Source of the DNA: Acidobacteriota bacterium
Lineage (GTDB): Bacteria > Acidobacteriota > Vicinamibacteria > Vicinamibacterales > UBA823
DNA length: 64,000 nt
Reading direction: 5' to 3'
Assembly: GCA_002730525.1 (NCBI GenBank)
Contig: PCAK01000008.1
Coordinates: 62,001-126,000 of the forward strand
Position numbers and translations under genes: made by a program. Of this stretch, positions 1-64,000 are shown one piece after another (position 1 is the stretch's first letter; each line of letters starts with the position of its first letter). The notes under the pieces were generated by a model, which had not been told where the DNA came from, did no database searches, and saw nothing but the letters and a program-made list of their open reading frames with translations.

Positions 1-226
1 TCAGGCCGTAATCGACGACGTCGGCGCCCTGCCGGAGGGCGCCGGCGACGAAGGCCTCCTTCAGGACTGGAGACGACAGTCGCATGTCGCGTCCAACGGC
101 GATTCGCCGGGCACCCAGGTAGGCCACGAACGCACGTCCGATTTGCTCCGCCGCAGTCTCGTTGAACTCGCCGGGGTAGACGCCTCGGACGTCGTAGGCT
201 TTGAAGATCTCCCTGAGCACGTTCAA
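1..226 (-). CDS. Phosphomannomutase/phosphoglucomutase, N-terminal part (runs off window)
   Basis: Alpha-D-phosphohexomutase family enzyme that interconverts hexose 6-phosphate and 1-phosphate. Only about 75 residues are in the window. They carry the family's opening KAYDVRG motif and a VGRDMRLSSP stretch that matches the start of the phosphosugar-binding domain. The start is taken at a TTG (226-224), because a GGAG lies 7 nt upstream (237-234) and an in-frame TAG (232-230) closes the frame just before; a GTG at 220 is the alternative. It lies 45 nt downstream of the nucleotidyltransferase gene on the same strand, so the pair would make and activate mannose 1-phosphate or a similar sugar. The active-site serine region lies beyond the window edge. 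Confidence 0.85.
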   Translation of the reverse strand, partial: MNVLREIFKAYDVRGVYPGEFNETAAEQIGRAFVAYLGARRIAVGRDMRLSSPVLKEAFVAGALRQGADVVDYGL

Positions 227-271
227 TGGCTAGCTCCGTTTCGCCGAATCGGGGGAGGCACGATCACGTGG

Positions 272-1336
272 TCACGACCCCAAGCGACCGTACTCCGTGA
301 TCACCGACTTGTCCCCGAGGATGGTGCCGGCATCGATGATGGAATGCTCGCCGATCTGGCATCCGCGGCCGAGGATGGCGTCTGAGACGACGGCCCCGGA
401 CTCGACCTCGCCGTAGGGCCAGAGGATTGCGCCGCTCAGCCGGGCCCTCTCCTTGATCTTGCAGTCCCGACCCAGGACCGTGTACGGCCCGATCTGTGCG
501 TCGGCCTTGATCGTCACGCCCTCATCGATAAAGCAAGGGCCCTCGAGGCGGGCACCTGGCTCGATCTTGGCGGTCTTGGCGACGATGGCTGTGCCGGCGG
601 CGCGGTGTCCGAACGGGGCCGCGGCGAAGCGGCCATCCATGATGTCGCGATGAACCTGCCGGTACTTCTCGGGCGTGCCGATGTCGATCCAGTAGCCACT
701 CGAGACATACGCGATGAATCGTTCACCGCGCTCGATCAGTGACGGGAAGTAGCTTCGCTCGATCGACCAATTCGTTTCCTTGGGAATACGGTCGAGCGTG
801 TCGGGTTCCAGGATGTAGATGCCCGCGTTGATGGTGTTACAGGTGATCTCGTTCGCTTTGGGCTTCTCCAGGAAGCGCCTCACATTGCCGTCGTCGTCGG
901 TTTCGACGAGGCCATACGCCGACGGATTCTCGACCGGTGAGAGCACGATGGTCGCGCGGGCCTCGCGTTCACGGTGCAGCCGGAGTACTGCGGCAAGGTC
1001 GATTTGGGTCAGCACGTCGCCGTTGAACACGATGACGGCGTCGTCCAGATACTGCTCGGCATACTTGACCGCTCCAGCAGTGCCCAGGGGCGCGGGTTCG
1101 ACGACGTAGCGGATCTTCACGCCGAGGTCGCGGCCGTCTCCGATGAGGTCCTCGATGCGGCCGGGCTGGTAATTCAGGCTCAGGATGACCTCGTCGATCG
1201 ACGGAATCTGTCTGAGTAGATCGAGTTGGTACAAGAGGAATGGTCGATTGAAGATCGGGACGATCGGTTTCGGTGTGTGAAGTGTCAACGGGCGGAGACG
1301 CGTGCCCTTGCCGCCGGCGAGAAGGATAGCCTTCAC
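272..1336 (-). CDS. NDP-sugar pyrophosphorylase (mannose-1-phosphate guanylyltransferase-like)
   Basis: 354 residues. It starts with the nucleotidyltransferase signature (GGKGTRLRPLT near residue 8, then TPKP), followed by a Rossmann-like catalytic domain to about residue 235. The C-terminal third is a left-handed beta-helix of hexapeptide repeats, as in the GDP-mannose pyrophosphorylases of the eukaryotic/archaeal type. It should transfer a nucleotide to a sugar 1-phosphate; mannose/GDP is favoured by the mutase just downstream but the substrate is not proven. Start is GTG at 1336 with AGGAGG 5-6 nt upstream. It is divergent from pgsA. Confidence 0.85.
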   Translation of the reverse strand: MKAILLAGGKGTRLRPLTLHTPKPIVPIFNRPFLLYQLDLLRQIPSIDEVILSLNYQPGRIEDLIGDGRDLGVKIRYVVEPAPLGTAGAVKYAEQYLDDAVIVFNGDVLTQIDLAAVLRLHREREARATIVLSPVENPSAYGLVETDDDGNVRRFLEKPKANEITCNTINAGIYILEPDTLDRIPKETNWSIERSYFPSLIERGERFIAYVSSGYWIDIGTPEKYRQVHRDIMDGRFAAAPFGHRAAGTAIVAKTAKIEPGARLEGPCFIDEGVTIKADAQIGPYTVLGRDCKIKERARLSGAILWPYGEVESGAVVSDAILGRGCQIGEHSIIDAGTILGDKSVITEYGRLGS

Positions 1337-1371
1337 CTCAGCCTCCTGGCGTCGTGAGGCGCGAAGGCGGC

Positions 1372-1400
1372 TTGTTGGCGAGGATCGTCCGCGCTACAAT
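1372..1400 (+). promoter_or_regulatory. Sigma70-type promoter for pgsA
   Basis: TTGTTG (1372-1377), 17-nt spacer, TACAAT (1395-1400), 29 nt before the pgsA ATG. It lies in the gap between divergent genes. The match to the -35/-10 consensus is seen in the sequence; activity is inferred. Confidence 0.55.
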
Positions 1401-1429
1401 ATCGCCGCGACGGCACCGCGTGCGCCCAG

Positions 1430-1984
1430 ATGAATCTTCCTAATTCGTTGACGCTCGGCCGCATCTTTCTGATTCCACTGCTCGTCGTCGTCCTTTTGAC
1501 GAGGTTTGAGGGTCGCATGATTCTCGGGGTTCGTAAAGAACTCGTAGGTGCGCTGATCTTCGTGTTAGCCGCCGGCACCGACTGGCTCGACGGCTATCTG
1601 GCTCGGCGCCGCGGTCAGGTGACCACCCTCGGACAGTTGATGGATCCGCTCGCCGACAAACTGCTTATCACGGCGGCGTTCGTCTCGCTGGTGGCCCTGG
1701 ACCTAGCGCCGGCATGGATGGTGGCCGTGATTCTCGGCCGGGAACTCGGGGTGACCGTCTTGCGCAGCGTGGCCTACTCGCGCGGCGTCACTATCGCGGC
1801 ATCCCCGCTGGGAAAAGTAAAGATGGTGACCGAGGTCGTGGCCATCGTCCTGCTGATTCTGGGCGGAGACTACCTGCCACAACTCTTCGTCGTGGGGCAG
1901 GTCGCGCTGTGGGGCGTGCTGGTCGCGGCGCTGCTGTCCGCGCTCGACTACTACCGCCGCTTCAGCCACGTCATCAATCGCTGA
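1430..1984 (+). CDS. pgsA: CDP-diacylglycerol--glycerol-3-phosphate 3-phosphatidyltransferase
   Basis: 184-residue integral membrane enzyme that makes phosphatidylglycerophosphate, the committed step to phosphatidylglycerol and cardiolipin. The complete CDP-alcohol phosphotransferase motif is present: D51-x2-D54-G-x2-A58-R59-x8-G68-x3-D72-x3-D76. Several hydrophobic segments flank it, and the length is normal for the family. No good Shine-Dalgarno sequence precedes the ATG. It is transcribed alone and converges on the bamD operon. Confidence 0.95.
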   Translation: MNLPNSLTLGRIFLIPLLVVVLLTRFEGRMILGVRKELVGALIFVLAAGTDWLDGYLARRRGQVTTLGQLMDPLADKLLITAAFVSLVALDLAPAWMVAVILGRELGVTVLRSVAYSRGVTIAASPLGKVKMVTEVVAIVLLILGGDYLPQLFVVGQVALWGVLVAALLSALDYYRRFSHVINR

Positions 1985-2043
1985 GTCAACCGCAGCCCAG
2001 AAACGTTCGCCGGCGACGCGCGCGCCGTGAGGGTGAGCTTGGC

Positions 2044-2826
2044 TCATCGATGGGCGGCGAGGCGGTCGCCCGCGTAGACGGCGTCGGCTGTGCCGAAAAT
2101 GCGGACGGTCGCGGTTCGGTCATCGACGAGCACCGCGAAGGCCTCGCCCAGATTGTTGACGAGACCTGGTGCGGCCAGGATCTCGCGAAAGAGCGTAAAC
2201 CTGAGGCCAGGGACGACGCCGTCTTCGCGGCCGTGGTCGATCACCACGAAGCGGCGGGGGCCGGCTGTGTAGCCTCCCTCCTCGGTAAAGAGCACGCGAG
2301 CTGCAGAGGCGTAGTCCGCCTCGGCGAGCGGGGACCCCGCGGGCGGGTCGACCGCTTCGAACGGTTCGATGTAGTCCCCGATCAGCACGTCGCCGCACGA
2401 ATGCGCGATCGTGGCGATGGCCATCTCCTCCTCGACGGCGACGATGCGCAGCCAGCCGGCCGTGTGGAGAACGGCTGGCATCTCGCCCCGCGGCACCACT
2501 GACTCGACACGCGACCGGTACTGTCGGCGAATAAAGAACTCCGCGCCAACGGCGAGTCCGCGATTGCGACCCGCATCGAGAATGACCGCCTCTCCGGGAC
2601 CGAACATCCGTTTGGCGCGGCCTTCTTGCGAGCCGGCAACCGTCGTCGGCAACTCCGGCGCGAGCCAGATGGCGCGCGGCGCGCAGAGGATCTCGACCGA
2701 GCGCGCGACGGCAATGCTCGGATCGAGCGTTCCGGCTGTGCGCTGGGCCGACGCCGTCCCGGCCGACGCGAGTGCGAGGCTGGCGGCACACAGGGCGAAC
2801 AGCCAGCGGATAGGGCTAGGGGTCAT
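2044..2826 (-). CDS. Secreted protein of unknown function
   Basis: 260 residues with a clear signal peptide (hydrophobic segment about residues 8-20, AxA-like cleavage near residue 27). The rest is soluble and beta-rich, with repeated runs such as GLAVGAEFFIRR and GVVPGLRFTLFRE. These look like two copies of a small beta-barrel of the type often found in LysM-associated or FlgT-like periplasmic proteins, but I do not recognise the family firmly. Its ATG overlaps the bamD stop (ATGA), so it is translationally coupled and is the last gene of the PASTA-rpe-bamD operon. An envelope role is inferred from that context only. Confidence 0.7.
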   Translation of the reverse strand: MTPSPIRWLFALCAASLALASAGTASAQRTAGTLDPSIAVARSVEILCAPRAIWLAPELPTTVAGSQEGRAKRMFGPGEAVILDAGRNRGLAVGAEFFIRRQYRSRVESVVPRGEMPAVLHTAGWLRIVAVEEEMAIATIAHSCGDVLIGDYIEPFEAVDPPAGSPLAEADYASAARVLFTEEGGYTAGPRRFVVIDHGREDGVVPGLRFTLFREILAAPGLVNNLGEAFAVLVDDRTATVRIFGTADAVYAGDRLAAHR

Positions 2827-3623
2827 GATCCGTCTCCTCTCAGCTCTTCGATCCGCATCCGGGCAAGCTCGAGATACTCGCTCGTTTCGAACTCGTTCAC
2901 GAGTCGTTCGAAGTAGGGTAGCGCCTCCGGCCCTCGTCCGATCACAATGAGCGCCTCAGCCAGCACGTAGTACACCCCGTCGCGGCGGGGGTACTCAGGA
3001 TCCTGGGCGAGGACCGCACGCATCCGCTGGATGGCACCCGGATACCAGCGCTGGCTGAAGTAGAACTCGCCGACCTGAAAGTCGGCCTCGCTGAGTCGGT
3101 TGCGCACCTCTCGATAACGCCCGCGCGCCTCCTCGCTCAGATCGCTGTCGGGATACAACTCGAAGAAGAGCAGGAAAGCCTCCGCCGCGGACCGGCTCCA
3201 GGTCTGGTCTCGGTCTGGTCCGAGCATCTGCGCATGATGCGCCATGGCAATCTGAAACTGGGCGTACCCGGCGCGCGGATGGGTCGGGAAGAACCGGAGA
3301 AACTCGTCGTACTCGTTGACGGCTTCCACCTGCGCGGCGGCGCCGCCCTGCCCGAGGATAGCGTCGCCGAGAGCCAACTTTGCGTCGAAGCGGAACTGAC
3401 TCTGCGGATAGGCGTCAACGAGTCGACGGAAGACGTTGCGCGCGGGCCTCCAGTCCTCGTCCTCCAGAAATGCCGTGCCGCGCTCGAACAGAAACCGGTC
3501 GGGTTCCGGCGTGCCCGGCGGGACGATCGTGGGATCCGAAGCCGCGCACCCGATGCCCAGCAGCGGCGCGACCAAGAGCGCGGTGAGGGCGAGCGCCGAC
3601 TGATGACGGAGGAGGCCGATCAT
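2823..3623 (-). CDS. bamD: Outer membrane protein assembly factor BamD
   Basis: Lipoprotein partner of BamA in the beta-barrel assembly machine, acting on the inner face of the outer membrane. 266 residues from the ATG at 3623. It has a signal sequence ending at a cysteine (GIGC, C26; the lipobox is imperfect, with G instead of L at -3), then five tetratricopeptide-like repeats, with RLVDAYPQSQF and EYDEFLRFFPTHP typical of the BamD/YfiO family. The start overlaps the epimerase stop (ATGA). An ATG 30 nt upstream would add residues ahead of the signal peptide and is rejected. Confidence 0.9.
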   Translation of the reverse strand: MIGLLRHQSALALTALLVAPLLGIGCAASDPTIVPPGTPEPDRFLFERGTAFLEDEDWRPARNVFRRLVDAYPQSQFRFDAKLALGDAILGQGGAAAQVEAVNEYDEFLRFFPTHPRAGYAQFQIAMAHHAQMLGPDRDQTWSRSAAEAFLLFFELYPDSDLSEEARGRYREVRNRLSEADFQVGEFYFSQRWYPGAIQRMRAVLAQDPEYPRRDGVYYVLAEALIVIGRGPEALPYFERLVNEFETSEYLELARMRIEELRGDGS

Positions 3624-4570
3624 GAGGTGACCCTGGGTCGAGCGGCGAGCCACGCCTGCTCGGCCCGCAGGCCGTCCTTCAGTGAGGTGGTCGGCGCGAA
3701 GCCGAGGTCGCGCCGCGCGAGCGAGGTGTCGGCATAGGTATCGCGCATGTCGCCGCGCTGCGTCGCTTCGCGGCGGACATCGAGGCGACGTCCCGTGGAC
3801 CTCGCGATCAGATCGACCGCCTCATTCATGGAGATCCGCGAGCCTCCACCGATGTTGTAGACCTGGCCGGGAACACCCTGCAGTCCAGCGGACACGGTCG
3901 CCGCCACGGCGTCCGCAACAAAGGTGAAGTCACGGGTCTGTCGACCGTCCCCGTAGAGATGGATGGGCTCGTCGCGCATCGCCGCGAGCAGGAAGCGGTG
4001 GAACGCCATGTCGGGGCGCTGGCGTGGCCCGTAGACCGTGAAGTACCGGAGGGCCACGGCGGGCACGCCTCTGTTGTGGTGGTAGAGCATGCACAGTTGC
4101 TCCGCCGCGAGCTTCGTCACGCCGTAGGGCGAGACGGGGCGGGGCAAGGCATCTTCGCGCATCGGCAGCGCGACGTGGTCGCCATAGACCGACGAGCTCG
4201 ATGCGTAGACGAACCGCTCGAGCGGACGGTCGACGCATGCTTCGAGCAGCAGTTGCGTGGCGTCGAGATTGAGGGCCGTGTAGACCCGAAAGTCCCGCCC
4301 CCAGCTCTTCCGGACACCGGCCTGAGCGGCCAGGTGAAAGACATGGGTGACATCGGCGAGCAGACGCGGAAGATCCGCGTCGGCCAGGTTGGTTTCGACG
4401 AGCCGAAAGGCCGCGGACTCCAGCAGCGGCGACAGGTTGGCGTCTTTCTGCGCCCGATCGTAGTAGTCGGTGAAGCTGTCGAGGCCGACGACCTCGGTCC
4501 CGCGCGCGAGCAGGGCTTCGGCCAGATGTGAGCCGATGAAGCCGGCGGCGCCGGTGACCAGGGCCTTCAT
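3620..4570 (-). CDS. NAD-dependent epimerase/dehydratase (extended SDR)
   Basis: 316-residue nucleotide-sugar epimerase-type enzyme. The N-terminal NAD-binding motif GAAGFIGSHL is at residues 7-16, with the SSSSVYGD substrate segment and the catalytic YGVTK (Y-x3-K) mid-protein. The sequence is closest in feel to the UDP-glucuronate/UDP-glucose 4-epimerase group, but the substrate cannot be fixed. Start is ATG 4570, overlapping the thioesterase stop (ATGA); a longer reading from 4606 would run into that gene. It belongs with the sugar-nucleotide genes at the window start functionally, but sits in the bamD operon. Confidence 0.85.
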   Translation of the reverse strand: MKALVTGAAGFIGSHLAEALLARGTEVVGLDSFTDYYDRAQKDANLSPLLESAAFRLVETNLADADLPRLLADVTHVFHLAAQAGVRKSWGRDFRVYTALNLDATQLLLEACVDRPLERFVYASSSSVYGDHVALPMREDALPRPVSPYGVTKLAAEQLCMLYHHNRGVPAVALRYFTVYGPRQRPDMAFHRFLLAAMRDEPIHLYGDGRQTRDFTFVADAVAATVSAGLQGVPGQVYNIGGGSRISMNEAVDLIARSTGRRLDVRREATQRGDMRDTYADTSLARRDLGFAPTTSLKDGLRAEQAWLAARPRVTS

Positions 4571-4959
4571 GCCAGCTCCGTCCTGATCTGATCGGGCAAC
4601 CGGCACGGGCGGCCCCGCTCGTTGATGGCGGCGTGCACCGTTCGCCCGACGGCACTCACGGTGCCGTCGGCGCCGATGACGTCATACTCGAACGCGATGC
4701 GGGCCGGTGAGAGGAGCGCGCCGCGCGTGGACACCTCGAGTTCGTCGTCATAGTGCGCCGGTTGGCGATATTCGCAGTGCGCTTCGATGACCGGCAGCGA
4801 CACCCCGGCCTCCTCCATTTCGCGGTAGGTCCACCCCATCGTTCGCAGCAGGTCGGTCCGTGCGACCTCGAACCAGACGAGATAGTTGGCGTAGTACACC
4901 ACGCCCATCTTATCGGTCTCGGCGTAGCGGACGCGCACACTGGACGAACTGGTGCGCAC
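4567..4959 (-). CDS. Acyl-CoA thioesterase, YbgC/4-hydroxybenzoyl-CoA thioesterase family
   Basis: 130-residue hotdog-fold thioesterase. The family signature is present: YAETDKMGVVYYANYLVWFE, with the catalytic Asp (D of ETD) and the Tyr/Asn that follow. The open frame extends far upstream into rpe, but that part is a Pro/Arg-rich shadow; GTG 4959, one base after the rpe stop and preceded by AAGGAG, gives the family's normal length. In many Gram-negatives YbgC sits with Tol-Pal; here it lies between rpe and an epimerase. The natural acyl substrate is unknown. Confidence 0.85.
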   Translation of the reverse strand: MRTSSSSVRVRYAETDKMGVVYYANYLVWFEVARTDLLRTMGWTYREMEEAGVSLPVIEAHCEYRQPAHYDDELEVSTRGALLSPARIAFEYDVIGADGTVSAVGRTVHAAINERGRPCRLPDQIRTELA

Positions 4960-4960
4960 C

Positions 4961-5641
4961 CTATGCCGACTCCTTCGTCGTCGCGGCGTCGGCCGCGGCG
5001 CGCAGCGCCCGGGTGGCCGCCTCCGGATCGTCCTGGCTGAAGATGGCTGACCCGGCCACCAGGAGCGCGGCGCCGGATGCGACGAGCGCGGCCGCGTTGG
5101 TCCCGTCGACACCGCCATCGACGGTGATGGGCGCCGGATTCCCAGCTCGGGCCAGCAGCGCGCGCGTCGCACGAACTTTTTCGAGGCTGCGCGGAATGAA
5201 TTGCTGTCCGCCGAAACCTGGGTTGACGGACATGACGATGACCAGGTCGACGTCGCCCGCGACCTCCTCGATGGCGGTGACCGAGGTGGACGGATTCAAG
5301 GCGACACCGGCGCGCATGCCGAGCGCCTTGATCGCGGCGAGCGTTCGGTGCAGATGGGGTGACGCCTCCACGTGCACCGACAGCGCATCGGCACCGGCGG
5401 CGGCGAACACGTTCAGATACCGGTCAGGCGCCTCGATCATCAGGTGTACGTCGAGCGGCACCTGCGCGACGCGCTTGAGGGCGCGCACGACCGGCGGTCC
5501 GACGGTGAGGTTGGGGACGAAATGGCCATCCATGACGTCGACGTGGATGGCGTCGGCGCCTCCACGCTCGGCCGACCTGACGGCGTCACCAAGCGCGGCA
5601 AAGTCGGCCGAGAGAATCGACGGGGCGATCCGCACACTCAT
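4961..5641 (-). CDS. rpe: Ribulose-phosphate 3-epimerase
   Basis: 226-residue TIM barrel that interconverts ribulose 5-phosphate and xylulose 5-phosphate in the pentose phosphate and Calvin pathways. Seen in order: SILSADF (residues 8-14), HVDVMDGHFVPN with its metal ligands, HLMIEAP, VNPGFGGQ and the C-terminal DGGV. Length is standard. The ATG overlaps the stop of the PASTA-domain gene, and the next gene starts one base after its own stop, so it is inside a tightly coupled operon. Confidence 0.95.
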   Translation of the reverse strand: MSVRIAPSILSADFAALGDAVRSAERGGADAIHVDVMDGHFVPNLTVGPPVVRALKRVAQVPLDVHLMIEAPDRYLNVFAAAGADALSVHVEASPHLHRTLAAIKALGMRAGVALNPSTSVTAIEEVAGDVDLVIVMSVNPGFGGQQFIPRSLEKVRATRALLARAGNPAPITVDGGVDGTNAAALVASGAALLVAGSAIFSQDDPEAATRALRAAADAATTKESA

Positions 5642-6360
5642 CGGCTGACCTCGAGGGAGATCGGCTCTCCCGGCGAGATCTGAAACCCGGCCTGGGGGTA
5701 CTGGCGCAGCACGATGCCGGGCGGCACGTTCGGGTAGGGATGATCACCGACGACCGTGACGCGAAACCCTTGCGCGCGTAGGGTGTCGGCCGTCGCCGTG
5801 CCATCGGCACCGATCAGATCGGGCATGACGTAGGTCGCCGCGCGCTCACCGCGATTCACCAGCAACGATACGGCGGTGCTCTCGGTCGCTGGGGGTGGCT
5901 CCTGGGCGACCACGGTGTCGCTCGGATAGCGGCCGGAGCGGATTTCGGCAACCCCCATCAGTTCGAGGCGGTCTTCCTGCACACGCAACTGGGCGCTGCG
6001 CGCGGACTGCCCGACCAATGCCGGAATCCGGCTCGGCCGGGAGCCAGCGCTGAGCCAGACCTTGATGGTGCGCTGCCGCCGGGCGCTGACTCCGGGCGGT
6101 GGCTCCTGCAACATCACGCTGCCGGCCGGAATCGACGGGTGCAGCCGCTGGCCGGGTTCGAGCCGGAGCAGCAGGCCGAGGTCACTCAGCGTGGTGCTCG
6201 CTGCGGCAATCGTTTGACCGGAGACGTTGGGAATGGTGACTTCGCGGGTTCGAAGCGCGACACGCATGCCGGCAGCGGCGAAGAGCAGGTACGTCGCCAT
6301 CAGCGCGCCGGCCAGCAGGCAGACTTTCCCGACGCCCCACACGCGACTCGTTAGGGCCAT
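5638..6360 (-). CDS. Membrane-anchored PASTA-domain protein
   Basis: 240 residues from the ATG at 6360. One N-terminal transmembrane helix (about residues 12-30) is followed by three PASTA repeats, recognisable by IPNVSGQTIAAA, IPALVGQSARSA and MPDLIGADGTAT and by repeated QEPPPG/QYPQAG ends. PASTA domains bind peptidoglycan or muropeptides and normally form the outside part of Ser/Thr kinases or penicillin-binding proteins. Here there is no kinase or transpeptidase domain, so it may be a stand-alone cell-wall sensor or binder. First gene of the operon that continues through bamD. Confidence 0.8.
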   Translation of the reverse strand: MALTSRVWGVGKVCLLAGALMATYLLFAAAGMRVALRTREVTIPNVSGQTIAAASTTLSDLGLLLRLEPGQRLHPSIPAGSVMLQEPPPGVSARRQRTIKVWLSAGSRPSRIPALVGQSARSAQLRVQEDRLELMGVAEIRSGRYPSDTVVAQEPPPATESTAVSLLVNRGERAATYVMPDLIGADGTATADTLRAQGFRVTVVGDHPYPNVPPGIVLRQYPQAGFQISPGEPISLEVSR

Positions 6361-6370
6361 CGAAGAGCCC

Positions 6371-6399
6371 AATCTAGCACAAGTCCTTGTTTTGCACAA
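6371..6399 (-). promoter_or_regulatory. Sigma70-type promoter for the PASTA-rpe-bamD operon
   Basis: On the minus strand TTGTGC (6399-6394), 17-nt spacer, TAGATT (6376-6371), 10 nt before the ATG at 6360. It lies in the only sizeable gap between the rsmB stop and the PASTA gene. A short CCTTG/CAAGG inverted repeat sits at the -35 side. Confidence 0.45.
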
Positions 6400-6408
6400 G
6401 GTTGGCGG

Positions 6409-7809
6409 TTAGTCGCGGACGAGGGCAGCACCGAAGAACGCGTCGAGTGCGTGGACGTGCGGATAGGTGCGCAGGTGCCCCTGGGCGTCGATGGTCGAGG
6501 CGAGGTCCTCCCCACCTTCGGAGTCCGACGGCTGGTGGCGGAAGGCGGGGGCCGAGGCGAGGAATGCCTCGACGACTCGTTCATTCTCCTCGGGCTCGCT
6601 CGAGCAGGTGGCGTAGACGAGCCGACCGCCGGGTCGCACCGTGTCCGCGGCGGCGTGCAGCATCGCGAGTTGAGATGACGCCAGGCGGGCGGGGTCGTCC
6701 GGGCCCCGCCGCCAGCGGATCTCGGGGTCGCGTCGGATCGTGCCGAGTCCGGTGCAGGGCGCATCTACCAGCACCCGGTCGAACACCGGACCGAACGGCG
6801 CCCCGCGCGTGAGGTCGGCCGCGATGAGGCGAGCGACTTCGGCTCCGGCCTGTTCGACCGTTTCGGCCAGCAAGGTCAACCGGCGCTTCCGGGTGTCCCC
6901 CGCCACGAGGAGGCCACGATTCGCCATCATGGCGGTCATCGACACGGTCTTGCCCCCGGGAGCAGCGCAGGCGTCGAAGACCCGGTGCCCCGGCGAGACC
7001 TGGACCAAAGGGGCGACGAGCTGGGAGGCTTCGTCCTGCACGAAGAAGTCGCCCGTGGAGGCGAGGTCGGTGAGAAGCGGATTTCCGGACGTGACAACGA
7101 GACCGTCCGAGGCGTATCGGGCCGGTTCGACGGTGACGTCTCGCTCGGCGAGCCGGGCCGTGAGCGTCTCGGCGCTCGTTCGCATGGTGTTCACACGAAG
7201 GGTCAGTCGCGCCGGGCGATTATTGAACTCGGTCCACGCCAGCGTCGCGGGGTAGCCGTAGCGATGGAGCCAGCGCTCGATGAGCCAGGCCGGGTGGGAT
7301 TGCGTGATGCTCAGGAAGCGGACGGTGGTCCGTCGCAGTTCGTCTGGCCAGTTCGAGAGCGGCAGTGCGGCGGCAGCGTCGAGCGCGCCCTCGGACGGCG
7401 GCGGTGGCAGCGGCAGGTCCGGCTGAGCTCGGGAGAGCGCACGGAGAACGGCGTTGGTCAGGCCGGTGGCATGGCGGCGGCCGGCGGTCCGGGTGATCTC
7501 CACGGCGTCGTTGACGATGGCGGACGTCGGCACCCGGTCGAGGTGCACGAGTTGGTAGACGCTGATGCGCAGGACGTCGAGGACGATCGGATCGAGCTTG
7601 GTGACGGGGCGGTCCGCGAAGTGCGCGACGAGGTGATCGAGCGCGGCGAGCCAGCGCAGAGTGCCCGTCACGATCTCTCCAGTCAACGCGCGATCGCGAC
7701 GATCGGGGACACCCGATCGCGCGCGATGCAGCGCATCAGGCAGATCGGTCCCTCGACTCGTGACTGCCTGTAGCGCCCGAAACGCCGCAATGCGGGCGGG
7801 CGCGATCAT
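6409..7809 (-). CDS. rsmB: 16S rRNA (cytosine(967)-C5)-methyltransferase RsmB
   Basis: 466 residues. The N-terminal NusB-like RNA-binding domain (about 1-140) is followed by a Rossmann methyltransferase domain with DACAAPGGKT (SAM site), DAPCTGLGTIRRDPEI carrying the motif IV Cys, and YATCSSEPEEN carrying the catalytic Cys. Methylates C967 in the 30S subunit. The start is ATG 7809, overlapping the fmt stop (ATGA); the longer reading frame upstream is only fmt in another frame. In many bacteria rsmB follows fmt in exactly this way. Confidence 0.95.
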   Translation of the reverse strand: MIAPARIAAFRALQAVTSRGTDLPDALHRARSGVPDRRDRALTGEIVTGTLRWLAALDHLVAHFADRPVTKLDPIVLDVLRISVYQLVHLDRVPTSAIVNDAVEITRTAGRRHATGLTNAVLRALSRAQPDLPLPPPPSEGALDAAAALPLSNWPDELRRTTVRFLSITQSHPAWLIERWLHRYGYPATLAWTEFNNRPARLTLRVNTMRTSAETLTARLAERDVTVEPARYASDGLVVTSGNPLLTDLASTGDFFVQDEASQLVAPLVQVSPGHRVFDACAAPGGKTVSMTAMMANRGLLVAGDTRKRRLTLLAETVEQAGAEVARLIAADLTRGAPFGPVFDRVLVDAPCTGLGTIRRDPEIRWRRGPDDPARLASSQLAMLHAAADTVRPGGRLVYATCSSEPEENERVVEAFLASAPAFRHQPSDSEGGEDLASTIDAQGHLRTYPHVHALDAFFGAALVRD

Positions 7810-8753
7810 CGCGGACTCCGGGAGGCGAAGATCGCCCCGGTCGAGAGCGCGTGCCCGGCGAGAAACGCGGCGGTCGCCATGACGTGTCGGCCGTCGGGCT
7901 GAATCGCCAGGACCTCGATGACCGAACACTCGCCGGCGGCGACGAGGAGCCTTCCGGCGGACTCGAGAATCTGACCGGGTTGGCCCGTCACGGAGTGGGT
8001 GGTGACGGCCGTGCGATGCAGCACGTAGCGGGTGCCGTCGAGATGGGTGAAGGCGTGTGGCCAGGGGTGCATTGCCCGGACGTGGTTGTGGATCGCCTTG
8101 GCGGGCTGCTGCCAGTCGATCTGTCCATCGGTCTTGACGAGCCGCGGGGCGCAGCTGGCAGCAGCGTCGTCTTGTGGCTCGCCAGTCAGGTCTCCGGCCA
8201 CGAAGGCGTCGAGGTGCTGTAGCAGCAGCGCCGCGCCGAGCCGGCCGAGCGCGGCCGCAACGTCGGCGGCGGTATCATCGGGGCCGATCGGATGAGTGGC
8301 GCGGGCGAGAATCGGGCCTGCATCGAGCGCGGCGACGACCCGCATCAGCGTGATGCCGGTCAAGGCATCGCCGGACTGGATCGCACGCTGAATAGGCGAG
8401 GCGCCGCGATACGCGGGTAGCAGCGAGGCGTGCAGGTTGACGAGGCCGCATCGCGGGAGGCTGAGCACCTCGTCAGGGAGAATCTTGCCGTATGCCGCCA
8501 CGACGCCGACGTCGGGTGCGGCGCGACCGAGCGCTCGCAGGAACTCGGGTTCACTGAGCCGCTCGGGCGTCAGCACCGGCACTCCGTGGGTCTGGGCAAG
8601 CGACTTGGTCTCGGACGGTGACAGACGCTGGCCGCGACCGCGCTGTCGGTCGGGCTGCGTTACCAGCGCCACGACGTCATGCGACGACGCGATCAGGGCA
8701 GTGAGCGACGGGATGGCAAAGGCCGGAGTGCCGAAGAACGCGACCTTCACCAT
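7806..8753 (-). CDS. fmt: Methionyl-tRNA formyltransferase
   Basis: 315 residues. Formylates the initiator Met-tRNA from 10-formyl-tetrahydrofolate. The N-terminal hydrolase-fold domain shows FFGTPAFAIP, NLHASLLPAYRGASPIQ (catalytic N-x-H) and GITLM with the downstream catalytic Asp (ALDAGP). The C-terminal OB-like domain (about 205-315) contains the tRNA-binding surface. It overlaps the end of def by 7 nt and the start of rsmB by 4 nt, the classical def-fmt-rsmB order. Confidence 0.96.
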   Translation of the reverse strand: MVKVAFFGTPAFAIPSLTALIASSHDVVALVTQPDRQRGRGQRLSPSETKSLAQTHGVPVLTPERLSEPEFLRALGRAAPDVGVVAAYGKILPDEVLSLPRCGLVNLHASLLPAYRGASPIQRAIQSGDALTGITLMRVVAALDAGPILARATHPIGPDDTAADVAAALGRLGAALLLQHLDAFVAGDLTGEPQDDAAASCAPRLVKTDGQIDWQQPAKAIHNHVRAMHPWPHAFTHLDGTRYVLHRTAVTTHSVTGQPGQILESAGRLLVAAGECSVIEVLAIQPDGRHVMATAAFLAGHALSTGAIFASRSPR

Positions 8754-9256
8754 TTGCCGGTCCGTCGGAGCTTGCCGATACGGCGCACGATGACATCGCG
8801 CTTGATTCCGCGCAGGCGGTCGACGAAGAGCGTGCCATCCAGGTGGTCCATCTCGTGCTGGAGCGCTCGCGCAAGCAGATCGCTCCCTTCGATTCTGAGC
8901 GGCTGCCCGTCACGGTCGAGGCCGATGACGACCGCGCAGGAGGGGCGCGCCACCGTGGCGCTGAAGCCCGGAAGACTCAGGCAGCCCTCTTCCTCGAGTT
9001 GCATCCCATCCCGCGACTCGAACTTCGGATTTACGAGCGCCAGCAGTTCACTGGCAGCCTGTCCGACCGAGAGGTCGATGACGAAGACGCGAAGTCCGAT
9101 GCCGATCTGGGGCGCTGCCAGGCCCACCCCGGGGGCGGCGTACATCGTCTGAATCATGTCGTCGATCAGCGTCCGGACCTCGTCGGTTACCGCATCCACG
9201 GGCGAGGCCGGCTGCTCGAGTCCGCGATCGCCGTACTTGAGAATCGGACGGATCAT
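8747..9256 (-). CDS. def: Peptide deformylase
   Basis: 169-residue metalloenzyme that removes the formyl group from nascent proteins. All three motifs are present: GVGLAAPQ (about 45-52), EEGCLSLPG with the metal-binding Cys, and QHEMDHLDG with the HExxH pair. Length is that of type 1 deformylases. It follows aroC by 21 nt and overlaps fmt. No clear Shine-Dalgarno precedes the ATG. Confidence 0.96.
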   Translation of the reverse strand: MIRPILKYGDRGLEQPASPVDAVTDEVRTLIDDMIQTMYAAPGVGLAAPQIGIGLRVFVIDLSVGQAASELLALVNPKFESRDGMQLEEEGCLSLPGFSATVARPSCAVVIGLDRDGQPLRIEGSDLLARALQHEMDHLDGTLFVDRLRGIKRDVIVRRIGKLRRTGKW

Positions 9257-9277
9257 CGCGCCGCGCTGGATTGGCCG

Positions 9278-10507
9278 TCAGGACGTGGCGGTGCCGGTGG
9301 CTGCATCGAGCCGCGGGCGCGTCAGCGCCGCGGAGGCGGCGACGTGCTGCGTGATCTCCTCGACCGAGTCGCCACCGAACTTCTCGAGGAACGCGTCGGC
9401 GATCACCAGCGAGACCATCGCCTCGGCCACGACGGCAGCGGCGGGCACAGCGCAGACGTCGCTGCGTTCGACCGTGGCCAGTACCTCGGACATCGTCGAC
9501 AGATCGACCGAGCGGAGTGGCTTCATCAGCGTGGAGATCGGCTTCATGTAGCCGGAGACGCGCAGGTCTTCACCGTTGGTCACACCGCCTTCGAGGCCAC
9601 CCGCGTTGTTGGTCGGGCGGACGACGCCGAGCGGGCTATCAGCTTCATCATCCGATGTGGACGGCAGGACAATCTCATCGTGGACCTGCGAACCCGGCAG
9701 GGCCGCTGCCGCCGGGCCACGCCCGATCCCCACCGCCTTGATCGCAGGAATCGACATGACCGCTTGCGCGAGGCGGCCATCCAATTTCCGGTCCCACTGA
9801 ACGTAGCTGCCAAGGCCCACGGGCAGGCCGCGGACGATCACTTCGAACGTGCCTCCGAGGGTGTCGCCGGCGTCGCGCGCGGCATCGATGGCGGCGATCA
9901 TCGCGAGTTCCGTGTCGGGGTCGACGCAGCGGAGCGGCGTGTCGATCGGGAGGGCTCGGACGGTCTCGAACGCGACGGTCGACGCCTCGAGAGAGACGCC
10001 GCCGATGGTGGTGACGTGACTCGTAACGTCGATGGCGAAGGCTTCGAGGAGTTGCCGCGCGACGGCGCCGGCGGCGACGCGGGCGGCGGTTTCCCTGGCG
10101 CTGGCCCGCTCGAGGATGTCGCGGATGTCGCTCCGGTCGTACTTGATCGTGCCCGCGAGGTCGGCGTGCCCGGGACGCGGACGAGAGACCGGCGGCTTCC
10201 GGTCGGCGGCGGACGCATCGTCCTGCGACGATTCGACCTGCATCGTTTGCTCCCAGTTGGGCCAGTCTTCGTTGTTGACCTGCAGAGCGATCGGGCCGCC
10301 GAGGGTCTGCCCGTGCCGAACACCCGACAGGATCGCCGCGCGATCAGATTCGATCGCCATGCGACGACCGCGCCCGTAGCCCCCTTGACGTCGACGCATC
10401 TGCGCCGTGATGCCGTCGAAGTCGAGTGCGAGGCCGGCGGGAACACCATCGAGGATGACGACGAGGCCACGGCCGTGCGACTCGCCGGCCGTGAGAAATC
10501 TCAACAT
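9278..10507 (-). CDS. aroC: Chorismate synthase
   Basis: 409 residues. Converts EPSP to chorismate, using reduced FMN. Opening LRFLTAGESHGRGL and the RPGHADL signature are intact, as are the C-terminal GGLEGGVTNGE region and the long Arg/Gly FMN loop (RRRQGGYGRGRR). Slightly longer than the usual 350-390 because of an insert around DDASAADRKPP, which occurs in other long-form bacterial enzymes. It heads the aroC-def-fmt-rsmB operon and supplies chorismate to the trp/tyr genes encoded 10 kb away. Confidence 0.96.
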   Translation of the reverse strand: MLRFLTAGESHGRGLVVILDGVPAGLALDFDGITAQMRRRQGGYGRGRRMAIESDRAAILSGVRHGQTLGGPIALQVNNEDWPNWEQTMQVESSQDDASAADRKPPVSRPRPGHADLAGTIKYDRSDIRDILERASARETAARVAAGAVARQLLEAFAIDVTSHVTTIGGVSLEASTVAFETVRALPIDTPLRCVDPDTELAMIAAIDAARDAGDTLGGTFEVIVRGLPVGLGSYVQWDRKLDGRLAQAVMSIPAIKAVGIGRGPAAAALPGSQVHDEIVLPSTSDDEADSPLGVVRPTNNAGGLEGGVTNGEDLRVSGYMKPISTLMKPLRSVDLSTMSEVLATVERSDVCAVPAAAVVAEAMVSLVIADAFLEKFGGDSVEEITQHVAASAALTRPRLDAATGTATS

Positions 10508-10516
10508 CGTGAATTC

Positions 10517-10522
10517 ATTGTA
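10517..10522 (-). promoter_or_regulatory. Candidate -10 box for aroC
   Basis: TACAAT on the minus strand, 9 nt before the aroC ATG, in a locally AT-rich patch. No convincing -35 box and no Shine-Dalgarno are visible, so the mRNA would have little or no leader. Confidence 0.35.
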
Positions 10523-10651
10523 TACGAAGTATTTGCGCCTCCTTGGGCGGCCGAACTGGTCTGAGCCGCCCTGTGCGCGACTTTTCGGCGTGGATGCGGC
10601 GGCAATCTTGCACGGAGTTCATCGGGCGATCGTGAGCAAGCGTCGATAAAC

Positions 10652-11595
10652 CAGGAAGAGATCGGAGGCTTCGGGATCGCGGGTGACAGTTCGGTTATTC
10701 GGGAGCTACGGCAAACCATTCGCGACGCCGCGACCGCGCCGTATCCGGTTCTCGTAGAGGGCGAGGGCGAGGGCGGGAGCGGCAAGGAGTTGGTCGCTAG
10801 TGCCGTGCGTCGGTTGAGTCCTCGGGCCGCGCGGCCGCTCTGTTCGCTCAACTGTGCCGCCGTGACGGAGGAACTCTTCGAGGCGGAGTTGTTCGGGTTC
10901 GCGCGAGGCGCCTTCACGGGGGCAGTGCGCGAGCGGCGCGGCTTGTTCGAGGAAGCGGACACGGGAGCCGTCTTCCTCGATGAGGTGGCGGAGTTGTCCG
11001 CCCGGGCGCAGGCGAAGCTGCTCCGGACCCTGCAGGAGGGCGAGATTCGACGTCTGGGCGAGAACAGGCCGAGACGAGTCGACGTGCGGGTCATCGCCGC
11101 CACGAATCGGCCGCTCGCGGACGAGGTCGAGGCCGGCCGATTCCGGCGTGACCTCTGGTATCGGCTCGACGTCGTGCGCATCGCGGCGGCGCCGTTGAGA
11201 GGTCGCCCGGTGACGTGCGACTCTTGTCGAGGCGTTTCTGGGCCGAGGCCGCTCGAGCCGTCGGAAACTCTGCCGTTCTCGACCCCGAACTGATCGAGGC
11301 GCTGGTGGGCTATTCGTGGCCGGGGAACGACCGCGAGTTGCAGAACGTGATGAGCGCGCTGGCGGTCACCGGTCCGCGTCATGGCCGGGTTCGACCGGGC
11401 GATCTTCCCCGAGCTATCTCCGATGGCGGTGAGCGAGTAGGGCGCTCCCTGCACGAAGCCCGGCGGACGTGCGAGCGTCGCCATGTCCGTGAAGCGCTCG
11501 CCCAGGCGGGCGGCCATCGCGGCGAGGCGGCGCGCGCGCTCAGAGTCAGTCGGCAGGGGCTGGCGAAGCTTCTGAAGCGACTGGAAGTTGCGTAA
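10652..11595 (+). pseudogene. Remnant of a sigma54-type AAA+ activator with Fis-type HTH
   Basis: Two frames together encode one activator. Frame one (to 11293) carries a Walker [15 protein letters not shown] (the sigma54-contacting loop), Walker B VFLDEV and the sensor segment [10 protein letters not shown]. Homology breaks off at PLRGRP (about 11209). It resumes one frame over from about 11213 (VRLLSRRFW) with the WPGNDRELQN motif and a C-terminal helix-turn-helix (HVREALAQAGGHRGEAARAL). Adding one G in the CCCGG at 11206-11210 restores the usual P-L-R-x-R-P-G-D-V reading. There is no start codon before the AAA+ core (first one in frame is TTG 10790, inside Walker A), and no sensor domain upstream. 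A gagggc triplication at 10757-10774 adds two residues before Walker A. Confidence 0.75.
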
Positions 11596-11603
11596 GGTCG
11601 ACG

Positions 11604-12890
11604 TCACCCGAACATGGCGTTGACGATCGCGACCGCCGCGAGGATGCCCGCGAGATCGGCGAGCAAGCAGGCCGGGAGTGCGTGGCGGGTTCGAACGATG
11701 CCGACAGCACCGAAGTAGACCGCCAGCGTGTAGAACGTCGTCTCGGTGCTGCCCTGGAAGGTGCTGACCATGTAGCCGATGAGCGAGTCGGGTCCATGCG
11801 CGGTCATGGCCTCGGCCATGATCCCGAAAGCGCCGGAGCCGGTGAGCGGCCGGAGGATGGCCATCGGGAGCGCCTCGGCGGGCATGCCGATGAGGCTGGT
11901 CACCGGACCGATCACGGTCACCATGACCTCGATGCCACCCGATGCGCGGAGCATGCCGACGGCGACCAGGATCGCGACGAGGAACGGGATGATTCGCAGG
12001 GCGACGTCGAAGCCCTGCTTGGCGCCCGCGACGAGCGACTCGTACACCGGGACACCGCGCTGCCATCCGTACAGTGTGAGCGCGGCCACGAGTGCGGGCA
12101 GCATCCAGAACGACGACACACTCCGCACCAGGTTCGTCGTCTCGTCGCTCAGGCCTGGCACGACCAGGTACCGCACGAGGAGCCCGACGAAGACCAGCCA
12201 GAACAGCCAGACCGCCCAGCGTCGCCGCGGGTGGCCATCCGTCGCGTCGGGCGCGATCGTCTCGGGGGTACTGGGCGTGGCGGGGGTGACCACCGGCGGC
12301 GCGGTCGCGCGATAACGGGGCAGCCTCGAGAGCAGGGTGGCCGCCAGGATGCCCACGACCGTGGCGGAGGCGCTGGCGACCCACGTAGGGAAGAAGATTC
12401 CGGCAGCATCTTGCGAGCCGAGTGACGCGCGCAGCCCCACCACGCCTGACGGCAGAATCGCCAGGCCCGCCGTGTTGATGGCGAGGAAGAGGACCATGGC
12501 GTTGCTGGCCGTGCCCTTGTTCCCGTTGAGCGAGTTCAGTTCTTCCATGGCACGGATGCCGAACGGCGTGGCGGCGTTCCCCAGGCCGAGCATGTTGCTC
12601 GAGATGTTCAGGATCATTGCGCTCATCGCCGGATGGTCGACCGGCACCTCGGGGAAGAGGCGCTGCAGTAGCGGGCCGATCGCGCGGGCGATGCGGCGGG
12701 CGAGCCCCCCGTCCTCCGCCACGCGCATCAGGCCAAGGAAGAACGCCATGACGCCGACCAGACCGATGGCGAGCGTGACGGCGTCTCGGGCGGAGTCGAT
12801 GATGGCCTGAGTGAGCGCCTCCATCCGCCCGGTGAAGCCCGCGAGCAGGATCGAGGTAATGACCGCGAAGACGAAGAGGCCGTTGAGCAT
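11604..12890 (-). CDS. SpmA-SpmB fusion, nucleoside-recognition (Gate) domain membrane protein
   Basis: 428-residue polytopic membrane protein made of two Gate-domain halves. Residues 1-190 match SpmA (RVAEDGGLARRIARAIGPLL, SANMLGLGNAATPFGIRAM-like stretch). Residues 230-428 match SpmB (FDVALRIIPFLVAILVAVGM, GSGAFGIMAEAM, FQGSTETTFY). In endospore formers the two are separate proteins affecting spore-core dehydration. Fusions occur in many non-sporulating bacteria, where the role is unknown, probably transport. It lies 6 nt downstream of the TPR gene and converges on the broken activator. Confidence 0.85.
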   Translation of the reverse strand: MLNGLFVFAVITSILLAGFTGRMEALTQAIIDSARDAVTLAIGLVGVMAFFLGLMRVAEDGGLARRIARAIGPLLQRLFPEVPVDHPAMSAMILNISSNMLGLGNAATPFGIRAMEELNSLNGNKGTASNAMVLFLAINTAGLAILPSGVVGLRASLGSQDAAGIFFPTWVASASATVVGILAATLLSRLPRYRATAPPVVTPATPSTPETIAPDATDGHPRRRWAVWLFWLVFVGLLVRYLVVPGLSDETTNLVRSVSSFWMLPALVAALTLYGWQRGVPVYESLVAGAKQGFDVALRIIPFLVAILVAVGMLRASGGIEVMVTVIGPVTSLIGMPAEALPMAILRPLTGSGAFGIMAEAMTAHGPDSLIGYMVSTFQGSTETTFYTLAVYFGAVGIVRTRHALPACLLADLAGILAAVAIVNAMFG

Positions 12891-12896
12891 GAACGG

Positions 12897-14165
12897 TTAG
12901 GGGGAGGGCGGCCGGCCGGTCGGCGGGTCGATCTCATCGGCCAGCCGCAGCCAGCGCACCTGGGCGGTGTGGTCGGCCAACCGGCCGGACAGTTCGCCCA
13001 GGCGGCGCGCCGAAGACGCTCGTGCCGCCGGCGTCATGGTGTGCTGGGCCAGGGCGTCGTGCAGGCTCAGCGCCTCGCGTGCGGCACCGACCCGCCCGGC
13101 CTGCAGGGCGAGGCCGCCCAACTGGCGGTGGGCCTCCGGGTCGACCGGAAAGCGCTCGGTGGCCGTCTGAAAGGCATCGTGCGCGCCGTCGAGGTCGTCG
13201 GCCAGCAGCAGCGCCCGGCCGCGGAGCACGTAGGCGGCACTCGTGTTCACGGCCTGGACGATGGATCCGTCGAGCGCTTCGAGAGCCTTGCCGAGCGCCG
13301 AGGGGTCAGCGCGTTGATCGGCCACATCGAGCCAGATTCGACCCAGGGCGACGTAGAAGTGCGGTTGATCGGGGTATCGCTCGGCGGCGCGGCCCAGGGC
13401 CAGGACGGCCAGGTCCGAACGACCGGCATCCGCGTGCGCCAGGCCCAGTGCGACCTGGTGCTCGGGGCGATCGAGATTGAGGGCCGCGAGGGCTTCGAGT
13501 TGATCGATGCGCTCCTCGTGGAGTCCAAGCGTCGAGAGCAGGTCCGCCAGCTCGAGTCGAGCGTTCGTCTCGGCCGGGGCCAGTCGAACGGCGACCCGGA
13601 GCGCTGCGACCGCGGTATCGAGTTCATCCTGAGCACGCAGGGCCAGGCCGAGGACGTAGTGCGCCTCGGCGAGACCCGGGTCGAGGGCGACGGCGTCGCG
13701 GAGGGCGGACACGGCCGTGACGGCGTTGCCGTTGCGGTACCGGCTAAGGCCGAGCTTGTACAGGATGCGGGGGGCCTCGGCGTCGAGCCGCAGGTAGTCG
13801 AGGAATCGTGCTTCGGCGTTCGCGTACTGGCCGAGCGCGGCGTTGACGTCGCCGAGTTGTTCGAGCGGGCGAGTGGCCGTGGCGTCGAGACGGGCGGCGG
13901 ACCGCAGGTCGCGTAGCGCCGCGGCCAGTTCACCGCGTCGACGGTAGGTCTCGCCACGTTTCAACCGGGCCAGCATCGCGTCAGGCTTCAGCGCAACGGC
14001 ACCGCTGAACGCTTCGATGGCCAGGAAGGTGTCTCCGGTGGCGACGGCCGCGTTGCCGTCGCCCACCAGGCGACGATACTCGCGGTCCTCGCGAACGGCC
14101 GTATACGCAAGGACGCCCCCGATGCCGACTGCCAGCAGGATGCCGGCCAGGACCACACGGTTCAC
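12897..14165 (-). CDS. Tetratricopeptide-repeat protein, membrane anchored
   Basis: 422 residues. An N-terminal hydrophobic helix (about 3-22, signal anchor) is followed by roughly ten TPR units, seen in repeats such as AIEAFSGAVALKPDAMLARL, AVSALRDAVALDPGLAEAHY and AVAALRVAVRLAPAETNARL. TPRs form protein-binding superhelices; there is no catalytic motif. Start GTG 14165 has no Shine-Dalgarno but has a TACCAT box exactly 6 nt upstream, suggesting a leaderless transcript. Likely co-transcribed with the SpmAB gene; partner unknown. Confidence 0.8.
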   Translation of the reverse strand: MNRVVLAGILLAVGIGGVLAYTAVREDREYRRLVGDGNAAVATGDTFLAIEAFSGAVALKPDAMLARLKRGETYRRRGELAAALRDLRSAARLDATATRPLEQLGDVNAALGQYANAEARFLDYLRLDAEAPRILYKLGLSRYRNGNAVTAVSALRDAVALDPGLAEAHYVLGLALRAQDELDTAVAALRVAVRLAPAETNARLELADLLSTLGLHEERIDQLEALAALNLDRPEHQVALGLAHADAGRSDLAVLALGRAAERYPDQPHFYVALGRIWLDVADQRADPSALGKALEALDGSIVQAVNTSAAYVLRGRALLLADDLDGAHDAFQTATERFPVDPEAHRQLGGLALQAGRVGAAREALSLHDALAQHTMTPAARASSARRLGELSGRLADHTAQVRWLRLADEIDPPTGRPPSP

Positions 14166-14171
14166 GCCGCT

Positions 14172-14177
14172 ATGGTA
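14172..14177 (-). promoter_or_regulatory. -10 box of a probable leaderless promoter (TPR gene)
   Basis: TACCAT on the minus strand, then 6 nt, then the GTG start. One of five genes in the window with TANNNT-N6-start and no Shine-Dalgarno sequence. Confidence 0.4.
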
Positions 14178-14186
14178 GCAAGAACC

Positions 14187-14214
14187 GGAACCTTTTCGAG
14201 TTCGGCTGGTCTAA
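14187..14214 (+). promoter_or_regulatory. RpoE-like (ECF sigma) promoter
   Basis: GGAACC (14187-14192), 16-nt spacer, GTCTAA (14209-14214). This matches the -35 GGAAC and -10 TCTRA elements recognised by sigma-E class ECF factors, and lies directly upstream of the ECF sigma gene. The sigma factor therefore probably activates its own operon; this is inferred from sequence match. Confidence 0.6.
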
Positions 14215-14266
14215 CGGTACAGGGTCGAACGGCCGCTCCCGGAAACAGGGCAGATTCGAGGCGCGA

Positions 14267-14908
14267 ATGGTAAGATCCAGTTCAATGGGGGTCAGATCGG
14301 CGCGCGCGGCGGAGTGGGCCGAGGTCGGCGCCGGCGAGGCGGCGTTGATCCAGCGCTGCGCTCAGGGCGACGAGGACGCGTGCTCGGAACTCGTCGAACA
14401 GCAGCAGCGGATGGTGTACGGCCTGGCGTACCACCTCCTCGGCGACCATCACGAGGCGCTGGACCTCTCCCAGGAAGTCTTCCTCCGCGTGTTTCGCACT
14501 ATTCACGGATTCCGCGGCCAGTCAGCGCTGCGCACCTGGATCTACCGGATCGTCGTCAACCAGGCTCGCAACCGGCAGCGCTGGTGGCGTCGTCGACGTC
14601 GTGACGCCCAGGTGTCGCTGGACGACCACATTCGGGCCAATGGTGAGTTGAGAACGAACGCCAGCGAGGCGTCACCCGACGGAGTGCTGCGGCAGCGTGA
14701 ACTGGCCGAACGACTCTGGACGGCGCTTGCGCGCCTCCCTTTCGAGCAGCGTTCAGCGATCGTGCTGCGCGAGGTCGACGGCCTGAGTTACGAGGAGATC
14801 GGCTTCTCACTCGGCGTGGCCGTCGGCACCGTGAAATCACGGCTCGCGCGCGCGCGCGGCACCCTGCGCGACGAACTCAAGGAAGTGAGGGATGCATGGC
14901 GCGGATGA
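14267..14908 (+). CDS. RNA polymerase sigma factor, ECF (RpoE-like) family
   Basis: 213 residues. Region 2 spans about residues 30-95 (RMVYGLAYHLLGDHHEALDL, SQEVFLRVFR, RTWIYRIVVNQARNR). Region 4 spans about 150-205 (LPFEQRSAIVLREVDGLSYE, then an HTH ending in VGTVKSRLARAR). Directs core polymerase to its regulon, typically envelope stress. Start ATG 14267 has GAGG 5 nt upstream; ATG 14285 has none. It overlaps the next gene, a ZAS-type anti-sigma, by 13 nt, so sigma and inhibitor are made together. Confidence 0.93.
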   Translation: MVRSSSMGVRSARAAEWAEVGAGEAALIQRCAQGDEDACSELVEQQQRMVYGLAYHLLGDHHEALDLSQEVFLRVFRTIHGFRGQSALRTWIYRIVVNQARNRQRWWRRRRRDAQVSLDDHIRANGELRTNASEASPDGVLRQRELAERLWTALARLPFEQRSAIVLREVDGLSYEEIGFSLGVAVGTVKSRLARARGTLRDELKEVRDAWRG

Positions 14909-15693
14909 CCTGCCGGTGGGTTCACCGCTTGCTGGGAGACTTTCACGACGGCGAGTTGTCGGTAGGGCGGCAGATCGCGGTCGAGGCGCACCTGCACCAG
15001 TGTCCGGCGTGTCAACGTGCGCTGACCGGCGTCGCGACGATCGGACAGAGCGTTCGGGACGTCGCGATCGGTCGCGATGTGACGCGTGACGCGCTGGCTG
15101 GCCTGCCTGGCGCGGTCGTCAGCCGGTTCCAGGCCGAGGAGGCGCAGACCATCGGAAGCCGGATGAACCGGATGTTCGATGACATGCATCTGGTCTGGGC
15201 CGGCCTGGCCGGCACGGCCGCGCTGTTGTGCTGTGTGGCTGCCATCTTCGGGCTGCTGTGGCTGTCGGCCTCAGGTCGCGATGATTCGCTGTCGGGTGTG
15301 ATGCGCGCGATGGCAGTGCCCGTCGCCCCCCCCACGGCGCGTCCATTCGATTGGCGAGTACGATCCGCGCGGGTGAGCCCCGATGACGCGTTGCTCATGG
15401 TCCTCGGCGAGACGAGCACGTCGGGACGTGAGTTCGCGGTCACCCTGTCGGGGGTGGTCACGCGCGAGGGCCGAATCGCCAATCTCGAAGTGCTGTTGTC
15501 GGACGACCGCGACCTCGATGTGCTCCTGCAGGTGCTGAGCGCCGCACCGTCGGCCCACTTCGAACCCGCCAGCGTGGCTGGCGCGCCGTTCTCCTCCAGC
15601 GTCGTCTGGCTGCTGACCAACACGACGGTGCGGGCGCCGGGACGCGTCGGACCCGAAGCCTCCCTCCGGCTGCCACGACCCCACCAGACCTGA
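14896..15693 (+). CDS. Zinc-binding anti-sigma factor (ZAS), membrane spanning
   Basis: 265 residues. The cytoplasmic N-terminus carries the ZAS zinc motif H32-x3-C36-x2-C39 with a Cys at 6. A single transmembrane segment follows at about 97-125 (LAGTAALLCCVAAIFGLLWL). The outer part (about 130-265) is not a family I recognise and could be the sensor. It should hold the preceding ECF sigma inactive until a signal releases it. Start ATG 14896 has AGGG 5 nt upstream and overlaps the sigma gene. Confidence 0.88.
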   Translation: MARMTCRWVHRLLGDFHDGELSVGRQIAVEAHLHQCPACQRALTGVATIGQSVRDVAIGRDVTRDALAGLPGAVVSRFQAEEAQTIGSRMNRMFDDMHLVWAGLAGTAALLCCVAAIFGLLWLSASGRDDSLSGVMRAMAVPVAPPTARPFDWRVRSARVSPDDALLMVLGETSTSGREFAVTLSGVVTREGRIANLEVLLSDDRDLDVLLQVLSAAPSAHFEPASVAGAPFSSSVVWLLTNTTVRAPGRVGPEASLRLPRPHQT

Positions 15694-15748
15694 CGGTTCT
15701 TCTCGAAGACGACGGAGACCGGCCACAGCGACACCGGCCCGGGGCGGG

Positions 15749-17956
15749 TCAGGGGGTCGTCGTGGTTGCCGTGTTGTTCATCGCATCGGTGGCGCGAAGG
15801 ATGATCTGCGCGGGCTGGGCGCGCGACGCCGTGATGGCGTAGCGCTCGGCGCGCGAGTCCGCGATGCCGTCGAGCGGATAGACCGACTGCCACCGGCTGC
15901 CGTCCAGCGAAAACTCCACACGTTCGATCATCGACTGCGCGTCCTGGACTGTGAAGGTCACGCCGTCGGCTCCGACAGGCTCCGTGTCGACCGCGATCCG
16001 CGGCGGCGTGTTATCGATATCGAATACCCGACTGGCGCGACTGCCCGTGAGCGCCGTCTGGGGCGAGTTGGACGGTGAGTCGGAGGCCTCGATCCGAACG
16101 AGGTAGCTCCCGTCGGGCACTGAGGCCGTATCCCAGACGAAGATCGGCTCGACGAGACCATCAATCAGGGGCGTCCAGTCTGGGCTGCCTTCGGTGCGAT
16201 ACAGCACGGCGTAGGTGAGGCGCGCGTCGTCGACGTCGTTGGCCGACCAGGCAAAGCTCTGCAGCCCCTTGCGATACGCGCGACGCCCGAGCGCCGGCTG
16301 GCCCGACGGGGCGGTCGCCGCGGCTTCCAGCCGCGTAGTCGGCGCGCCGTCGACAGCGAGGGGATCGAAGCCGGCGAAGTCGGTCTCGGAGCCAGAAAAG
16401 CTCTTCTGAAAGACGGTGCCCGCCGGGTGGACCGTGATCGACGCGATCACCGGGCGGAGATTGCGGGGCAGGTACGCCGCAGTCACGGACGTCAACGTTG
16501 GCGAGCGTTCGCCGAGCGTGAAGACCGCGCGCCACTGCAGGTAGCGAGCCTTTGGGCTCGCAATCGGCATGCCGGTGTTGGCGTCATACAGGTCGGACCA
16601 GGCACTCCACGTCTCGTCGGGCGTCTCGGTGTTCCCGGAGCGCGTGGAGAACTCGATGCCGCTGCCCGCCGGTTCGGTGGAGCGCCAGCGGAGCGTGCCC
16701 CAACTCGCGACCGTGGTGGCATCGCGCACATCGGAAAGGTAGGTACCTCGCGGGGCAATGGCGTCAGAGAGCACAAACAGCTTCGCCGGATTCGCCGTGG
16801 CGAAGTGCAAGCGGCCGCTCGACCCGTAAGCCATCGTCGTGACCTGGCCGGCGGCGACACGAGTCAGGAGAGTTGCCGTCGCGAGGTCGCCGGTGAGCCT
16901 GTAGATCCGACCATCCGGCCCGGTACCGACGAGGATGCCACGGCCGTCGTCCGAGCTGACGACGTAGGGCGCGTCGGTCGAGGACTCCCAGATCGAATCC
17001 CAGACACCGTCCGGTCGCACCCGCAGGACGGCGCCCGCGGAAGCGGCGGACGCGCCGTTGCCGGTTGAAGCGCCGAGCGGCGGCGCGACCTGCACGTCGG
17101 TGACCGCTACGGTGACCTGGGTCGCGACGGTGGCGGTTGGAGTTTGAGTCGTGACCGTGGGCGGCGAAGAGGTGCCGTTGCCGCCGTCGTGAATGGCCGC
17201 GACGTAGATCGTGTCATCGTCGCGGACGTGCAAGCTGCGCAGTTCGCTGTAATCGGAGTCGAGGATGATGAAGCCCTTGCCGTCGGCGTCGACGCGGAAG
17301 AGCCGGCCGGGGGAATCGGTGCTTGCGAGCAATTGTGCGTCGGAGTCGAAGGCGAGCGATAGCACGTTGGTCGCATTCGTCTCGTAGAACGGCGCGGCGG
17401 TCCCGTCGGGGGCAACTCGGTAGATCGTGCCGCGTGTGCCGGTTGCGACGTACAGCGCGTCGTCCGGACCGACCAAGAGCGCCCAGATGTACGACTCCTC
17501 GGGTTCGAACAGCGTCGTGGCCTCGCCGTCGGGCTCGACGGCGTAGACCTTGCCATCGGGGCTGGTGCCGACGTAGAGGCCGCCACCGGGCCGCCGCGCC
17601 ACGGCGTGCACCTCGGTCTCGACCGCGTCGAAGAAGAGCCGGGACGCGCCGTCAGCCGCCACATAGTAGACGCGGCCCTCGTCGCCGGTGGCCAGCCAGA
17701 AGCCGCCGCGCTCGTCGGGAACAGCGCTCCAGATGAACGGCGCAGTCGACTCGTGCAGCAGATCGGCGCTGGGGGCCAGAGCCAGACGGCCCGTCTCGTC
17801 GACCGACAGATGCTCGAATTCACCGCGCAGCAACTCGGCCTGCGTCGACACGTGCCAGAAGGTCGGGGATGCGGCGTGGAGCAGCGACACCGTCGCGGCG
17901 AGGAGCAGCGCCGAGCAGACGCGCACGGCGCGTGATGACGTCGCGGGCACTTTCAT
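15749..17956 (-). CDS. Secreted beta-propeller protein of unknown function
   Basis: 735 residues with a signal peptide (about 1-28). Residues 60-420 form a propeller of at least six blades, seen as repeated cores such as GLYVGTSPDGKVYAVEPDGE, YVATGTRGTIYRVAPDGT and ILVGTGPDGRIYRLTGD. A Thr/Val-rich linker (VTTQTPTATVATQVTVAVTD) interrupts it. The C-terminal 300 residues are beta-sandwich-like, with a FDIDNTPPRI linker. No catalytic motif is seen. Its ATG overlaps the stop of the S55 peptidase (ATGA), so the two are made together and probably act together outside the inner membrane. Confidence 0.75.
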   Translation of the reverse strand: MKVPATSSRAVRVCSALLLAATVSLLHAASPTFWHVSTQAELLRGEFEHLSVDETGRLALAPSADLLHESTAPFIWSAVPDERGGFWLATGDEGRVYYVAADGASRLFFDAVETEVHAVARRPGGGLYVGTSPDGKVYAVEPDGEATTLFEPEESYIWALLVGPDDALYVATGTRGTIYRVAPDGTAAPFYETNATNVLSLAFDSDAQLLASTDSPGRLFRVDADGKGFIILDSDYSELRSLHVRDDDTIYVAAIHDGGNGTSSPPTVTTQTPTATVATQVTVAVTDVQVAPPLGASTGNGASAASAGAVLRVRPDGVWDSIWESSTDAPYVVSSDDGRGILVGTGPDGRIYRLTGDLATATLLTRVAAGQVTTMAYGSSGRLHFATANPAKLFVLSDAIAPRGTYLSDVRDATTVASWGTLRWRSTEPAGSGIEFSTRSGNTETPDETWSAWSDLYDANTGMPIASPKARYLQWRAVFTLGERSPTLTSVTAAYLPRNLRPVIASITVHPAGTVFQKSFSGSETDFAGFDPLAVDGAPTTRLEAAATAPSGQPALGRRAYRKGLQSFAWSANDVDDARLTYAVLYRTEGSPDWTPLIDGLVEPIFVWDTASVPDGSYLVRIEASDSPSNSPQTALTGSRASRVFDIDNTPPRIAVDTEPVGADGVTFTVQDAQSMIERVEFSLDGSRWQSVYPLDGIADSRAERYAITASRAQPAQIILRATDAMNNTATTTTP

Positions 17957-19785
17957 CGGGCGTCCAGATTGAGAGTCAGGACGCGCGAGCCGGAGATGGC
18001 CTCGCTCGTGCCCAGTTCCCAGTCGGCGAGCGTGGTGCGACGGAGTGGTGTGACCGTGCCCCGACTTCGGTCACTCTGATAGACGGCCAACGCCGACGGG
18101 GGCAGGGCGGTCAATGGTTCGCCGGCGACCACGGCGCCCGAATCGGCGGCCAGCAGGCGCACATAGAGCCGGTTGTTGCGACGGCCCTCGTTGAGTATCC
18201 GGATCAGCTGATTCAGATTGCGCGGCTGCACGCGCCCTTGCGTCTCCTGCCGTTCCAGTTGCGCCAGTTCGGTGCCGCCCGCCACGAACAGTGACACGGT
18301 CGAGGGCGCATTGGCGGGGATGCGGATCGGCAGGGTGTGCACCTCCTCGGCGCCACGGTGTGATCGCGTCGCGATCTTGAGGGTGGCCTCGCGACCCGGC
18401 CGCACCCTCCGCTCATCGAGCCAGACGCGCTCGATCTGCGCGCGCTGGTCGTCCTCCGAGGCGGTGATCTCGAGACGCAGGCCAGCGAGTGCAATCGGGG
18501 CGAAGCCGTTCTGAACGAGGAACGTGATCGGCGTCAGCACCGACGTGGCCGCCGCCAGCGACGGGCCGTTCCCGGAGAAGACGTCGTCGAAGGCGAGGGG
18601 TGCGTGGTTCTGGAACGTGGCGGTGCCCGCTACCGCGAGCGTCGCCGCGCCGGCGCCGCGCTCGTAGGCCCGCAGCGTATTGAGCACCGTGACGAAGGTG
18701 AGCAACGGCGTCAACACCTGGTCGTCGACGATATTGAACTGCAGTTCACGTACGGCGGCGTTGCCGGCGCTGGGCCGCAGGGTCACCGTCACCGGAATCC
18801 GTCTCGGCGCGGGGCCGAGGGTCCCCGCAATCGCCGTCAGCCGATCCTGCTCGAACGTGCCGATCGCCTCGCCCACGGTCGCAATCTTGGTCGACGACAG
18901 CAGGCTTGGCAGCAGGGCCTGGATGTGGGCGCGGTTCATGACGAACTGCGTCGGGCCGAGATTCTGAAATGGGTGGCCGAAGGCATACACCCGGTCGTTC
19001 TCGACGAGCGTGACGGTGCCGGTGCCCGCGAGTGAGAGGTCGCCGTCAATCAGCGAGACGCTGACCGCGTCGCCGGCTTGAAGCGGTTCGGCGGCCACCG
19101 GCGCCGAGCCGGCCTGGCCGCCACCGAGCACGGGCACGAGCCCGGTCCCGTCGAGGGCGGACGTCAACAGGTCGGCCACCTCGCGATCGAACCCGCTCAG
19201 GCTCAACGGCGTGGCGATCGGGCGAAGCATCGTCGCGACGCTCTGTGCTTCGCGGAGCGGCGGGCCGATCCCGGCAACATCCCCTGTGCTTCGCGCGAAG
19301 GCCGCCGTCGGACGCATGGACGCGCGAAACAGTGCGATCAGCCGGTCAGGTGAGAGGGGAACCTCGACTCGCGCCCGCACGGCAGCAGGCCGCACGCCGG
19401 GCACGTCGACCGCATCGAACATCTCCTCTATCGGGGTGATGCCGGCCAGCGGTTCGGTCGTGAACGAACCCATCGCGTAGGCGACGGCACCGACGAGTCG
19501 ACCTTCAACGTACACCGGGCTCCCGCTCATCCCCGCGATGACACCCGTTTCGGCAAGCGGGCCGCCGTCCAGGCGCGCGAGGATGAGGTTGCGCTTCGGG
19601 CCGTTGATGTTGTGGAGGATGCCGATGATCTCGACGTCGAACTCCGCGCGCGTCGTGCCCTCGAACACCGTCACGCCGATGCCGCGCATGCCCGGACGCA
19701 CGTCGGCCAACGGGAGCACGTCGGCCGCGGCGGCGGGAGCCACGGCACCCGCGAGCATCAGACCGGCGACGAACAGGTTCTTCAT
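17953..19785 (-). CDS. SpoIVB-like S55 family serine peptidase, secreted
   Basis: 610 residues from ATG 19785. The signal peptide (1-21) is followed by an S55 (SpoIVB) domain: DVRPGMRGIGVTVFEG near 28-42 and the catalytic-serine motif GMSGSPVYV at 85-93, then GITPIEEMFD. In Bacillus, SpoIVB cleaves SpoIVFA to signal across the forespore membranes; no sporulation genes are near, so another signalling or processing role is likely. The C-terminal ~250 residues are of unknown type. It heads a two-gene operon with the propeller protein. An upstream start at 19869 would overlap the promoter and is rejected. Confidence 0.82.
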   Translation of the reverse strand: MKNLFVAGLMLAGAVAPAAAADVLPLADVRPGMRGIGVTVFEGTTRAEFDVEIIGILHNINGPKRNLILARLDGGPLAETGVIAGMSGSPVYVEGRLVGAVAYAMGSFTTEPLAGITPIEEMFDAVDVPGVRPAAVRARVEVPLSPDRLIALFRASMRPTAAFARSTGDVAGIGPPLREAQSVATMLRPIATPLSLSGFDREVADLLTSALDGTGLVPVLGGGQAGSAPVAAEPLQAGDAVSVSLIDGDLSLAGTGTVTLVENDRVYAFGHPFQNLGPTQFVMNRAHIQALLPSLLSSTKIATVGEAIGTFEQDRLTAIAGTLGPAPRRIPVTVTLRPSAGNAAVRELQFNIVDDQVLTPLLTFVTVLNTLRAYERGAGAATLAVAGTATFQNHAPLAFDDVFSGNGPSLAAATSVLTPITFLVQNGFAPIALAGLRLEITASEDDQRAQIERVWLDERRVRPGREATLKIATRSHRGAEEVHTLPIRIPANAPSTVSLFVAGGTELAQLERQETQGRVQPRNLNQLIRILNEGRRNNRLYVRLLAADSGAVVAGEPLTALPPSALAVYQSDRSRGTVTPLRRTTLADWELGTSEAISGSRVLTLNLDAR

Positions 19786-19824
19786 CGGGAAAATAGGGGC
19801 GCGGTTGGCCAGGAACCGAGATCC

Positions 19825-19854
19825 CTTATAGCGCTGGAAATAATTGACAGTCAA
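19825..19854 (-). promoter_or_regulatory. Sigma70-type promoter for the S55 peptidase operon
   Basis: Minus strand TTGACT (19854-19849), 18-nt spacer, TATAAG (19830-19825), about 40 nt before the ATG at 19785. It is divergent from the aroDE-trp promoter 60 nt away. Confidence 0.55.
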
Positions 19855-19914
19855 GGAGAAAACGACCACCGCGAGGCCATCCTTGCGCCGGATCCGGTCG
19901 TGGGGTGGCGAAAA

Positions 19915-19943
19915 TTGACACCCGCGGGAGGCCCTGGTATCGT
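19915..19943 (+). promoter_or_regulatory. Sigma70-type promoter for the aromatic supra-operon
   Basis: TTGACA (perfect -35, 19915-19920), 17-nt spacer, TATCGT (19938-19943). Transcription should begin near 19950 and run through about 240 nt of leader before the intrinsic terminator. The gap 19786-20216 (430 nt) holds only the two divergent promoters, the leader peptide and the attenuator. Confidence 0.6.
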
Positions 19944-19986
19944 CACAGATTGCACCGCGGGAGAGCTTGGCGGTGTGGACATTGAG

Positions 19987-20118
19987 ATGACTTTCGCAGC
20001 GTGCGACCGGACGGTGGCGACCGACGGCCCGAAGGGCCGCGTGCGGACTGCTCTGTCCAACTGGTGGTGGTTTTTCTACTTTACGAATCTGTCTGAGGAG
20101 GCAGCCGTGCGGGCCTGA
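19987..20118 (+). CDS. Aromatic amino acid leader peptide (Trp3-Phe2-Tyr-Phe)
   Basis: 43-codon frame ending at TGA 20116-20118. Its centre is SNWWWFFYFTN: three Trp codons (20062-20070) then TTT TTC TAC TTT (20071-20082), seven consecutive aromatic codons in a genome where Trp is rare. This is the layout of an attenuation leader peptide, sensing all three aromatic amino acids instead of one. The start is uncertain. ATG 19987 is 37 nt after the predicted transcription start but has a poor ribosome site. GTG 20041 (25 codons) has AAGGG upstream, but that sits in a CGGCCC-GAA-GGGCCG hairpin. It lies upstream of aroDE-trpE-trpD-trpC-trpF-trpB-trpA-aroF-tyrA, whose products make these amino acids. 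Confidence 0.75.
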   Translation: MTFAACDRTVATDGPKGRVRTALSNWWWFFYFTNLSEEAAVRA

Positions 20119-20162
20119 AACGCCACACAGTTCACGAGCGAGAAGTTCTCGAGCCTCTTCAG
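20041..20162 (+). promoter_or_regulatory. Attenuator: competing leader and antiterminator helices
   Basis: Hand pairing gives two exclusive structures. Helix 1:2 joins 20041-20054 to 20097-20110 (13 pairs, bulges at A47 and G100) with the aromatic codons in its loop. Helix 2:3 (antiterminator) joins CUGAGGAGGC at 20093-20102 to GCCUCUUCAG at 20153-20162, ten consecutive pairs with one G-U. Helix 2:3 shares bases with the terminator 5' arm. A ribosome stalled on any of the seven aromatic codons would sit in the 1:2 loop and free segment 2 for the antiterminator. A ribosome that reaches the TGA at 20116 would cover segment 2 and allow termination. Confidence 0.7.
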
Positions 20163-20195
20163 CCTGTTCCGGTTGAGGGGGCTTTTCTTGTTGTT
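20152..20195 (+). terminator. Intrinsic terminator of the aromatic leader
   Basis: 13 consecutive base pairs between 20152-20164 (AGCCUCUUCAGCC) and 20171-20183 (GGUUGAGGGGGCU), including three G-U pairs, with a 6-nt loop UGUUCC and a following U-rich run (20183-20193). Its 5' arm overlaps antiterminator segment 3. It ends about 25 nt before the aroDE start. Confidence 0.75.
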
Positions 20196-20216
20196 GGTGA
20201 TGGGGTGAGACGAGAG

Positions 20217-21677
20217 ATGCAACGGCCGCAGTTGTGTGTGACGGTCACCGCGGGCAGTACCGCGGAGCTTCGACGGCGTCGTGACGCCACGGTCGACGCG
20301 GATCTGATCGAGCTGCGCCTGGACGGCGTTCGAGACCTCGACGTGAAGGGCGCGATCCAGGGCCGGCAGACGCCGGTCATCGTGACCTGTCGGGGTGTGC
20401 GGGACGGCGGTCGCTTCGACGGCAGCGAGAACGAACGGCGGCGGCTGATCGACGAGGCCCTGACGTGTGGCGCGGAGTTCGTGGACCTGGAGTGGACCGG
20501 CAGCCCGGATCCGAGGATCGCCGCGGAGGCGTCGCGCGTCGTCCTGTCGTCCCATCTCTCCACTTTCGACGCCTCGGAGCTGGAGCCGTGCTACCGGGCG
20601 ATGCGCGCGACGGGAGCGGCGGTCGTGAAGATCGCCGCTCCCGTCGACCACTTGATGGATCTCGTGCCCATGGCGGTGTTGGGCCGCCGGGCCGCCGTGA
20701 ACGACGAGCGGGCGGTCCTGCTTGGCATGGGCCCCGCCGGCGCGCCGTCACGCCTGCTGGCCAGCCGATTCGGCGCCTGCTGGAGCTACGCGGGCTCGGT
20801 GGCGCCAGGGCAGTTCTCGGCAGCGCGAATGGTTCGGGAGTTTCGATATCGCGACATCGGCGTCGACTCGGAGCTGTACGGTGTCGTCGGCAACCCCGTG
20901 GGGCATTCCGTGTCGCCCGCGATGCACAACGCGGGGTTCGCGGCGGCCGGTCGTGATGCGGTCTACCTGCCGCTGACGGCGGCGGATGCCGACGATTTCT
21001 TCGGCTTTGCGGAGGCGTTCGGGCTGACCGGCGCCAGCGTCACGGCGCCGTTCAAGGGCGCGGCCTTCGAGCGTGTCGCGACGACCGACGACGTCGGACG
21101 GCGGATCGGCGCGGTCAACACCGTGCGCCGGTGCGGCGAGGACTGGCAGGGGATGAACAGTGACGTGCCGGGGTTCCTCGAGCCCCTGACGGACCGTCTG
21201 GCCTGCAAGGGCCTGCGCGCGACGGTCCTGGGAGCGGGCGGGGCGGCACGGGCGGCCGCGCTCGCGCTGGTCGAGGGCGGCGCCTCGGTTGACGTGTGCG
21301 CACGGGTCAAAGCCCGCGCCGAGGAGACGGCCGGGGTCTGTGGCGCGCAGGTTGGGACGTTTCCCCCGGTCCCTGGCTCGTGGGACCTGCTGGTGAATGC
21401 CACGCCCGTCGGGACGTCACCGAAGAGCGACGTCTCGCCGATGCCGTCGTCGGCGCTGGATGGGGGATTCGTGTACGACCTGGTCTACAACCCGAATCCG
21501 ACCCGGTTGATGCGCGAGGCCGCGGCGCAGGGCTGCGCCACTCTCGGGGGGCTGGAGATGCTCGTGGCGCAGGCGGAGCGACAGTTCGAATGGTGGACGG
21601 GAGCGCGTCCAGCTGACTCGGTCTTTGCCACGGCGGCTCGGGCGTGGCTCACGGACACGAGGGAGCGTGGGGCATGA
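20217..21677 (+). CDS. aroDE: Bifunctional 3-dehydroquinate dehydratase (type I)/shikimate dehydrogenase
   Basis: 486 residues. Domain one (about 1-215) is a type I dehydroquinase barrel: ELRLDGV, the His of SSHLST and the Schiff-base Lys of VVKIAAP. Domain two (about 220-486) is a shikimate dehydrogenase: GNPVGHSVSPAMHNAGF, SVTAPFK (catalytic Lys), NSDVPGF and the NADP site GAGGAARAA. It catalyses two consecutive shikimate steps, as the plant fusion does. ATG 20217 is preferred; GTG 20205 is in frame but lacks a ribosome site. First structural gene after the attenuator, overlapping trpE by an ATGA. Confidence 0.93.
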   Translation: MQRPQLCVTVTAGSTAELRRRRDATVDADLIELRLDGVRDLDVKGAIQGRQTPVIVTCRGVRDGGRFDGSENERRRLIDEALTCGAEFVDLEWTGSPDPRIAAEASRVVLSSHLSTFDASELEPCYRAMRATGAAVVKIAAPVDHLMDLVPMAVLGRRAAVNDERAVLLGMGPAGAPSRLLASRFGACWSYAGSVAPGQFSAARMVREFRYRDIGVDSELYGVVGNPVGHSVSPAMHNAGFAAAGRDAVYLPLTAADADDFFGFAEAFGLTGASVTAPFKGAAFERVATTDDVGRRIGAVNTVRRCGEDWQGMNSDVPGFLEPLTDRLACKGLRATVLGAGGAARAAALALVEGGASVDVCARVKARAEETAGVCGAQVGTFPPVPGSWDLLVNATPVGTSPKSDVSPMPSSALDGGFVYDLVYNPNPTRLMREAAAQGCATLGGLEMLVAQAERQFEWWTGARPADSVFATAARAWLTDTRERGA

Positions 21678-23161
21678 AGCAGACCTCGTTCGAAGAGTTC
21701 ACGGCGCTTGCGACGCAGGGTACGTTCGTTCCGGTCTACAAGGAGATCATGGCCGACCTGCTGACGCCGGTCTCGGCGTTCCTGAAGGTCGCGGAACACT
21801 CCGATCACGCCTTTCTCCTGGAGAGTGTCGAGGGCGGGGAGCACGTCGCCCGCTACTCCTTCCTGGGAAAGGACCCGTTCCTCGTCCTGCGCGCCAACGG
21901 TTCACGCACGAGTGTCGAACAGGCGGGTGTCCTGACCGAGTCTGACCGGCCCTTCGTGGAGCTGCTGCGCGAGGTGATGACCGCCTATCGCTCGCCCGAG
22001 GTGCCGGGTCTGCCGCGCTTCACCGGTGGCGCCGTTGGTTATCTCGGCTACGATGCCGCACCCTGGCTGGAGCCGAAGCTCACCTCGGCCTGGGAGACGG
22101 GCCCGCACGCCGAGGCGGGCGCCGCTGACGATGCAGCCTTCATGCTGTTCGATACTGTCCTGGCGTTCGACCACGTCAAGCACCGAATTCTGATTATCGC
22201 CAACGCGCGTGTGGAATCTGGCGAGCCGTTGGAGTCGCTCTATCAGTTCGCGTGCACCAAGATCCAGTTCCTGGAACGTGAACTCGAGGGTGCGCTCTCG
22301 CGGCCGGAGCCGGTGGCGGCCGAGCCGAGCGAGGTGACCTCGAATACGTCGCAAGCGGCCTTCGAGAAGGCCGTGGCGCGGGCGCAGTCGCACATCGAGG
22401 AAGGGGACGTGTTTCAGGTCGTCGTCTCGCAGCGATTTCAGACCGAACTAAAGGCCGACCCGTTCTCCGTCTACCGGGCGCTCCGCTACGTCAATCCGTC
22501 GCCGTACATGTATTTCATCCGCCTGGGGGGCACGGCGATCGCCGGATCGTCGCCGGAGATGCTGGTACGCGTGGAGGGTGGGCACGTGGAGACGCACCCG
22601 ATCGCCGGCACTCGCCCGCGGGGCGCGACCGAAGCAGAAGATGACCGGTTGGCAGACGAGCTGAAGGGCGACGAGAAGGAGCGCGCCGAGCATGTCATGC
22701 TCGTGGATCTGGGCCGGAACGATCTGGGGCGAGTGTGCGACTACGGAACCGTTCGGGTGCCGCAGTTCATGCGGCTCGAGCGGTACTCGCACGTGATGCA
22801 TCTGGTCTCCAAGGTCGAAGGACGCCTCGGGGAGGATGTCGACCGGCTCGACGCGCTCGCGGCGTGCTTTCCGGCGGGCACGGTCTCGGGCGCCCCGAAA
22901 GTGCGCGCCATGGAGCTGATTGCGGAGTTGGAGCCGACGCGACGCGGCATCTATGCCGGAGCGATCGGCTATTTCGACTTCGCGGGCAATCTCGACTGTT
23001 GCATAGGCATCAGGACCGTCACGGTGACGGACGGCGTCGCCTCGGTGCAGGCGGGGGCGGGCATCGTGGCCGACTCGCGACCCACGGTCGAGTACGAGGA
23101 GACGCGCGCGAAGGCCCAGGCGATGCTGCGGGCGATCGAGATGGCGCAGGGCGCGGTGTAG
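21674..23161 (+). CDS. trpE: Anthranilate synthase component I
   Basis: 495 residues from ATG 21674, which overlaps the aroDE stop. The N-terminal half has the regulatory Trp-binding [18 protein letters not shown] element. The C-terminal chorismate-binding half has [39 protein letters not shown](V)[11 protein letters not shown] and [17 protein letters not shown]. Makes anthranilate from chorismate and ammonia or glutamine. It needs a glutamine amidotransferase partner, whose gene follows but is broken. Confidence 0.97.
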
Positions 23162-23163
23162 TG

Positions 23164-23716
23164 ATGGTGCTGGTGTTGGACAACTACGGCTCGTTCAGCT
23201 TTAACCTCGTGCAGTACCTGGGGCAACTCGGCGCGTGTCCGCTGGTGTGCCGCAACGATCAGGTGACGGTCGATGAAGCCCAGTCGCGTGGTGATCTCGC
23301 CGAGGCCCGGCCGTCCAGAACAGGCGGGGATTTCTGTCGAACTGATCCGCCGGTTGGCGCCCCGGATGCCCATGCTCGGCGTCTGCTTCGGCCATCAGGC
23401 CATTGGCGTGGCCTTCGGAGGACGCGTGCGGCGTCACAGGGTGATCCGACACGGGAAGTGCTCGCCAGTGGCTCACGACGGACGCGGCGTCTTCGACGGC
23501 CTGGAGCAAGGCTTCACCGCGGCGCGGTATCACTCACTGGTCGTGTCGGAGGAGGAGTGGCCGGCCGACCTCGAGGTCGGGGCGCGCGCCACGGACGACG
23601 GCGCCGTCATGGGGACAGAGGTATCAACGCTGCCGGCGCACGGCGTACAGTTTCATCCGGAGTCGATTCTCACTGACGTCGGCTGCCGACTGATGCAGAC
23701 GTTCCTGGAGATCTGA
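23164..23716 (+). pseudogene. trpG: Anthranilate synthase component II, frameshifted
   Basis: Glutamine amidotransferase that feeds ammonia to TrpE. Codons from ATG 23164 read [17 protein letters not shown] and continue to VTVDEA (about 23280). The rest is in the +1 frame from about 23279 ([11 protein letters not shown]) to the stop at 23716. The second part keeps the catalytic Cys (GVCFGHQ), His and Glu (GVQFHPES). Besides the frame break, 3-5 residues are missing at the junction. Two usually invariant positions differ: DNYDSF reads DNYGSF, and SPGPG reads SPRPG. A deletion between two gaagcc-like repeats would explain the break; an assembly error is the other option. trpE, trpD and the rest are intact. 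Confidence 0.75.
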
Positions 23717-24747
23717 TGTTTGCCGCGCTGTTGGAGAAGCTGTCGAAGCACTACGACCTCTCTGCCGACGAGGCCGCCGGCGCGATGGAAGAGATCATGG
23801 CGGGCCGGGCGGCGCCCGCGCAGATCGGTGGTTTCCTGATCGGCCTGGCGATGAAGGGCGAACGACCTGACGAGATCGTCGGTTTGGCCAGGACGATGCG
23901 AGCGAACGCCGTGCAGCTCTCCACGCCGCTCGCCAACGTATTCGACACCTGCGGAACCGGCGGCGATCGATCGCACACGTTCAACGTCTCGTCGGTCGCG
24001 GCGCTCGTCCTGGCCGGGTGCGGAGTGACGGTGGCCAAGCACGGAAACCGTTCGGTCTCGAGCAAGTGCGGCAGCGCCGACCTGTTCGAGGTCCTGGGCG
24101 TCAACGTCGCGGCCTCACCCGCACAGGTGGAGCGCTGCCTCGACGGCGCCGGGATCGGATTCTTCTTCGCGCCTACCTTTCATCCGTCGATGAAGCATGC
24201 CGGACCGGCGCGGAAGGACCTCGGCGTGCGGACTGCGTTCAACTTGCTTGGCCCGTTGACGAATCCGGCCAAGGCGACTCGGCAACTGGTTGGCGTCCCG
24301 AGGCCGGAGTTCACCGAGTTGGTGGCCAAGGCCCTGGCGCTCCTGGGTTCGGAGCGTGCCTGGGTCGTGCACGGCGCCGACGGTCTCGATGAGATCTCGA
24401 CGACCGGCCACACGAAAGTGTCCGAGTGTTGGCGGGGAGTGGTGAACACCTTCTACCTGCATCCCTCGGAGCACGGCGTGCCGCGTGCGGAGATGCAGGC
24501 GCTACAGGGTGGGACGGCGGAGGAGAACGCCGCGATCGCGCGCACCGTCCTCTCGGGAGTGGAAGGCCCGCCGCGTGACGTCGTCACCCTCAACGCGGGC
24601 GCGGCGCTGCTCATCGCGGGTCGGGTCGAGACGTTGCGTGAGGGTGTGGCGATGGCGTCGCGCTCGCTCGACGATGGCACAGCGAGCCGGAAACTCGAAC
24701 TGATGGTCGAGTTCTCGAACGAAGCCGTCAAGGAGCCGGCCTCGTGA
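23716..24747 (+). CDS. trpD: Anthranilate phosphoribosyltransferase
   Basis: 343 residues. Joins anthranilate to PRPP. PRPP loop GTGGDRSHTFNVSS (about 77-90), KHGNRSVSSKCGSAD (about 106-120) and the anthranilate-site segment HPSMKHAGPARKDLGVRT are intact. Length is normal. ATG overlaps the trpG stop by one base (TGATG), so its translation would normally be coupled to trpG; the trpG frameshift leaves the second-half frame still ending here. Confidence 0.97.
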   Translation: MFAALLEKLSKHYDLSADEAAGAMEEIMAGRAAPAQIGGFLIGLAMKGERPDEIVGLARTMRANAVQLSTPLANVFDTCGTGGDRSHTFNVSSVAALVLAGCGVTVAKHGNRSVSSKCGSADLFEVLGVNVAASPAQVERCLDGAGIGFFFAPTFHPSMKHAGPARKDLGVRTAFNLLGPLTNPAKATRQLVGVPRPEFTELVAKALALLGSERAWVVHGADGLDEISTTGHTKVSECWRGVVNTFYLHPSEHGVPRAEMQALQGGTAEENAAIARTVLSGVEGPPRDVVTLNAGAALLIAGRVETLREGVAMASRSLDDGTASRKLELMVEFSNEAVKEPAS

Positions 24748-25595
24748 GCCGCACGGCTGGCCCGGACGGGGTCGCCACCTCCGGGACGGTGGGTCCGAAG
24801 CTGGGCGCGGGCGTGGACCTGCTGAGGGCAATCGTGGCCGCAACGCGGGCGTCGGTCGACGCCCGGCGACGAACCACCTCCGACGGCGAGATCGAGCGGG
24901 CCGCCGCCGCTCGGATGCCCAAGGCGGCGGAGTTCATGGCGCGCCTGAACAGGCCGGACCAGGTGAACGTCATCGCGGAGTGTAAGCGTCGTTCGCCTTC
25001 CAGAGGCGTGCTGTGCCGCGACTACGACCCGGCCCGCCTGGCGACAGCGTACGCCCGGGGCGGCGCGGCGGCGGTTTCCGTGCTGACCGAGCCGACGTTC
25101 TTCGATGGCGCGCTCGAGCATCTCCGCGAGGTGCGCGCGACGGTGGAACTGCCGATCCTAGGCAAGGACTTCATCGTGACGGAGTATCAGCTCGTCGAGG
25201 CGCGAGCGGCCGGCGCGGACGCCGCGCTGCTCATCGTGGGTGCGCTCGACGATGCGATGCTCCGGCGGTTGCTGGCCGCGGCGGACGGCCTCGACCTGGC
25301 CGCCCTGGTCGAGGTCCACGATGCGGCGGAACTGGACCGCGCGCTGGATGCGGGTGCCCGACTCGTCGGCGTCAACAACCGAAATCTTCGAACCCTGGAG
25401 GTCGCGGTCGATACGAGCGTCCAACTCATCGAGCGGATCCCGGATGGGGTGTGTGCGGTGGCCGAAAGCGGTCTCCGGTCGTCTGGCGATCTCGCCATGT
25501 TGCGGTCGTTCGGATACCGGGCGTTCCTGGTCGGGGAAGCCCTGGCGGCTGACGCCGACCCGGCACGGGCGCTGGAGGCGCTCCGTGATGTCTAG
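24744..25595 (+). CDS. trpC: Indole-3-glycerol-phosphate synthase
   Basis: 283-residue TIM barrel. VIAECKRRSPSRG (catalytic Lys), LTEPTFFDGALEHL, ILGKDFIVTEYQ, VGVNNRNLRTLEV and AESGL are present in the family order. The N-terminus is about 20 residues longer than usual. GTG 24744 overlaps the trpD stop by four bases; an internal start is possible. Confidence 0.96.
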   Translation: MSRTAGPDGVATSGTVGPKLGAGVDLLRAIVAATRASVDARRRTTSDGEIERAAAARMPKAAEFMARLNRPDQVNVIAECKRRSPSRGVLCRDYDPARLATAYARGGAAAVSVLTEPTFFDGALEHLREVRATVELPILGKDFIVTEYQLVEARAAGADAALLIVGALDDAMLRRLLAAADGLDLAALVEVHDAAELDRALDAGARLVGVNNRNLRTLEVAVDTSVQLIERIPDGVCAVAESGLRSSGDLAMLRSFGYRAFLVGEALAADADPARALEALRDV

Positions 25596-26250
25596 GGCCC
25601 CGTTCGTGAAGGTCTGCGGGATCACCACGTCGAACGACGCGGAGTGCGCCGCAGGGCTCGGAGCCGATGCCCTGGGGTTTGTGTTCTGGCCGAAGAGCCC
25701 TCGATACATCCCGCCGGCCGACGCCAGACGGATCATCGAACGGATTGGGCCGTTGACGACGGCCGTGGGCGTCTTCGTGAACGCGAGCGCGGGCGAAATC
25801 CATCAGGCGGTCCTTGACGCGCGAATTGACGTCGTGCAGCTGCACGGTGACGAGCCACGCGAGTTGCTGTCTGCACTGACGCGGCCAGTCATCCGGACGG
25901 TCGGTGTGGAGGCGGCCGGGCCGGTCGTGTCGATCGAGTCGCCGCCGCCAGACGTGACGGTGTTGCTGGATGTCCACGACCCGGGCCGGCGAGGGGGGAC
26001 CGGCCGACAGGTCGACTGGGACGTCGCGGCACGATGGGCGCTCCGGCGACGGGTGATCCTGTCGGGAGGGCTGCGGCCCGGGAACGTGCGGGCCGCAATC
26101 CGCCAGGTGGCACCCTACGGCATCGACGTTTCGTCGGGTGTCGAGGCTTCGCCTGGAACGAAGGACACCGTGAAGCTGCGCGAGTTCTTCGTGGAGATCG
26201 AGGCCGAGCGGAGATTCGCGGTAATGGAAGTCGAGGAGCACCATGACTGA
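25588..26250 (+). CDS. trpF: Phosphoribosylanthranilate isomerase
   Basis: 220-residue TIM barrel. VKVCGITT with the catalytic Cys (C10), [20 protein letters not shown], the catalytic Asp region LLDVHDPG and the phosphate-binding [10 protein letters not shown] and DVSSGVE. The ATG at 25588 lies inside the end of trpC (8-nt overlap) and the gene overlaps trpB by 8 nt. The open frame upstream is only trpC in another frame. Confidence 0.95.
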
Positions 26251-27484
26251 GTCGGTGATCTCGGCCCCGGTGTTCGGTCAGCGCGACCCGGACGAACGGG
26301 GCTACTTCGGCGCCTACGGCGGGCGCTACGTACCGGAAACGCTGGTGGCGCCCATCGGGGCGCTTGAGATCGCGTACCTGGAAGCCAGGCGCGATCCGAC
26401 GTTTGGGCGCGACCTGCATCGCCTCCTGACCACCTACGTCGGCCGACCCACACCACTGGCGCCGGCCGAGCGGCTGAGCGCGGCGGTGGGCGGCGCCCAG
26501 ATCCTGCTGAAGCGTGAAGACCTGGCGCACACGGGCGCGCACAAGATCAACAACGCGCTCGGGCAGGCGTTGCTGGCCGCTCGGATGGGGAAGCGACGGA
26601 TCGTGGCCGAGACCGGCGCGGGCCAGCACGGCGTCGCCACGGCCACGGCCTGCGCGCTGCTCGGACTCGACTGTGACGTCTACATGGGCGCGGACGACAT
26701 GGCGCGACAGGCGCTCAACGTCGTGAGGATGCAGTTATTGGGCGCCTCGGTTCGACGCGTAGAGGGCGGCAGCCGTACGCTGAAGGACGCCGTCAACGAG
26801 GCGATGCGTGACTGGGTCACGAATGTGACGGACACCTACTATCTTCTGGGGTCGGTGCTCGGGCCCCATCCTTATCCCCTGATGGTCCGCGAATTCCAGT
26901 CCGTGATCGGCCGCGAGGCCAGAGCACAGGCCATCGAGGCGGGGGGCGTGCCAGACGTGGTCGTGGCGTGTGTCGGCGGCGGGAGTAACGCGCTCGGGAT
27001 ATTCGATGGCTTCGTGGACGACGCGGCTGTTCGGCTCGTGGGCGTGGAGGCCGGCGGCGAGGCGATCGTGCCAGGCCGACACGCCGCCCGGTTCGCGGGC
27101 GGGACGATGGGCGTGCTGCAAGGGACACGCAGTTACGTGCTGCAGGATGCGCACGGCAACATCGAACCGACACATTCGGTGTCGGCGGGCCTCGACTACG
27201 CGGCTATCGGACCGGAGCACGCCTGGATGCGCGACCTCGGCCGTGCCGAGTACACCTGGGTCACCGACGATCAGGCGCTCCACGCGTTTCACGAACTCTG
27301 CCGTCGCGAGGGCATCATGCCGGCGCTCGAGTCGGCGCATGCGGTGGCTCACGCCATGACCCTGGCCGGGACGCTCGAGGGATCGGCCCGCATTCTGGTC
27401 AACCTCTCGGGACGCGGCGACAAGGACGTGGACAGCGTCGCCGCGCGGCTGGACGATTCGTCGGCAGCCGGCGGCGGGGCGTAG
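26243..27484 (+). CDS. trpB: Tryptophan synthase beta chain
   Basis: 413 residues. PLP enzyme that condenses indole and serine. GGRYVPETL near the start, [20 protein letters not shown] with the PLP Lys, [10 protein letters not shown] and the phosphate loop GGGSNALG are intact. TrpB1 type, forming the alpha2-beta2 complex with TrpA encoded 11 nt downstream. Confidence 0.98.
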
Positions 27485-27495
27485 AAGGGCGGGGG

Positions 27496-28374
27496 ATGTC
27501 GAGGCTCGACGAGGCGTTCGGACAGATCCGGAGCGAGAAGCGGACCGGCCTGGTGACCTACGTGACGGCGGGCGACCCCGACCTCGTGCGCACCAGGTCG
27601 ATCCTCCGCACGCTGGATGAGGCCGGAGCGGACGTGCTCGAGGTCGGGGTGCCCTTTTCCGACCCGCTGGCCGACGGCCCGGTCATCCAGCGGGCGTCGG
27701 AGCGGGCGCGGGCTGGCGGGACGACGCTCGCCGCGACGCTGGAGATGATCGGTGGCGCGCGAGGGGAGCTGCGCGCGCCGGTCGTGGTCTTCAGCTATGC
27801 GAACCCGATTCTGGCGATGGGCAGCCAGACGTTCGCGGCGCGGGCCAGCGACGCTGGCGTCGATGGCGTTCTGGCCTTGGACTTGCCGATCGAAGAGGCT
27901 GGTGACTTCAGGGCGACGATGCTCGACGCGGGACTCGACCCGATCTTCCTGTTGAGCCCGACGACGAGCGACGCTCGGATCAAGCGGGCCGCTGAGCTAG
28001 GGCGAGGCTTTCTGTACGGGATCTCGAGGCTAGGTGTGACCGGGGCGCGGACGGAACTGGCCGACGGAGCGGAGCGGATGGCGGCGCGCATCCGGGCTCA
28101 GACCCAGATGCCGCTCGCGCTGGGGTTCGGCGTCTCGACGGCCGAGCACGTGGCCGCGATCGGTCGTTGGGCCGATGCCGCGGTCGTGGGCAGTGCCCTC
28201 GTGTCGGTCATCGAGAAGGCAGCTGGAGACGCGACGCTGGAGTCGGCATTGGCCGCCTACGTCCAGGAGTTGACGTCGGGGCATGGATCCGCCCGGTACG
28301 CGGAGGGACGTGTGGACGAGACCCGTCGGCTGGAACGCCATCACGGCGTACGGGCGACCGACGGCAGGGAGTGA
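27496..28374 (+). CDS. trpA: Tryptophan synthase alpha chain
   Basis: 292 residues. Splits indole-3-glycerol phosphate. The catalytic Glu in LEVGVPFSDPLADGPVIQ and the Asp in the YANPI-containing region are intact, as are the phosphate-binding GISRLGVTG and GFGVSTAEH. The last ~25 residues (after YVQEL) are a polar tail not seen in most TrpA. Ends 12 nt before the DAHP synthase gene. Confidence 0.97.
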   Translation: MSRLDEAFGQIRSEKRTGLVTYVTAGDPDLVRTRSILRTLDEAGADVLEVGVPFSDPLADGPVIQRASERARAGGTTLAATLEMIGGARGELRAPVVVFSYANPILAMGSQTFAARASDAGVDGVLALDLPIEEAGDFRATMLDAGLDPIFLLSPTTSDARIKRAAELGRGFLYGISRLGVTGARTELADGAERMAARIRAQTQMPLALGFGVSTAEHVAAIGRWADAAVVGSALVSVIEKAAGDATLESALAAYVQELTSGHGSARYAEGRVDETRRLERHHGVRATDGRE

Positions 28375-28386
28375 AGGAGTGAGGCA

Positions 28387-29436
28387 ATGATGATCGTCAT
28401 GCAGGAACAGGCGTCGGAGAGCCAGATCGAAAAGGTGATCGAGCAGCTGTCCGAGCAGGGCTTCGACGTCCACCGATCGACCGGCGCGCTGCGTACTGTC
28501 CTAGGCGCTGTCGGGGGCAACCGGACGTTCGACGCGAGGCTCGTGGAGGTCATGGACGGGGTATCGGGGGTCCATCGGATCACCGAGCCGTACAAGCTGG
28601 CGAGCCGAACGTTCAAGAGCGAGCGGACCGTGATCCAGATCGACAACCTGCGCATCGGCGGAGACGAGGTCGTGGTGATGGCTGGGCCGTGCTCGGCTGA
28701 AACGGAAGAGCAGGTCGAGGCGACCGCCTCCGCCGTGAGGCGCGCCGGGGCCAAGGTGCTGCGCGGGGGAGCGTTCAAACCTCGCAGCTCGCCGTACAGC
28801 TTCCAGGGGCTCGGAGAGCAGGGGCTGCAGATGCTGCGCGGCGCGGCCGACCGGCACGACATGAAGCTGGTGTCGGAAGTCATGGACGTCAGCCAGATCG
28901 CGTTGGTCGGAAAATACTCCGACATCTTGCAGGTCGGCGCGCGAAATATGCAGAACTACACGCTCCTACGCGAGCTTGGCCATACCGCGAAACCCGTGCT
29001 CTTGAAGCGGGGCATCTCGGCGACCATCGAGGAGTGGCTGCTGTCGGCGGAGTACATCCTGGCGGGTGGAAATGCAGATGTGATGCTGTGTGAACGGGGG
29101 ATCCGGACGTTCGAGAGCTACACGCGCAATACGCTCGACATCTCGGCGATCCCGGTTATCCACAAGCTGAGCCATCTGCCGATCGTCTCCGACCCGAGTC
29201 ACGGCACCGGGCGCAGGGACAAGGTGGCTCCGATGGCGCGCGCCTCGGTCGCCGCCGGCGCGGACGCCCTGATTATCGAGGTGCACAACGATCCCGAGCG
29301 CGCGAAGAGCGACGGAGCGCAGTCGCTTTTCCCTGAGCAGTTCGAGCGTTTGATGACCGAACTGCGGATCATCGCTCCGGCGATCGGGCGGAGCATCTGC
29401 CTGGAGCCGGTCGGTGGCAAGGCCTGGGTCAGATGA
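28387..29436 (+). CDS. aroF: 3-deoxy-7-phosphoheptulonate (DAHP) synthase
   Basis: 349 residues. First shikimate-pathway reaction, from PEP and erythrose 4-phosphate. The N-terminal ferredoxin-like domain (about 1-75, [20 protein letters not shown]) is of the kind found in type I-beta enzymes. The catalytic barrel has [43 protein letters not shown] and the metal-site [11 protein letters not shown]. Good ribosome site (AAGGAG) before the ATG. Placement at the end of the trp block puts the pathway entry under the same attenuator. Confidence 0.96.
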
Positions 29437-29454
29437 GGGTGGACTTGTCGACCG

Positions 29455-30381
29455 ATGACCGATCGTAAACCGCTCCCCGTCATCTCTGCGGGTGCGATCG
29501 GCGCCGCGCCGGTCTTCGAGAAGATCGGGATCGTCGGTCTGGGCCTCATCGGGGGCTCCATCGCCATGGCCTCGCGCGCGGCGTGGCCGAACGCGCTGAT
29601 CATCGGCGTCGATACCGGGGAGCTGCTGGAAGAGGCGATGGTGCTGCACGCCGTCGACGTCGGCGCGGATGACGTCGTCGTCCTCTCGGAGGCCGACCTC
29701 GTCATCTTGGCTGCTCCCGTTAGGCAGAACCTCGAGATGCTGGACGAGGTGGCGGCTCACGTCGGCGGCGAGGCGGTCGTGACGGATGTCGGCAGCACGA
29801 AGCGGGCGATTGTCGAGGCCGCCCGCGGATTGCCGCCGCGGCTGCGGTTCGTGGGAGGCCATCCGCTGGCTGGCGCGCCACGGCAAGGGATACGCCACGC
29901 TCGGGCCGATCTGTTTACGGGACGACCGTGGCTGCTGACGCCTGACGGTGATGCACATGGTGAGGCACTGCTGCGGCTGAGGGCTTTCATCGAGGCGGTG
30001 GGCGCCGTGCCGCGAACGATGGATGCCCGGGAGCACGATCGAGTGCTGGCATCGCTGGGCCACCTCCCGCAGCTCGCCGCGACCGCGCTGATGCACATTC
30101 TAGGCACGAGGCTGGGCCGCGACGGCCTGAGCCTGGCGGGCCGAGGTGTCGTCGACACCACACGGTTGGCATCGAGCGACGCGGCGGCCTGGCGGGATGT
30201 CTGTGCGACGAACGCTGACGAGATTCGGCCCGCGCTCGACGCTCTCATTGAAGCCCTGGAGACGCTGCGGGATGACCTTGGAACAGGTTCGAGGTTGGAC
30301 GAACTCTTCGAGTCGGCCAACGACTGGCGGGAGACCCTGACGAGTGCGGTGGACGGCGCCGCGGCGAAGCGAGAGACCTGA
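29455..30381 (+). CDS. tyrA: Prephenate dehydrogenase
   Basis: 308 residues. Oxidative decarboxylation of prephenate toward tyrosine. N-terminal NAD site GIVGLGLIGGS (about 25-35), DVGSTK, and the substrate-binding GGHPLAGAPRQGIRHA. The C-terminal helical domain is of normal length; no ACT domain is attached. Follows aroF by 18 nt. No pheA or aroH is in the window. Confidence 0.93.
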   Translation: MTDRKPLPVISAGAIGAAPVFEKIGIVGLGLIGGSIAMASRAAWPNALIIGVDTGELLEEAMVLHAVDVGADDVVVLSEADLVILAAPVRQNLEMLDEVAAHVGGEAVVTDVGSTKRAIVEAARGLPPRLRFVGGHPLAGAPRQGIRHARADLFTGRPWLLTPDGDAHGEALLRLRAFIEAVGAVPRTMDAREHDRVLASLGHLPQLAATALMHILGTRLGRDGLSLAGRGVVDTTRLASSDAAAWRDVCATNADEIRPALDALIEALETLRDDLGTGSRLDELFESANDWRETLTSAVDGAAAKRET

Positions 30382-30382
30382 C

Positions 30383-30796
30383 GTGGTGATTGTTCGCTCG
30401 GCAGTTGACGAGATCGTTCGACACGCGCAGGCGGAGAGCCCTCACGAATGTTGCGGACTGCTCCTGGGGGACGCGGCGAGGATCGACACCGCGACGCGGG
30501 CGCGGAATGATTCCCCAGACCCGACCCGGTATCGCGTAAATCCCGAGGACCACTTCGGTGCGATTCACGCGGCGCGCGCCACCGGGCGTCGTGTTGTGGG
30601 GGTATATCATTCCCATCCTCACAGCTCTGCGTCTCCGTCGTTCACGGATCTCGCGGAAGCGAGCTATCCCGAGTATCTCTACCTGATCGTCTCGCCCTCC
30701 AGTCTCGGCGAGGACCCGGTGGACACCGGCGCGCTCCGGGCGTACTGGCTGCGGGACGGGCGCGCCATCGTCGAGGCTCTGCGTGTCGAGGCCTGA
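30383..30796 (+). CDS. JAMM/MPN (M67) family metallopeptidase
   Basis: About 137 residues from GTG 30383, one base after the tyrA stop. The JAMM zinc motif is complete: the N-terminal Glu (HECCG) and HSHPHSSASPSFTD (H-x-H-x7-S-x2-D). The closest bacterial relatives remove C-terminal extensions from ubiquitin-like sulphur carriers (Mec+ type) or act in cysteine and molybdopterin pathways. No sulphur carrier gene is adjacent, so the substrate is unknown. Confidence 0.85.
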   Translation: MVIVRSAVDEIVRHAQAESPHECCGLLLGDAARIDTATRARNDSPDPTRYRVNPEDHFGAIHAARATGRRVVGVYHSHPHSSASPSFTDLAEASYPEYLYLIVSPSSLGEDPVDTGALRAYWLRDGRAIVEALRVEA

Positions 30797-30814
30797 TCGG
30801 TGAGGCGAGCGCCG

Positions 30815-30820
30815 TATAAT
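30815..30820 (+). promoter_or_regulatory. -10 box of a probable leaderless promoter (pepA)
   Basis: Perfect TATAAT, then 6 nt (ccctgg), then ATG 30827. The expected +1 falls on or next to the A of the start codon and there is no Shine-Dalgarno sequence. No convincing -35 box. Confidence 0.5.
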
Positions 30821-30826
30821 CCCTGG

Positions 30827-32359
30827 ATGCACGATGCGACGCTGCGGTCAGACCTGCGAGCGGTGAGCGGCCACCTCTCGAGTCTGGCTGCGGACCTCCT
30901 CGTCCTGCCGACGTGGGACGGTGACGATCTCGCCGACATTCCCGAACTCGACGTTGCGACGGCTGGGGCATTAGCCGATGCCCGCGCCCGAAGTGAGTGG
31001 CGTGGAAAGGCCTTCGCGACTTGTCTGGTGGCGGTCGCGGATGCGTCTTGGCCCGCGCGCCGCGTGCTCTTGATTGGCACGGGATCGGCCCCGGAATCGA
31101 CAGCCCAGATTAGACGGGTCGCCGCCGCGGCCATGCTCGAGGCCACGAGCCGTCGAGTGGCCAGCGTCGCGTTCTGTCTCCGTGAGGTGAACCAGACGGT
31201 CGAAGCGGCCCAGGCGGCTGCCGAGGGGCTGACCCTGGGAGAATTCGACGGCGGAAGCTACAAGAGCGATGCCGAGCCTCACACGGTCGGCAACGTTCTC
31301 GTCGCGCGCGCCGGCGCGGCGAGCGACTCCGAGCAGGGCGCCGCGCTGGAGCAGGCCGTCGCACGCGGCCGGCTACTGGGCGCGTGCAGCAACGCAGCCC
31401 GCGAGATGGCGAACGAGCCGGGCAACACCCTGACCCCGACCGTGTTCGCCGATCGCGCCAGACAGCTCGCGGAGGGCACGACGCTGACGGTCGACGTGCT
31501 CGAGCAGCCGCAGATGGAGGAGCTGGGGCTCGGGCTGCTGCTGGGCGTGGCGCGTGGAAGCGCCGAGCCACCCCGACTGATCGTCCTCAAGCACGAACCG
31601 GACGGCGCGGCCGATGCGCCCGTTCTGGGTCTCGTCGGGAAAGGCATCACCTTCGACAGCGGCGGCATCTCGCTGAAGCCGCCCGATTCAATGGAGTTGA
31701 TGAAGGACGACATGGCGGGCGGGGCCGCCGTGATGGCTGCGATGCGCGCGATCAGTCTGCTCGGCGTGCCGATCCGTGTCATCGGCGTCGTGCCGGCGAC
31801 CGAGAACCTGCCGGGTGGCCGTGCCATCAAGCCGGGAGACATCCTGCGAAGCGCGGACGGCCAGACCGTCGAAGTGATCAACACCGATGCGGAGGGACGG
31901 CTGGTGTTGGGCGATGCGCTCTGGTATGCGAAGCGGTGTGGCGCGACGCACCTCGTGGATGTAGCAACGTTGACGGGGGGATGTGTCGTGGCACTGGGAA
32001 AGATCACGAGCGGCCTCTTCGGCGCCCCTAATGGTTGGGTCGAGGCGGTGCAGCGAGCGGCAGGCATCGCTGGGGACCGAGTGTGGCCGCTTCCGGTGTT
32101 CGAGGAGTACGCCGATCAAATCAGAAGTGACATCGCCGATCTGAAGAACACCGGCGGGCGGGCGGCCTCCCCGATCACTGCGGCGATGTTTCTCAAGGCG
32201 TTCGTCGGCGAGACTCCGTGGGCCCATCTCGATGTCGCAGGGACGGCCTGGAGCGAGGAGGCGCGCCCTGACCAGCCCAAGGGCCCATCGGGCGTGGCGG
32301 TGCGGACGCTGGTCGAACTGGCCTGTGCCCACGTGAGATGGGCAGGGATCGGCGCCTGA
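30827..32359 (+). CDS. pepA: Leucyl aminopeptidase (M17 family)
   Basis: 510 residues. Two-metal cytosolic aminopeptidase: the C-terminal catalytic domain has GKGITFDSGGISLKP, the DDMAGGAAVM stretch and the signature NTDAEGRLVLGD. N-terminal macro-like domain to about residue 170. ATG 30827 is chosen for the TATAAT box 6 nt upstream; an in-frame GTG at 30800 would place the promoter inside the gene. Confidence 0.93.
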   Translation: MHDATLRSDLRAVSGHLSSLAADLLVLPTWDGDDLADIPELDVATAGALADARARSEWRGKAFATCLVAVADASWPARRVLLIGTGSAPESTAQIRRVAAAAMLEATSRRVASVAFCLREVNQTVEAAQAAAEGLTLGEFDGGSYKSDAEPHTVGNVLVARAGAASDSEQGAALEQAVARGRLLGACSNAAREMANEPGNTLTPTVFADRARQLAEGTTLTVDVLEQPQMEELGLGLLLGVARGSAEPPRLIVLKHEPDGAADAPVLGLVGKGITFDSGGISLKPPDSMELMKDDMAGGAAVMAAMRAISLLGVPIRVIGVVPATENLPGGRAIKPGDILRSADGQTVEVINTDAEGRLVLGDALWYAKRCGATHLVDVATLTGGCVVALGKITSGLFGAPNGWVEAVQRAAGIAGDRVWPLPVFEEYADQIRSDIADLKNTGGRAASPITAAMFLKAFVGETPWAHLDVAGTAWSEEARPDQPKGPSGVAVRTLVELACAHVRWAGIGA

Positions 32360-32380
32360 GCAGCGGAAGGACCGAGGCAG

Positions 32381-32599
32381 ATGGCCAGTCAGCCGACGAC
32401 GCCGATCATCGTTCAGCTCCCGGACCCGCCCACGCCCGAAACCACCGTGGCGGACGTCCTGCTGCAGGCGATCGGCTTGACGGGCGCCTTCATCCTCATC
32501 GCATTCGTGGCGGGGATCGTCATTGGAGGCCTGCTGTTCCGGATCCGTCGGAGCCGGAGAGACGCGGAAGACGACGGGATGCAGAGCCTGGGGCTGTGA
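32381..32599 (+). CDS. Small single-pass membrane protein, unknown
   Basis: 72 residues. A Pro/Thr-rich N-terminus (PTTPIIVQLPDPPTPETT), one transmembrane helix (about 28-53, GAFILIAFVAGIVIGGLLF) and a basic then acidic tail (RIRRSRRDAEDD), which predicts N-out/C-in. GAGG ribosome site upstream, 21 nt after pepA. I do not recognise it. Confidence 0.6.
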   Translation: MASQPTTPIIVQLPDPPTPETTVADVLLQAIGLTGAFILIAFVAGIVIGGLLFRIRRSRRDAEDDGMQSLGL

Positions 32600-32618
32600 C
32601 GAGGATCGAAGGCGAGGA

Positions 32619-34199
32619 CTAGGGCTGCGAGGCCACCTGGATGTTCTTCAAGGTGCGCTGATACCGCAGCACGGCCTCGAACAGGGCCTGAGCGATTCGC
32701 TGCCGATAGTCATCCTGTTTGAGCAGGAGTGCTTCGGCCCGGTTGCTGAGGAACGAGACCTCGGCCAACACGCTGGGCATGTCGGCCCCGATCAGCACGA
32801 CGAACGGGGCCTGCTTGACGCCAAGATCGCGGATTTGCGGATTGACGGACCTGAGCTTCTGGTCGAGCCCCCCTTGCACCATTTCGGCGAACTCCCGCGA
32901 TTCATCGAGCTTGTTGTTCAGCGCGATCGTCTGCACGAGGTCCTGTAATCGAGCCATCGTGCGCCCTGACGACGCGTTCTCTCGAGCGGCCAGAGCCTCG
33001 GCTTCGGGGTTGGTGGCGAAGTTGAGGAAGTACGTCTCGACTCCGCGGGCTTTTCGGTTCGTGCTGGCGTTGGCGTGAATCGAGAGGAAGAGATCGGCAC
33101 GCTGACGGTTGGCAATGGCCGTCCGCTCTTCGAGGGGGATAAACCGGTCGGTCTCCCGTGTCAGCACCACGTCGATAGACGGTTGGGAGGCGAGGAGCGC
33201 CTTCAGCCGTAGCGAGATGTCGAGCACGAGCGCGGCTTCGGACATGCCGGAGCCTCGGGCGCCAGGGTCGCGGCCGCCGTGGCCGGGGTCGATGACGATG
33301 CGACTGACCCCGAGGCCAAGCTGGCGCGATAGCGAGAAGTTGCCGGCGGCGTTGGCGGCCGGGGCGGCGGGTTCGCCGCCGCGAACGGTCAGCGGTTCCG
33401 GGGTCGGCGCGTCGGGACCGCGAACGGCGTCGATCACCAGACGGTAGGGACTGTAGAGCGAGAAGACGCTGTAGTCCTCGACGTTGTCGAGGTCGAGCAC
33501 GACGCGCGTGATGTTGTTCGGGTGACGTCCCAGCCGAATCTTTCTGACCACGTCGTCACTGAAGGAAAAGGTGGCGTCGAGCAGTTCCGGGGCGGCCTCC
33601 GTCCCCTGGAGATCGAAGAACACCCGGTCGGGATTCTCGAGGCGTTCGTGCCGGTAACTGACCTCCCCGCCGAGTTGGATCGTGACGCGTACGCCGGCCT
33701 CGAGGCGGGTTCGCTCGATGGCGCTGATCGCCGTGGGGCGCAGCCGTGCATGAGCGAGCGCGCCGAGGCGTGCAACGCGCTCGTCGACCCGGGCCACCAG
33801 GGAACTGCTCGGGTACTCGCTGCGAAGCATCTCCAGCAGGCGCTCGCTATCGCGGCGGTCGGTCGCATTGCCGAAGTGCTGGAACGCGTCGAGGGCGAGG
33901 CCGGAGGCCTGCCACAGGGCGTTGTCGCTGTATCCGCTGCGCGGGTACTGCCGCACGACATCCTGATAGCGGCGAACCAGCGCTCGGAGTTCATCGAGGG
34001 AGGGCGGTTGCGGCCGCGTCGGAGCCCGGAGCGTGCGTTCGCGAGCGAGCGCGTCGGCGTAGAGTTCGCGCGCGGTGGTGGCCTCCACGGTCGGCGCAAC
34101 GAGCGCGGTCAACGTGAGGACGATCCCCAGGCACGCGACAAAGACGCCGCGCGAGGCAACCGCCGGGAAGGGCGAACGCAGGTGAGTGGAGGCGATCAT
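32619..34199 (-). CDS. N-acetylmuramoyl-L-alanine amidase with AMIN domain (AmiC-like)
   Basis: 526 residues. Signal segment (about 15-40), a TPR-like region (about 60-150), an AMIN peptidoglycan-targeting domain (about 170-270, ending PYRLVIDAV), and an Amidase_3 domain. The four zinc/catalytic residues of Amidase_3 are visible: His in VIDPGHGGRDPGARG, Glu in MSEAALVLDISLRLK, His in LSIHANAS, Glu in LAEVSFLSN. It splits septal peptidoglycan so daughter cells separate. It follows ftsK by 14 nt, which fits a division role. The TPR part is an uncommon addition to AmiC. Confidence 0.9.
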   Translation of the reverse strand: MIASTHLRSPFPAVASRGVFVACLGIVLTLTALVAPTVEATTARELYADALARERTLRAPTRPQPPSLDELRALVRRYQDVVRQYPRSGYSDNALWQASGLALDAFQHFGNATDRRDSERLLEMLRSEYPSSSLVARVDERVARLGALAHARLRPTAISAIERTRLEAGVRVTIQLGGEVSYRHERLENPDRVFFDLQGTEAAPELLDATFSFSDDVVRKIRLGRHPNNITRVVLDLDNVEDYSVFSLYSPYRLVIDAVRGPDAPTPEPLTVRGGEPAAPAANAAGNFSLSRQLGLGVSRIVIDPGHGGRDPGARGSGMSEAALVLDISLRLKALLASQPSIDVVLTRETDRFIPLEERTAIANRQRADLFLSIHANASTNRKARGVETYFLNFATNPEAEALAARENASSGRTMARLQDLVQTIALNNKLDESREFAEMVQGGLDQKLRSVNPQIRDLGVKQAPFVVLIGADMPSVLAEVSFLSNRAEALLLKQDDYRQRIAQALFEAVLRYQRTLKNIQVASQP

Positions 34200-34213
34200 C
34201 AGTAGCGACGCGG

Positions 34214-36537
<2,324 letters not shown>

Positions 36538-36538
<1 letters not shown>

Positions 36539-38223
36539 CAGATCTCCATGACGACGGGAACGACCATCGGGCGGCGTCCAGTCCGCTTCCTGAAGAAGCG
36601 CTGCAGTTCGGTGCGGATCCGCTCTCCGATGAGCGCCTGATCCGTTCGTTCCTCGACCGAGGCGCCGGCGACCGCCGCGCGCACTACCTCGGGTGCCTCG
36701 GCCAGCACGTCGCCGGTCAGTGCGCCGAGCACGAGGCCGCGAGTGATGATGTCGGGCCCCCCGGCGAGGGCACCGTCCTGCCGGCTGATCGCCACCACGG
36801 GAATCGCAAGCCCGTCGGTGGACAGATGGCGCCGGTCGCGCAAGACCTCGTCCCCGACCTCTCCGGTGCGTGTCCCATCGATCAGGATCCGCCCGGCCCG
36901 TACATGGCCCGCCAATCGGCCCTCCTGGCCGTCGAATCGCAATAAATCGCCGTTTTTGGCCGTCAGCACAGTGGTTTCGCCGCTCCCCAGCGCCGCCGCG
37001 ACCCGTCCGTGGTGCGCCAATTGGCGGTACTCCCCATGTATCGGCACGAAGTAGCGAGGTCTGACCAGAGCCAGCAGGAGCTTCAACTCCTCCTGGCTGG
37101 CGTGTCCTGAGACATGCACGTGTCGAGTCTCCTCCGAGACAATGGCGGCGCCCCGCCGGGCGATCTGGTTCATGACCCGTCCAATGGCCCGTTCGTTGCC
37201 GGGGATGGCGCGGGCCGAAAAGACCACCACGTCGTCGGGCTGCAGGCTGACATGGCGGTGGTCGTCGAGGGCGATCCGAGACAGCGCGGCCATCGGTTCA
37301 CCCTGCGACCCGGTGACGATGCAGAGGGCGCGCTGAGGGGGCAGCGCCATGACGTCCGATTCGTGTACCGCGGTGTCGGGTGGGACCCGGAGATAGCCGA
37401 GGCGCTCGGCAATCTCGACGTTCTCGATGACCCCTCGCCCGACGAACGCCACCTGACGGCCGGCCTGCTGGGCCAGATCGACCAACAGTTGAATCCGGTG
37501 AAGACTGGAGGCGAACACGGCGACGACGACCTTGCCCTTCGCGTCGGCCAGGATCGCCTCGAAGGCCTCGCGGACGTCGAGCTCCGATCCCGTGACGCCC
37601 GGACGATCGGCGTTGGTGCTGTCGCCGAACATGGCCAGGACGCCGGACTGGCCCAGTTCGGCGAACCGATGGAGGTCGATGGTCTTGCCATCGACGGGGC
37701 TGTGGTCGATCTTGAAGTCGCCAGAGTGGACGATGACTCCGGCCGGTGTGTCGATGGCCAGCGCCAGACAGTCGGGCATGCTGTGCGTGACCCGAAGCCC
37801 CTGTACGGTCAGGGGTCCTACCGGGATGGCGTCGCCGGGTTCGAGCGGCACGAGGCGGTCCGTCGGGTCGAAGCCGTGGGCGAGTAGCTTGCGCTCCACC
37901 AGAGCGAGCGTCAGTCGAGTGCCGTAGATCGGACCGCCGAGCAACGGCCAGATGTCGGGCACCGCGCCGATGTGGTCTTCGTGACCGTGGGTCAGGAAGA
38001 GGGCGGCCAGCGGAGTTGGGCGTTCCTCGAGATACGACAGATCGGGAATGATGAGATCGACGCCCGGCATGCCCGGCTCCGGAAACATCACCCCGGCGTC
38101 GATGAGGACCGTGGTCTCCCCACACGACAGCGCCAGCATGTTCATGCCGAATTCGCCGACCCCGCCGAGCGGAGTGATATCGACGACGCCCGTCCCGCTT
38201 GGGGTACCGACTGGCTGCTGCAT
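36538..38223 (-). CDS. rnj: Ribonuclease J
   Basis: 561 residues from ATG 38223. Metallo-beta-lactamase/beta-CASP nuclease with both endo- and 5'-3' exoribonuclease activity. LTHGHEDHIGA metal motif, DSTNADRPG and, in the C-terminal part, the HVHVSGHASQEEL and PIHGEYRQL motifs. The frame extends to a GTG at 38310, which is only 1-2 nt from a GGGAGG; the shorter start gives the family's usual length, so the true start is not settled. The gene heads an rnj-ftsK-amiC operon. Confidence 0.93.
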
Positions 38224-38383
38224 CCTGATCGTATCCACGCCGGTCGCGGCCGGCCGCCACGGCGATGGCCGACTGCGGTCGTACGTCCACTGATGCGGGA
38301 GCAGCGACACACCTCCCGCGAGATCGGTGTCCTGTGAAATTCAGCCTGCTGGGTGAGGCCTGAGGCGGGTTGTCCGGTGCCCA

Positions 38384-38389
38384 ACTATA
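38384..38389 (-). promoter_or_regulatory. Candidate -10 box for rnj
   Basis: TATAGT on the minus strand overlapping the rsmA stop codon, 160 nt before the chosen rnj start. A proper -35 box is not evident. Confidence 0.3.
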
Positions 38390-39254
38390 GCACAGCACGC
38401 TCAGGGACGGCCTCGAGCGCGGTGGCAAGTCGCGCCAACTCAGCAAGTTGGAGCGTCTCCGGTCGGCGCCGCCCATCAAGGTTCGCGTGCGCGAGCCACG
38501 CCGCCGCCTCGACGCGGAACTGCTCGGCGAACGGCACCAGCGCATTGGCGAGCATTTTTCTCCGATGCTGAAACAGCCGGCGGACGAGGGCCTCGAAGAG
38601 CGCGTAGTCGGGAATCTCCACCGGACTCGGGCGGAACGTCAGTCCGACGACCGCGGAACGGACTCTGGGCATCGGCCGGAAGGCCCCTGGCGGCAGGCTC
38701 AGCAGCCGGGTCGTGTCAGCCTGAACCGCCGCCATGATGGCGAGCGGGCCGTAGCCCCGTGTACCCGGCTGGGCGACGAGCCGATCGGCGACTTCGCGCT
38801 GCAACATCACGGTCGCGTCGTGGAACGGGCTGCCCGCCCGCTGTGCGGCGAGGATGTGGATGAGCACCGGGGAGGAGATGTTAAAGGGCAGGTTGCCTGC
38901 CAGCCGGAGCCGCCCGTCGGGCTGGTCGTACTGCGCGCGGCGCCCGAGGTCGTGCAGGTTCGCCTTCAGGACGTCGCCGACGATGATGGTCGTCCGACTC
39001 AGTCCGCGTCGCGACAGTCCGGCCGCAAGGTCGCGGTCGATCTCAATCGCCACGACCTGAGCCGCGTGCGAGGCAAGGGCGGCGGTGAGCGCCCCTCGCC
39101 CGGGCCCCACTTCGACGAAGCAGTCCGACGGCGCCGGAGCGATGGCCGCGACGAGCTTCTCGGCCCAGGCGGGTTCGAGAAAGTGCTGGCCAAACCGCTT
39201 GCGCGGCCCCGGCGTGGCACCGGGTCGACGTGCGGGGAGTTTCGGCATGCTCAC
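38385..39254 (-). CDS. rsmA: 16S rRNA (adenine(1518)-N6/adenine(1519)-N6)-dimethyltransferase
   Basis: 289 residues. RKRFGQHFLEPAWAEKLV, the SAM motif EVGPGRGALT, and NLPFNISSPVL (the NLPY-type catalytic motif) with a C-terminal helical domain. Dimethylates two adenines at the 3' end of 16S rRNA during 30S maturation. Lies 6 nt downstream of nth in the lexA operon. Confidence 0.96.
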   Translation of the reverse strand: MSMPKLPARRPGATPGPRKRFGQHFLEPAWAEKLVAAIAPAPSDCFVEVGPGRGALTAALASHAAQVVAIEIDRDLAAGLSRRGLSRTTIIVGDVLKANLHDLGRRAQYDQPDGRLRLAGNLPFNISSPVLIHILAAQRAGSPFHDATVMLQREVADRLVAQPGTRGYGPLAIMAAVQADTTRLLSLPPGAFRPMPRVRSAVVGLTFRPSPVEIPDYALFEALVRRLFQHRRKMLANALVPFAEQFRVEAAAWLAHANLDGRRRPETLQLAELARLATALEAVPERAVL

Positions 39255-39260
39255 GCGCGA

Positions 39261-39950
39261 TCACCGCCTGGTGCGTCGTCTGGCAGGTGGCCCGCTCGGA
39301 GGGAAGAACGCACACTCCTGCTGGACGTTGCATCGGTCGCACAAGGGCTTGGGCTTGCAGATTCGGCGACCGTGCAGGATCAGCGTATCCGACGCGCGCG
39401 TCCAGCCACGTCTGGGCAGGGCGGCGCAGAGTTGCTCCTCCACGCGCTCCGGGTCGTCACCCCGGGCGATCCCAAGGCGATTGGCGACGCGGAGCACGTG
39501 GCGGTCGACGGGCATCGCCGGCACGCCCATCGCATGGCCAAGAACGACGTTCGCCGTCTTTCGGCCGACACCTGGCAACGCGATCAGCGCCTCCCGACTT
39601 CGCGGCACCGCACCGGCGTGGTCCGCGACCACGCCCGCGGCCATCCCGCGCAGGGAACGCGCCTTGCTTCGGTAGAACCCCGTCGACTTGACGAGCTCCT
39701 CGAGTGCGCCCTCGTCGGCGGCCGCAAGGCTGTCGGCGTCTGGATACGCGGTGAACAGGGCCGGCGTCACCGCGTTGACGCGTTCGTCGGTACATTGCGC
39801 CGAGAGAATCGTCGCGGCGAGGAGCTGAAAGGCGTTCTCGAAATGCAGCTCGGTGTCAGCCTTGGGATGCTGGCGCCGAAGCTTTGGCAGGATCCGGCGC
39901 ACCTCGGCGGCCGGATGGGTAGGCCGAACGGTCGGACGGCGGCTGACCAT
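39261..39950 (-). CDS. nth: Endonuclease III
   Basis: 229 residues from ATG 39950. Base-excision glycosylase/AP lyase for oxidised pyrimidines. LSAQCTDERVNAV, the helix-hairpin-helix LPGVGRKTANVVLG with catalytic Lys, and VDRHVLRVANRL with catalytic Asp. The iron-sulphur loop reads C-KPKPL-C-DR-C-NVQQE-C, i.e. C-x5-C-x2-C-x5-C, one residue shorter in the first gap than the usual C-x6. Downstream of lexA, so damage-inducible expression is plausible. Confidence 0.94.
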   Translation of the reverse strand: MVSRRPTVRPTHPAAEVRRILPKLRRQHPKADTELHFENAFQLLAATILSAQCTDERVNAVTPALFTAYPDADSLAAADEGALEELVKSTGFYRSKARSLRGMAAGVVADHAGAVPRSREALIALPGVGRKTANVVLGHAMGVPAMPVDRHVLRVANRLGIARGDDPERVEEQLCAALPRRGWTRASDTLILHGRRICKPKPLCDRCNVQQECAFFPPSGPPARRRTRR

Positions 39951-40005
39951 GGCGGTGACCCTGAGGATGTGTGAGGTCGCGGTCGACCGATCCGGGCACG
40001 GCGCG

Positions 40006-40329
40006 CTAGTGCACCGGTCCCTTGCCGGGCCCCGACGTCGTCGCGGCCGGTGCATCGCCAAGGGCGCGCACGTGCTCCTGGAGTGTCGTGATCAGGTTGG
40101 GGACGAATTGCATCGGCAGCACGATCTTGGCGCGCACTGGCGCACGGACCACACGGTCGCTCTTGGCGTCCTCGACGTCTTTCTGGGAGAGGGGCATGAC
40201 CTCGCAGAACGTCAGCGTGACATCGAAGGGCGTGTGGGCGATCGCGCAGAAATTTGCGTACGTACGCGGGGCGTCGGAGTCTTCGTCGGGCACGATCGTG
40301 AAATTGATCTGCTGCTTGTCTGCGGCCAT
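40006..40329 (-). CDS. DUF3467 protein
   Basis: 107 residues. A compact beta-rich protein with the family's YANFCAIAHTPFDVTLTFCE and the closing QFVPNLITTLQEHVRAL helix. DUF3467 proteins are widespread and of unknown function. It has a GAGGAA ribosome site and sits between lexA and nth on the same strand, which hints at a DNA-damage context. That link is inferred from position only. Confidence 0.85.
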   Translation of the reverse strand: MAADKQQINFTIVPDEDSDAPRTYANFCAIAHTPFDVTLTFCEVMPLSQKDVEDAKSDRVVRAPVRAKIVLPMQFVPNLITTLQEHVRALGDAPAATTSGPGKGPVH

Positions 40330-40370
40330 CAGGGTTCCTCGGCGGGTGCGGGCCAGGGGCGGGCGGACGG

Positions 40371-40976
40371 TCAGTACTTGCGCATCACGCCGACGACGAC
40401 ACCCTGAACTCGCAGGTCCGCCGCGTCGATCACGATCGGCTGCATCGTCGGATTCGCAGGCTGCAACCGGACCCGGCCGTTCTCCCGAAAGAGCGTCTTG
40501 AGTGTCACATCCGTGCCGCCGAGGAGCGCGATCACCATTTCACCGTTCTCGGCCGTCTTGCGGTCCTCGACGATGACGAAGTCACCGTCGCGAATGTGCT
40601 CGTCGATCATCGAATCGCCGCGGACGCGCAGGACATAGGTGTCCTGCTTCCCTGCGAGCGTCTCGGGCACGGCGATCGACTCGGCAGCGGCGACCGCCTC
40701 GATCGGAGCGCCGGCCGCCACGTAGCCCATCAGGGGGAGCTCGAGCGAGCGTGCCGTGACCTTCGTGGGGACGAGCTCGACCGATCGGCTGCGATTCCAG
40801 GAGCGGCGGATGAAGCCCTTCTCCTGCAGATTGGTCAGGTGCTTGTGGACGGTGGCGAGGGAGGAGAGGCCGAACCGTCGTCCGATCTCCTCGAGGCTCG
40901 GCGCGTAGCCGTGCTGCTGGATGAACTCATCGAGATAATCGAGGATCTCGCGCTGTCGCTTGGTCAGAGGTTGCAC
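40371..40976 (-). CDS. lexA: LexA repressor
   Basis: 201 residues from GTG 40976, which has GGGAGG 4 nt upstream and gives the standard length; the frame continues 30 codons upstream without support. N-terminal winged helix LTKRQREILDYLDEF to SLATVHKHLTNLQEKGFI, the Ala-Gly cleavage site in GYVAAGAPIEA, catalytic Ser in VRGDSMIDEHI and Lys in DVTLKTLF. Represses SOS genes until RecA filaments trigger self-cleavage. First gene of lexA-DUF3467-nth-rsmA. Confidence 0.96.
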   Translation of the reverse strand: MQPLTKRQREILDYLDEFIQQHGYAPSLEEIGRRFGLSSLATVHKHLTNLQEKGFIRRSWNRSRSVELVPTKVTARSLELPLMGYVAAGAPIEAVAAAESIAVPETLAGKQDTYVLRVRGDSMIDEHIRDGDFVIVEDRKTAENGEMVIALLGGTDVTLKTLFRENGRVRLQPANPTMQPIVIDAADLRVQGVVVGVMRKY

Positions 40977-41010
40977 AGGTCCTCCCGTCGTCTTGGCGGC
41001 CGCACGGCCG

Positions 41011-41029
41011 GTCGCCCCTCGGGCGACCG
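41011..41029 (-). repeat. Perfect inverted repeat in the lexA 5' leader
   Basis: GGTCGCCC, 3-nt loop, GGGCGACC; flanked by further GC-palindromic sequence (gcggccgcacggccg at 40998-41012). In the lexA transcript it would form a very stable hairpin about 35 nt upstream of the start codon. It could affect translation or be part of a protein site. Confidence 0.5.
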
Positions 41030-41051
41030 CCGCATCCGATCCGGCAGTGCT

Positions 41052-41080
41052 ACTGTACGCAAACAAAAGGCGAACATCAA
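41052..41080 (-). promoter_or_regulatory. lexA promoter with candidate LexA operator
   Basis: Minus strand TTGATG (41080-41075), 17-nt spacer, TACAGT (41057-41052). The spacer contains GTTC-N7-GTTT (41075-41061), one base from the GTTC-N7-GTTC SOS box of alphaproteobacteria. The promoter match is good; the operator is a guess by position. Confidence 0.5.
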
Positions 41081-41131
41081 CCCTCGTCCTTCAGAGCTGA
41101 CTGATCCGAGCATCTGCTAGCATCGTCGGCC

Positions 41132-42091
41132 GTGAGACTACGGGTCAGTCCGAAGCCAGCCGGCGCCTACCCGTTCGACGTCGTCGGGCTCGGCCTGAAC
41201 AGCGTTGACCTGGTGACGGCGATCGCGGGACCGTTACGCCCCGACGGGAAGCATCCGGCCGACACGATGCTTCGCGTCGCCGGCGGACAAACGGCCACGG
41301 CGATGGCGACCTGCGCGAAGCTCGGATGGCGCGCCCGCTACGTCGGCCACTTCGGTGGCGACGAGAACGGTCGCTTCTCGGAGTCGAGTCTGGCCGCCGC
41401 CGGCGTTGACGTGTCGACCTGCCGCAGCCTCCCGGGCACCAAGAACCAGTTCGCCATCATTGTCGTCGACCGACACTCCGGGCAACGGACAATCATGTGG
41501 CAGCGCGATCCTTCGCTTCGGATGCGCGCGGCGGACGTCGAGGCCGAATCGGTGACGGCCGGTCGGGTGCTCCTCGTCGACTGCGCCGAGACCGAGGCCG
41601 CCATCGAGGCGGCGCGGCTCGCGCGCCGGGCAGGGATTCCATCGGTCATCGACGTGGAGCGGGTACGCCCGAAGATCGAAACACTCCTCGGCGAAGTCGA
41701 TGTGATCATCGCGGCGCAGGCGTTTCCGTCGGCGTTCACGGGCGTCGCGGACCTTGGCCGGGCGATGCACGAGCTGGCCTCCCGATTCGACGCGGCGCTG
41801 ACCGGCGTCACGCTCGGGGCGGACGGCAGTCTGGCGATCGTTGACGGCCAGGAGATCCGGTCACCCGGTCGTCCGATCGATGTCGTGGACTCGACGGGCG
41901 CCGGTGACGCGTTTCGCGGGGGATTCATCGCGGGCTGGCTCGCGTCGGGGAAACAGGCAGAGGCTGGCGACCTCCTGGCGTACGCGAATGCGGTTGGCGC
42001 GCTGAACTGTCGCGGGCTGGGCGCGCGTGGCGGGTTGCCGACGGCACGTGAAGTCGACGCCCTGTTGGGCGGCGCGCCGCAGCGTCCGTAG
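41132..42091 (+). CDS. PfkB family sugar/nucleoside kinase
   Basis: 319 residues. Ribokinase fold: DVVGLGLNSVDLV near the start, RYVGHFGGDENG (the GG switch), and the catalytic DSTGAGDAFRGGFIAGWL near the C-terminus. The sugar substrate cannot be read from sequence. Start GTG 41132 lies 8 nt after a TAGCAT box and lacks a Shine-Dalgarno. Divergent from lexA. Confidence 0.88.
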   Translation: MRLRVSPKPAGAYPFDVVGLGLNSVDLVTAIAGPLRPDGKHPADTMLRVAGGQTATAMATCAKLGWRARYVGHFGGDENGRFSESSLAAAGVDVSTCRSLPGTKNQFAIIVVDRHSGQRTIMWQRDPSLRMRAADVEAESVTAGRVLLVDCAETEAAIEAARLARRAGIPSVIDVERVRPKIETLLGEVDVIIAAQAFPSAFTGVADLGRAMHELASRFDAALTGVTLGADGSLAIVDGQEIRSPGRPIDVVDSTGAGDAFRGGFIAGWLASGKQAEAGDLLAYANAVGALNCRGLGARGGLPTAREVDALLGGAPQRP

Positions 42092-42143
42092 GACGCATGC
42101 TACACTCGATTGCCGAGGCCGTCAGCGCAGGAATGCGCCGTTC

Positions 42144-42749
42144 ATGTTCTTCCATTCACGTAGGGCGAGCGGATTCGTCGCGTTGCTGTTCGCGATCGCG
42201 TCCGCCGGGTTCGTGCAGTCCGGCGAGACGCAGGAGGCACTCGTGACCTCGATGGCCGCCAAGCTCGCCGACATCGTCGTGCACGGATCGGCGCCCGAGG
42301 AGCGACAAGCTGCACGGGAGACCCGGGCGAGTGAGGCCGAACTGCGCGCGTTTCTACTGGCCGGGGTGACGCTGCCCGACGGCGTCACCGATCCCAACCT
42401 CACGTTGGTCGGCGAAGGCACCGCGGTCGCCGAGGCGATCGTGGATCTCGACCGCGTCCGGTCGCGCCGGTCCGGCAGCTGGACCGACCCACTCAGTTAT
42501 CTGTCTGGCCGCCTCCCGGTGCGGGCGAGCGGTGTGCTGCATGCCGAGAACGGCGTCGCGCGGGTCGAGATCGAGCGTGTCGAAGTGGGCGGCATCGGTG
42601 TGCCCCATCTGCTCTTGCGGGAGCTCGTCGCCGCGTACACACGTACCGACGATCAACCGGCGGGCCTGGACCTCGACGATGAGTACCAGCTGCCGTACCG
42701 GGTCCAGGAGATTCGCATTCTCGCGGGTGAAGTCGTCGTCGTGCAGTAG
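42144..42749 (+). CDS. Secreted DUF2993/LmeA-like protein
   Basis: 201 residues. A signal peptide (about 8-25), a charged helical region, then a beta-rich C-terminal half with RLPVRASGVLHAENG, VARVEIERVEVGG and VPHLLLRELVAAYT. This pattern resembles lipid-binding DUF2993 proteins, which hold hydrophobic ligands at the inner membrane. The family call is tentative. Located between the sugar kinase and recG with no obvious tie to either. Confidence 0.6.
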   Translation: MFFHSRRASGFVALLFAIASAGFVQSGETQEALVTSMAAKLADIVVHGSAPEERQAARETRASEAELRAFLLAGVTLPDGVTDPNLTLVGEGTAVAEAIVDLDRVRSRRSGSWTDPLSYLSGRLPVRASGVLHAENGVARVEIERVEVGGIGVPHLLLRELVAAYTRTDDQPAGLDLDDEYQLPYRVQEIRILAGEVVVVQ

Positions 42750-42801
42750 CCCCCGAAGCGGCGGCGGGCGGGCGACGGACTCGACGGACCATCCGAGGCC
42801 G

Positions 42802-44916
42802 ATGACTCCCGAGACCTACTTCGAAACACCACTCCAGTATTTGAAGGGCGTCGGTCCTCGGCGTGCCGACGAGTTCACGCGCGCGGGCCTTTCCACCATC
42901 GACGATCTCCTGCATCGCTTCCCGTTGCGATACGAGGATCGGAGCCGGCTGGACTCGGTGGCGTCGCTCGAGCCGGGCGCCACCGCATCGGTCATGGGCG
43001 AGGTGCTGCAGGGGGGCGTGCGCGCGACACGCCGCCGGGGCTTTACCATCTTTGAGTTGGCGCTGGCGGATGCGAGCGGCGTCGTGAGAGCGGTCTTCAT
43101 GAACCAGCCGTTCCTCCGGGACGTCCTGACGCCGGGCGCACACGCCGTGTTGTTCGGCCCGGTGGAATCCCGGCGAGGCGGCGGTCTTCAGTTCACGAAC
43201 CCCCAGTTCGAACTGCTGGATGCCGACGGGGGAGACTCGGCCGACGATGACTCCCGAATCCACACCGGGCGGATCGTGCCGGTGTACGAGCGCATCGGTG
43301 GCGTGTCACCCAAGATGCTGCGACGGATCGTTCACGGCGCGTTGCAGCAACTCCCGGCGGCGTTCGCTGACCCGCTACCCGCCGATCTACGCAGCGAGAT
43401 GGACCTGCCCGCCCTACGCGAGGCGCTGGGCGACGTGCACTTCCCAGCGGCCGACACCCCGGTCGAATCGCTGAACGCGTTTCGTGCTCCGGCACAGGTC
43501 CGGATGATCTTCGAAGAGTTCTTCATCTTTCAGTTCGGCCTCCGGCTCCGGCGTCAGAGCCTGGACGCGGAGCACAAAGCGCGCGTGCCCAAGGTCGACG
43601 ACCGGATCCGGCAGTCGGCGCTGCGCGTGTTGCCCTTCAAACTCACCGCGGGACAGAAGCAGGCGCTGCAGGAGATCGTGGCCGACATGTGCCGTCCGCA
43701 GCCGATGAACCGGCTGCTGCAGGGCGACGTCGGCGCGGGAAAGACGATCGTGGCGCTACTGGCCGCGCTGGTCGCGATGGAGAACGGCCTGCAGGTCGCC
43801 CTGATGGCACCGACAGAGATTCTCGCAGAACAGCACCTTCGCAACCTCTCACAGCTGCTGTCGACGTCCCGGTTCAAGACCGTCGCGCTCTCGGGAGGTA
43901 TGCCGGCGGCGGCGCGCCGCGAGACGCTGAACGCGCTGAAGACGGGGACTGCGCAGTTCGTCGTCGGCACCCACGCGCTGGTCCAGAACCCGGTCGAATT
44001 CAACGCGCTCGGGCTGGCCATCGTCGACGAGCAGCACCGGTTCGGGGTCTGGCAGCGGGCGTTGCTGCGAGACAAGGGGCTCTGCCCCGACGTGCTCGTG
44101 ATGACGGCGACGCCAATTCCGCGGACCCTGGCTCTGACCAGCTACGGCGACCTGGATGTCTCGACCATTCGCGAGCTCCCGCCCGGCCGGAGTCCGGTGC
44201 GCACGGTCGCAAAGCCGGAAGGCCGTCGGGCCGAGGTGTACCGGCTCATCGAGCGCGAACTGGGCGCGGGTCGACAAGCCTACATCGTGTATCCCCTTGT
44301 CGAGGAGTCAGAGAAGCTGGACCTGAGGGCCGCCACCGAAATGGCTGCGCACCTCGAGCAGGAGGTCTTCCCGGACCGTCGAGTCGCCTTGATTCACGGC
44401 CGATTGAAGGAGGACGCGAAGGACGCCGTGATGGCCGCCTTCGCGCGCGGGGAGTATGACCTGTTGGTGTCGACGACCGTCATCGAGGTCGGCGTGGACG
44501 TACCGAACGCCACCGTGATGGTCGTCGAGCACGCCGAGCGGTTCGGCCTGGCCCAACTCCACCAGTTGCGCGGGCGCGTCGGCCGCGGCTCGCAGCAGTC
44601 CCACTGCGTGCTGCTGTACGACCGGGCAGTGAGCCGGGCCGGCAAGGCACGCTTGAAGGCCGTGACTGAGAGCACGGATGGGTTCGTCCTGGCCGAGAAG
44701 GACCTCGAACTGCGAGGGCCAGGCGACTTCTTCGGCACTCGCCAGTCGGGCATCCCGACCCTTCGCGTGGGTGACCTGCTCCGCGATCAGTCGATCATGG
44801 AACAGGCTCGGACGGAAGCCGAGCGATGGCTGGCGTCGGGACCGGCGGCCGCTGCCCTGGTCGAACTGGTGGAATCGACCTGGGCTCAGCGCTTCAAGCT
44901 CGTGGGGGTCGGATGA
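42802..44916 (+). CDS. recG: ATP-dependent DNA helicase RecG
   Basis: 704 residues from ATG 42802. N-terminal wedge/OB domain (about 1-260, LQYLKGVGPRRADEF), then helicase lobes: LLQGDVGAGKTIVALLA (Walker A), VDEQHRFGVWQR (DEQH), TATPIPRTLALTSYGDLDVS, TTVIEVGVDVPNA and QLRGRVGRG. Branch-migrates stalled forks. The open frame upstream of 42802 overlaps the preceding gene and is not part of it. Confidence 0.96.
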   Translation: MTPETYFETPLQYLKGVGPRRADEFTRAGLSTIDDLLHRFPLRYEDRSRLDSVASLEPGATASVMGEVLQGGVRATRRRGFTIFELALADASGVVRAVFMNQPFLRDVLTPGAHAVLFGPVESRRGGGLQFTNPQFELLDADGGDSADDDSRIHTGRIVPVYERIGGVSPKMLRRIVHGALQQLPAAFADPLPADLRSEMDLPALREALGDVHFPAADTPVESLNAFRAPAQVRMIFEEFFIFQFGLRLRRQSLDAEHKARVPKVDDRIRQSALRVLPFKLTAGQKQALQEIVADMCRPQPMNRLLQGDVGAGKTIVALLAALVAMENGLQVALMAPTEILAEQHLRNLSQLLSTSRFKTVALSGGMPAAARRETLNALKTGTAQFVVGTHALVQNPVEFNALGLAIVDEQHRFGVWQRALLRDKGLCPDVLVMTATPIPRTLALTSYGDLDVSTIRELPPGRSPVRTVAKPEGRRAEVYRLIERELGAGRQAYIVYPLVEESEKLDLRAATEMAAHLEQEVFPDRRVALIHGRLKEDAKDAVMAAFARGEYDLLVSTTVIEVGVDVPNATVMVVEHAERFGLAQLHQLRGRVGRGSQQSHCVLLYDRAVSRAGKARLKAVTESTDGFVLAEKDLELRGPGDFFGTRQSGIPTLRVGDLLRDQSIMEQARTEAERWLASGPAAAALVELVESTWAQRFKLVGVG

Positions 44917-44953
44917 TCTCGGCGCGCCAGGGAGACACCGGGAGCGAACGACC

Positions 44954-45532
44954 ATGCGGGTGATCGCCGGTGCGCTCAAGGGACGCCGGCTCACGACGCC
45001 GACCTGGGAAGGGCTGCGGCCGACGTCCGAGCGACTTCGTGAAACGTTGTTCGACATCCTGGGTGACCGTGTGGTGGACGCCGAGTTCATCGACCTCTTC
45101 GCCGGCACCGGCGCGGTCGGCATCGAGGCGCTGAGCCGCGGCGCCGCGCACGTGACGTTCGTGGAATCGGACGGCCGAGCCGTTCGGCTGATCGCCGAGA
45201 ACCTCCGCCGGTGCGGCCGGGAGGCCGGGTATACTATCCTGCGTGGCCCGCTGCGCCGCGCGTGGCGGCGGATGGGAGACCTCGCGGCCAACCTCATCTT
45301 TCTCGATCCGCCATACGAGTTCGAGGAACTCGACGACGTGGTGACCGATGCAGCGGGACATCTGGCGGCCGAGGGGCTGCTGGTCGTCGAGCACGCGACT
45401 CGGCGCGCCCTCCCCGACACGGTCGACGCCCTGCGGCGAGTTCGCCACGTGTCGGCGGGGGACAGCACGCTCAGCTTCTACGCGACGGTCGCGAATGGGG
45501 CGCTGGGCGACGCAGCGGAAGGGGAACGGTAG
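44954..45532 (+). CDS. rsmD: 16S rRNA (guanine(966)-N2)-methyltransferase RsmD
   Basis: 192 residues from ATG 44954 (GGGAG upstream). RVIAGALKGRRL, RPTSERLRETLFDIL, the SAM motif DLFAGTGAVGIEALSRGA and the catalytic LIFLDPPYEF. Followed 5 nt later by coaD, the common rsmD-coaD order. Confidence 0.95.
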   Translation: MRVIAGALKGRRLTTPTWEGLRPTSERLRETLFDILGDRVVDAEFIDLFAGTGAVGIEALSRGAAHVTFVESDGRAVRLIAENLRRCGREAGYTILRGPLRRAWRRMGDLAANLIFLDPPYEFEELDDVVTDAAGHLAAEGLLVVEHATRRALPDTVDALRRVRHVSAGDSTLSFYATVANGALGDAAEGER

Positions 45533-45537
45533 CAGCC

Positions 45538-46056
45538 ATGACCAGTGCGAGCGCCGGCAAGCGGATCGCCGTCTATCCGGGGTCGTTCGATCCGCTGACC
45601 AACGGCCACGTCGACATCATTCTGCGGGGCTCTCGGCTGTTCGACCGGATCATCGTCGCGCTGCTCGTGAATGCCGACAAGGCGCCGCTGTTCACGGTGG
45701 CCGAGCGGGTGGAGATTGCTCGGGAGGTGTTCGCGGACCATCCGAACGTCGAAGTCGACACATTCGAAGGGTTGCTGGTCGACTACGTACGGCGGCGTGA
45801 GGCGAACGTCATCGTGCGGGGGCTTCGCGCCATCTCGGACTTCGAGTTCGAGCTGCAGATGGCGCTGATGAATCGTCACCTGAATCCCGAGGTCGAGACG
45901 GTCTTCATGATGCCCGCTGAGCAGTACACCTACCTGAGCTCTCGGCTGGTGAAGGAGGTCTTCGCGCTCGGAGGCACCATCAACGGGTTGGTGCCCGACA
46001 CGGTCGAGGCGCACCTGCGACGGAAGCATGAGACGAAGGCGGGCGTCCGGATCTGA
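45538..46056 (+). CDS. coaD: Phosphopantetheine adenylyltransferase
   Basis: 172 residues. Penultimate step of coenzyme A synthesis. YPGSFDPLTNGHVDII with the TxGH-type motif, VIVRGLRAISDFEFELQMA and the C-terminal YTYLSSRLVKEV. Normal length. Confidence 0.97.
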   Translation: MTSASAGKRIAVYPGSFDPLTNGHVDIILRGSRLFDRIIVALLVNADKAPLFTVAERVEIAREVFADHPNVEVDTFEGLLVDYVRRREANVIVRGLRAISDFEFELQMALMNRHLNPEVETVFMMPAEQYTYLSSRLVKEVFALGGTINGLVPDTVEAHLRRKHETKAGVRI

Positions 46057-46085
46057 CGCGGCCACAGAAGGGCAGGGCACGCATC

Positions 46086-47300
46086 GTGAAATTAGCGGAT
46101 CGAACATCGCGGGTGGCGTCGTCGCCGACGCTGAGGGTCGGGTTGGAAGCGGCGCGCCTGAGGCGAACCGGAGCGGACGTGGTGGATTTCGGGGCGGGCG
46201 AGCCAGACTTCGCGACACCCGAGCACGCAAAGGCGGCGGCGCGCGAGGCGATCGACGCGAACTTCACGAAGTACACGCCCAACGCCGGCGTCGAGGAATT
46301 GAGGACCGCGCTGGCGGCGCGCTATCGCGCGGACTACGGCGTCGAGTACGAGCCGCAGCAGGTCATCGTGTCCGCGGGTGGCAAGCAGGCGCTGTACAAC
46401 ACGGCGATGGCGTTGTTCGGTCCGGGTGACGAGGTCGTGACCCACGCGCCTGGCTGGCCGACGATCGTCGAGCAGATCAAACTCGCGGATGCCACGCCGG
46501 TAACGGTCAGGACGCACGCGGAAGACGGATTCCGCATCGATCCGGCGGCGGTCATTTCAGCGCTGACCCCTCGGACACGGGGCATCATCATCAACTCGCC
46601 GGGGAATCCCACGGGCGCCGTGATCGCCGAGTCCGATCTGGCGATCATCGCAGACGAGGCCGCCTCGCGTGGACTCTGGGTCATCCTCGATCTCTGCTAC
46701 GAGCGTCTGATCTACGAGGACGTGCCGCACAACCTGCCGCGCGTGCTGCAGGAGCGGATGCCGGACCGCACCGTCCTGACGGGTTCGATGTCGAAGGCGT
46801 ATGCGATGACCGGGTGGCGATGTGGTTGGGTCATGGGACCAACGTCCGTCATCTCGGCCTGCGGCGCGATTCAGAGTCACGCCACGTCCAACGTCTGCTC
46901 GATCACGCAGCGCGCGGCGATCGGCGCGCTCAACGGCCCGCAGGGCTGCGTCGGAGAGATGCTCGACGAGTATCGCTCGCGCCGGGACCAGGTGTCCGAG
47001 TGGCTGCAGGCGGACCCACGCATCCGCCTGGTCACACCCGCCGGCGCCTTCTACCTCTTCCCGGACATCTCGGACCTGCTCTCGGTCGACGGCATCGTGA
47101 CATCCGCGGAACTGGCGCAGGCATTGCTCACGGAGGCCCATGTCGCGGTCACGCCCGGCGAGGCGTTCGACGCGCCCGGCTTCTTGCGGATCTCGTACGC
47201 CACCTCGATGGAGCGACTGCGCGAGGGCACCAACCGGATTCTCGAATTCATCCGGACGAGCGACCGGATCCCTCAACTCGACGCGCAGTCCGTTTCTTGA
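46086..47300 (+). CDS. Class I/II PLP aminotransferase (aspartate aminotransferase-like)
   Basis: 404 residues. Fold type I aminotransferase: DFGAGEPDFATPEHAK, YTPNAGVEELR, INSPGNPTGAV, the PLP Lys in TGSMSKAYAMTGWRCGW, and ISYATSMERLREG. The I-gamma/I-beta type often annotated aspC; might also transaminate prephenate or aromatic keto acids, which would suit the pathway 20 kb away, but that is speculation. GTG start 46086. Confidence 0.9.
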   Translation: MKLADRTSRVASSPTLRVGLEAARLRRTGADVVDFGAGEPDFATPEHAKAAAREAIDANFTKYTPNAGVEELRTALAARYRADYGVEYEPQQVIVSAGGKQALYNTAMALFGPGDEVVTHAPGWPTIVEQIKLADATPVTVRTHAEDGFRIDPAAVISALTPRTRGIIINSPGNPTGAVIAESDLAIIADEAASRGLWVILDLCYERLIYEDVPHNLPRVLQERMPDRTVLTGSMSKAYAMTGWRCGWVMGPTSVISACGAIQSHATSNVCSITQRAAIGALNGPQGCVGEMLDEYRSRRDQVSEWLQADPRIRLVTPAGAFYLFPDISDLLSVDGIVTSAELAQALLTEAHVAVTPGEAFDAPGFLRISYATSMERLREGTNRILEFIRTSDRIPQLDAQSVS

Positions 47301-47343
47301 CGACGGCCGGCGTTCCGTCGGCTGGCACGATCGTACGAACCGC

Positions 47344-48753
47344 ATGCTGGAGCCAGACTTCATCGAGGCCGTTCGGACGGCGGTCGGACCCGACGGGTGC
47401 ACGCAAGCGGCGGACGCCCTCGAGGAGTACGGGACCGATGCGTCGAAACAGCACGGTCCGGCCGAGCTGGTCGTGCGGCCCTCGACGACGGACGAGGTCG
47501 CCGCGATCGCGCGGCTCTGTCACCAGCATCGTGTTCCCCTGACAGTGCGTGGCGGCGGCACCGGCTATACCGGCGGGGCGGTGCCCGCGCTGGGCGGTGT
47601 CGTGCTGACGATGGAGCGGTTCACGCGGATTCTCGAGATCGACGAGGTGAATCTGCTGGCGGTCGTCGAGCCGAATGTCGTGACCGGCGACCTGCAGCGC
47701 GCGGTCGAAGCGATCGGGTTGTTCTATCCGCCCGATCCTGCGAGCCTCGACCGGTGCGCGCTCGGAGGCAATATCGCCGAGTGCGCGGGTGGCCCGCGGG
47801 CATTCAAGTACGGCACGACGAAGCGATACGTGCTCGGGTTGGAGGCCGTGCTGCCGACGGGTGAGGTGGTGCGCACGGGCGGCAAGACGGTGAAGAACGT
47901 CGTCGGCTACGACCTGACCCAGACGCTGGTCGGCTCCGAGGGCACCCTGGCGATCATCACGAAGGCGATTCTCCGCCTCATCCCGCTGCCTCCGCATCGC
48001 GAGACGATTCAGGCGACGTTCGCCGAGGTCGACGGCGCCGTGCGCGCCGTCATCGAACTGGTCAAGGCGCGCGTCGTGCCGGCCGCGTTGGAGTTGGTCG
48101 ACGGGGCGTCGCTCGAAGCGGTGGCGCGCTATCTGGACGACCGGACGCTCGCGCCGGAAGGCACCGGAGCGCTGCTGCTCCTGGAAGTCGACGGGTTGTC
48201 GGAAACCGTCCGTGAAGAGGCGGTCCGCGTCGAGGCGTCCTGCCGGCAGGCTGGCGCGACGACGGTGCGACATGCCACCGACGCGGCGGCGCGCGACGAG
48301 CTCTGGCGCGTGCGGCGCGAGCTGTCGCCGTCACTCAAGACGATCGCGGGCCTGAAGCTGAATCATGACGTCGTGGTACCCAAAGCCCGAGTGCCCGACC
48401 TCTTCGCGTGTGTGGCGCGACTACGCGAGGAGTTGGCGTTGACGATCGCGTGCTTCGGGCATGTGGGTGACGGCAATATTCACGTGAATATCATGGTCGA
48501 CCCAAACGACAGCGCCGCCGTCGACCGCGCGCGCGACGGTGAACAGCGTTTGTTCGAAGAAGTCGTCCGCCTCGAGGGGGCGATCAGCGGCGAGCATGGT
48601 ATCGGCCTGGAGAAGCGCTCGTTCATGCACCTCGCCCTGTCGGCGGAGGAACTGGCGCTGATGCGACGACTGAAGACCGCGTTCGACCCGCACGGCATCT
48701 TGAATCCCGGCAAGATGTTCCCGGATGCGGAGCCGGCCACCACGTCAGACTGA
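47344..48753 (+). CDS. FAD-linked oxidase, glycolate/D-lactate oxidase GlcD family
   Basis: 469 residues from ATG 47344. The PCMH-type FAD domain has VRGGGTGYTGGAVP and DPASLDRCALGGNIAECAGG; the C-terminal substrate/cap domain has GHVGDGNIHVNIM and the family's SGEHGIGLEKRSF. Oxidises an alpha-hydroxy acid such as glycolate or D-lactate. No glcE/glcF partner follows, which favours a stand-alone D-lactate dehydrogenase-type role. Convergent with amrS, 9-nt overlap. Confidence 0.9.
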   Translation: MLEPDFIEAVRTAVGPDGCTQAADALEEYGTDASKQHGPAELVVRPSTTDEVAAIARLCHQHRVPLTVRGGGTGYTGGAVPALGGVVLTMERFTRILEIDEVNLLAVVEPNVVTGDLQRAVEAIGLFYPPDPASLDRCALGGNIAECAGGPRAFKYGTTKRYVLGLEAVLPTGEVVRTGGKTVKNVVGYDLTQTLVGSEGTLAIITKAILRLIPLPPHRETIQATFAEVDGAVRAVIELVKARVVPAALELVDGASLEAVARYLDDRTLAPEGTGALLLLEVDGLSETVREEAVRVEASCRQAGATTVRHATDAAARDELWRVRRELSPSLKTIAGLKLNHDVVVPKARVPDLFACVARLREELALTIACFGHVGDGNIHVNIMVDPNDSAAVDRARDGEQRLFEEVVRLEGAISGEHGIGLEKRSFMHLALSAEELALMRRLKTAFDPHGILNPGKMFPDAEPATTSD

Positions 48754-49869
48754 CGTCAGCGGAATCCACCCGTCGGAGGCCGGTCGGTACGGAGCCGACG
48801 TCGTCTGTCCGGAGTCGTGCTCTGACCACCTGCCCGGAATCGCGCGATCGCACCTCGGGCACCGGCCGGTGGCGGTCACACGGTATTCGCGAATCGAGAA
48901 GCCGGTGCGCGCGACGAGTGTCGTGGCGCACCCGGGACAGCGCGTGTCTTCGAGGGCGCCCACCTCTCCTGGGCGGTTCCCGGCATAGACGAAGTTGAGC
49001 CCGTTTCGCGCGCCGATCTGCGCCGCGCGCTCCAGCCCAGCCGGGCGCGTGTCGTCAGCCGTCGTCATCTTGTAGTCCCTGCGAAACGCCGTCACATGCC
49101 ACGGGATGTCGGGTGAGACGTCGGCGAGGAAACTCGTCAATGCGTCGACCTCGGCGTCGGCGTCGTTGAACCCCGGAATGAGCAGCGTCACGACTTCGAG
49201 CCAGATGCCTATCGCGACCAGGGTCCGGATCGATTCAAGGACCGGAGCGAGGCGGCCACCCAGGCGCCGATACTGGCGGTCGTCGAAGCTCTTGAGGTCG
49301 ACCTTGTACAGATCGAGACGTGGGCGCAGGTACTCGAGCACCTCCGGCGTAGCGTTGCCGTTCGACACGAACGCCGTGCGCAGGCCCTCCGCGCGCGCCG
49401 CCTCGAAGATTGCCGCGCCCCATTCAGCGGTGATCAACGGTTCGTTGTAGGTACTGACAACGACTTGCGCACCGAGAGCGGCCGCATCCCGGACGATCTG
49501 TTCCGGCGTGGCGGCGGTGGGCGTCGTGACCGCCGCGGGATCGCGCAGCGCTTGTGACGTGACCCAGTTCTGGCAGTACGCGCAGTGTAGATCGCAGCCG
49601 AGCATGCCAAAGCTGTAGGCCAGCGCCCCCGGATACGCATGGAAGAACGGCTTCTTCTCGATCGGATCGCACTGGACGCCGCCCACATACCCCCACGGCG
49701 CGTACAGCCGGCCCCCGCGATTGAAACGCACCTTGCAGACCCCGATGGCGCCGTCGGGTAGCGGGCAGCGATGCCCGCAGGCGAGGCAGACGATTCGACC
49801 GTCGGCGAGACGCTCGTGCAGGTCGCTCTCGCGAGCATGGCTCGCCAGCAGGTCCGCAAGCGCGTTCAT
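48745..49869 (-). CDS. amrS: AmmeMemoRadiSam system radical SAM enzyme (AmrS)
   Basis: 374 residues. N-terminal cysteine-rich part CLACGHRCPLPDGAIGVC (about 28-45) and radical SAM cluster CDLHCAYC (C-x3-C-x2-C, about 92-99), with STYNEPLIT and the VDLKSFDDRQYR segment typical of this PflA-like group. The last ~65 residues carry two further CxxC pairs (CPGC, CPRC) that look like a zinc ribbon. The family is named for co-occurrence with Memo and AMMECR1 domain genes, absent here. ATG 49869 has TACAAT 6 nt upstream. Confidence 0.88.
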   Translation of the reverse strand: MNALADLLASHARESDLHERLADGRIVCLACGHRCPLPDGAIGVCKVRFNRGGRLYAPWGYVGGVQCDPIEKKPFFHAYPGALAYSFGMLGCDLHCAYCQNWVTSQALRDPAAVTTPTAATPEQIVRDAAALGAQVVVSTYNEPLITAEWGAAIFEAARAEGLRTAFVSNGNATPEVLEYLRPRLDLYKVDLKSFDDRQYRRLGGRLAPVLESIRTLVAIGIWLEVVTLLIPGFNDADAEVDALTSFLADVSPDIPWHVTAFRRDYKMTTADDTRPAGLERAAQIGARNGLNFVYAGNRPGEVGALEDTRCPGCATTLVARTGFSIREYRVTATGRCPRCDRAIPGRWSEHDSGQTTSAPYRPASDGWIPLTSV

Positions 49870-49875
49870 CTAGTC

Positions 49876-49881
49876 ATTGTA
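49876..49881 (-). promoter_or_regulatory. -10 box of a probable leaderless promoter (amrS)
   Basis: TACAAT on the minus strand, 6 nt (gactag), then ATG 49869. No Shine-Dalgarno. Confidence 0.45.
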
Positions 49882-49892
49882 GCGGAGCGGCG

Positions 49893-51605
49893 TCAGCGGT
49901 TCGTGACGATGAGGATGCGTTGCCGGACACCGTCGGGATCGGGGCGAAGCAGGTCGCCGATCCGCAGGGCGGCAGTATCGACGTAGTCGATTCGATCGAG
50001 GCGGCGCAAGGGCTTGGCGATGCGAGACTCGAGCGGCGCAAGGTCACCTTGCCGAATGAGGGCGATGACGGGGGCCGCACTCCCGAGGAAGTCGACGGTC
50101 TGGTCGGCCGTCACGAGATCGAGGCGTGGCAGACCAGAGTAGAAGATCTGGTTTCTTCCGAAGGCGTGGTACGTCCCGAGGGTGTGGCCCTCGCGCCATG
50201 CCGCACGGAGGGTGGCGGCGGCGCGTTCGACCGGCGAGGGTCGCGGCGGCGAGAAGACCTGAAAGTGTAGCGCCAGCAGCGTGGCGGCACCGCCGAGAAC
50301 GACCGCGAGCGGTGCGGTGTCGAGACGGCCCATGACGACGGCGGCGCACAGCGCGATCGCCGCTCCGAGACACGCGGTGGCGGGTAGGAGCGGCTGGGGC
50401 ATCCCCGCCGCCGCGAGGACAGGCGCGCCACGGAACATCAGCCACGCCAGTGCGAGCCAGTATGCAACGACGCCGGCCGCGGACACCCGGAGACGCCAGG
50501 CGCACCCTGGTTCGGCTCGCGCGGCGAGGTGCTCACGGATGCTACGGGCCAGAAGGATGGCCACGGGAGGTAGGAGCGGCAGAATGTATCGCGGCTGCTT
50601 ACCGATCGACGCGCTGTAGAAGAGCAGTGGGGCCAGCGTCCAGACGATCAATCGCAGGTCGACCAGTTGCGGAGCCGCGCGGGTGCGGATCGCTCTGGCG
50701 ACACCCGGGACCCAAAGGGCCGCGAACGGCGTCCAGGGCAGCAGCCCCCCGGCCAGGATCGGCAGGTAGAACCAGAACGGCCTCGGATCGTTGAACTCCG
50801 GGGTCGCAAACCGCGTGAGGTTCTCACCAACGAAAAACCGGACGAGGTAGGCCGCGCCGTGGACCTGCGCCATCGCGGCGAACCAGGGCGCCGCGACGGC
50901 CACAAACACGCCGAGGGCGGCGGCGACGGTGGCCAGCGTCAGGCCTGAAGGCAGGCGCGGGCGCCAAGCCGCTCCAGCCGGGCCACGATGCTCCCAGCAC
51001 GCCAGCGGCAAGGCCACTAACGCGGGCAGGACGATCCCGATAGGGCCCTTGGTCAAGCAGGCGAGCGCCGAGGCGACCGCGGCAGCCAGGAGCCAGGCTC
51101 GACGGTGGCCTGGGGCGTCGACCGGCCGCGTCCCCGCGTCGCGGCCGTCGGACGACAGCGCGCGAATGAGGGCCCACGTGGCGAACGTGATGAACGCGGT
51201 GACGGGAAGATCCGGCAGGGCCTGCCAGGCCATCACCGCGCACCCGAAGGTCGTCGCGACGATCGCTCCAGCCAGCGTGCCCGTCGGGCGGTCGTACCAT
51301 CGACTGGCGACGGCGAAGGTCAGGAGCACCAGGGCCAGGCCGGCCAGCGCCGAGGGGAGTCGGGCGGCGGCCTCAGTGACGCCGCCGACGGCGTAGGCCG
51401 TCGCGATGAGCCAGTACATCAGCACCGGCTTCTCGAAGCGAACCACGGCGTTGTAGTGCGGTGTCAGCCAGTCCCCGGACTCGACCATCTGTCGGGCAGA
51501 TTCCGCGTAGAACGCCTCGTCGGAGTCGGTGACGGCGCTCCGGCCCAGGCCGAGAAACAGCGTCACGACGCAGAGGACGAGCAGCCAGCGAACCGGGGGC
51601 GCCAC
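49893..51605 (-). CDS. ArnT-like glycosyltransferase (GT39/GT83), polytopic
   Basis: 570 residues with about twelve hydrophobic segments. The first periplasmic loop carries DSDEAFYAESARQMVESGDW, with the acidic residues used in catalysis by ArnT/PMT-type enzymes. They move a sugar from a polyprenyl phosphate to a lipid or protein on the outer face of the inner membrane. Acceptor unknown. GTG 51605 has TACAAT exactly 6 nt upstream and no ribosome site. Confidence 0.85.
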   Translation of the reverse strand: MAPPVRWLLVLCVVTLFLGLGRSAVTDSDEAFYAESARQMVESGDWLTPHYNAVVRFEKPVLMYWLIATAYAVGGVTEAAARLPSALAGLALVLLTFAVASRWYDRPTGTLAGAIVATTFGCAVMAWQALPDLPVTAFITFATWALIRALSSDGRDAGTRPVDAPGHRRAWLLAAAVASALACLTKGPIGIVLPALVALPLACWEHRGPAGAAWRPRLPSGLTLATVAAALGVFVAVAAPWFAAMAQVHGAAYLVRFFVGENLTRFATPEFNDPRPFWFYLPILAGGLLPWTPFAALWVPGVARAIRTRAAPQLVDLRLIVWTLAPLLFYSASIGKQPRYILPLLPPVAILLARSIREHLAARAEPGCAWRLRVSAAGVVAYWLALAWLMFRGAPVLAAAGMPQPLLPATACLGAAIALCAAVVMGRLDTAPLAVVLGGAATLLALHFQVFSPPRPSPVERAAATLRAAWREGHTLGTYHAFGRNQIFYSGLPRLDLVTADQTVDFLGSAAPVIALIRQGDLAPLESRIAKPLRRLDRIDYVDTAALRIGDLLRPDPDGVRQRILIVTNR

Positions 51606-51611
51606 GCGCGG

Positions 51612-51617
51612 ATTGTA
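51612..51617 (-). promoter_or_regulatory. -10 box of a probable leaderless promoter (glycosyltransferase)
   Basis: TACAAT on the minus strand, 6 nt (ccgcgc), then GTG 51605. Confidence 0.45.
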
Positions 51618-51667
51618 CCCCAGCCGGGTTTGCGCAACGGCGAGCCGGGTCTATCGGGAACGCCAAG

Positions 51668-51696
51668 TTGACAGGCCGCAACGGCTTCCGTATACT
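51668..51696 (+). promoter_or_regulatory. Strong sigma70-type promoter for rho
   Basis: Perfect TTGACA (51668-51673), 17-nt spacer, TATACT (51691-51696), one of the two best consensus promoters in the window. Predicted start near 51703, giving a leader of about 100 nt. Confidence 0.7.
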
Positions 51697-51704
51697 CAAG
51701 TGAA

Positions 51705-51790
51705 GTTCGGCTCCAATCCGAACCTCGACTGAACGAACTGCGGGGCTCCCGGTCCCGCGCCCACAACCCACATCCCCCATACTTTCGACT
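51705..51790 (+). promoter_or_regulatory. rho 5' leader: hairpin and C-rich, G-poor rut-like tract
   Basis: GTTCGG-7 nt-CCGAAC hairpin at 51705-51723, a second GCGGG/CCCGC pair (51740-51758), then 51759-51785 with 14 C and a single G. A C-rich, unstructured tract is what Rho binds; E. coli rho is known to be limited by Rho-dependent termination in its own leader. The rho ATG has no Shine-Dalgarno. Autoregulation is inferred. Confidence 0.45.
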
Positions 51791-51806
51791 AACGGTTTGC
51801 GGTTCT

Positions 51807-53174
<1,368 letters not shown>

Positions 53175-53191
53175 TCCCGGGGCATAGCAGG

Positions 53192-53425
53192 ATGACGACG
53201 ATCAAGGTTCGTAAGAACGGCCCGTATCGCGTCATCGATGACGGTGACGGCGACGACGTCACCGTCGTCGATTGGAACGGCCGCGAGTATCCGGCACCCG
53301 AGCGGCCGATCGCCCTCTGTCGCTGCGGCGCGTCCGCCACGAAACCCTTCTGCGACAAGAGCCACGCGCGCGCCGGATTCACCCCGGACACCGACGACGG
53401 CGAAGACAGCCCGGCGGCGGGGTAG
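53192..53425 (+). CDS. CDGSH iron-sulphur domain protein
   Basis: 77 residues. The mitoNEET-type 2Fe-2S motif is present as CRCGASATKPFCDKSH (C-x-C ... C-x3-H), with Lys in place of Gly in CDGSH. Such small proteins carry a labile [2Fe-2S] cluster; their bacterial role is unclear. 17 nt after rho and three bases before the convergent clpB end. Confidence 0.9.
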   Translation: MTTIKVRKNGPYRVIDDGDGDDVTVVDWNGREYPAPERPIALCRCGASATKPFCDKSHARAGFTPDTDDGEDSPAAG

Positions 53426-53428
53426 TCC

Positions 53429-56050
53429 CTACGACGTCGCGGGCACGCTGGACGGCTTGTCGAACCGGAGTTCGCCATCAGCCGCGTCCACGACGATGGC
53501 CTCGCCCTCGGCGAACTCTCCCTCCAGGATCTTCAGGGCCAACGGATCCAGAACCCGGCGTTGCAGCACCCGCTTGAGCGGGCGGGCACCGTAGGTCGGA
53601 TCGTAGCCTTCGGCAATCAACAGGTCCTTGCAGCTCGGGGTCAGTGTCAGCTGCAGCTTTCGTCGTGCCAACCGCACCGCGAGCTGTTCGAGCTGAATGT
53701 CGATCACCGCCCGCATGTGATCACGGCCGAGCACGTGGAAGAAGATGACTTCGTCGATCCGATTCAGGAGTTCCGGCCGGAAATGCTCCTGCAGGGCGGC
53801 CGTCACACGTTCCCGCGTGGCGTCGTCGAGGTCCCCATCCGCACTCGCCGGATGCGCCGCAATGTACTGACTCCCCAGGTTCGAGGTCATGATGACGACC
53901 GCGTTCCTGAAGTCGACGTGGCGGCCCTTGCTATCGGTCAACCGCCCGTCGTCGAGCAACTGGAGAAGGATGTTGAGCACGTCGGGATGCGCCTTCTCGA
54001 TTTCGTCGAGCAGAATGACCGAGTAGGGCCGGCGTCGCGCGGCTTCGGTCAACTGTCCGGCCTCGTCGTACCCCACATACCCGGGCGGCGCGCCGATGAG
54101 CCGAGAGACGGAGTGCCTCTCTTGGAACTCGGACATGTCGACGCGAATCATCGCCTGCTCGTCGTCGAACAGGAACTCGGCGAGCGTCCGCGCCAACTCG
54201 GTCTTGCCGACACCCGTCGGACCGAGGAAGATGAAGCTACCGAGCGGACGGTTCGGGTCCTGCAGCCCGGCTCGGGCGCGTCGCACAGCGTTGGCGACCG
54301 CGGCGATCGCGTCGTCCTGACCGACCACACGGCGCCGCAGACGATCCTCCATCCCGATCAACTTCTGCACCTCGCCCTCGACGAGCCTCGTGACCGGGAT
54401 CTGCGTCCACCGGCTGACGACGGCGGCAATGTCGTCCTCGTCGACTTCCTCGCGCAGCATTCGCGTCTTGCCCTGCAACTCGGCGAGTCGCTGGGCGGCG
54501 GCCTGCACGTCGGCCTCCAGTGCCGGCACCCGGCCGTACTGCAGCTCGGAAGCCTTCGCGTAATCACCCGAGCGCTGCGCGTGTTCGATCTCGTGCTTGG
54601 CTTGCTCCAGGCGCTCCTTCAAGCCACGCCCGGCCTGGATCTCGGCTTTTTCCTGTTGCCACTGCGCCTGGAGCGTCTCGCTCTCGGCCCCCAGCGTGGC
54701 GAGTTCATCTTCGAGCCTAGCAAGGCGTTCGCGTGAAGCGGGATCATGTTCCTTGCGAAGCGCCTCGCGCTCGATCTCGAGCTGCATGATGCGGCGCTTC
54801 GCCTCGTCGAGCTCCGCCGGCATCGAGTCGATCTCCGTTCTGAGCTTCGACGCCGCTTCATCGACCAGATCGATCGCCTTATCCGGGAGAAATCTGTCGG
54901 CGATGTAGCGGTGGGAGAGCACCGCCGCGGCCACCAGGCCGGCATCCTTGAGCTTCACCCCATGGTGAATCTCGTAGCGCTCCCGGAGCCCCCGGAGAAT
55001 GCTAATCGTGTCCTCGACGGTCGGTTCGCCCACCCGGACCGGTTGGAATCGCCGTTCGAGGGCGGCATCCTTCTCGATGTGCTTCCGGTACTCGTCGAGC
55101 GTCGTCGCGCCGATGGCATGCAGTTCGCCCCGTGCGAGCATCGGCTTCAGCATGTTGGAGGCATCGACGGCACCCTCCGCCGCGCCGGCGCCAACGACGG
55201 TGTGTAACTCGTCGATGAAGAGCACGATCTGGCCGTCCGATTCGGTGATCTCCTTGAGGACCGCCTTCAATCGCTCTTCGAACTCGCCGCGGAACTTGGC
55301 GCCGGCGATGAGGGCGCCCATGTCGAGCCCGACGATGCGCTTCTGCTTGAGCCCCTCCGGCACGTCGCCCCTGACGATGCGCTGCGCGAGCCCCTCGACG
55401 ATGGCCGTCTTGCCGACGCCCGGCTCACCGATGAGCACCGGGTTGTTCTTCGTCCGTCGCGACAGCACCTGAATGATCCGGCGGATCTCCTCGTCGCGGC
55501 CGATGACCGGATCGAGCTTGTCGCGCCTGGCGTCGTCTGTGAGGTCCCGCCCGTACCGCTCGAGCGCTTGATACTTGTCTTCCGGATTCTGGTCGACGAC
55601 ACGCTGCGTCCCCCGCACGGCGACCAGCGCCTCGAGAATCCGGTCGGGCGTGACCCCGTGCGCCGCCAGCACCGAGCTGTCGGGCGCCGCGCCACCCTCG
55701 GCTGCGACGCCGAGGAGCAGGTGTTCTGTGCTGATGTAGTCGTCCTTGAGCCGGTCAGCTTCGTCCTCGGCATGCCGCATCACCGGATGCATCCGCCGCG
55801 AGAGGGCAGGCGGGTCGCCGCCTGTAGCCGTCGGGAGCTGTTCGAGGCGCGCGTCGACAGTGGCGCCCAGGCTCGGGGCGTCGACCTGCATCTTGCCCAG
55901 GAGAGCCGGGACCACGCCGTCGGATTGCGCCAGCAGGGCGACCAGCAGATGTTCCGGTTCGAGCTGCGGATGGTGGGCGCGACTGGCCCGACGCTCCGCG
56001 TCGAGAAAGGCCTCCTGAGCCTTCTGGGTATAGCGATTGATATTCATCAT
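53429..56050 (-). CDS. clpB: ATP-dependent disaggregase ClpB
   Basis: 873 residues. Clp_N repeat domain (about 1-145), AAA-1 with [15 protein letters not shown] and [13 protein letters not shown], the coiled-coil middle domain (about 400-520, rich in Glu/Arg/Ala), AAA-2 with [17 protein letters not shown] and [13 protein letters not shown], and the C-terminal D2-small domain. Rescues aggregated proteins with DnaK. ATG 56050 is chosen for GAGG 10 nt upstream. Last gene of the hspR operon. Confidence 0.97.
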
Positions 56051-56086
56051 GTCGTGCACCACCTCGAGAGTGTCCGGCCGGCGCGC

Positions 56087-57079
56087 TCAGGCACTCGACC
56101 CGGCACGCCGCTTCTTGCGCCCTGACTCGCTGGGCCGTTCGAGCTCGGCCAACGCGTCATAGTGCTTCCGTTGTTCGTCGCTGAGCCGGCGCGGAACCTC
56201 GATACTCACCGTCGCGTAGAGCGCCCCGCGCTCGCCGCGTGACCGCACGCCGGGCATCCCCTGGCCCTTCAGCCGAAAGACCTGTCCCGGCTGCGTCGCA
56301 GGAGGGATCTTGAGGGTGAGCGTCGGCCCGTCGAGCGTCGGCACCTCGACGGTCCCGCCAAGCACCGCCGTGGTCAACGCCACGTCCACAGGCGTGTGGA
56401 GGTCGCGCCCCTCTCGCCGGAAGGTCGAGTGCTCGGAGACCCGCAAACGGAGAAAGACATCGCCCGCGGCGGCGCCGCCGACGCCCGCCTCGCCCTCGCC
56501 GGCAATCCGAACCCGCGATCCATCGCTCACGCCAGGTGGAATCTTGACATCCACGGTTCGGGCCTGCCCGCGGGTCGCGATGGAAAAGCGGCGTTGGACG
56601 CCGTGCAAGGCTTCCTCGAGCGTGAGCTCGATCGGTTGCTCGACGTCGCGCCCCTTGTTCCTGGGCGCACGGCGCCTCGGCGCCTCGGGCGCGCCGCCGA
56701 AGAACGTGTGAAAGAAATCGGAGAACGGGTCGCCGGCCTGGCCGGCCCGCGCCTCGGCGCCGCCCATGTTCACCGTCCATCGCCCATCCCCGAAGGGCCA
56801 CCCGCTGCCGGATGGGTTCGCACCGCCGGCCGGCCTGCCGGGGGCCTGCTCGTACATGCGCCAGTTCGCGCCCAGTTCGTCGTACTTTCGCCGCGTCTCC
56901 GCGTTGCCGAGAACCTCATAGGCTTCGGTGATGTCCTTGAACCTGGACTCGGACGTCGCGTCACCCGGATTGACATCAGGATGGTGCTTGCGCGCAAGCT
57001 TCCGGTACGCCTGCTTAATCTCCTTCGCGCTGGCGGACTTGGCGATCCCGAGCGTCTGGTAGTAGTCCTTGAAATCCAT
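56087..57079 (-). CDS. CbpA-type DnaJ co-chaperone
   Basis: 330 residues from ATG 57079 (AGGG 7 nt upstream). J-domain (about 1-70) with the HPD triad in ARKHHPDVNPGD, a Gly-rich stretch, then the two beta-barrel C-terminal domains (IELTLEEALHGVQRRFS, KIPPGVSDGSRVRIAGEG, KIPPATQPGQVFRLKGQGMP). There is no CxxCxGxG zinc domain, so it is the CbpA/DjlA-like class, not DnaJ proper. It stimulates DnaK and should hand substrates to ClpB encoded 36 nt downstream. Confidence 0.92.
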   Translation of the reverse strand: MDFKDYYQTLGIAKSASAKEIKQAYRKLARKHHPDVNPGDATSESRFKDITEAYEVLGNAETRRKYDELGANWRMYEQAPGRPAGGANPSGSGWPFGDGRWTVNMGGAEARAGQAGDPFSDFFHTFFGGAPEAPRRRAPRNKGRDVEQPIELTLEEALHGVQRRFSIATRGQARTVDVKIPPGVSDGSRVRIAGEGEAGVGGAAAGDVFLRLRVSEHSTFRREGRDLHTPVDVALTTAVLGGTVEVPTLDGPTLTLKIPPATQPGQVFRLKGQGMPGVRSRGERGALYATVSIEVPRRLSDEQRKHYDALAELERPSESGRKKRRAGSSA

Positions 57080-57090
57080 CTGTCGACGCC

Positions 57091-57426
57091 CTAGAGCCCG
57101 AGCAGTCCGCACAAGTGTTCGACTTCATGGGTCAGCCGACGCCGGCGGTCCGGCCGCGCGAGGCCGCCCGCGTCGGTCAGTTCCCGCATCCGCTGGGCGA
57201 CATCGGCGATCGAGAGCAATTGCTGCACGCCCGCCAGGTTGATCCCGCACTCGTCGACCAGGTGCTTGATGACGCGAAGCCGCGCCAGTTCGTCTTCCGA
57301 GTAGACACGCATGCTGCCGAGCGTGCGGGGCGGCCGGACGAGACCGAGACGCTCGTATTTCCGCAAGGTCTGCGGATGCATTCCGAGCCGACGCGCCGCC
57401 ACGCTGATGAAGATCACCTCGTCCAC
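57091..57426 (-). CDS. hspR: HspR, MerR-family heat-shock repressor
   Basis: About 111 residues from GTG 57426 (TGAGG 5 nt upstream; GTG 57432 is the alternative). The MerR-type winged helix FISVAARRLGMHPQTLRKYE is followed by LVRPPRTLGSMRVYSEDELARL and a short C-terminal helix. HspR binds HAIR inverted repeats and represses chaperone genes, often using DnaK as co-repressor. It precedes cbpA and clpB in one operon, so it probably controls its own operon. Confidence 0.92.
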   Translation of the reverse strand: MDEVIFISVAARRLGMHPQTLRKYERLGLVRPPRTLGSMRVYSEDELARLRVIKHLVDECGINLAGVQQLLSIADVAQRMRELTDAGGLARPDRRRRLTHEVEHLCGLLGL

Positions 57427-57449
57427 GGCCACCTCAGGGTAAGGGAAAC

Positions 57450-57497
57450 ACGAAGTTAAGTCGATCCAAGTATAGGCATTGATACGCCGCGTGTCAA
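57450..57497 (-). promoter_or_regulatory. hspR promoter with a partial HAIR-like site
   Basis: Minus strand TTGACA (57497-57492), 17-nt spacer, TATACT (57474-57469): near-perfect consensus. CTTGGAT-N7-ACTTCGT (57470-57450) begins at the -10 box. The first half matches the HAIR half-site CTTGAGT at 5 of 7 positions, the second half only 3 of 7. Promoter likely; operator uncertain. Confidence 0.6.
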
Positions 57498-57534
57498 CTC
57501 TGAGCGCCAGCCTCGGGCTCGCACCGCGCCGGCT

Positions 57535-57542
57535 GGTATAGA
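57535..57542 (+). promoter_or_regulatory. Extended -10 promoter for the NSS transporter
   Basis: TGGTATAGA-type extended -10 (TATAGA 57537-57542, part of GCTGGTATAGA), 34 nt before the chosen GTG. The identical GCTGGTATAGA occurs before hemH. No -35 box. Confidence 0.4.
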
Positions 57543-57576
57543 CTCGTTCGGCGTTCAGCGCTGCACGGAGGTGGAA

Positions 57577-59043
57577 GTGTCGAGTCGAGAGACGTTCTCA
57601 TCCCGGTGGGGGCTCATCCTGGCGGGCCTGGGTATGGCCGTCGGGACCGGGAATCTCTGGCGGTTTCCGCGAATTGCGGCCCAGAACGGCGGCGCGGCCT
57701 TCCTCATTCCTTGGTTCATCTTCCTCTTCGTCTGGTCGCTGCCGCTGATCATCGCCGAGTTCGGTATCGGTCGTGGCGCCCGCCGCGGTGTGGTCGGCGC
57801 GTTCAGCTCGCTGATCGGAGGGCGGTTCGCCTGGATGGGCGGATTCATCGCTGTCACGACGGTGATGATCCTGTTCTACTACTCGGTCGTCACTGGTTGG
57901 GCGCTGAAGTACTTCCTCCTGAGCGCCACTGGCGGCCTCGCGGGCCAGGCCCCGGAAGCGTACTGGGACGCCTACAGCACCTCGATCTGGCAGCCGATCG
58001 GGTTCCACCTGGCCGCCGTCGGGATCGGGGCCGCGATCATCCTGCGCGGTGTCGTGTCGGGAATCGAACGCGCGAACCGCGTCCTGATCCCGGTCCTCTT
58101 CGCCCTGCTCATCGTGGCGGTCGCGCGTTCAGTGACGCTGCCTGGCGCCCATCGAGGCTTGGAGTTCCTGTTCAATCCAGACCTCTCGACGCTAACGAGC
58201 TATCGAACATGGCTCGAAGCCCTGACGCAGTCGGCGTGGTCGACCGGCGCCGGGTGGGGGATGATCCTGACCTACGCCACCTACATGCGGAAGAACGATG
58301 ACGTGGTGCTCAACGCCACGACCATCGGCTTCGGTGACAACTCCGCGTCGCTCCTGGCGGGCATGGCGGTCGTCCCGACGGCGTTCGCGATCCTGTCGAC
58401 CGAAGAGGCGATGACGGTGATGGCGTCGAGCAACTACGGCTTGACGTTCATCTGGATCCCGCAGCTGTTCGAGCGGGTGCCGGGGGGTGCGATCTTCCTG
58501 CCACTGTTCTTCCTCGCCCTGTTCTCGGCGGCCCTGTCATCCCTTATCGCCATGATCGAGCTCGCCACGCGCATTCTCATCGACGGAGGGATGGTCCGGC
58601 GGCGGGCGGTGCGTTTGGTCGCCGGGGCGGTCGCGGTGTGCGGCATTCCCTCGGCCGTGAACGTCAGCATCCTCGAGAACCAGGACTGGGTCTGGGGCAT
58701 CGCCCTGATGATCAGCGGGCTGTTCATTTCGATTGCGGCGACGCAGTACGGGCAGGAGCGATTCCGCACCGAGCTTGTGAACGTACCGGGGAACGACTTC
58801 AACCTTGGCCGCCTGTACAGCTGGGTCCTCAAGTATCTCGTCCCGGCGGAGTTCGTGGCGATGTTCGCCTGGTGGATGTATCAGGCGGCGACCGTCTACG
58901 ATCCCGACGGGTGGTGGAATCCGACGCACACTTTTTCGGTCGGCACCTGCCTCGTGCAGTGGGGCCTGGCGTTCGTGCTATTGATCAGTTTCAACAAACG
59001 GATGGCACGGGCCAGCGTCGCCGGCTCGGCGGAGGCCGCATGA
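57577..59043 (+). CDS. Sodium-dependent transporter, NSS (SNF) family
   Basis: 488 residues, about twelve transmembrane helices in the LeuT fold. The family's opening WGLILAGLGMAVGTGNLWRFP with the Na+-site Gly/Asn, GVVSGIERANR, and a sodium-binding region TGAGWGMILTYATYM. Imports amino acids or related solutes with Na+. GTG 57577 is chosen because GGAGG lies 5 nt upstream; GTG 57571 is too close to it. The next gene overlaps by ATGA. Confidence 0.92.
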   Translation: MSSRETFSSRWGLILAGLGMAVGTGNLWRFPRIAAQNGGAAFLIPWFIFLFVWSLPLIIAEFGIGRGARRGVVGAFSSLIGGRFAWMGGFIAVTTVMILFYYSVVTGWALKYFLLSATGGLAGQAPEAYWDAYSTSIWQPIGFHLAAVGIGAAIILRGVVSGIERANRVLIPVLFALLIVAVARSVTLPGAHRGLEFLFNPDLSTLTSYRTWLEALTQSAWSTGAGWGMILTYATYMRKNDDVVLNATTIGFGDNSASLLAGMAVVPTAFAILSTEEAMTVMASSNYGLTFIWIPQLFERVPGGAIFLPLFFLALFSAALSSLIAMIELATRILIDGGMVRRRAVRLVAGAVAVCGIPSAVNVSILENQDWVWGIALMISGLFISIAATQYGQERFRTELVNVPGNDFNLGRLYSWVLKYLVPAEFVAMFAWWMYQAATVYDPDGWWNPTHTFSVGTCLVQWGLAFVLLISFNKRMARASVAGSAEAA

Positions 59044-59183
59044 GCGGTCGAACGTGGCTGATGATGGCGATCATGCTCGGCCTCAACTGGGGCGGGTTCA
59101 TCGCCCTGCTCCTCTTCGGCATCCGACGCGAGGCGCAGAAACGCCGGTCCGCTGCCGTGGAGCAGGATTCCTTCACGGACTGA
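59040..59183 (+). CDS. Small membrane subunit of the NSS transporter (MetS-like)
   Basis: 47 residues: one transmembrane helix (about 5-27, LMMAIMLGLNWGGFIALLLF) and a basic/polar tail. The ATG overlaps the transporter stop (ATGA), so synthesis is coupled. In Corynebacterium the NSS transporter MetP needs a small one-helix subunit, MetS, and this peptide has the same size, topology and position. Function by analogy. Confidence 0.7.
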   Translation: MSGRTWLMMAIMLGLNWGGFIALLLFGIRREAQKRRSAAVEQDSFTD

Positions 59184-59886
59184 ATCGGTCGTTGCGCCAC
59201 GGCTCGGCCGTGTCCGAGTAGCCCCGGGTCTCCCAGAAGCCCTTTCGATCCGCATCCGCGAACTCGATCGCGCGGATCCATTTCGTGCCCTTCCACGCAT
59301 AGAGCTTCGGTGTGATCATGCGACAAGGCCCGCCGTGCTCGCGCGGCAAGGGCTGCTCGTCCCATGTGTGGACGAGCAGCACGTCGTCCTCGACGGCACG
59401 GGCAAGGGGCAGGCTGGTCGTGTAGGGCGTGCCGCTGGTCGGGTCGGCATCGGACCCGGTGCAGATCACGAAGGCGGCTTCCGACCTCGGAACGACCAAC
59501 TCGGCAACATCGCGGAAGCGAACACCGCGCCAGCGGTTGTCGAATCGGCTCCACGTGGTCACGCAGTGGAAGTCGCTGACGTCGTCGATCTGCGGCAAGG
59601 TCATGAAGTCGTCCCAGGTCAGCGTGAGTGGGTTGTCGACGAGGCCGCACACGTTGAGGCGCCAGGTGTCGCAGGTGACCTCGGGATGCACGCCGAGATC
59701 GAGCACCGGCCAGTTCGGGACGACGTGTTGGCCCACGGGAAGCTGCGGCATGCCATGCCGGTTGACCGGCCCGCTGCCCTCAGGTGGTCCGGCTGCCTCG
59801 GCGTCGACGACGCCGTGCCGAAGCGCGCGCTGCCGGTCGATGTAGCGCTGACGACGGGCGATTAGTGATGACGGTTCGGTCGGCAT
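59173..59886 (-). CDS. Molybdopterin-dependent sulfite oxidase-family oxidoreductase
   Basis: 237 residues from ATG 59886. Oxidoreductase molybdopterin-binding domain: LTWDDFMTLPQ, the molybdenum-ligand Cys in DFHCVTTWSRFDN, GVRFRDVAEL and HGGPCRMITPKLYAWKGTKW. No signal peptide or Tat motif, and no dimerisation domain, so it is the short cytoplasmic YuiH-like type; the substrate is unknown. TATGCT lies exactly 6 nt before the ATG. Overlaps the MetS-like gene end by 11 nt (convergent). Confidence 0.88.
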   Translation of the reverse strand: MPTEPSSLIARRQRYIDRQRALRHGVVDAEAAGPPEGSGPVNRHGMPQLPVGQHVVPNWPVLDLGVHPEVTCDTWRLNVCGLVDNPLTLTWDDFMTLPQIDDVSDFHCVTTWSRFDNRWRGVRFRDVAELVVPRSEAAFVICTGSDADPTSGTPYTTSLPLARAVEDDVLLVHTWDEQPLPREHGGPCRMITPKLYAWKGTKWIRAIEFADADRKGFWETRGYSDTAEPWRNDRFSP

Positions 59887-61466
59887 GGCGTTAGCATATC
59901 GGATGTGCGCGCTGGCGCCTCGTTCAGCGGCCATGCTAGCGTAAGTGTCGAAGTTGAAAGGAGCGCCACGTCATGGGTTATCCCGAGTTCATGATCGCGC
60001 CGATGCGCGAGGAATTGACGCGGTTGGGTGTGCAGGAACTGCGAACGCCCGACGCCGTTGATTCGATCGCCCGAGACACCGACGGCACCGTGATGATTGT
60101 CGTCAATTCCGTCTGTGGATGCGCGGCAGGCAAGGCCCGGCCAGGCGTCGCGCTCGCCCTCCAGCACTCGACGAGACCAGACGTCGTGGCGACCGTGTTC
60201 GCTGGCGCGGATATCGAAGCGACAGAACGGGCGCGGGCACTGTTTGCCGGCTATCCGCCGTCGTCGCCGGCGATCGGCCTGCTGCGGAACGGGCAGTTGG
60301 CCTACATGATGGAACGCCACCAGATCGAAGGGCAGGAAGCCCCGGCGATCGCGCGCCAGTTGATCGGCGCGTTCGACGAACATTGTTCGAAGGCGGCCGT
60401 CGACAGATAGCGAGTCTGCCGGCTCGCGGGTCATGACAGGCGGCGCGCGGCGCCGCCTGTCGTCTGTACGGGCGGCGTCAGACCATCGGGGCAGGAGGGG
60501 AGGGGGCACCCGATGAGCGTGACGCTCGATGGTGGCACGCACCACGTCGGCCATGCCCGCGAGAAAGCGGGGAGCGTCATTGACCGCGGCGGCGCGCACT
60601 ACCGGAAGGTCGATCTCGCGGCACAGCCCCACAGCCTCCGCGTCGAGGTCGTAGAGGACCTCGACATGATCGGCGACGAAGCCGATCGGGGAGAGAATCG
60701 CCGCCGCGAGACCGCCAGCCCGAGCGTCGCGAAGGTAGTTGCAGACGTCGGGTTCGAGCCAGGGATCGCCGGGTCGGCCGCTGCGGCTCTGATACACCAA
60801 CGCCCAGTCCGAGCGTTCGAGCACGTGGGCCACGGCCGCGCACGATTCGCCGAGTTCGGCTTCGTACCGGCTACGACGTGCCATCTCCTGCGGGATGCTG
60901 TGGGCCGTGAACACGACTCGGGCGCGAGACCGTAGCTCGTCGGGCAATCCGCCCGCCGCCGCCCGAATGTGATCGGCCACTGTCTCCACGAACCCAGGGT
61001 GGGCATGCCATGGCCCGACGTAGGTGACCCTCACATCGGCCGCGCCACGGTCGGCGAGCCGTTGTCGCGCCTCGTCCACGTTGCGCCGGTACTGTTCGCA
61101 GCTCGAGTAGGAGGCGTGCGGGGCCATGATGAACCCGATCGCGTGCCGGACGCCGGCCTGTGACATGTCGAGTAGCGTCTCATGGAGGAACGGGTGCCAG
61201 TTGCGCATGCCCACATAGACGGGCAGGCGCTCACCCGCCTTCGCGAGTCGCTCCGCGAGACCGCCTGCTTGACGGCGCGTCAGTTCGGTGATCGGCGACA
61301 CGCCGTCGAACAGGTCGTAGTGGCCGGCCACTTCCTCGAGCCTGGACGGCGGCACTCGCCGACCCCGCAACACGTTGGCGAGAAACGGTCGGACATCGTC
61401 GGGCCCGTTGGGGCCGCCGAACGCGATCACCAGGACGGCATCGAACGGGTGTGAGTAGTCGGCCAT
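59862..61466 (-). CDS. hemH: Ferrochelatase with unusual run-on C-terminus
   Basis: Inserts iron into porphyrin, the last heme step. Ferrochelatase homology covers residues 1 to about 320 (nt 61466 to about 60500): VLVIAFGGPNGPDDVRPFL, MRNWHPFLHETL, the catalytic His in VFTAHSIPQEM and HVEVLYDLDAEA. The family ends at about 310-340 residues, but here no stop codon follows. The frame runs another ~210 codons, antisense to the entire bacilliredoxin gene, and ends 25 nt inside the sulfite oxidase gene. The tail is Arg/His-rich and shows no domain. The stop may have been lost by a small indel (TGA occurs at once in another frame, near 60480), or the tail may be real. Confidence 0.85.
   Translation of the reverse strand: MADYSHPFDAVLVIAFGGPNGPDDVRPFLANVLRGRRVPPSRLEEVAGHYDLFDGVSPITELTRRQAGGLAERLAKAGERLPVYVGMRNWHPFLHETLLDMSQAGVRHAIGFIMAPHASYSSCEQYRRNVDEARQRLADRGAADVRVTYVGPWHAHPGFVETVADHIRAAAGGLPDELRSRARVVFTAHSIPQEMARRSRYEAELGESCAAVAHVLERSDWALVYQSRSGRPGDPWLEPDVCNYLRDARAGGLAAAILSPIGFVADHVEVLYDLDAEAVGLCREIDLPVVRAAAVNDAPRFLAGMADVVRATIERHAHRVPPPLLPRWSDAARTDDRRRRAPPVMTREPADSLSVDGRLRTMFVERADQLARDRRGFLPFDLVAFHHVGQLPVPQQADRRRRRRIAGKQCPRPFCRFDIRASEHGRHDVWSRRVLEGERDAWPGLACRASTDGIDDNHHGAVGVSGDRINGVGRSQFLHTQPRQFLAHRRDHELGITHDVALLSTSTLTLAWPLNEAPARTSDMLTPCRPNRHH
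59893..59898 (-). promoter_or_regulatory. -10 box of a probable leaderless promoter (sulfite oxidase-like gene)
   Basis: TATGCT on the minus strand, 6 nt (aacgcc), then ATG 59886. Confidence 0.35.
59973..60410 (+). CDS. Bacilliredoxin (BrxA/BrxB, DUF1094) family protein
   Basis: 145 residues. Thioredoxin-like fold with the family's N-terminal MGYPEFMIAPMREELTRLG and the CGC redox site in NSVCGCAAGKARPGV. Family members remove bacillithiol from proteins in Firmicutes; in other phyla the thiol partner is not settled. Good ribosome site (AAAGGAG). The ferrochelatase frame runs antisense through the whole gene. Confidence 0.92.
   Translation: MGYPEFMIAPMREELTRLGVQELRTPDAVDSIARDTDGTVMIVVNSVCGCAAGKARPGVALALQHSTRPDVVATVFAGADIEATERARALFAGYPPSSPAIGLLRNGQLAYMMERHQIEGQEAPAIARQLIGAFDEHCSKAAVDR
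60435..60461. terminator. Strong inverted repeat between bacilliredoxin and hemH
   Basis: 11-bp perfect stem GACAGGCGGCG / CGCCGCCTGTC with a 5-nt loop, placed 25 nt after the bacilliredoxin stop and just where ferrochelatase homology ends on the other strand. No T-run follows on either side, so it may be a bidirectional stop or RNA-stabilising hairpin instead of a classic intrinsic terminator. Confidence 0.5.
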
Positions 61467-61488
61467 GGCGCTGAAGGACCAGGCGGAT

Positions 61489-61494
61489 TCTATA
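61489..61494 (-). promoter_or_regulatory. Extended -10 promoter for hemH
   Basis: Minus strand GCTGGTATAGA with TATAGA at 61494-61489, 22 nt before the hemH ATG. Same 11 bases as upstream of the NSS transporter. Confidence 0.4.
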
Positions 61495-61507
61495 CCAGCG
61501 GTTCGCT

Positions 61508-61531
61508 CGCCCGCGTCGTGTTGCGCGGGCG
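61508..61531. repeat. Inverted repeat in the hemH/PIG-L intergenic gap
   Basis: CGCCCGCG, 8-nt loop, CGCGGGCG. It lies just upstream of the hemH -10 box, between two divergent genes, so it could be a regulator site. Confidence 0.35.
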
Positions 61532-61574
61532 CTCAGCCTCACGATAAGGTCACTCGACCGCCTGTGCTGTGCCT

Positions 61575-64000
61575 ATGAATAGGACAATGCGTTGTGCAAC
61601 CGTTGCGGTGCTCGTGGGCGCATGCGCCGCCTCCGCCACCGCACAGCCCGAACGACTCACCATCGACCGCGGCGCCGTCGGCGCCTGGCAAGCGCTGCAA
61701 CGGCTGCGGACGTTCGGCAGCGTCCTGCACACGACCGCGCACCCGGATGATGAGCATGGGGGCGTCCTGACCTGGCTGAGCCGCGGGCAGGGAGCCCGCG
61801 TGAGCCTGCTGACCCTGACCCGTGGCGAAGGTGGGGACAACGCCATCGGCCCAGAACTGTTCGATGCACTTGGCCTGATCCGAACCGAAGAACTGCTGGC
61901 GGCGAATCGATACTACGGCGTCGACCGGCAGTACTTCACGTCGATGGTCGACTACGGCTTTTCCAAGCGTCTGGAAGAGGCCTGGGAGAAGTGGGATCGC
62001 GGCGCGCTACTCGGTGAGGTGGTGGCGCTGCTGCGCACCGAACGGCCGATCGTGGTCCTGTCGCGGTTTCAGGGGACGCCGCGAGACGGTCACGGTCACC
62101 ACATGGCCGCGGGCGCCATCACGCGCGAGGCGTTCCGCGCCGCCGCGGACCCGGAGGCCTTTCCAGAACAGGTCGCCGCCGGGCTGCGGCCGTGGCAGGC
62201 CAGGAAGCTGTATGTCGGTGGCGTGCGGGACACCGAGGGCCCGACGCTCACGGTGGACGTGGGCGCCGTCGACCCGCGCATCGGACTGTCGTATCAGCGT
62301 CTGGCGCGGCTCGGGTTGAGCCTGCAACGTTCGCAGAACGCGGGCCGCGCGAGCGCGTCGCCGGGCCCGACCGTCTACCGATATGCGCGTGTCGACACGC
62401 CGGGTTCCGCGATCGAAGCGAGCCCATTCGACGGGTTGGACACGAGCTGGGCGGGCCTCTTCTCGCTCGTCGGTCAGGAGGCGACACCGGCCTGGGTGGT
62501 GCGACTCACGGCGATCGGCGACGTCGTGGAGGCTGTGGCTCGCGGGTTCTCGATGCATCGGCCGGCGGACGGCGCAGGGGCGCTGGCCGCGGCTCTCGAC
62601 GCCACGCGGAACGCTATCTCGGATCTGACGGAGCAGTCGGACGTGCGTCTGCTGCTGGAGCGGAAGGCGGAGCAGTTCGAAGCGGCGATCAGCGCGATGC
62701 TCGGGCTCGAACTGTCAGCCGTCGCCGTCCCCTGGGACACGCCGCCTGCCGGGGTGGCCGAGCTGGGTCCCGTGGTCCGGGGCCAGACTGTGCAGGTGGA
62801 TCTGGCGCTTTCGGGTGCCGGGATCGACGAGGCTAACGATGTCGTCCTCACGATCGAGGCGCCCGCGGGCTGGCGCGTCGAGGACTCGGGACTCGAGTCG
62901 TCGAACAATCGATGGCAGCGCCGCGTCTTGCTTCAGATCGGCGACACGTCGGCCAGCCGGCCGCATTTCGCTCGGGCCTCACTGGCGGAGAGTCGCTATC
63001 GGATCGCGGCTGACAGCGCGTTCTTCGATCCGTTTCCGCCCCCGCCCGCGCGTGGGGTGGCTCGGTTCCGCGTCGCAGGCGTCGTCATCGAGCACCACGC
63101 GCCGGTGGTGGCTCGAGAAGCGCGGCTGCCGTATGGCTACGCCGAGCGCGTGTTGCCGGTGCTCCCGGCAATCAGCCTCACAGTCAGCCCGCCAGTGGCA
63201 GTCGTGCCCCTCGCCGTCGAGTCGCCGGAGCTGACGATCTCGGTTCGCGTCGGTCGAATAGACCCCGCCGGCCGTGAGGCGACGCTCGAGCTGGAGTTGC
63301 CGGACGGCTGGCGGGTGTCGCCGGTGCAGGTTCGACTTCTTGAGGGCGACGGGTTGGAGCGGACGTTCGACTTCCGCGTCTGGCCGTCCGACCTGAACGA
63401 TGCGCCGCAGCGCGTCGGCGCGGTTGCCAGGCTCGAGGGCCTCGAGTTCCGGGAGGGCTACGAAGCGATCGCGCACCGCGATCTCGAGACGCGCCGGCTC
63501 TTTCGGCCGGCCGAAGCGATCGTCCGCGGCGTGGACGTGGCGATAGCGGGGAATCTGCGCGTCGGCTACGTGATGGGGATCGGCGACCAGGTGCCCGAAG
63601 CGATTCGCCAACTGGGCGCGACGGTGGAGCGGCTCGAGGCCGACGACCTGGCCTCGGCTGACCTGAATCGATTCGATGTCGTCGTCACAGGGACCCGCGC
63701 CTACGCCGTTCGGCCAGACCTGCACCGGTCGAACGACCGACTCCTCACCTTTGCCGAGCAAGGCGGGCATCTGATCGTCCTGTACAACACCCAGGAGTTC
63801 GTTCCGTCGGAACACGCGCCGTTTCCCGGCGACCTGCCGCGCCGATCCGAAGAGGTCTCGGAGGAGGATGCGCCGGTCGTGATTCTGGCCCCTGGCGCCC
63901 CGGTGCTGGCGTGGCCGAATCGGATCACGGCCGTCGACTTCGACGGGTGGGTCGAGCAGCGCGGCTCGAAGTTCTGGCGCTCCTGGGCGGACGCCTATAC
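61575..64000 (+). CDS. Secreted PIG-L (LmbE-like) deacetylase with C-terminal extensions (runs off window)
   Basis: At least 808 codons, open to the window end. Signal peptide (1-23), then a PIG-L domain with the zinc motif TTAHPDDEHGG (residues 53-63) and LLTLTRGEGGDN. PIG-L enzymes remove N-acetyl groups from sugars. From about residue 380 come two beta-sandwich modules, then from about 650 a Rossmann-like module (GYVMGIGDQVPEAIRQLGAT, VVVTGTRAYAVR, HLIVLYNTQEFV) like glutamine-amidotransferase-type folds. The multi-domain build suggests an extracytoplasmic enzyme acting on glycans. ATG 61575 lacks a ribosome site; ATG 61587 is an alternative. Confidence 0.82.
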   Translation, partial: MNRTMRCATVAVLVGACAASATAQPERLTIDRGAVGAWQALQRLRTFGSVLHTTAHPDDEHGGVLTWLSRGQGARVSLLTLTRGEGGDNAIGPELFDALGLIRTEELLAANRYYGVDRQYFTSMVDYGFSKRLEEAWEKWDRGALLGEVVALLRTERPIVVLSRFQGTPRDGHGHHMAAGAITREAFRAAADPEAFPEQVAAGLRPWQARKLYVGGVRDTEGPTLTVDVGAVDPRIGLSYQRLARLGLSLQRSQNAGRASASPGPTVYRYARVDTPGSAIEASPFDGLDTSWAGLFSLVGQEATPAWVVRLTAIGDVVEAVARGFSMHRPADGAGALAAALDATRNAISDLTEQSDVRLLLERKAEQFEAAISAMLGLELSAVAVPWDTPPAGVAELGPVVRGQTVQVDLALSGAGIDEANDVVLTIEAPAGWRVEDSGLESSNNRWQRRVLLQIGDTSASRPHFARASLAESRYRIAADSAFFDPFPPPPARGVARFRVAGVVIEHHAPVVAREARLPYGYAERVLPVLPAISLTVSPPVAVVPLAVESPELTISVRVGRIDPAGREATLELELPDGWRVSPVQVRLLEGDGLERTFDFRVWPSDLNDAPQRVGAVARLEGLEFREGYEAIAHRDLETRRLFRPAEAIVRGVDVAIAGNLRVGYVMGIGDQVPEAIRQLGATVERLEADDLASADLNRFDVVVTGTRAYAVRPDLHRSNDRLLTFAEQGGHLIVLYNTQEFVPSEHAPFPGDLPRRSEEVSEEDAPVVILAPGAPVLAWPNRITAVDFDGWVEQRGSKFWRSWADAY

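Follow-up and report, generated by a model that had tools for sequence, protein, structure and literature searches.

The window (the whole stretch of 64,000 nucleotides of acidobacterial DNA analyzed here) carries on its plus strand an aromatic amino acid supraoperon. It opens with aroDE, encoding a fused type I 3-dehydroquinase and shikimate dehydrogenase (20217-21677; Pfam and NCBIfam; a GTG at 20205 is also a possible start), followed by trpE (21674-23161, start approximate; Pfam, and TIGR00564 above its cut-off), trpG (23164-23716), trpD (23716-24747; Pfam), trpC (24744-25595; Pfam), trpF (25588-26250; a reading frame with a KVCGIT motif, in the conserved gene order), trpB (26243-27484; Pfam PALP and gene order), trpA (27496-28374; Pfam), aroF, encoding a DAHP synthase (28387-29436; Pfam, with TIGR01361 and NF006421 above cut-off), and tyrA, encoding a prephenate dehydrogenase (29455-30381; Pfam). 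The enzymes of this operon make Trp and Tyr, and Phe draws on the same chorismate supply, with pheA located elsewhere. The gene aroDE is present in 146 of 162 genomes of the order, which we take to be Vicinamibacterales, and in the roughly 100 loci that we fetched from relatives for comparison of gene order and leaders, the order aroDE-trpE-G-D-C-F-B-A is found in nearly all that are sufficiently long, mostly together with aroF and tyrA. Upstream, on the minus strand, a divergently oriented gene (17953-19869) encodes an S55 peptidase domain resembling SpoIVB; it adjoins the operon in most relatives as well. Compared with a genome of the same genus, trpG in this assembly has a 14-nt gap near 23278 that breaks its reading frame, and conserved positions of the protein are changed (GPG to RPG, CLG to CFG). 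No other stand-alone trpG-type glutamine amidotransferase was evident in the genome, the three other matches falling within long reading frames that resemble carA, guaA, and pyrG, and the frame break represents either true decay or an assembly error.

A sigma-70-type promoter (TTGACA, a 17-nt spacer, and TATCGT, with a TG preceding the -10 element) precedes the operon on the plus strand at 19915-19943. It matches the consensus at 10 of 12 positions and is the sole promoter-like site on either strand between 19800 and 30500. Sites matching at least 9 of 12 positions are found upstream of the aromatic codons in 75 of 109 leaders, versus 4 of 109 shuffled controls. The promoter is followed by a leader reading frame of 43 codons (19987-20118, plus strand, ATG to TGA), separate from the upstream gene, whose peptide ends in SNWWWFFYFTNLSEEAAVRA before the stop codon. 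No strong Shine-Dalgarno sequence was found ahead of the ATG at 19987, translation could alternatively begin at an in-frame GTG (19975), which follows a GGGAG, and the assignment of start codon and ribosome binding site is uncertain. Within this frame, the codons TGG TGG TGG TTT TTC TAC TTT (WWWFFYF, 20062-20082, plus strand), aligned with the corresponding runs of other leaders, cluster codons for the amino acids that the operon serves. This is the only aromatic run of more than four codons in the six frames of the 64 kb window, and the longest found in 927 kb of sequence from relatives has six codons. Both the promoter and the seven consecutive aromatic codons had been pointed out in the first-pass annotation, and both claims are borne out.

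An intrinsic terminator hairpin (20151-20184, plus strand, dG -22.8, followed by TTTTCTTG) lies ahead of aroDE, the first structural gene. It comprises 14 pairs when G-U pairs are counted, rather than the 13 initially assigned, and since the upstream gene is divergent, it is not the terminator of that gene. Its 5' arm can pair alternatively: segment 2 (20093-20102, plus strand, CUGAGGAGGC), the 5' arm of an antiterminator, forms 10 pairs with segment 3 (GCCUCUUCAG, 20153-20162, plus strand), which is common to the antiterminator and the terminator, exactly as first described. A third helix, which according to the first-pass annotation could hold the antiterminator segment, is indeed predicted when the full-length leader RNA is folded. 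In addition, a small protector hairpin (20089-20104, plus strand, 6 pairs) includes part of segment 2 and takes up much of it when no ribosome is present, with partner probabilities near 1. The z-score of the whole-region fold is only -1.8, so that the evidence for this RNA rests in its conservation and not in its stability. No leader family of Rfam was matched at gathering score, nor at a relaxed threshold. The best sub-threshold match, to RF02883 (BcKCsr2), spans 20083-20189 with 20.4 bits against a cut-off of 40; BcKCsr2 is a small RNA of Burkholderia and may in its turn derive from an attenuator.

To examine the helices, we aligned 103 leaders of this acidobacterial order. Standard pairs make up 92.1% of the cells of the antiterminator, compared to at most 54% in a slid control, and 95.1% of the terminator cells are paired. 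Cells in which both partners changed number 38 in the antiterminator and 70 in the terminator, versus 13.2 and 20.1 in shuffled alignments, a control that, unlike the slid one, ignores relatedness. Because segment 3 is common to both helices, changes in it are accompanied by matching changes in each of its two partners (e.g., columns 136, 138, and 139). The two mutually exclusive helices anticipated in the first-pass annotation are thus both kept with compensatory changes, but the third helix is not preserved among the 103 leaders, and segment 2 is not sequestered in all relatives. The stretch that begins with the first aromatic codon and runs to the terminator measures 101 to 132 nt in all leaders compared. 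Relative to the genome of the same genus, identity amounts to 97.7% over 20062-20190, to 88.0% in aroDE, and to approximately 55% in the flanks.

The consequences of ribosome position were modeled on the assumption that the ribosome covers 12 nt downstream of the first nucleotide of the codon in its A site. For each position, the RNA beyond the ribosome was folded up to the 3' boundary of segment 3. The antiterminator of the window keeps a probability of no less than 0.98 as long as the A site lies between 20050 and 20080, which is the last aromatic codon; it falls to 0.64 at the next codon, then to 0.02, and is zero from there to the stop codon, and it is 0.00 without a ribosome. All seven codons of WWWFFYF therefore lie within the permissive stall zone of this model, and with the assumed footprint, a ribosome on the control codons frees the antiterminator, which is blocked when the ribosome has reached the stop codon. 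Averaged over the 103 leaders, the probability is 0.92 on the aromatic codons, drops to 0.46, 0.16, and 0.04 over the three codons that follow, and is zero at the stop codon; without a ribosome it is 0.40, so that we do not regard the protecting helix as conserved. Once the full terminator is transcribed, it wins at equilibrium for every ribosome position in the window; switching must therefore be under kinetic control, like that of the attenuators already described.

Computation shows the elements of this leader, how they are conserved and covary, which codons are enriched (see below), and the geometry; stalling, termination, readthrough, and the responses to the individual amino acids are inferred from these results. 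RNA polymerase would start near 19950, and a ribosome would translate the leader behind it. When charged tRNA-Trp, tRNA-Tyr, or tRNA-Phe is scarce, the ribosome would stall within WWWFFYF, its leading edge stopping just short of segment 2 (20093), so that segments 2 and 3 could pair, the terminator would not form, and the operon would be transcribed. When all three charged tRNAs are plentiful, the ribosome would cover segment 2 and reach the stop codon, segment 3 would pair with segment 4, and transcription would stop ahead of aroDE. If the leader were not translated, the hairpin on segment 2 would favor termination too. Strong support for attenuation comes from the conservation of the leader, from compensatory changes in its helices, from the constant spacing, and from folding with the ribosome placed at each codon; on these sequence and folding grounds we consider it highly probable that ribosome-mediated attenuation in cis by mixed aromatic codons controls aroDE-trpEGDCFBA-aroF-tyrA.

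Which amino acids are sensed can be approached by comparing, in the 103 leaders, the ten codons preceding segment 2 with the ten codons further upstream. Trp codons account for 28.0% of the control region versus 0.4% of the upstream leader codons, and Tyr codons for 12.0% versus 1.6% (approximately seven-fold), whereas Phe codons show no order-wide enrichment (6.2% versus 7.0%). All 103 leaders have Trp in the control region, 95 have Tyr, and 50 have Phe, and the Tyr codons may stand before, between, or after the Trp codons. We conclude that the control codons of the order are those for Trp and Tyr, not Phe. The family of the window differs in this respect, with 17 Phe codons out of 42 versus 31 out of 658 elsewhere (P = 6.6e-11, a value that overstates the case because the six genomes of the family are related); one of its members has a thinner run, CWRFNSFT. 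Both Tyr synonyms are used in the leaders (TAT 75, TAC 49; 13 to 42 in the operon's own genes), as are both Phe synonyms (TTT 42, TTC 22; 16 to 82 in the operon's own genes), TAT and TTT being relatively commoner in the leaders.

These counts bear on the alternative that survives best, namely an ordinary attenuator sensing only Trp, to whose control the Tyr and Phe codons would be incidental. The universal presence of Trp codons would fit it, as would the leaders with WWWC or WWWY that precede a trpB paralogue in other acidobacterial classes. Yet the Tyr codons are strongly enriched at varied positions and with both synonyms, Phe is enriched in the family of the window, the operon also makes chorismate and Tyr, and every one of the seven codons falls within the permissive stall zone, so that we regard sensing of Trp alone as unlikely. 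With mixed aromatic codons as the preferred reading, a response to Trp is very likely, a response to Tyr is likely, and so is a response to Phe that would be specific to the family of the window, where Phe by itself probably contributes. The initial proposal that the leader senses Trp, Phe, and Tyr together is therefore retained with Trp universal and Tyr nearly so, and with Phe limited to one family.

It is also conceivable that the freed leader RNA or its peptide works in trans, besides or instead of attenuation in cis. The attenuated transcript would be a small RNA encoding a short aromatic peptide, and there is a precedent in Sinorhizobium meliloti, where the Trp leader products rnTrpL/peTrpL are reported to act in trans (PMC7298713). 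Across the order, the N-terminal portion of the leader peptide is nonetheless not conserved, and the parts that are conserved, control codons and helices, are explained by attenuation in cis, which makes an action in trans quite improbable. Regulation by something other than a ribosome (a T-box, TRAP, or a riboswitch), to which the aromatic run would be irrelevant, would by itself suit a terminator with an alternative helix, but we give it very little credence given the lack of an Rfam family at gathering score, the missing TRAP gene, and the near-constant distance between the aromatic run and segment 2 in 103 genomes. Genes for TRAP (PF02081, which a control search did find in Bacillus subtilis) and for TrpR are both absent from the genome, and control by either protein was rejected. 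Nor is there a second copy of the attenuator in this genome, the best matches having E values of 0.4 or weaker.

Leaders at other operons were compared as well. In a sister order of the same class, aroDE is followed at two loci by hisZ and hisG (named by eye from their translations), and the leader, MTIVRRWRATVHHHRYHA, carries HHHRYH and has its own terminator. Phe-codon leaders with terminators lie ahead of pheA, encoding chorismate mutase-prephenate dehydratase, at seven loci (an example from the order of the window, where some sister families carry such attenuators, is MRLRAFPFVFTFAGFTAAREAV). Leaders rich in Val, Leu, and Ile precede pheA at six further loci, and at three of these (L207, L217, and L226) the gene after pheA resembles ilvD or ilvB, where Phe synthesis thus seems to be under a branched-chain attenuator as well. 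In other acidobacterial classes, Trp leaders (WWWY, WWWC) stand ahead of a trpB paralogue at four loci, one of which (L178) has a DAHP synthase downstream of it. One more leader, ending in VSFGAFGAYYFTYYKRTG and rich in Phe and Tyr, precedes a chorismate mutase gene near pheA, and two others, rich in Ile and Val (ending in RIVIGIRVICIAMEANGTA), precede a small reading frame that possibly encodes an ACT-domain protein. Among the matches of a phylum-wide model outside the order (E values of 1e-6 to 1e-3), two lie ahead of aroDE-hisZ-hisG, four ahead of a trpB paralogue, and two have Ile/Val-rich leaders. Many of the matches that were inspected lack an aromatic leader and look like plain terminators.

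Control codons appear to follow operon content across lineages, which supports the attenuation mechanism and suggests that Phe sensing shifted to the supraoperon in the family of the window. None of the eight pheA genes examined in this family has an attenuator, and no Phe leader was found at the pheA of the window's own genome. The lack of a pheA attenuator is associated with Phe codons in the supraoperon leader (P 0.01), an association confounded by descent; as a general predictor of Phe codons it fails within f13 or f3. We tentatively suggest, as a possibility that falls somewhat short of being probable, that Phe sensing moved in this family from pheA into the Trp/Tyr leader while sister lineages kept the Phe leader of pheA, codons being reassigned on one conserved RNA scaffold.

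One acidobacterial order thus appears to merge Trp and Tyr, and one of its families also Phe, into a single decision over the shared trunk of aromatic synthesis and two branches leading from it. With about a hundred natural variants whose codons follow operon content, the rule that control codons track products becomes directly testable. Leader-peptide attenuators are known chiefly for one amino acid, or for Thr/Ile and branched-chain sets. The attenuators of enterobacterial pheA and pheST have Phe codons only and serve a single branch; the leader described here likewise places Phe codons over an aromatic pathway gene, but leads an operon without pheA. The aromatic supraoperon of Bacillus subtilis, with trp, aro, and tyrA genes, is attenuated as well, Trp being sensed via the TRAP protein, for which this genome has no gene. 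As in the multi-amino-acid attenuators of thrABC (Thr, Ile), ilvGMEDA (Ile, Val, Leu), and ilvBN, several kinds of control codons in one leader match the end products of the pathway, although the codons here are aromatic rather than branched-chain or Thr/Ile and the sequence is unrelated. These operons are listed in PMC1183508. With trpL of Escherichia coli and the Trp leaders of Actinobacteria (PMC1262725), the leader shares consecutive Trp codons, mutually exclusive helices, and trp genes downstream; it departs from trpL in its Tyr and Phe control codons, in having aroDE, aroF, and tyrA in the operon, in its phylum, and in not matching the Rfam Trp_leader. A survey of 2010 left the predicted acidobacterial attenuators almost without assigned function (PMC2965389), and searches of open-licence papers yielded no mixed aromatic or acidobacterial leader peptide. 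In Desulfovibrio vulgaris, Enterococcus faecalis, and Streptococcus pneumoniae, large clusters of aromatic genes have likewise been predicted to be supraoperons under attenuation (PMC1173090); their gene content differs, and the attenuation section of that paper gives neither control codons nor leader peptides. As far as that section goes, the first-pass view that this is not a described class must be narrowed to the mixed aromatic codons and the phylum, since the logic had been predicted before. What is new is the codon set, the target operon, and the phylum, and the mechanism is classical ribosome-mediated attenuation.
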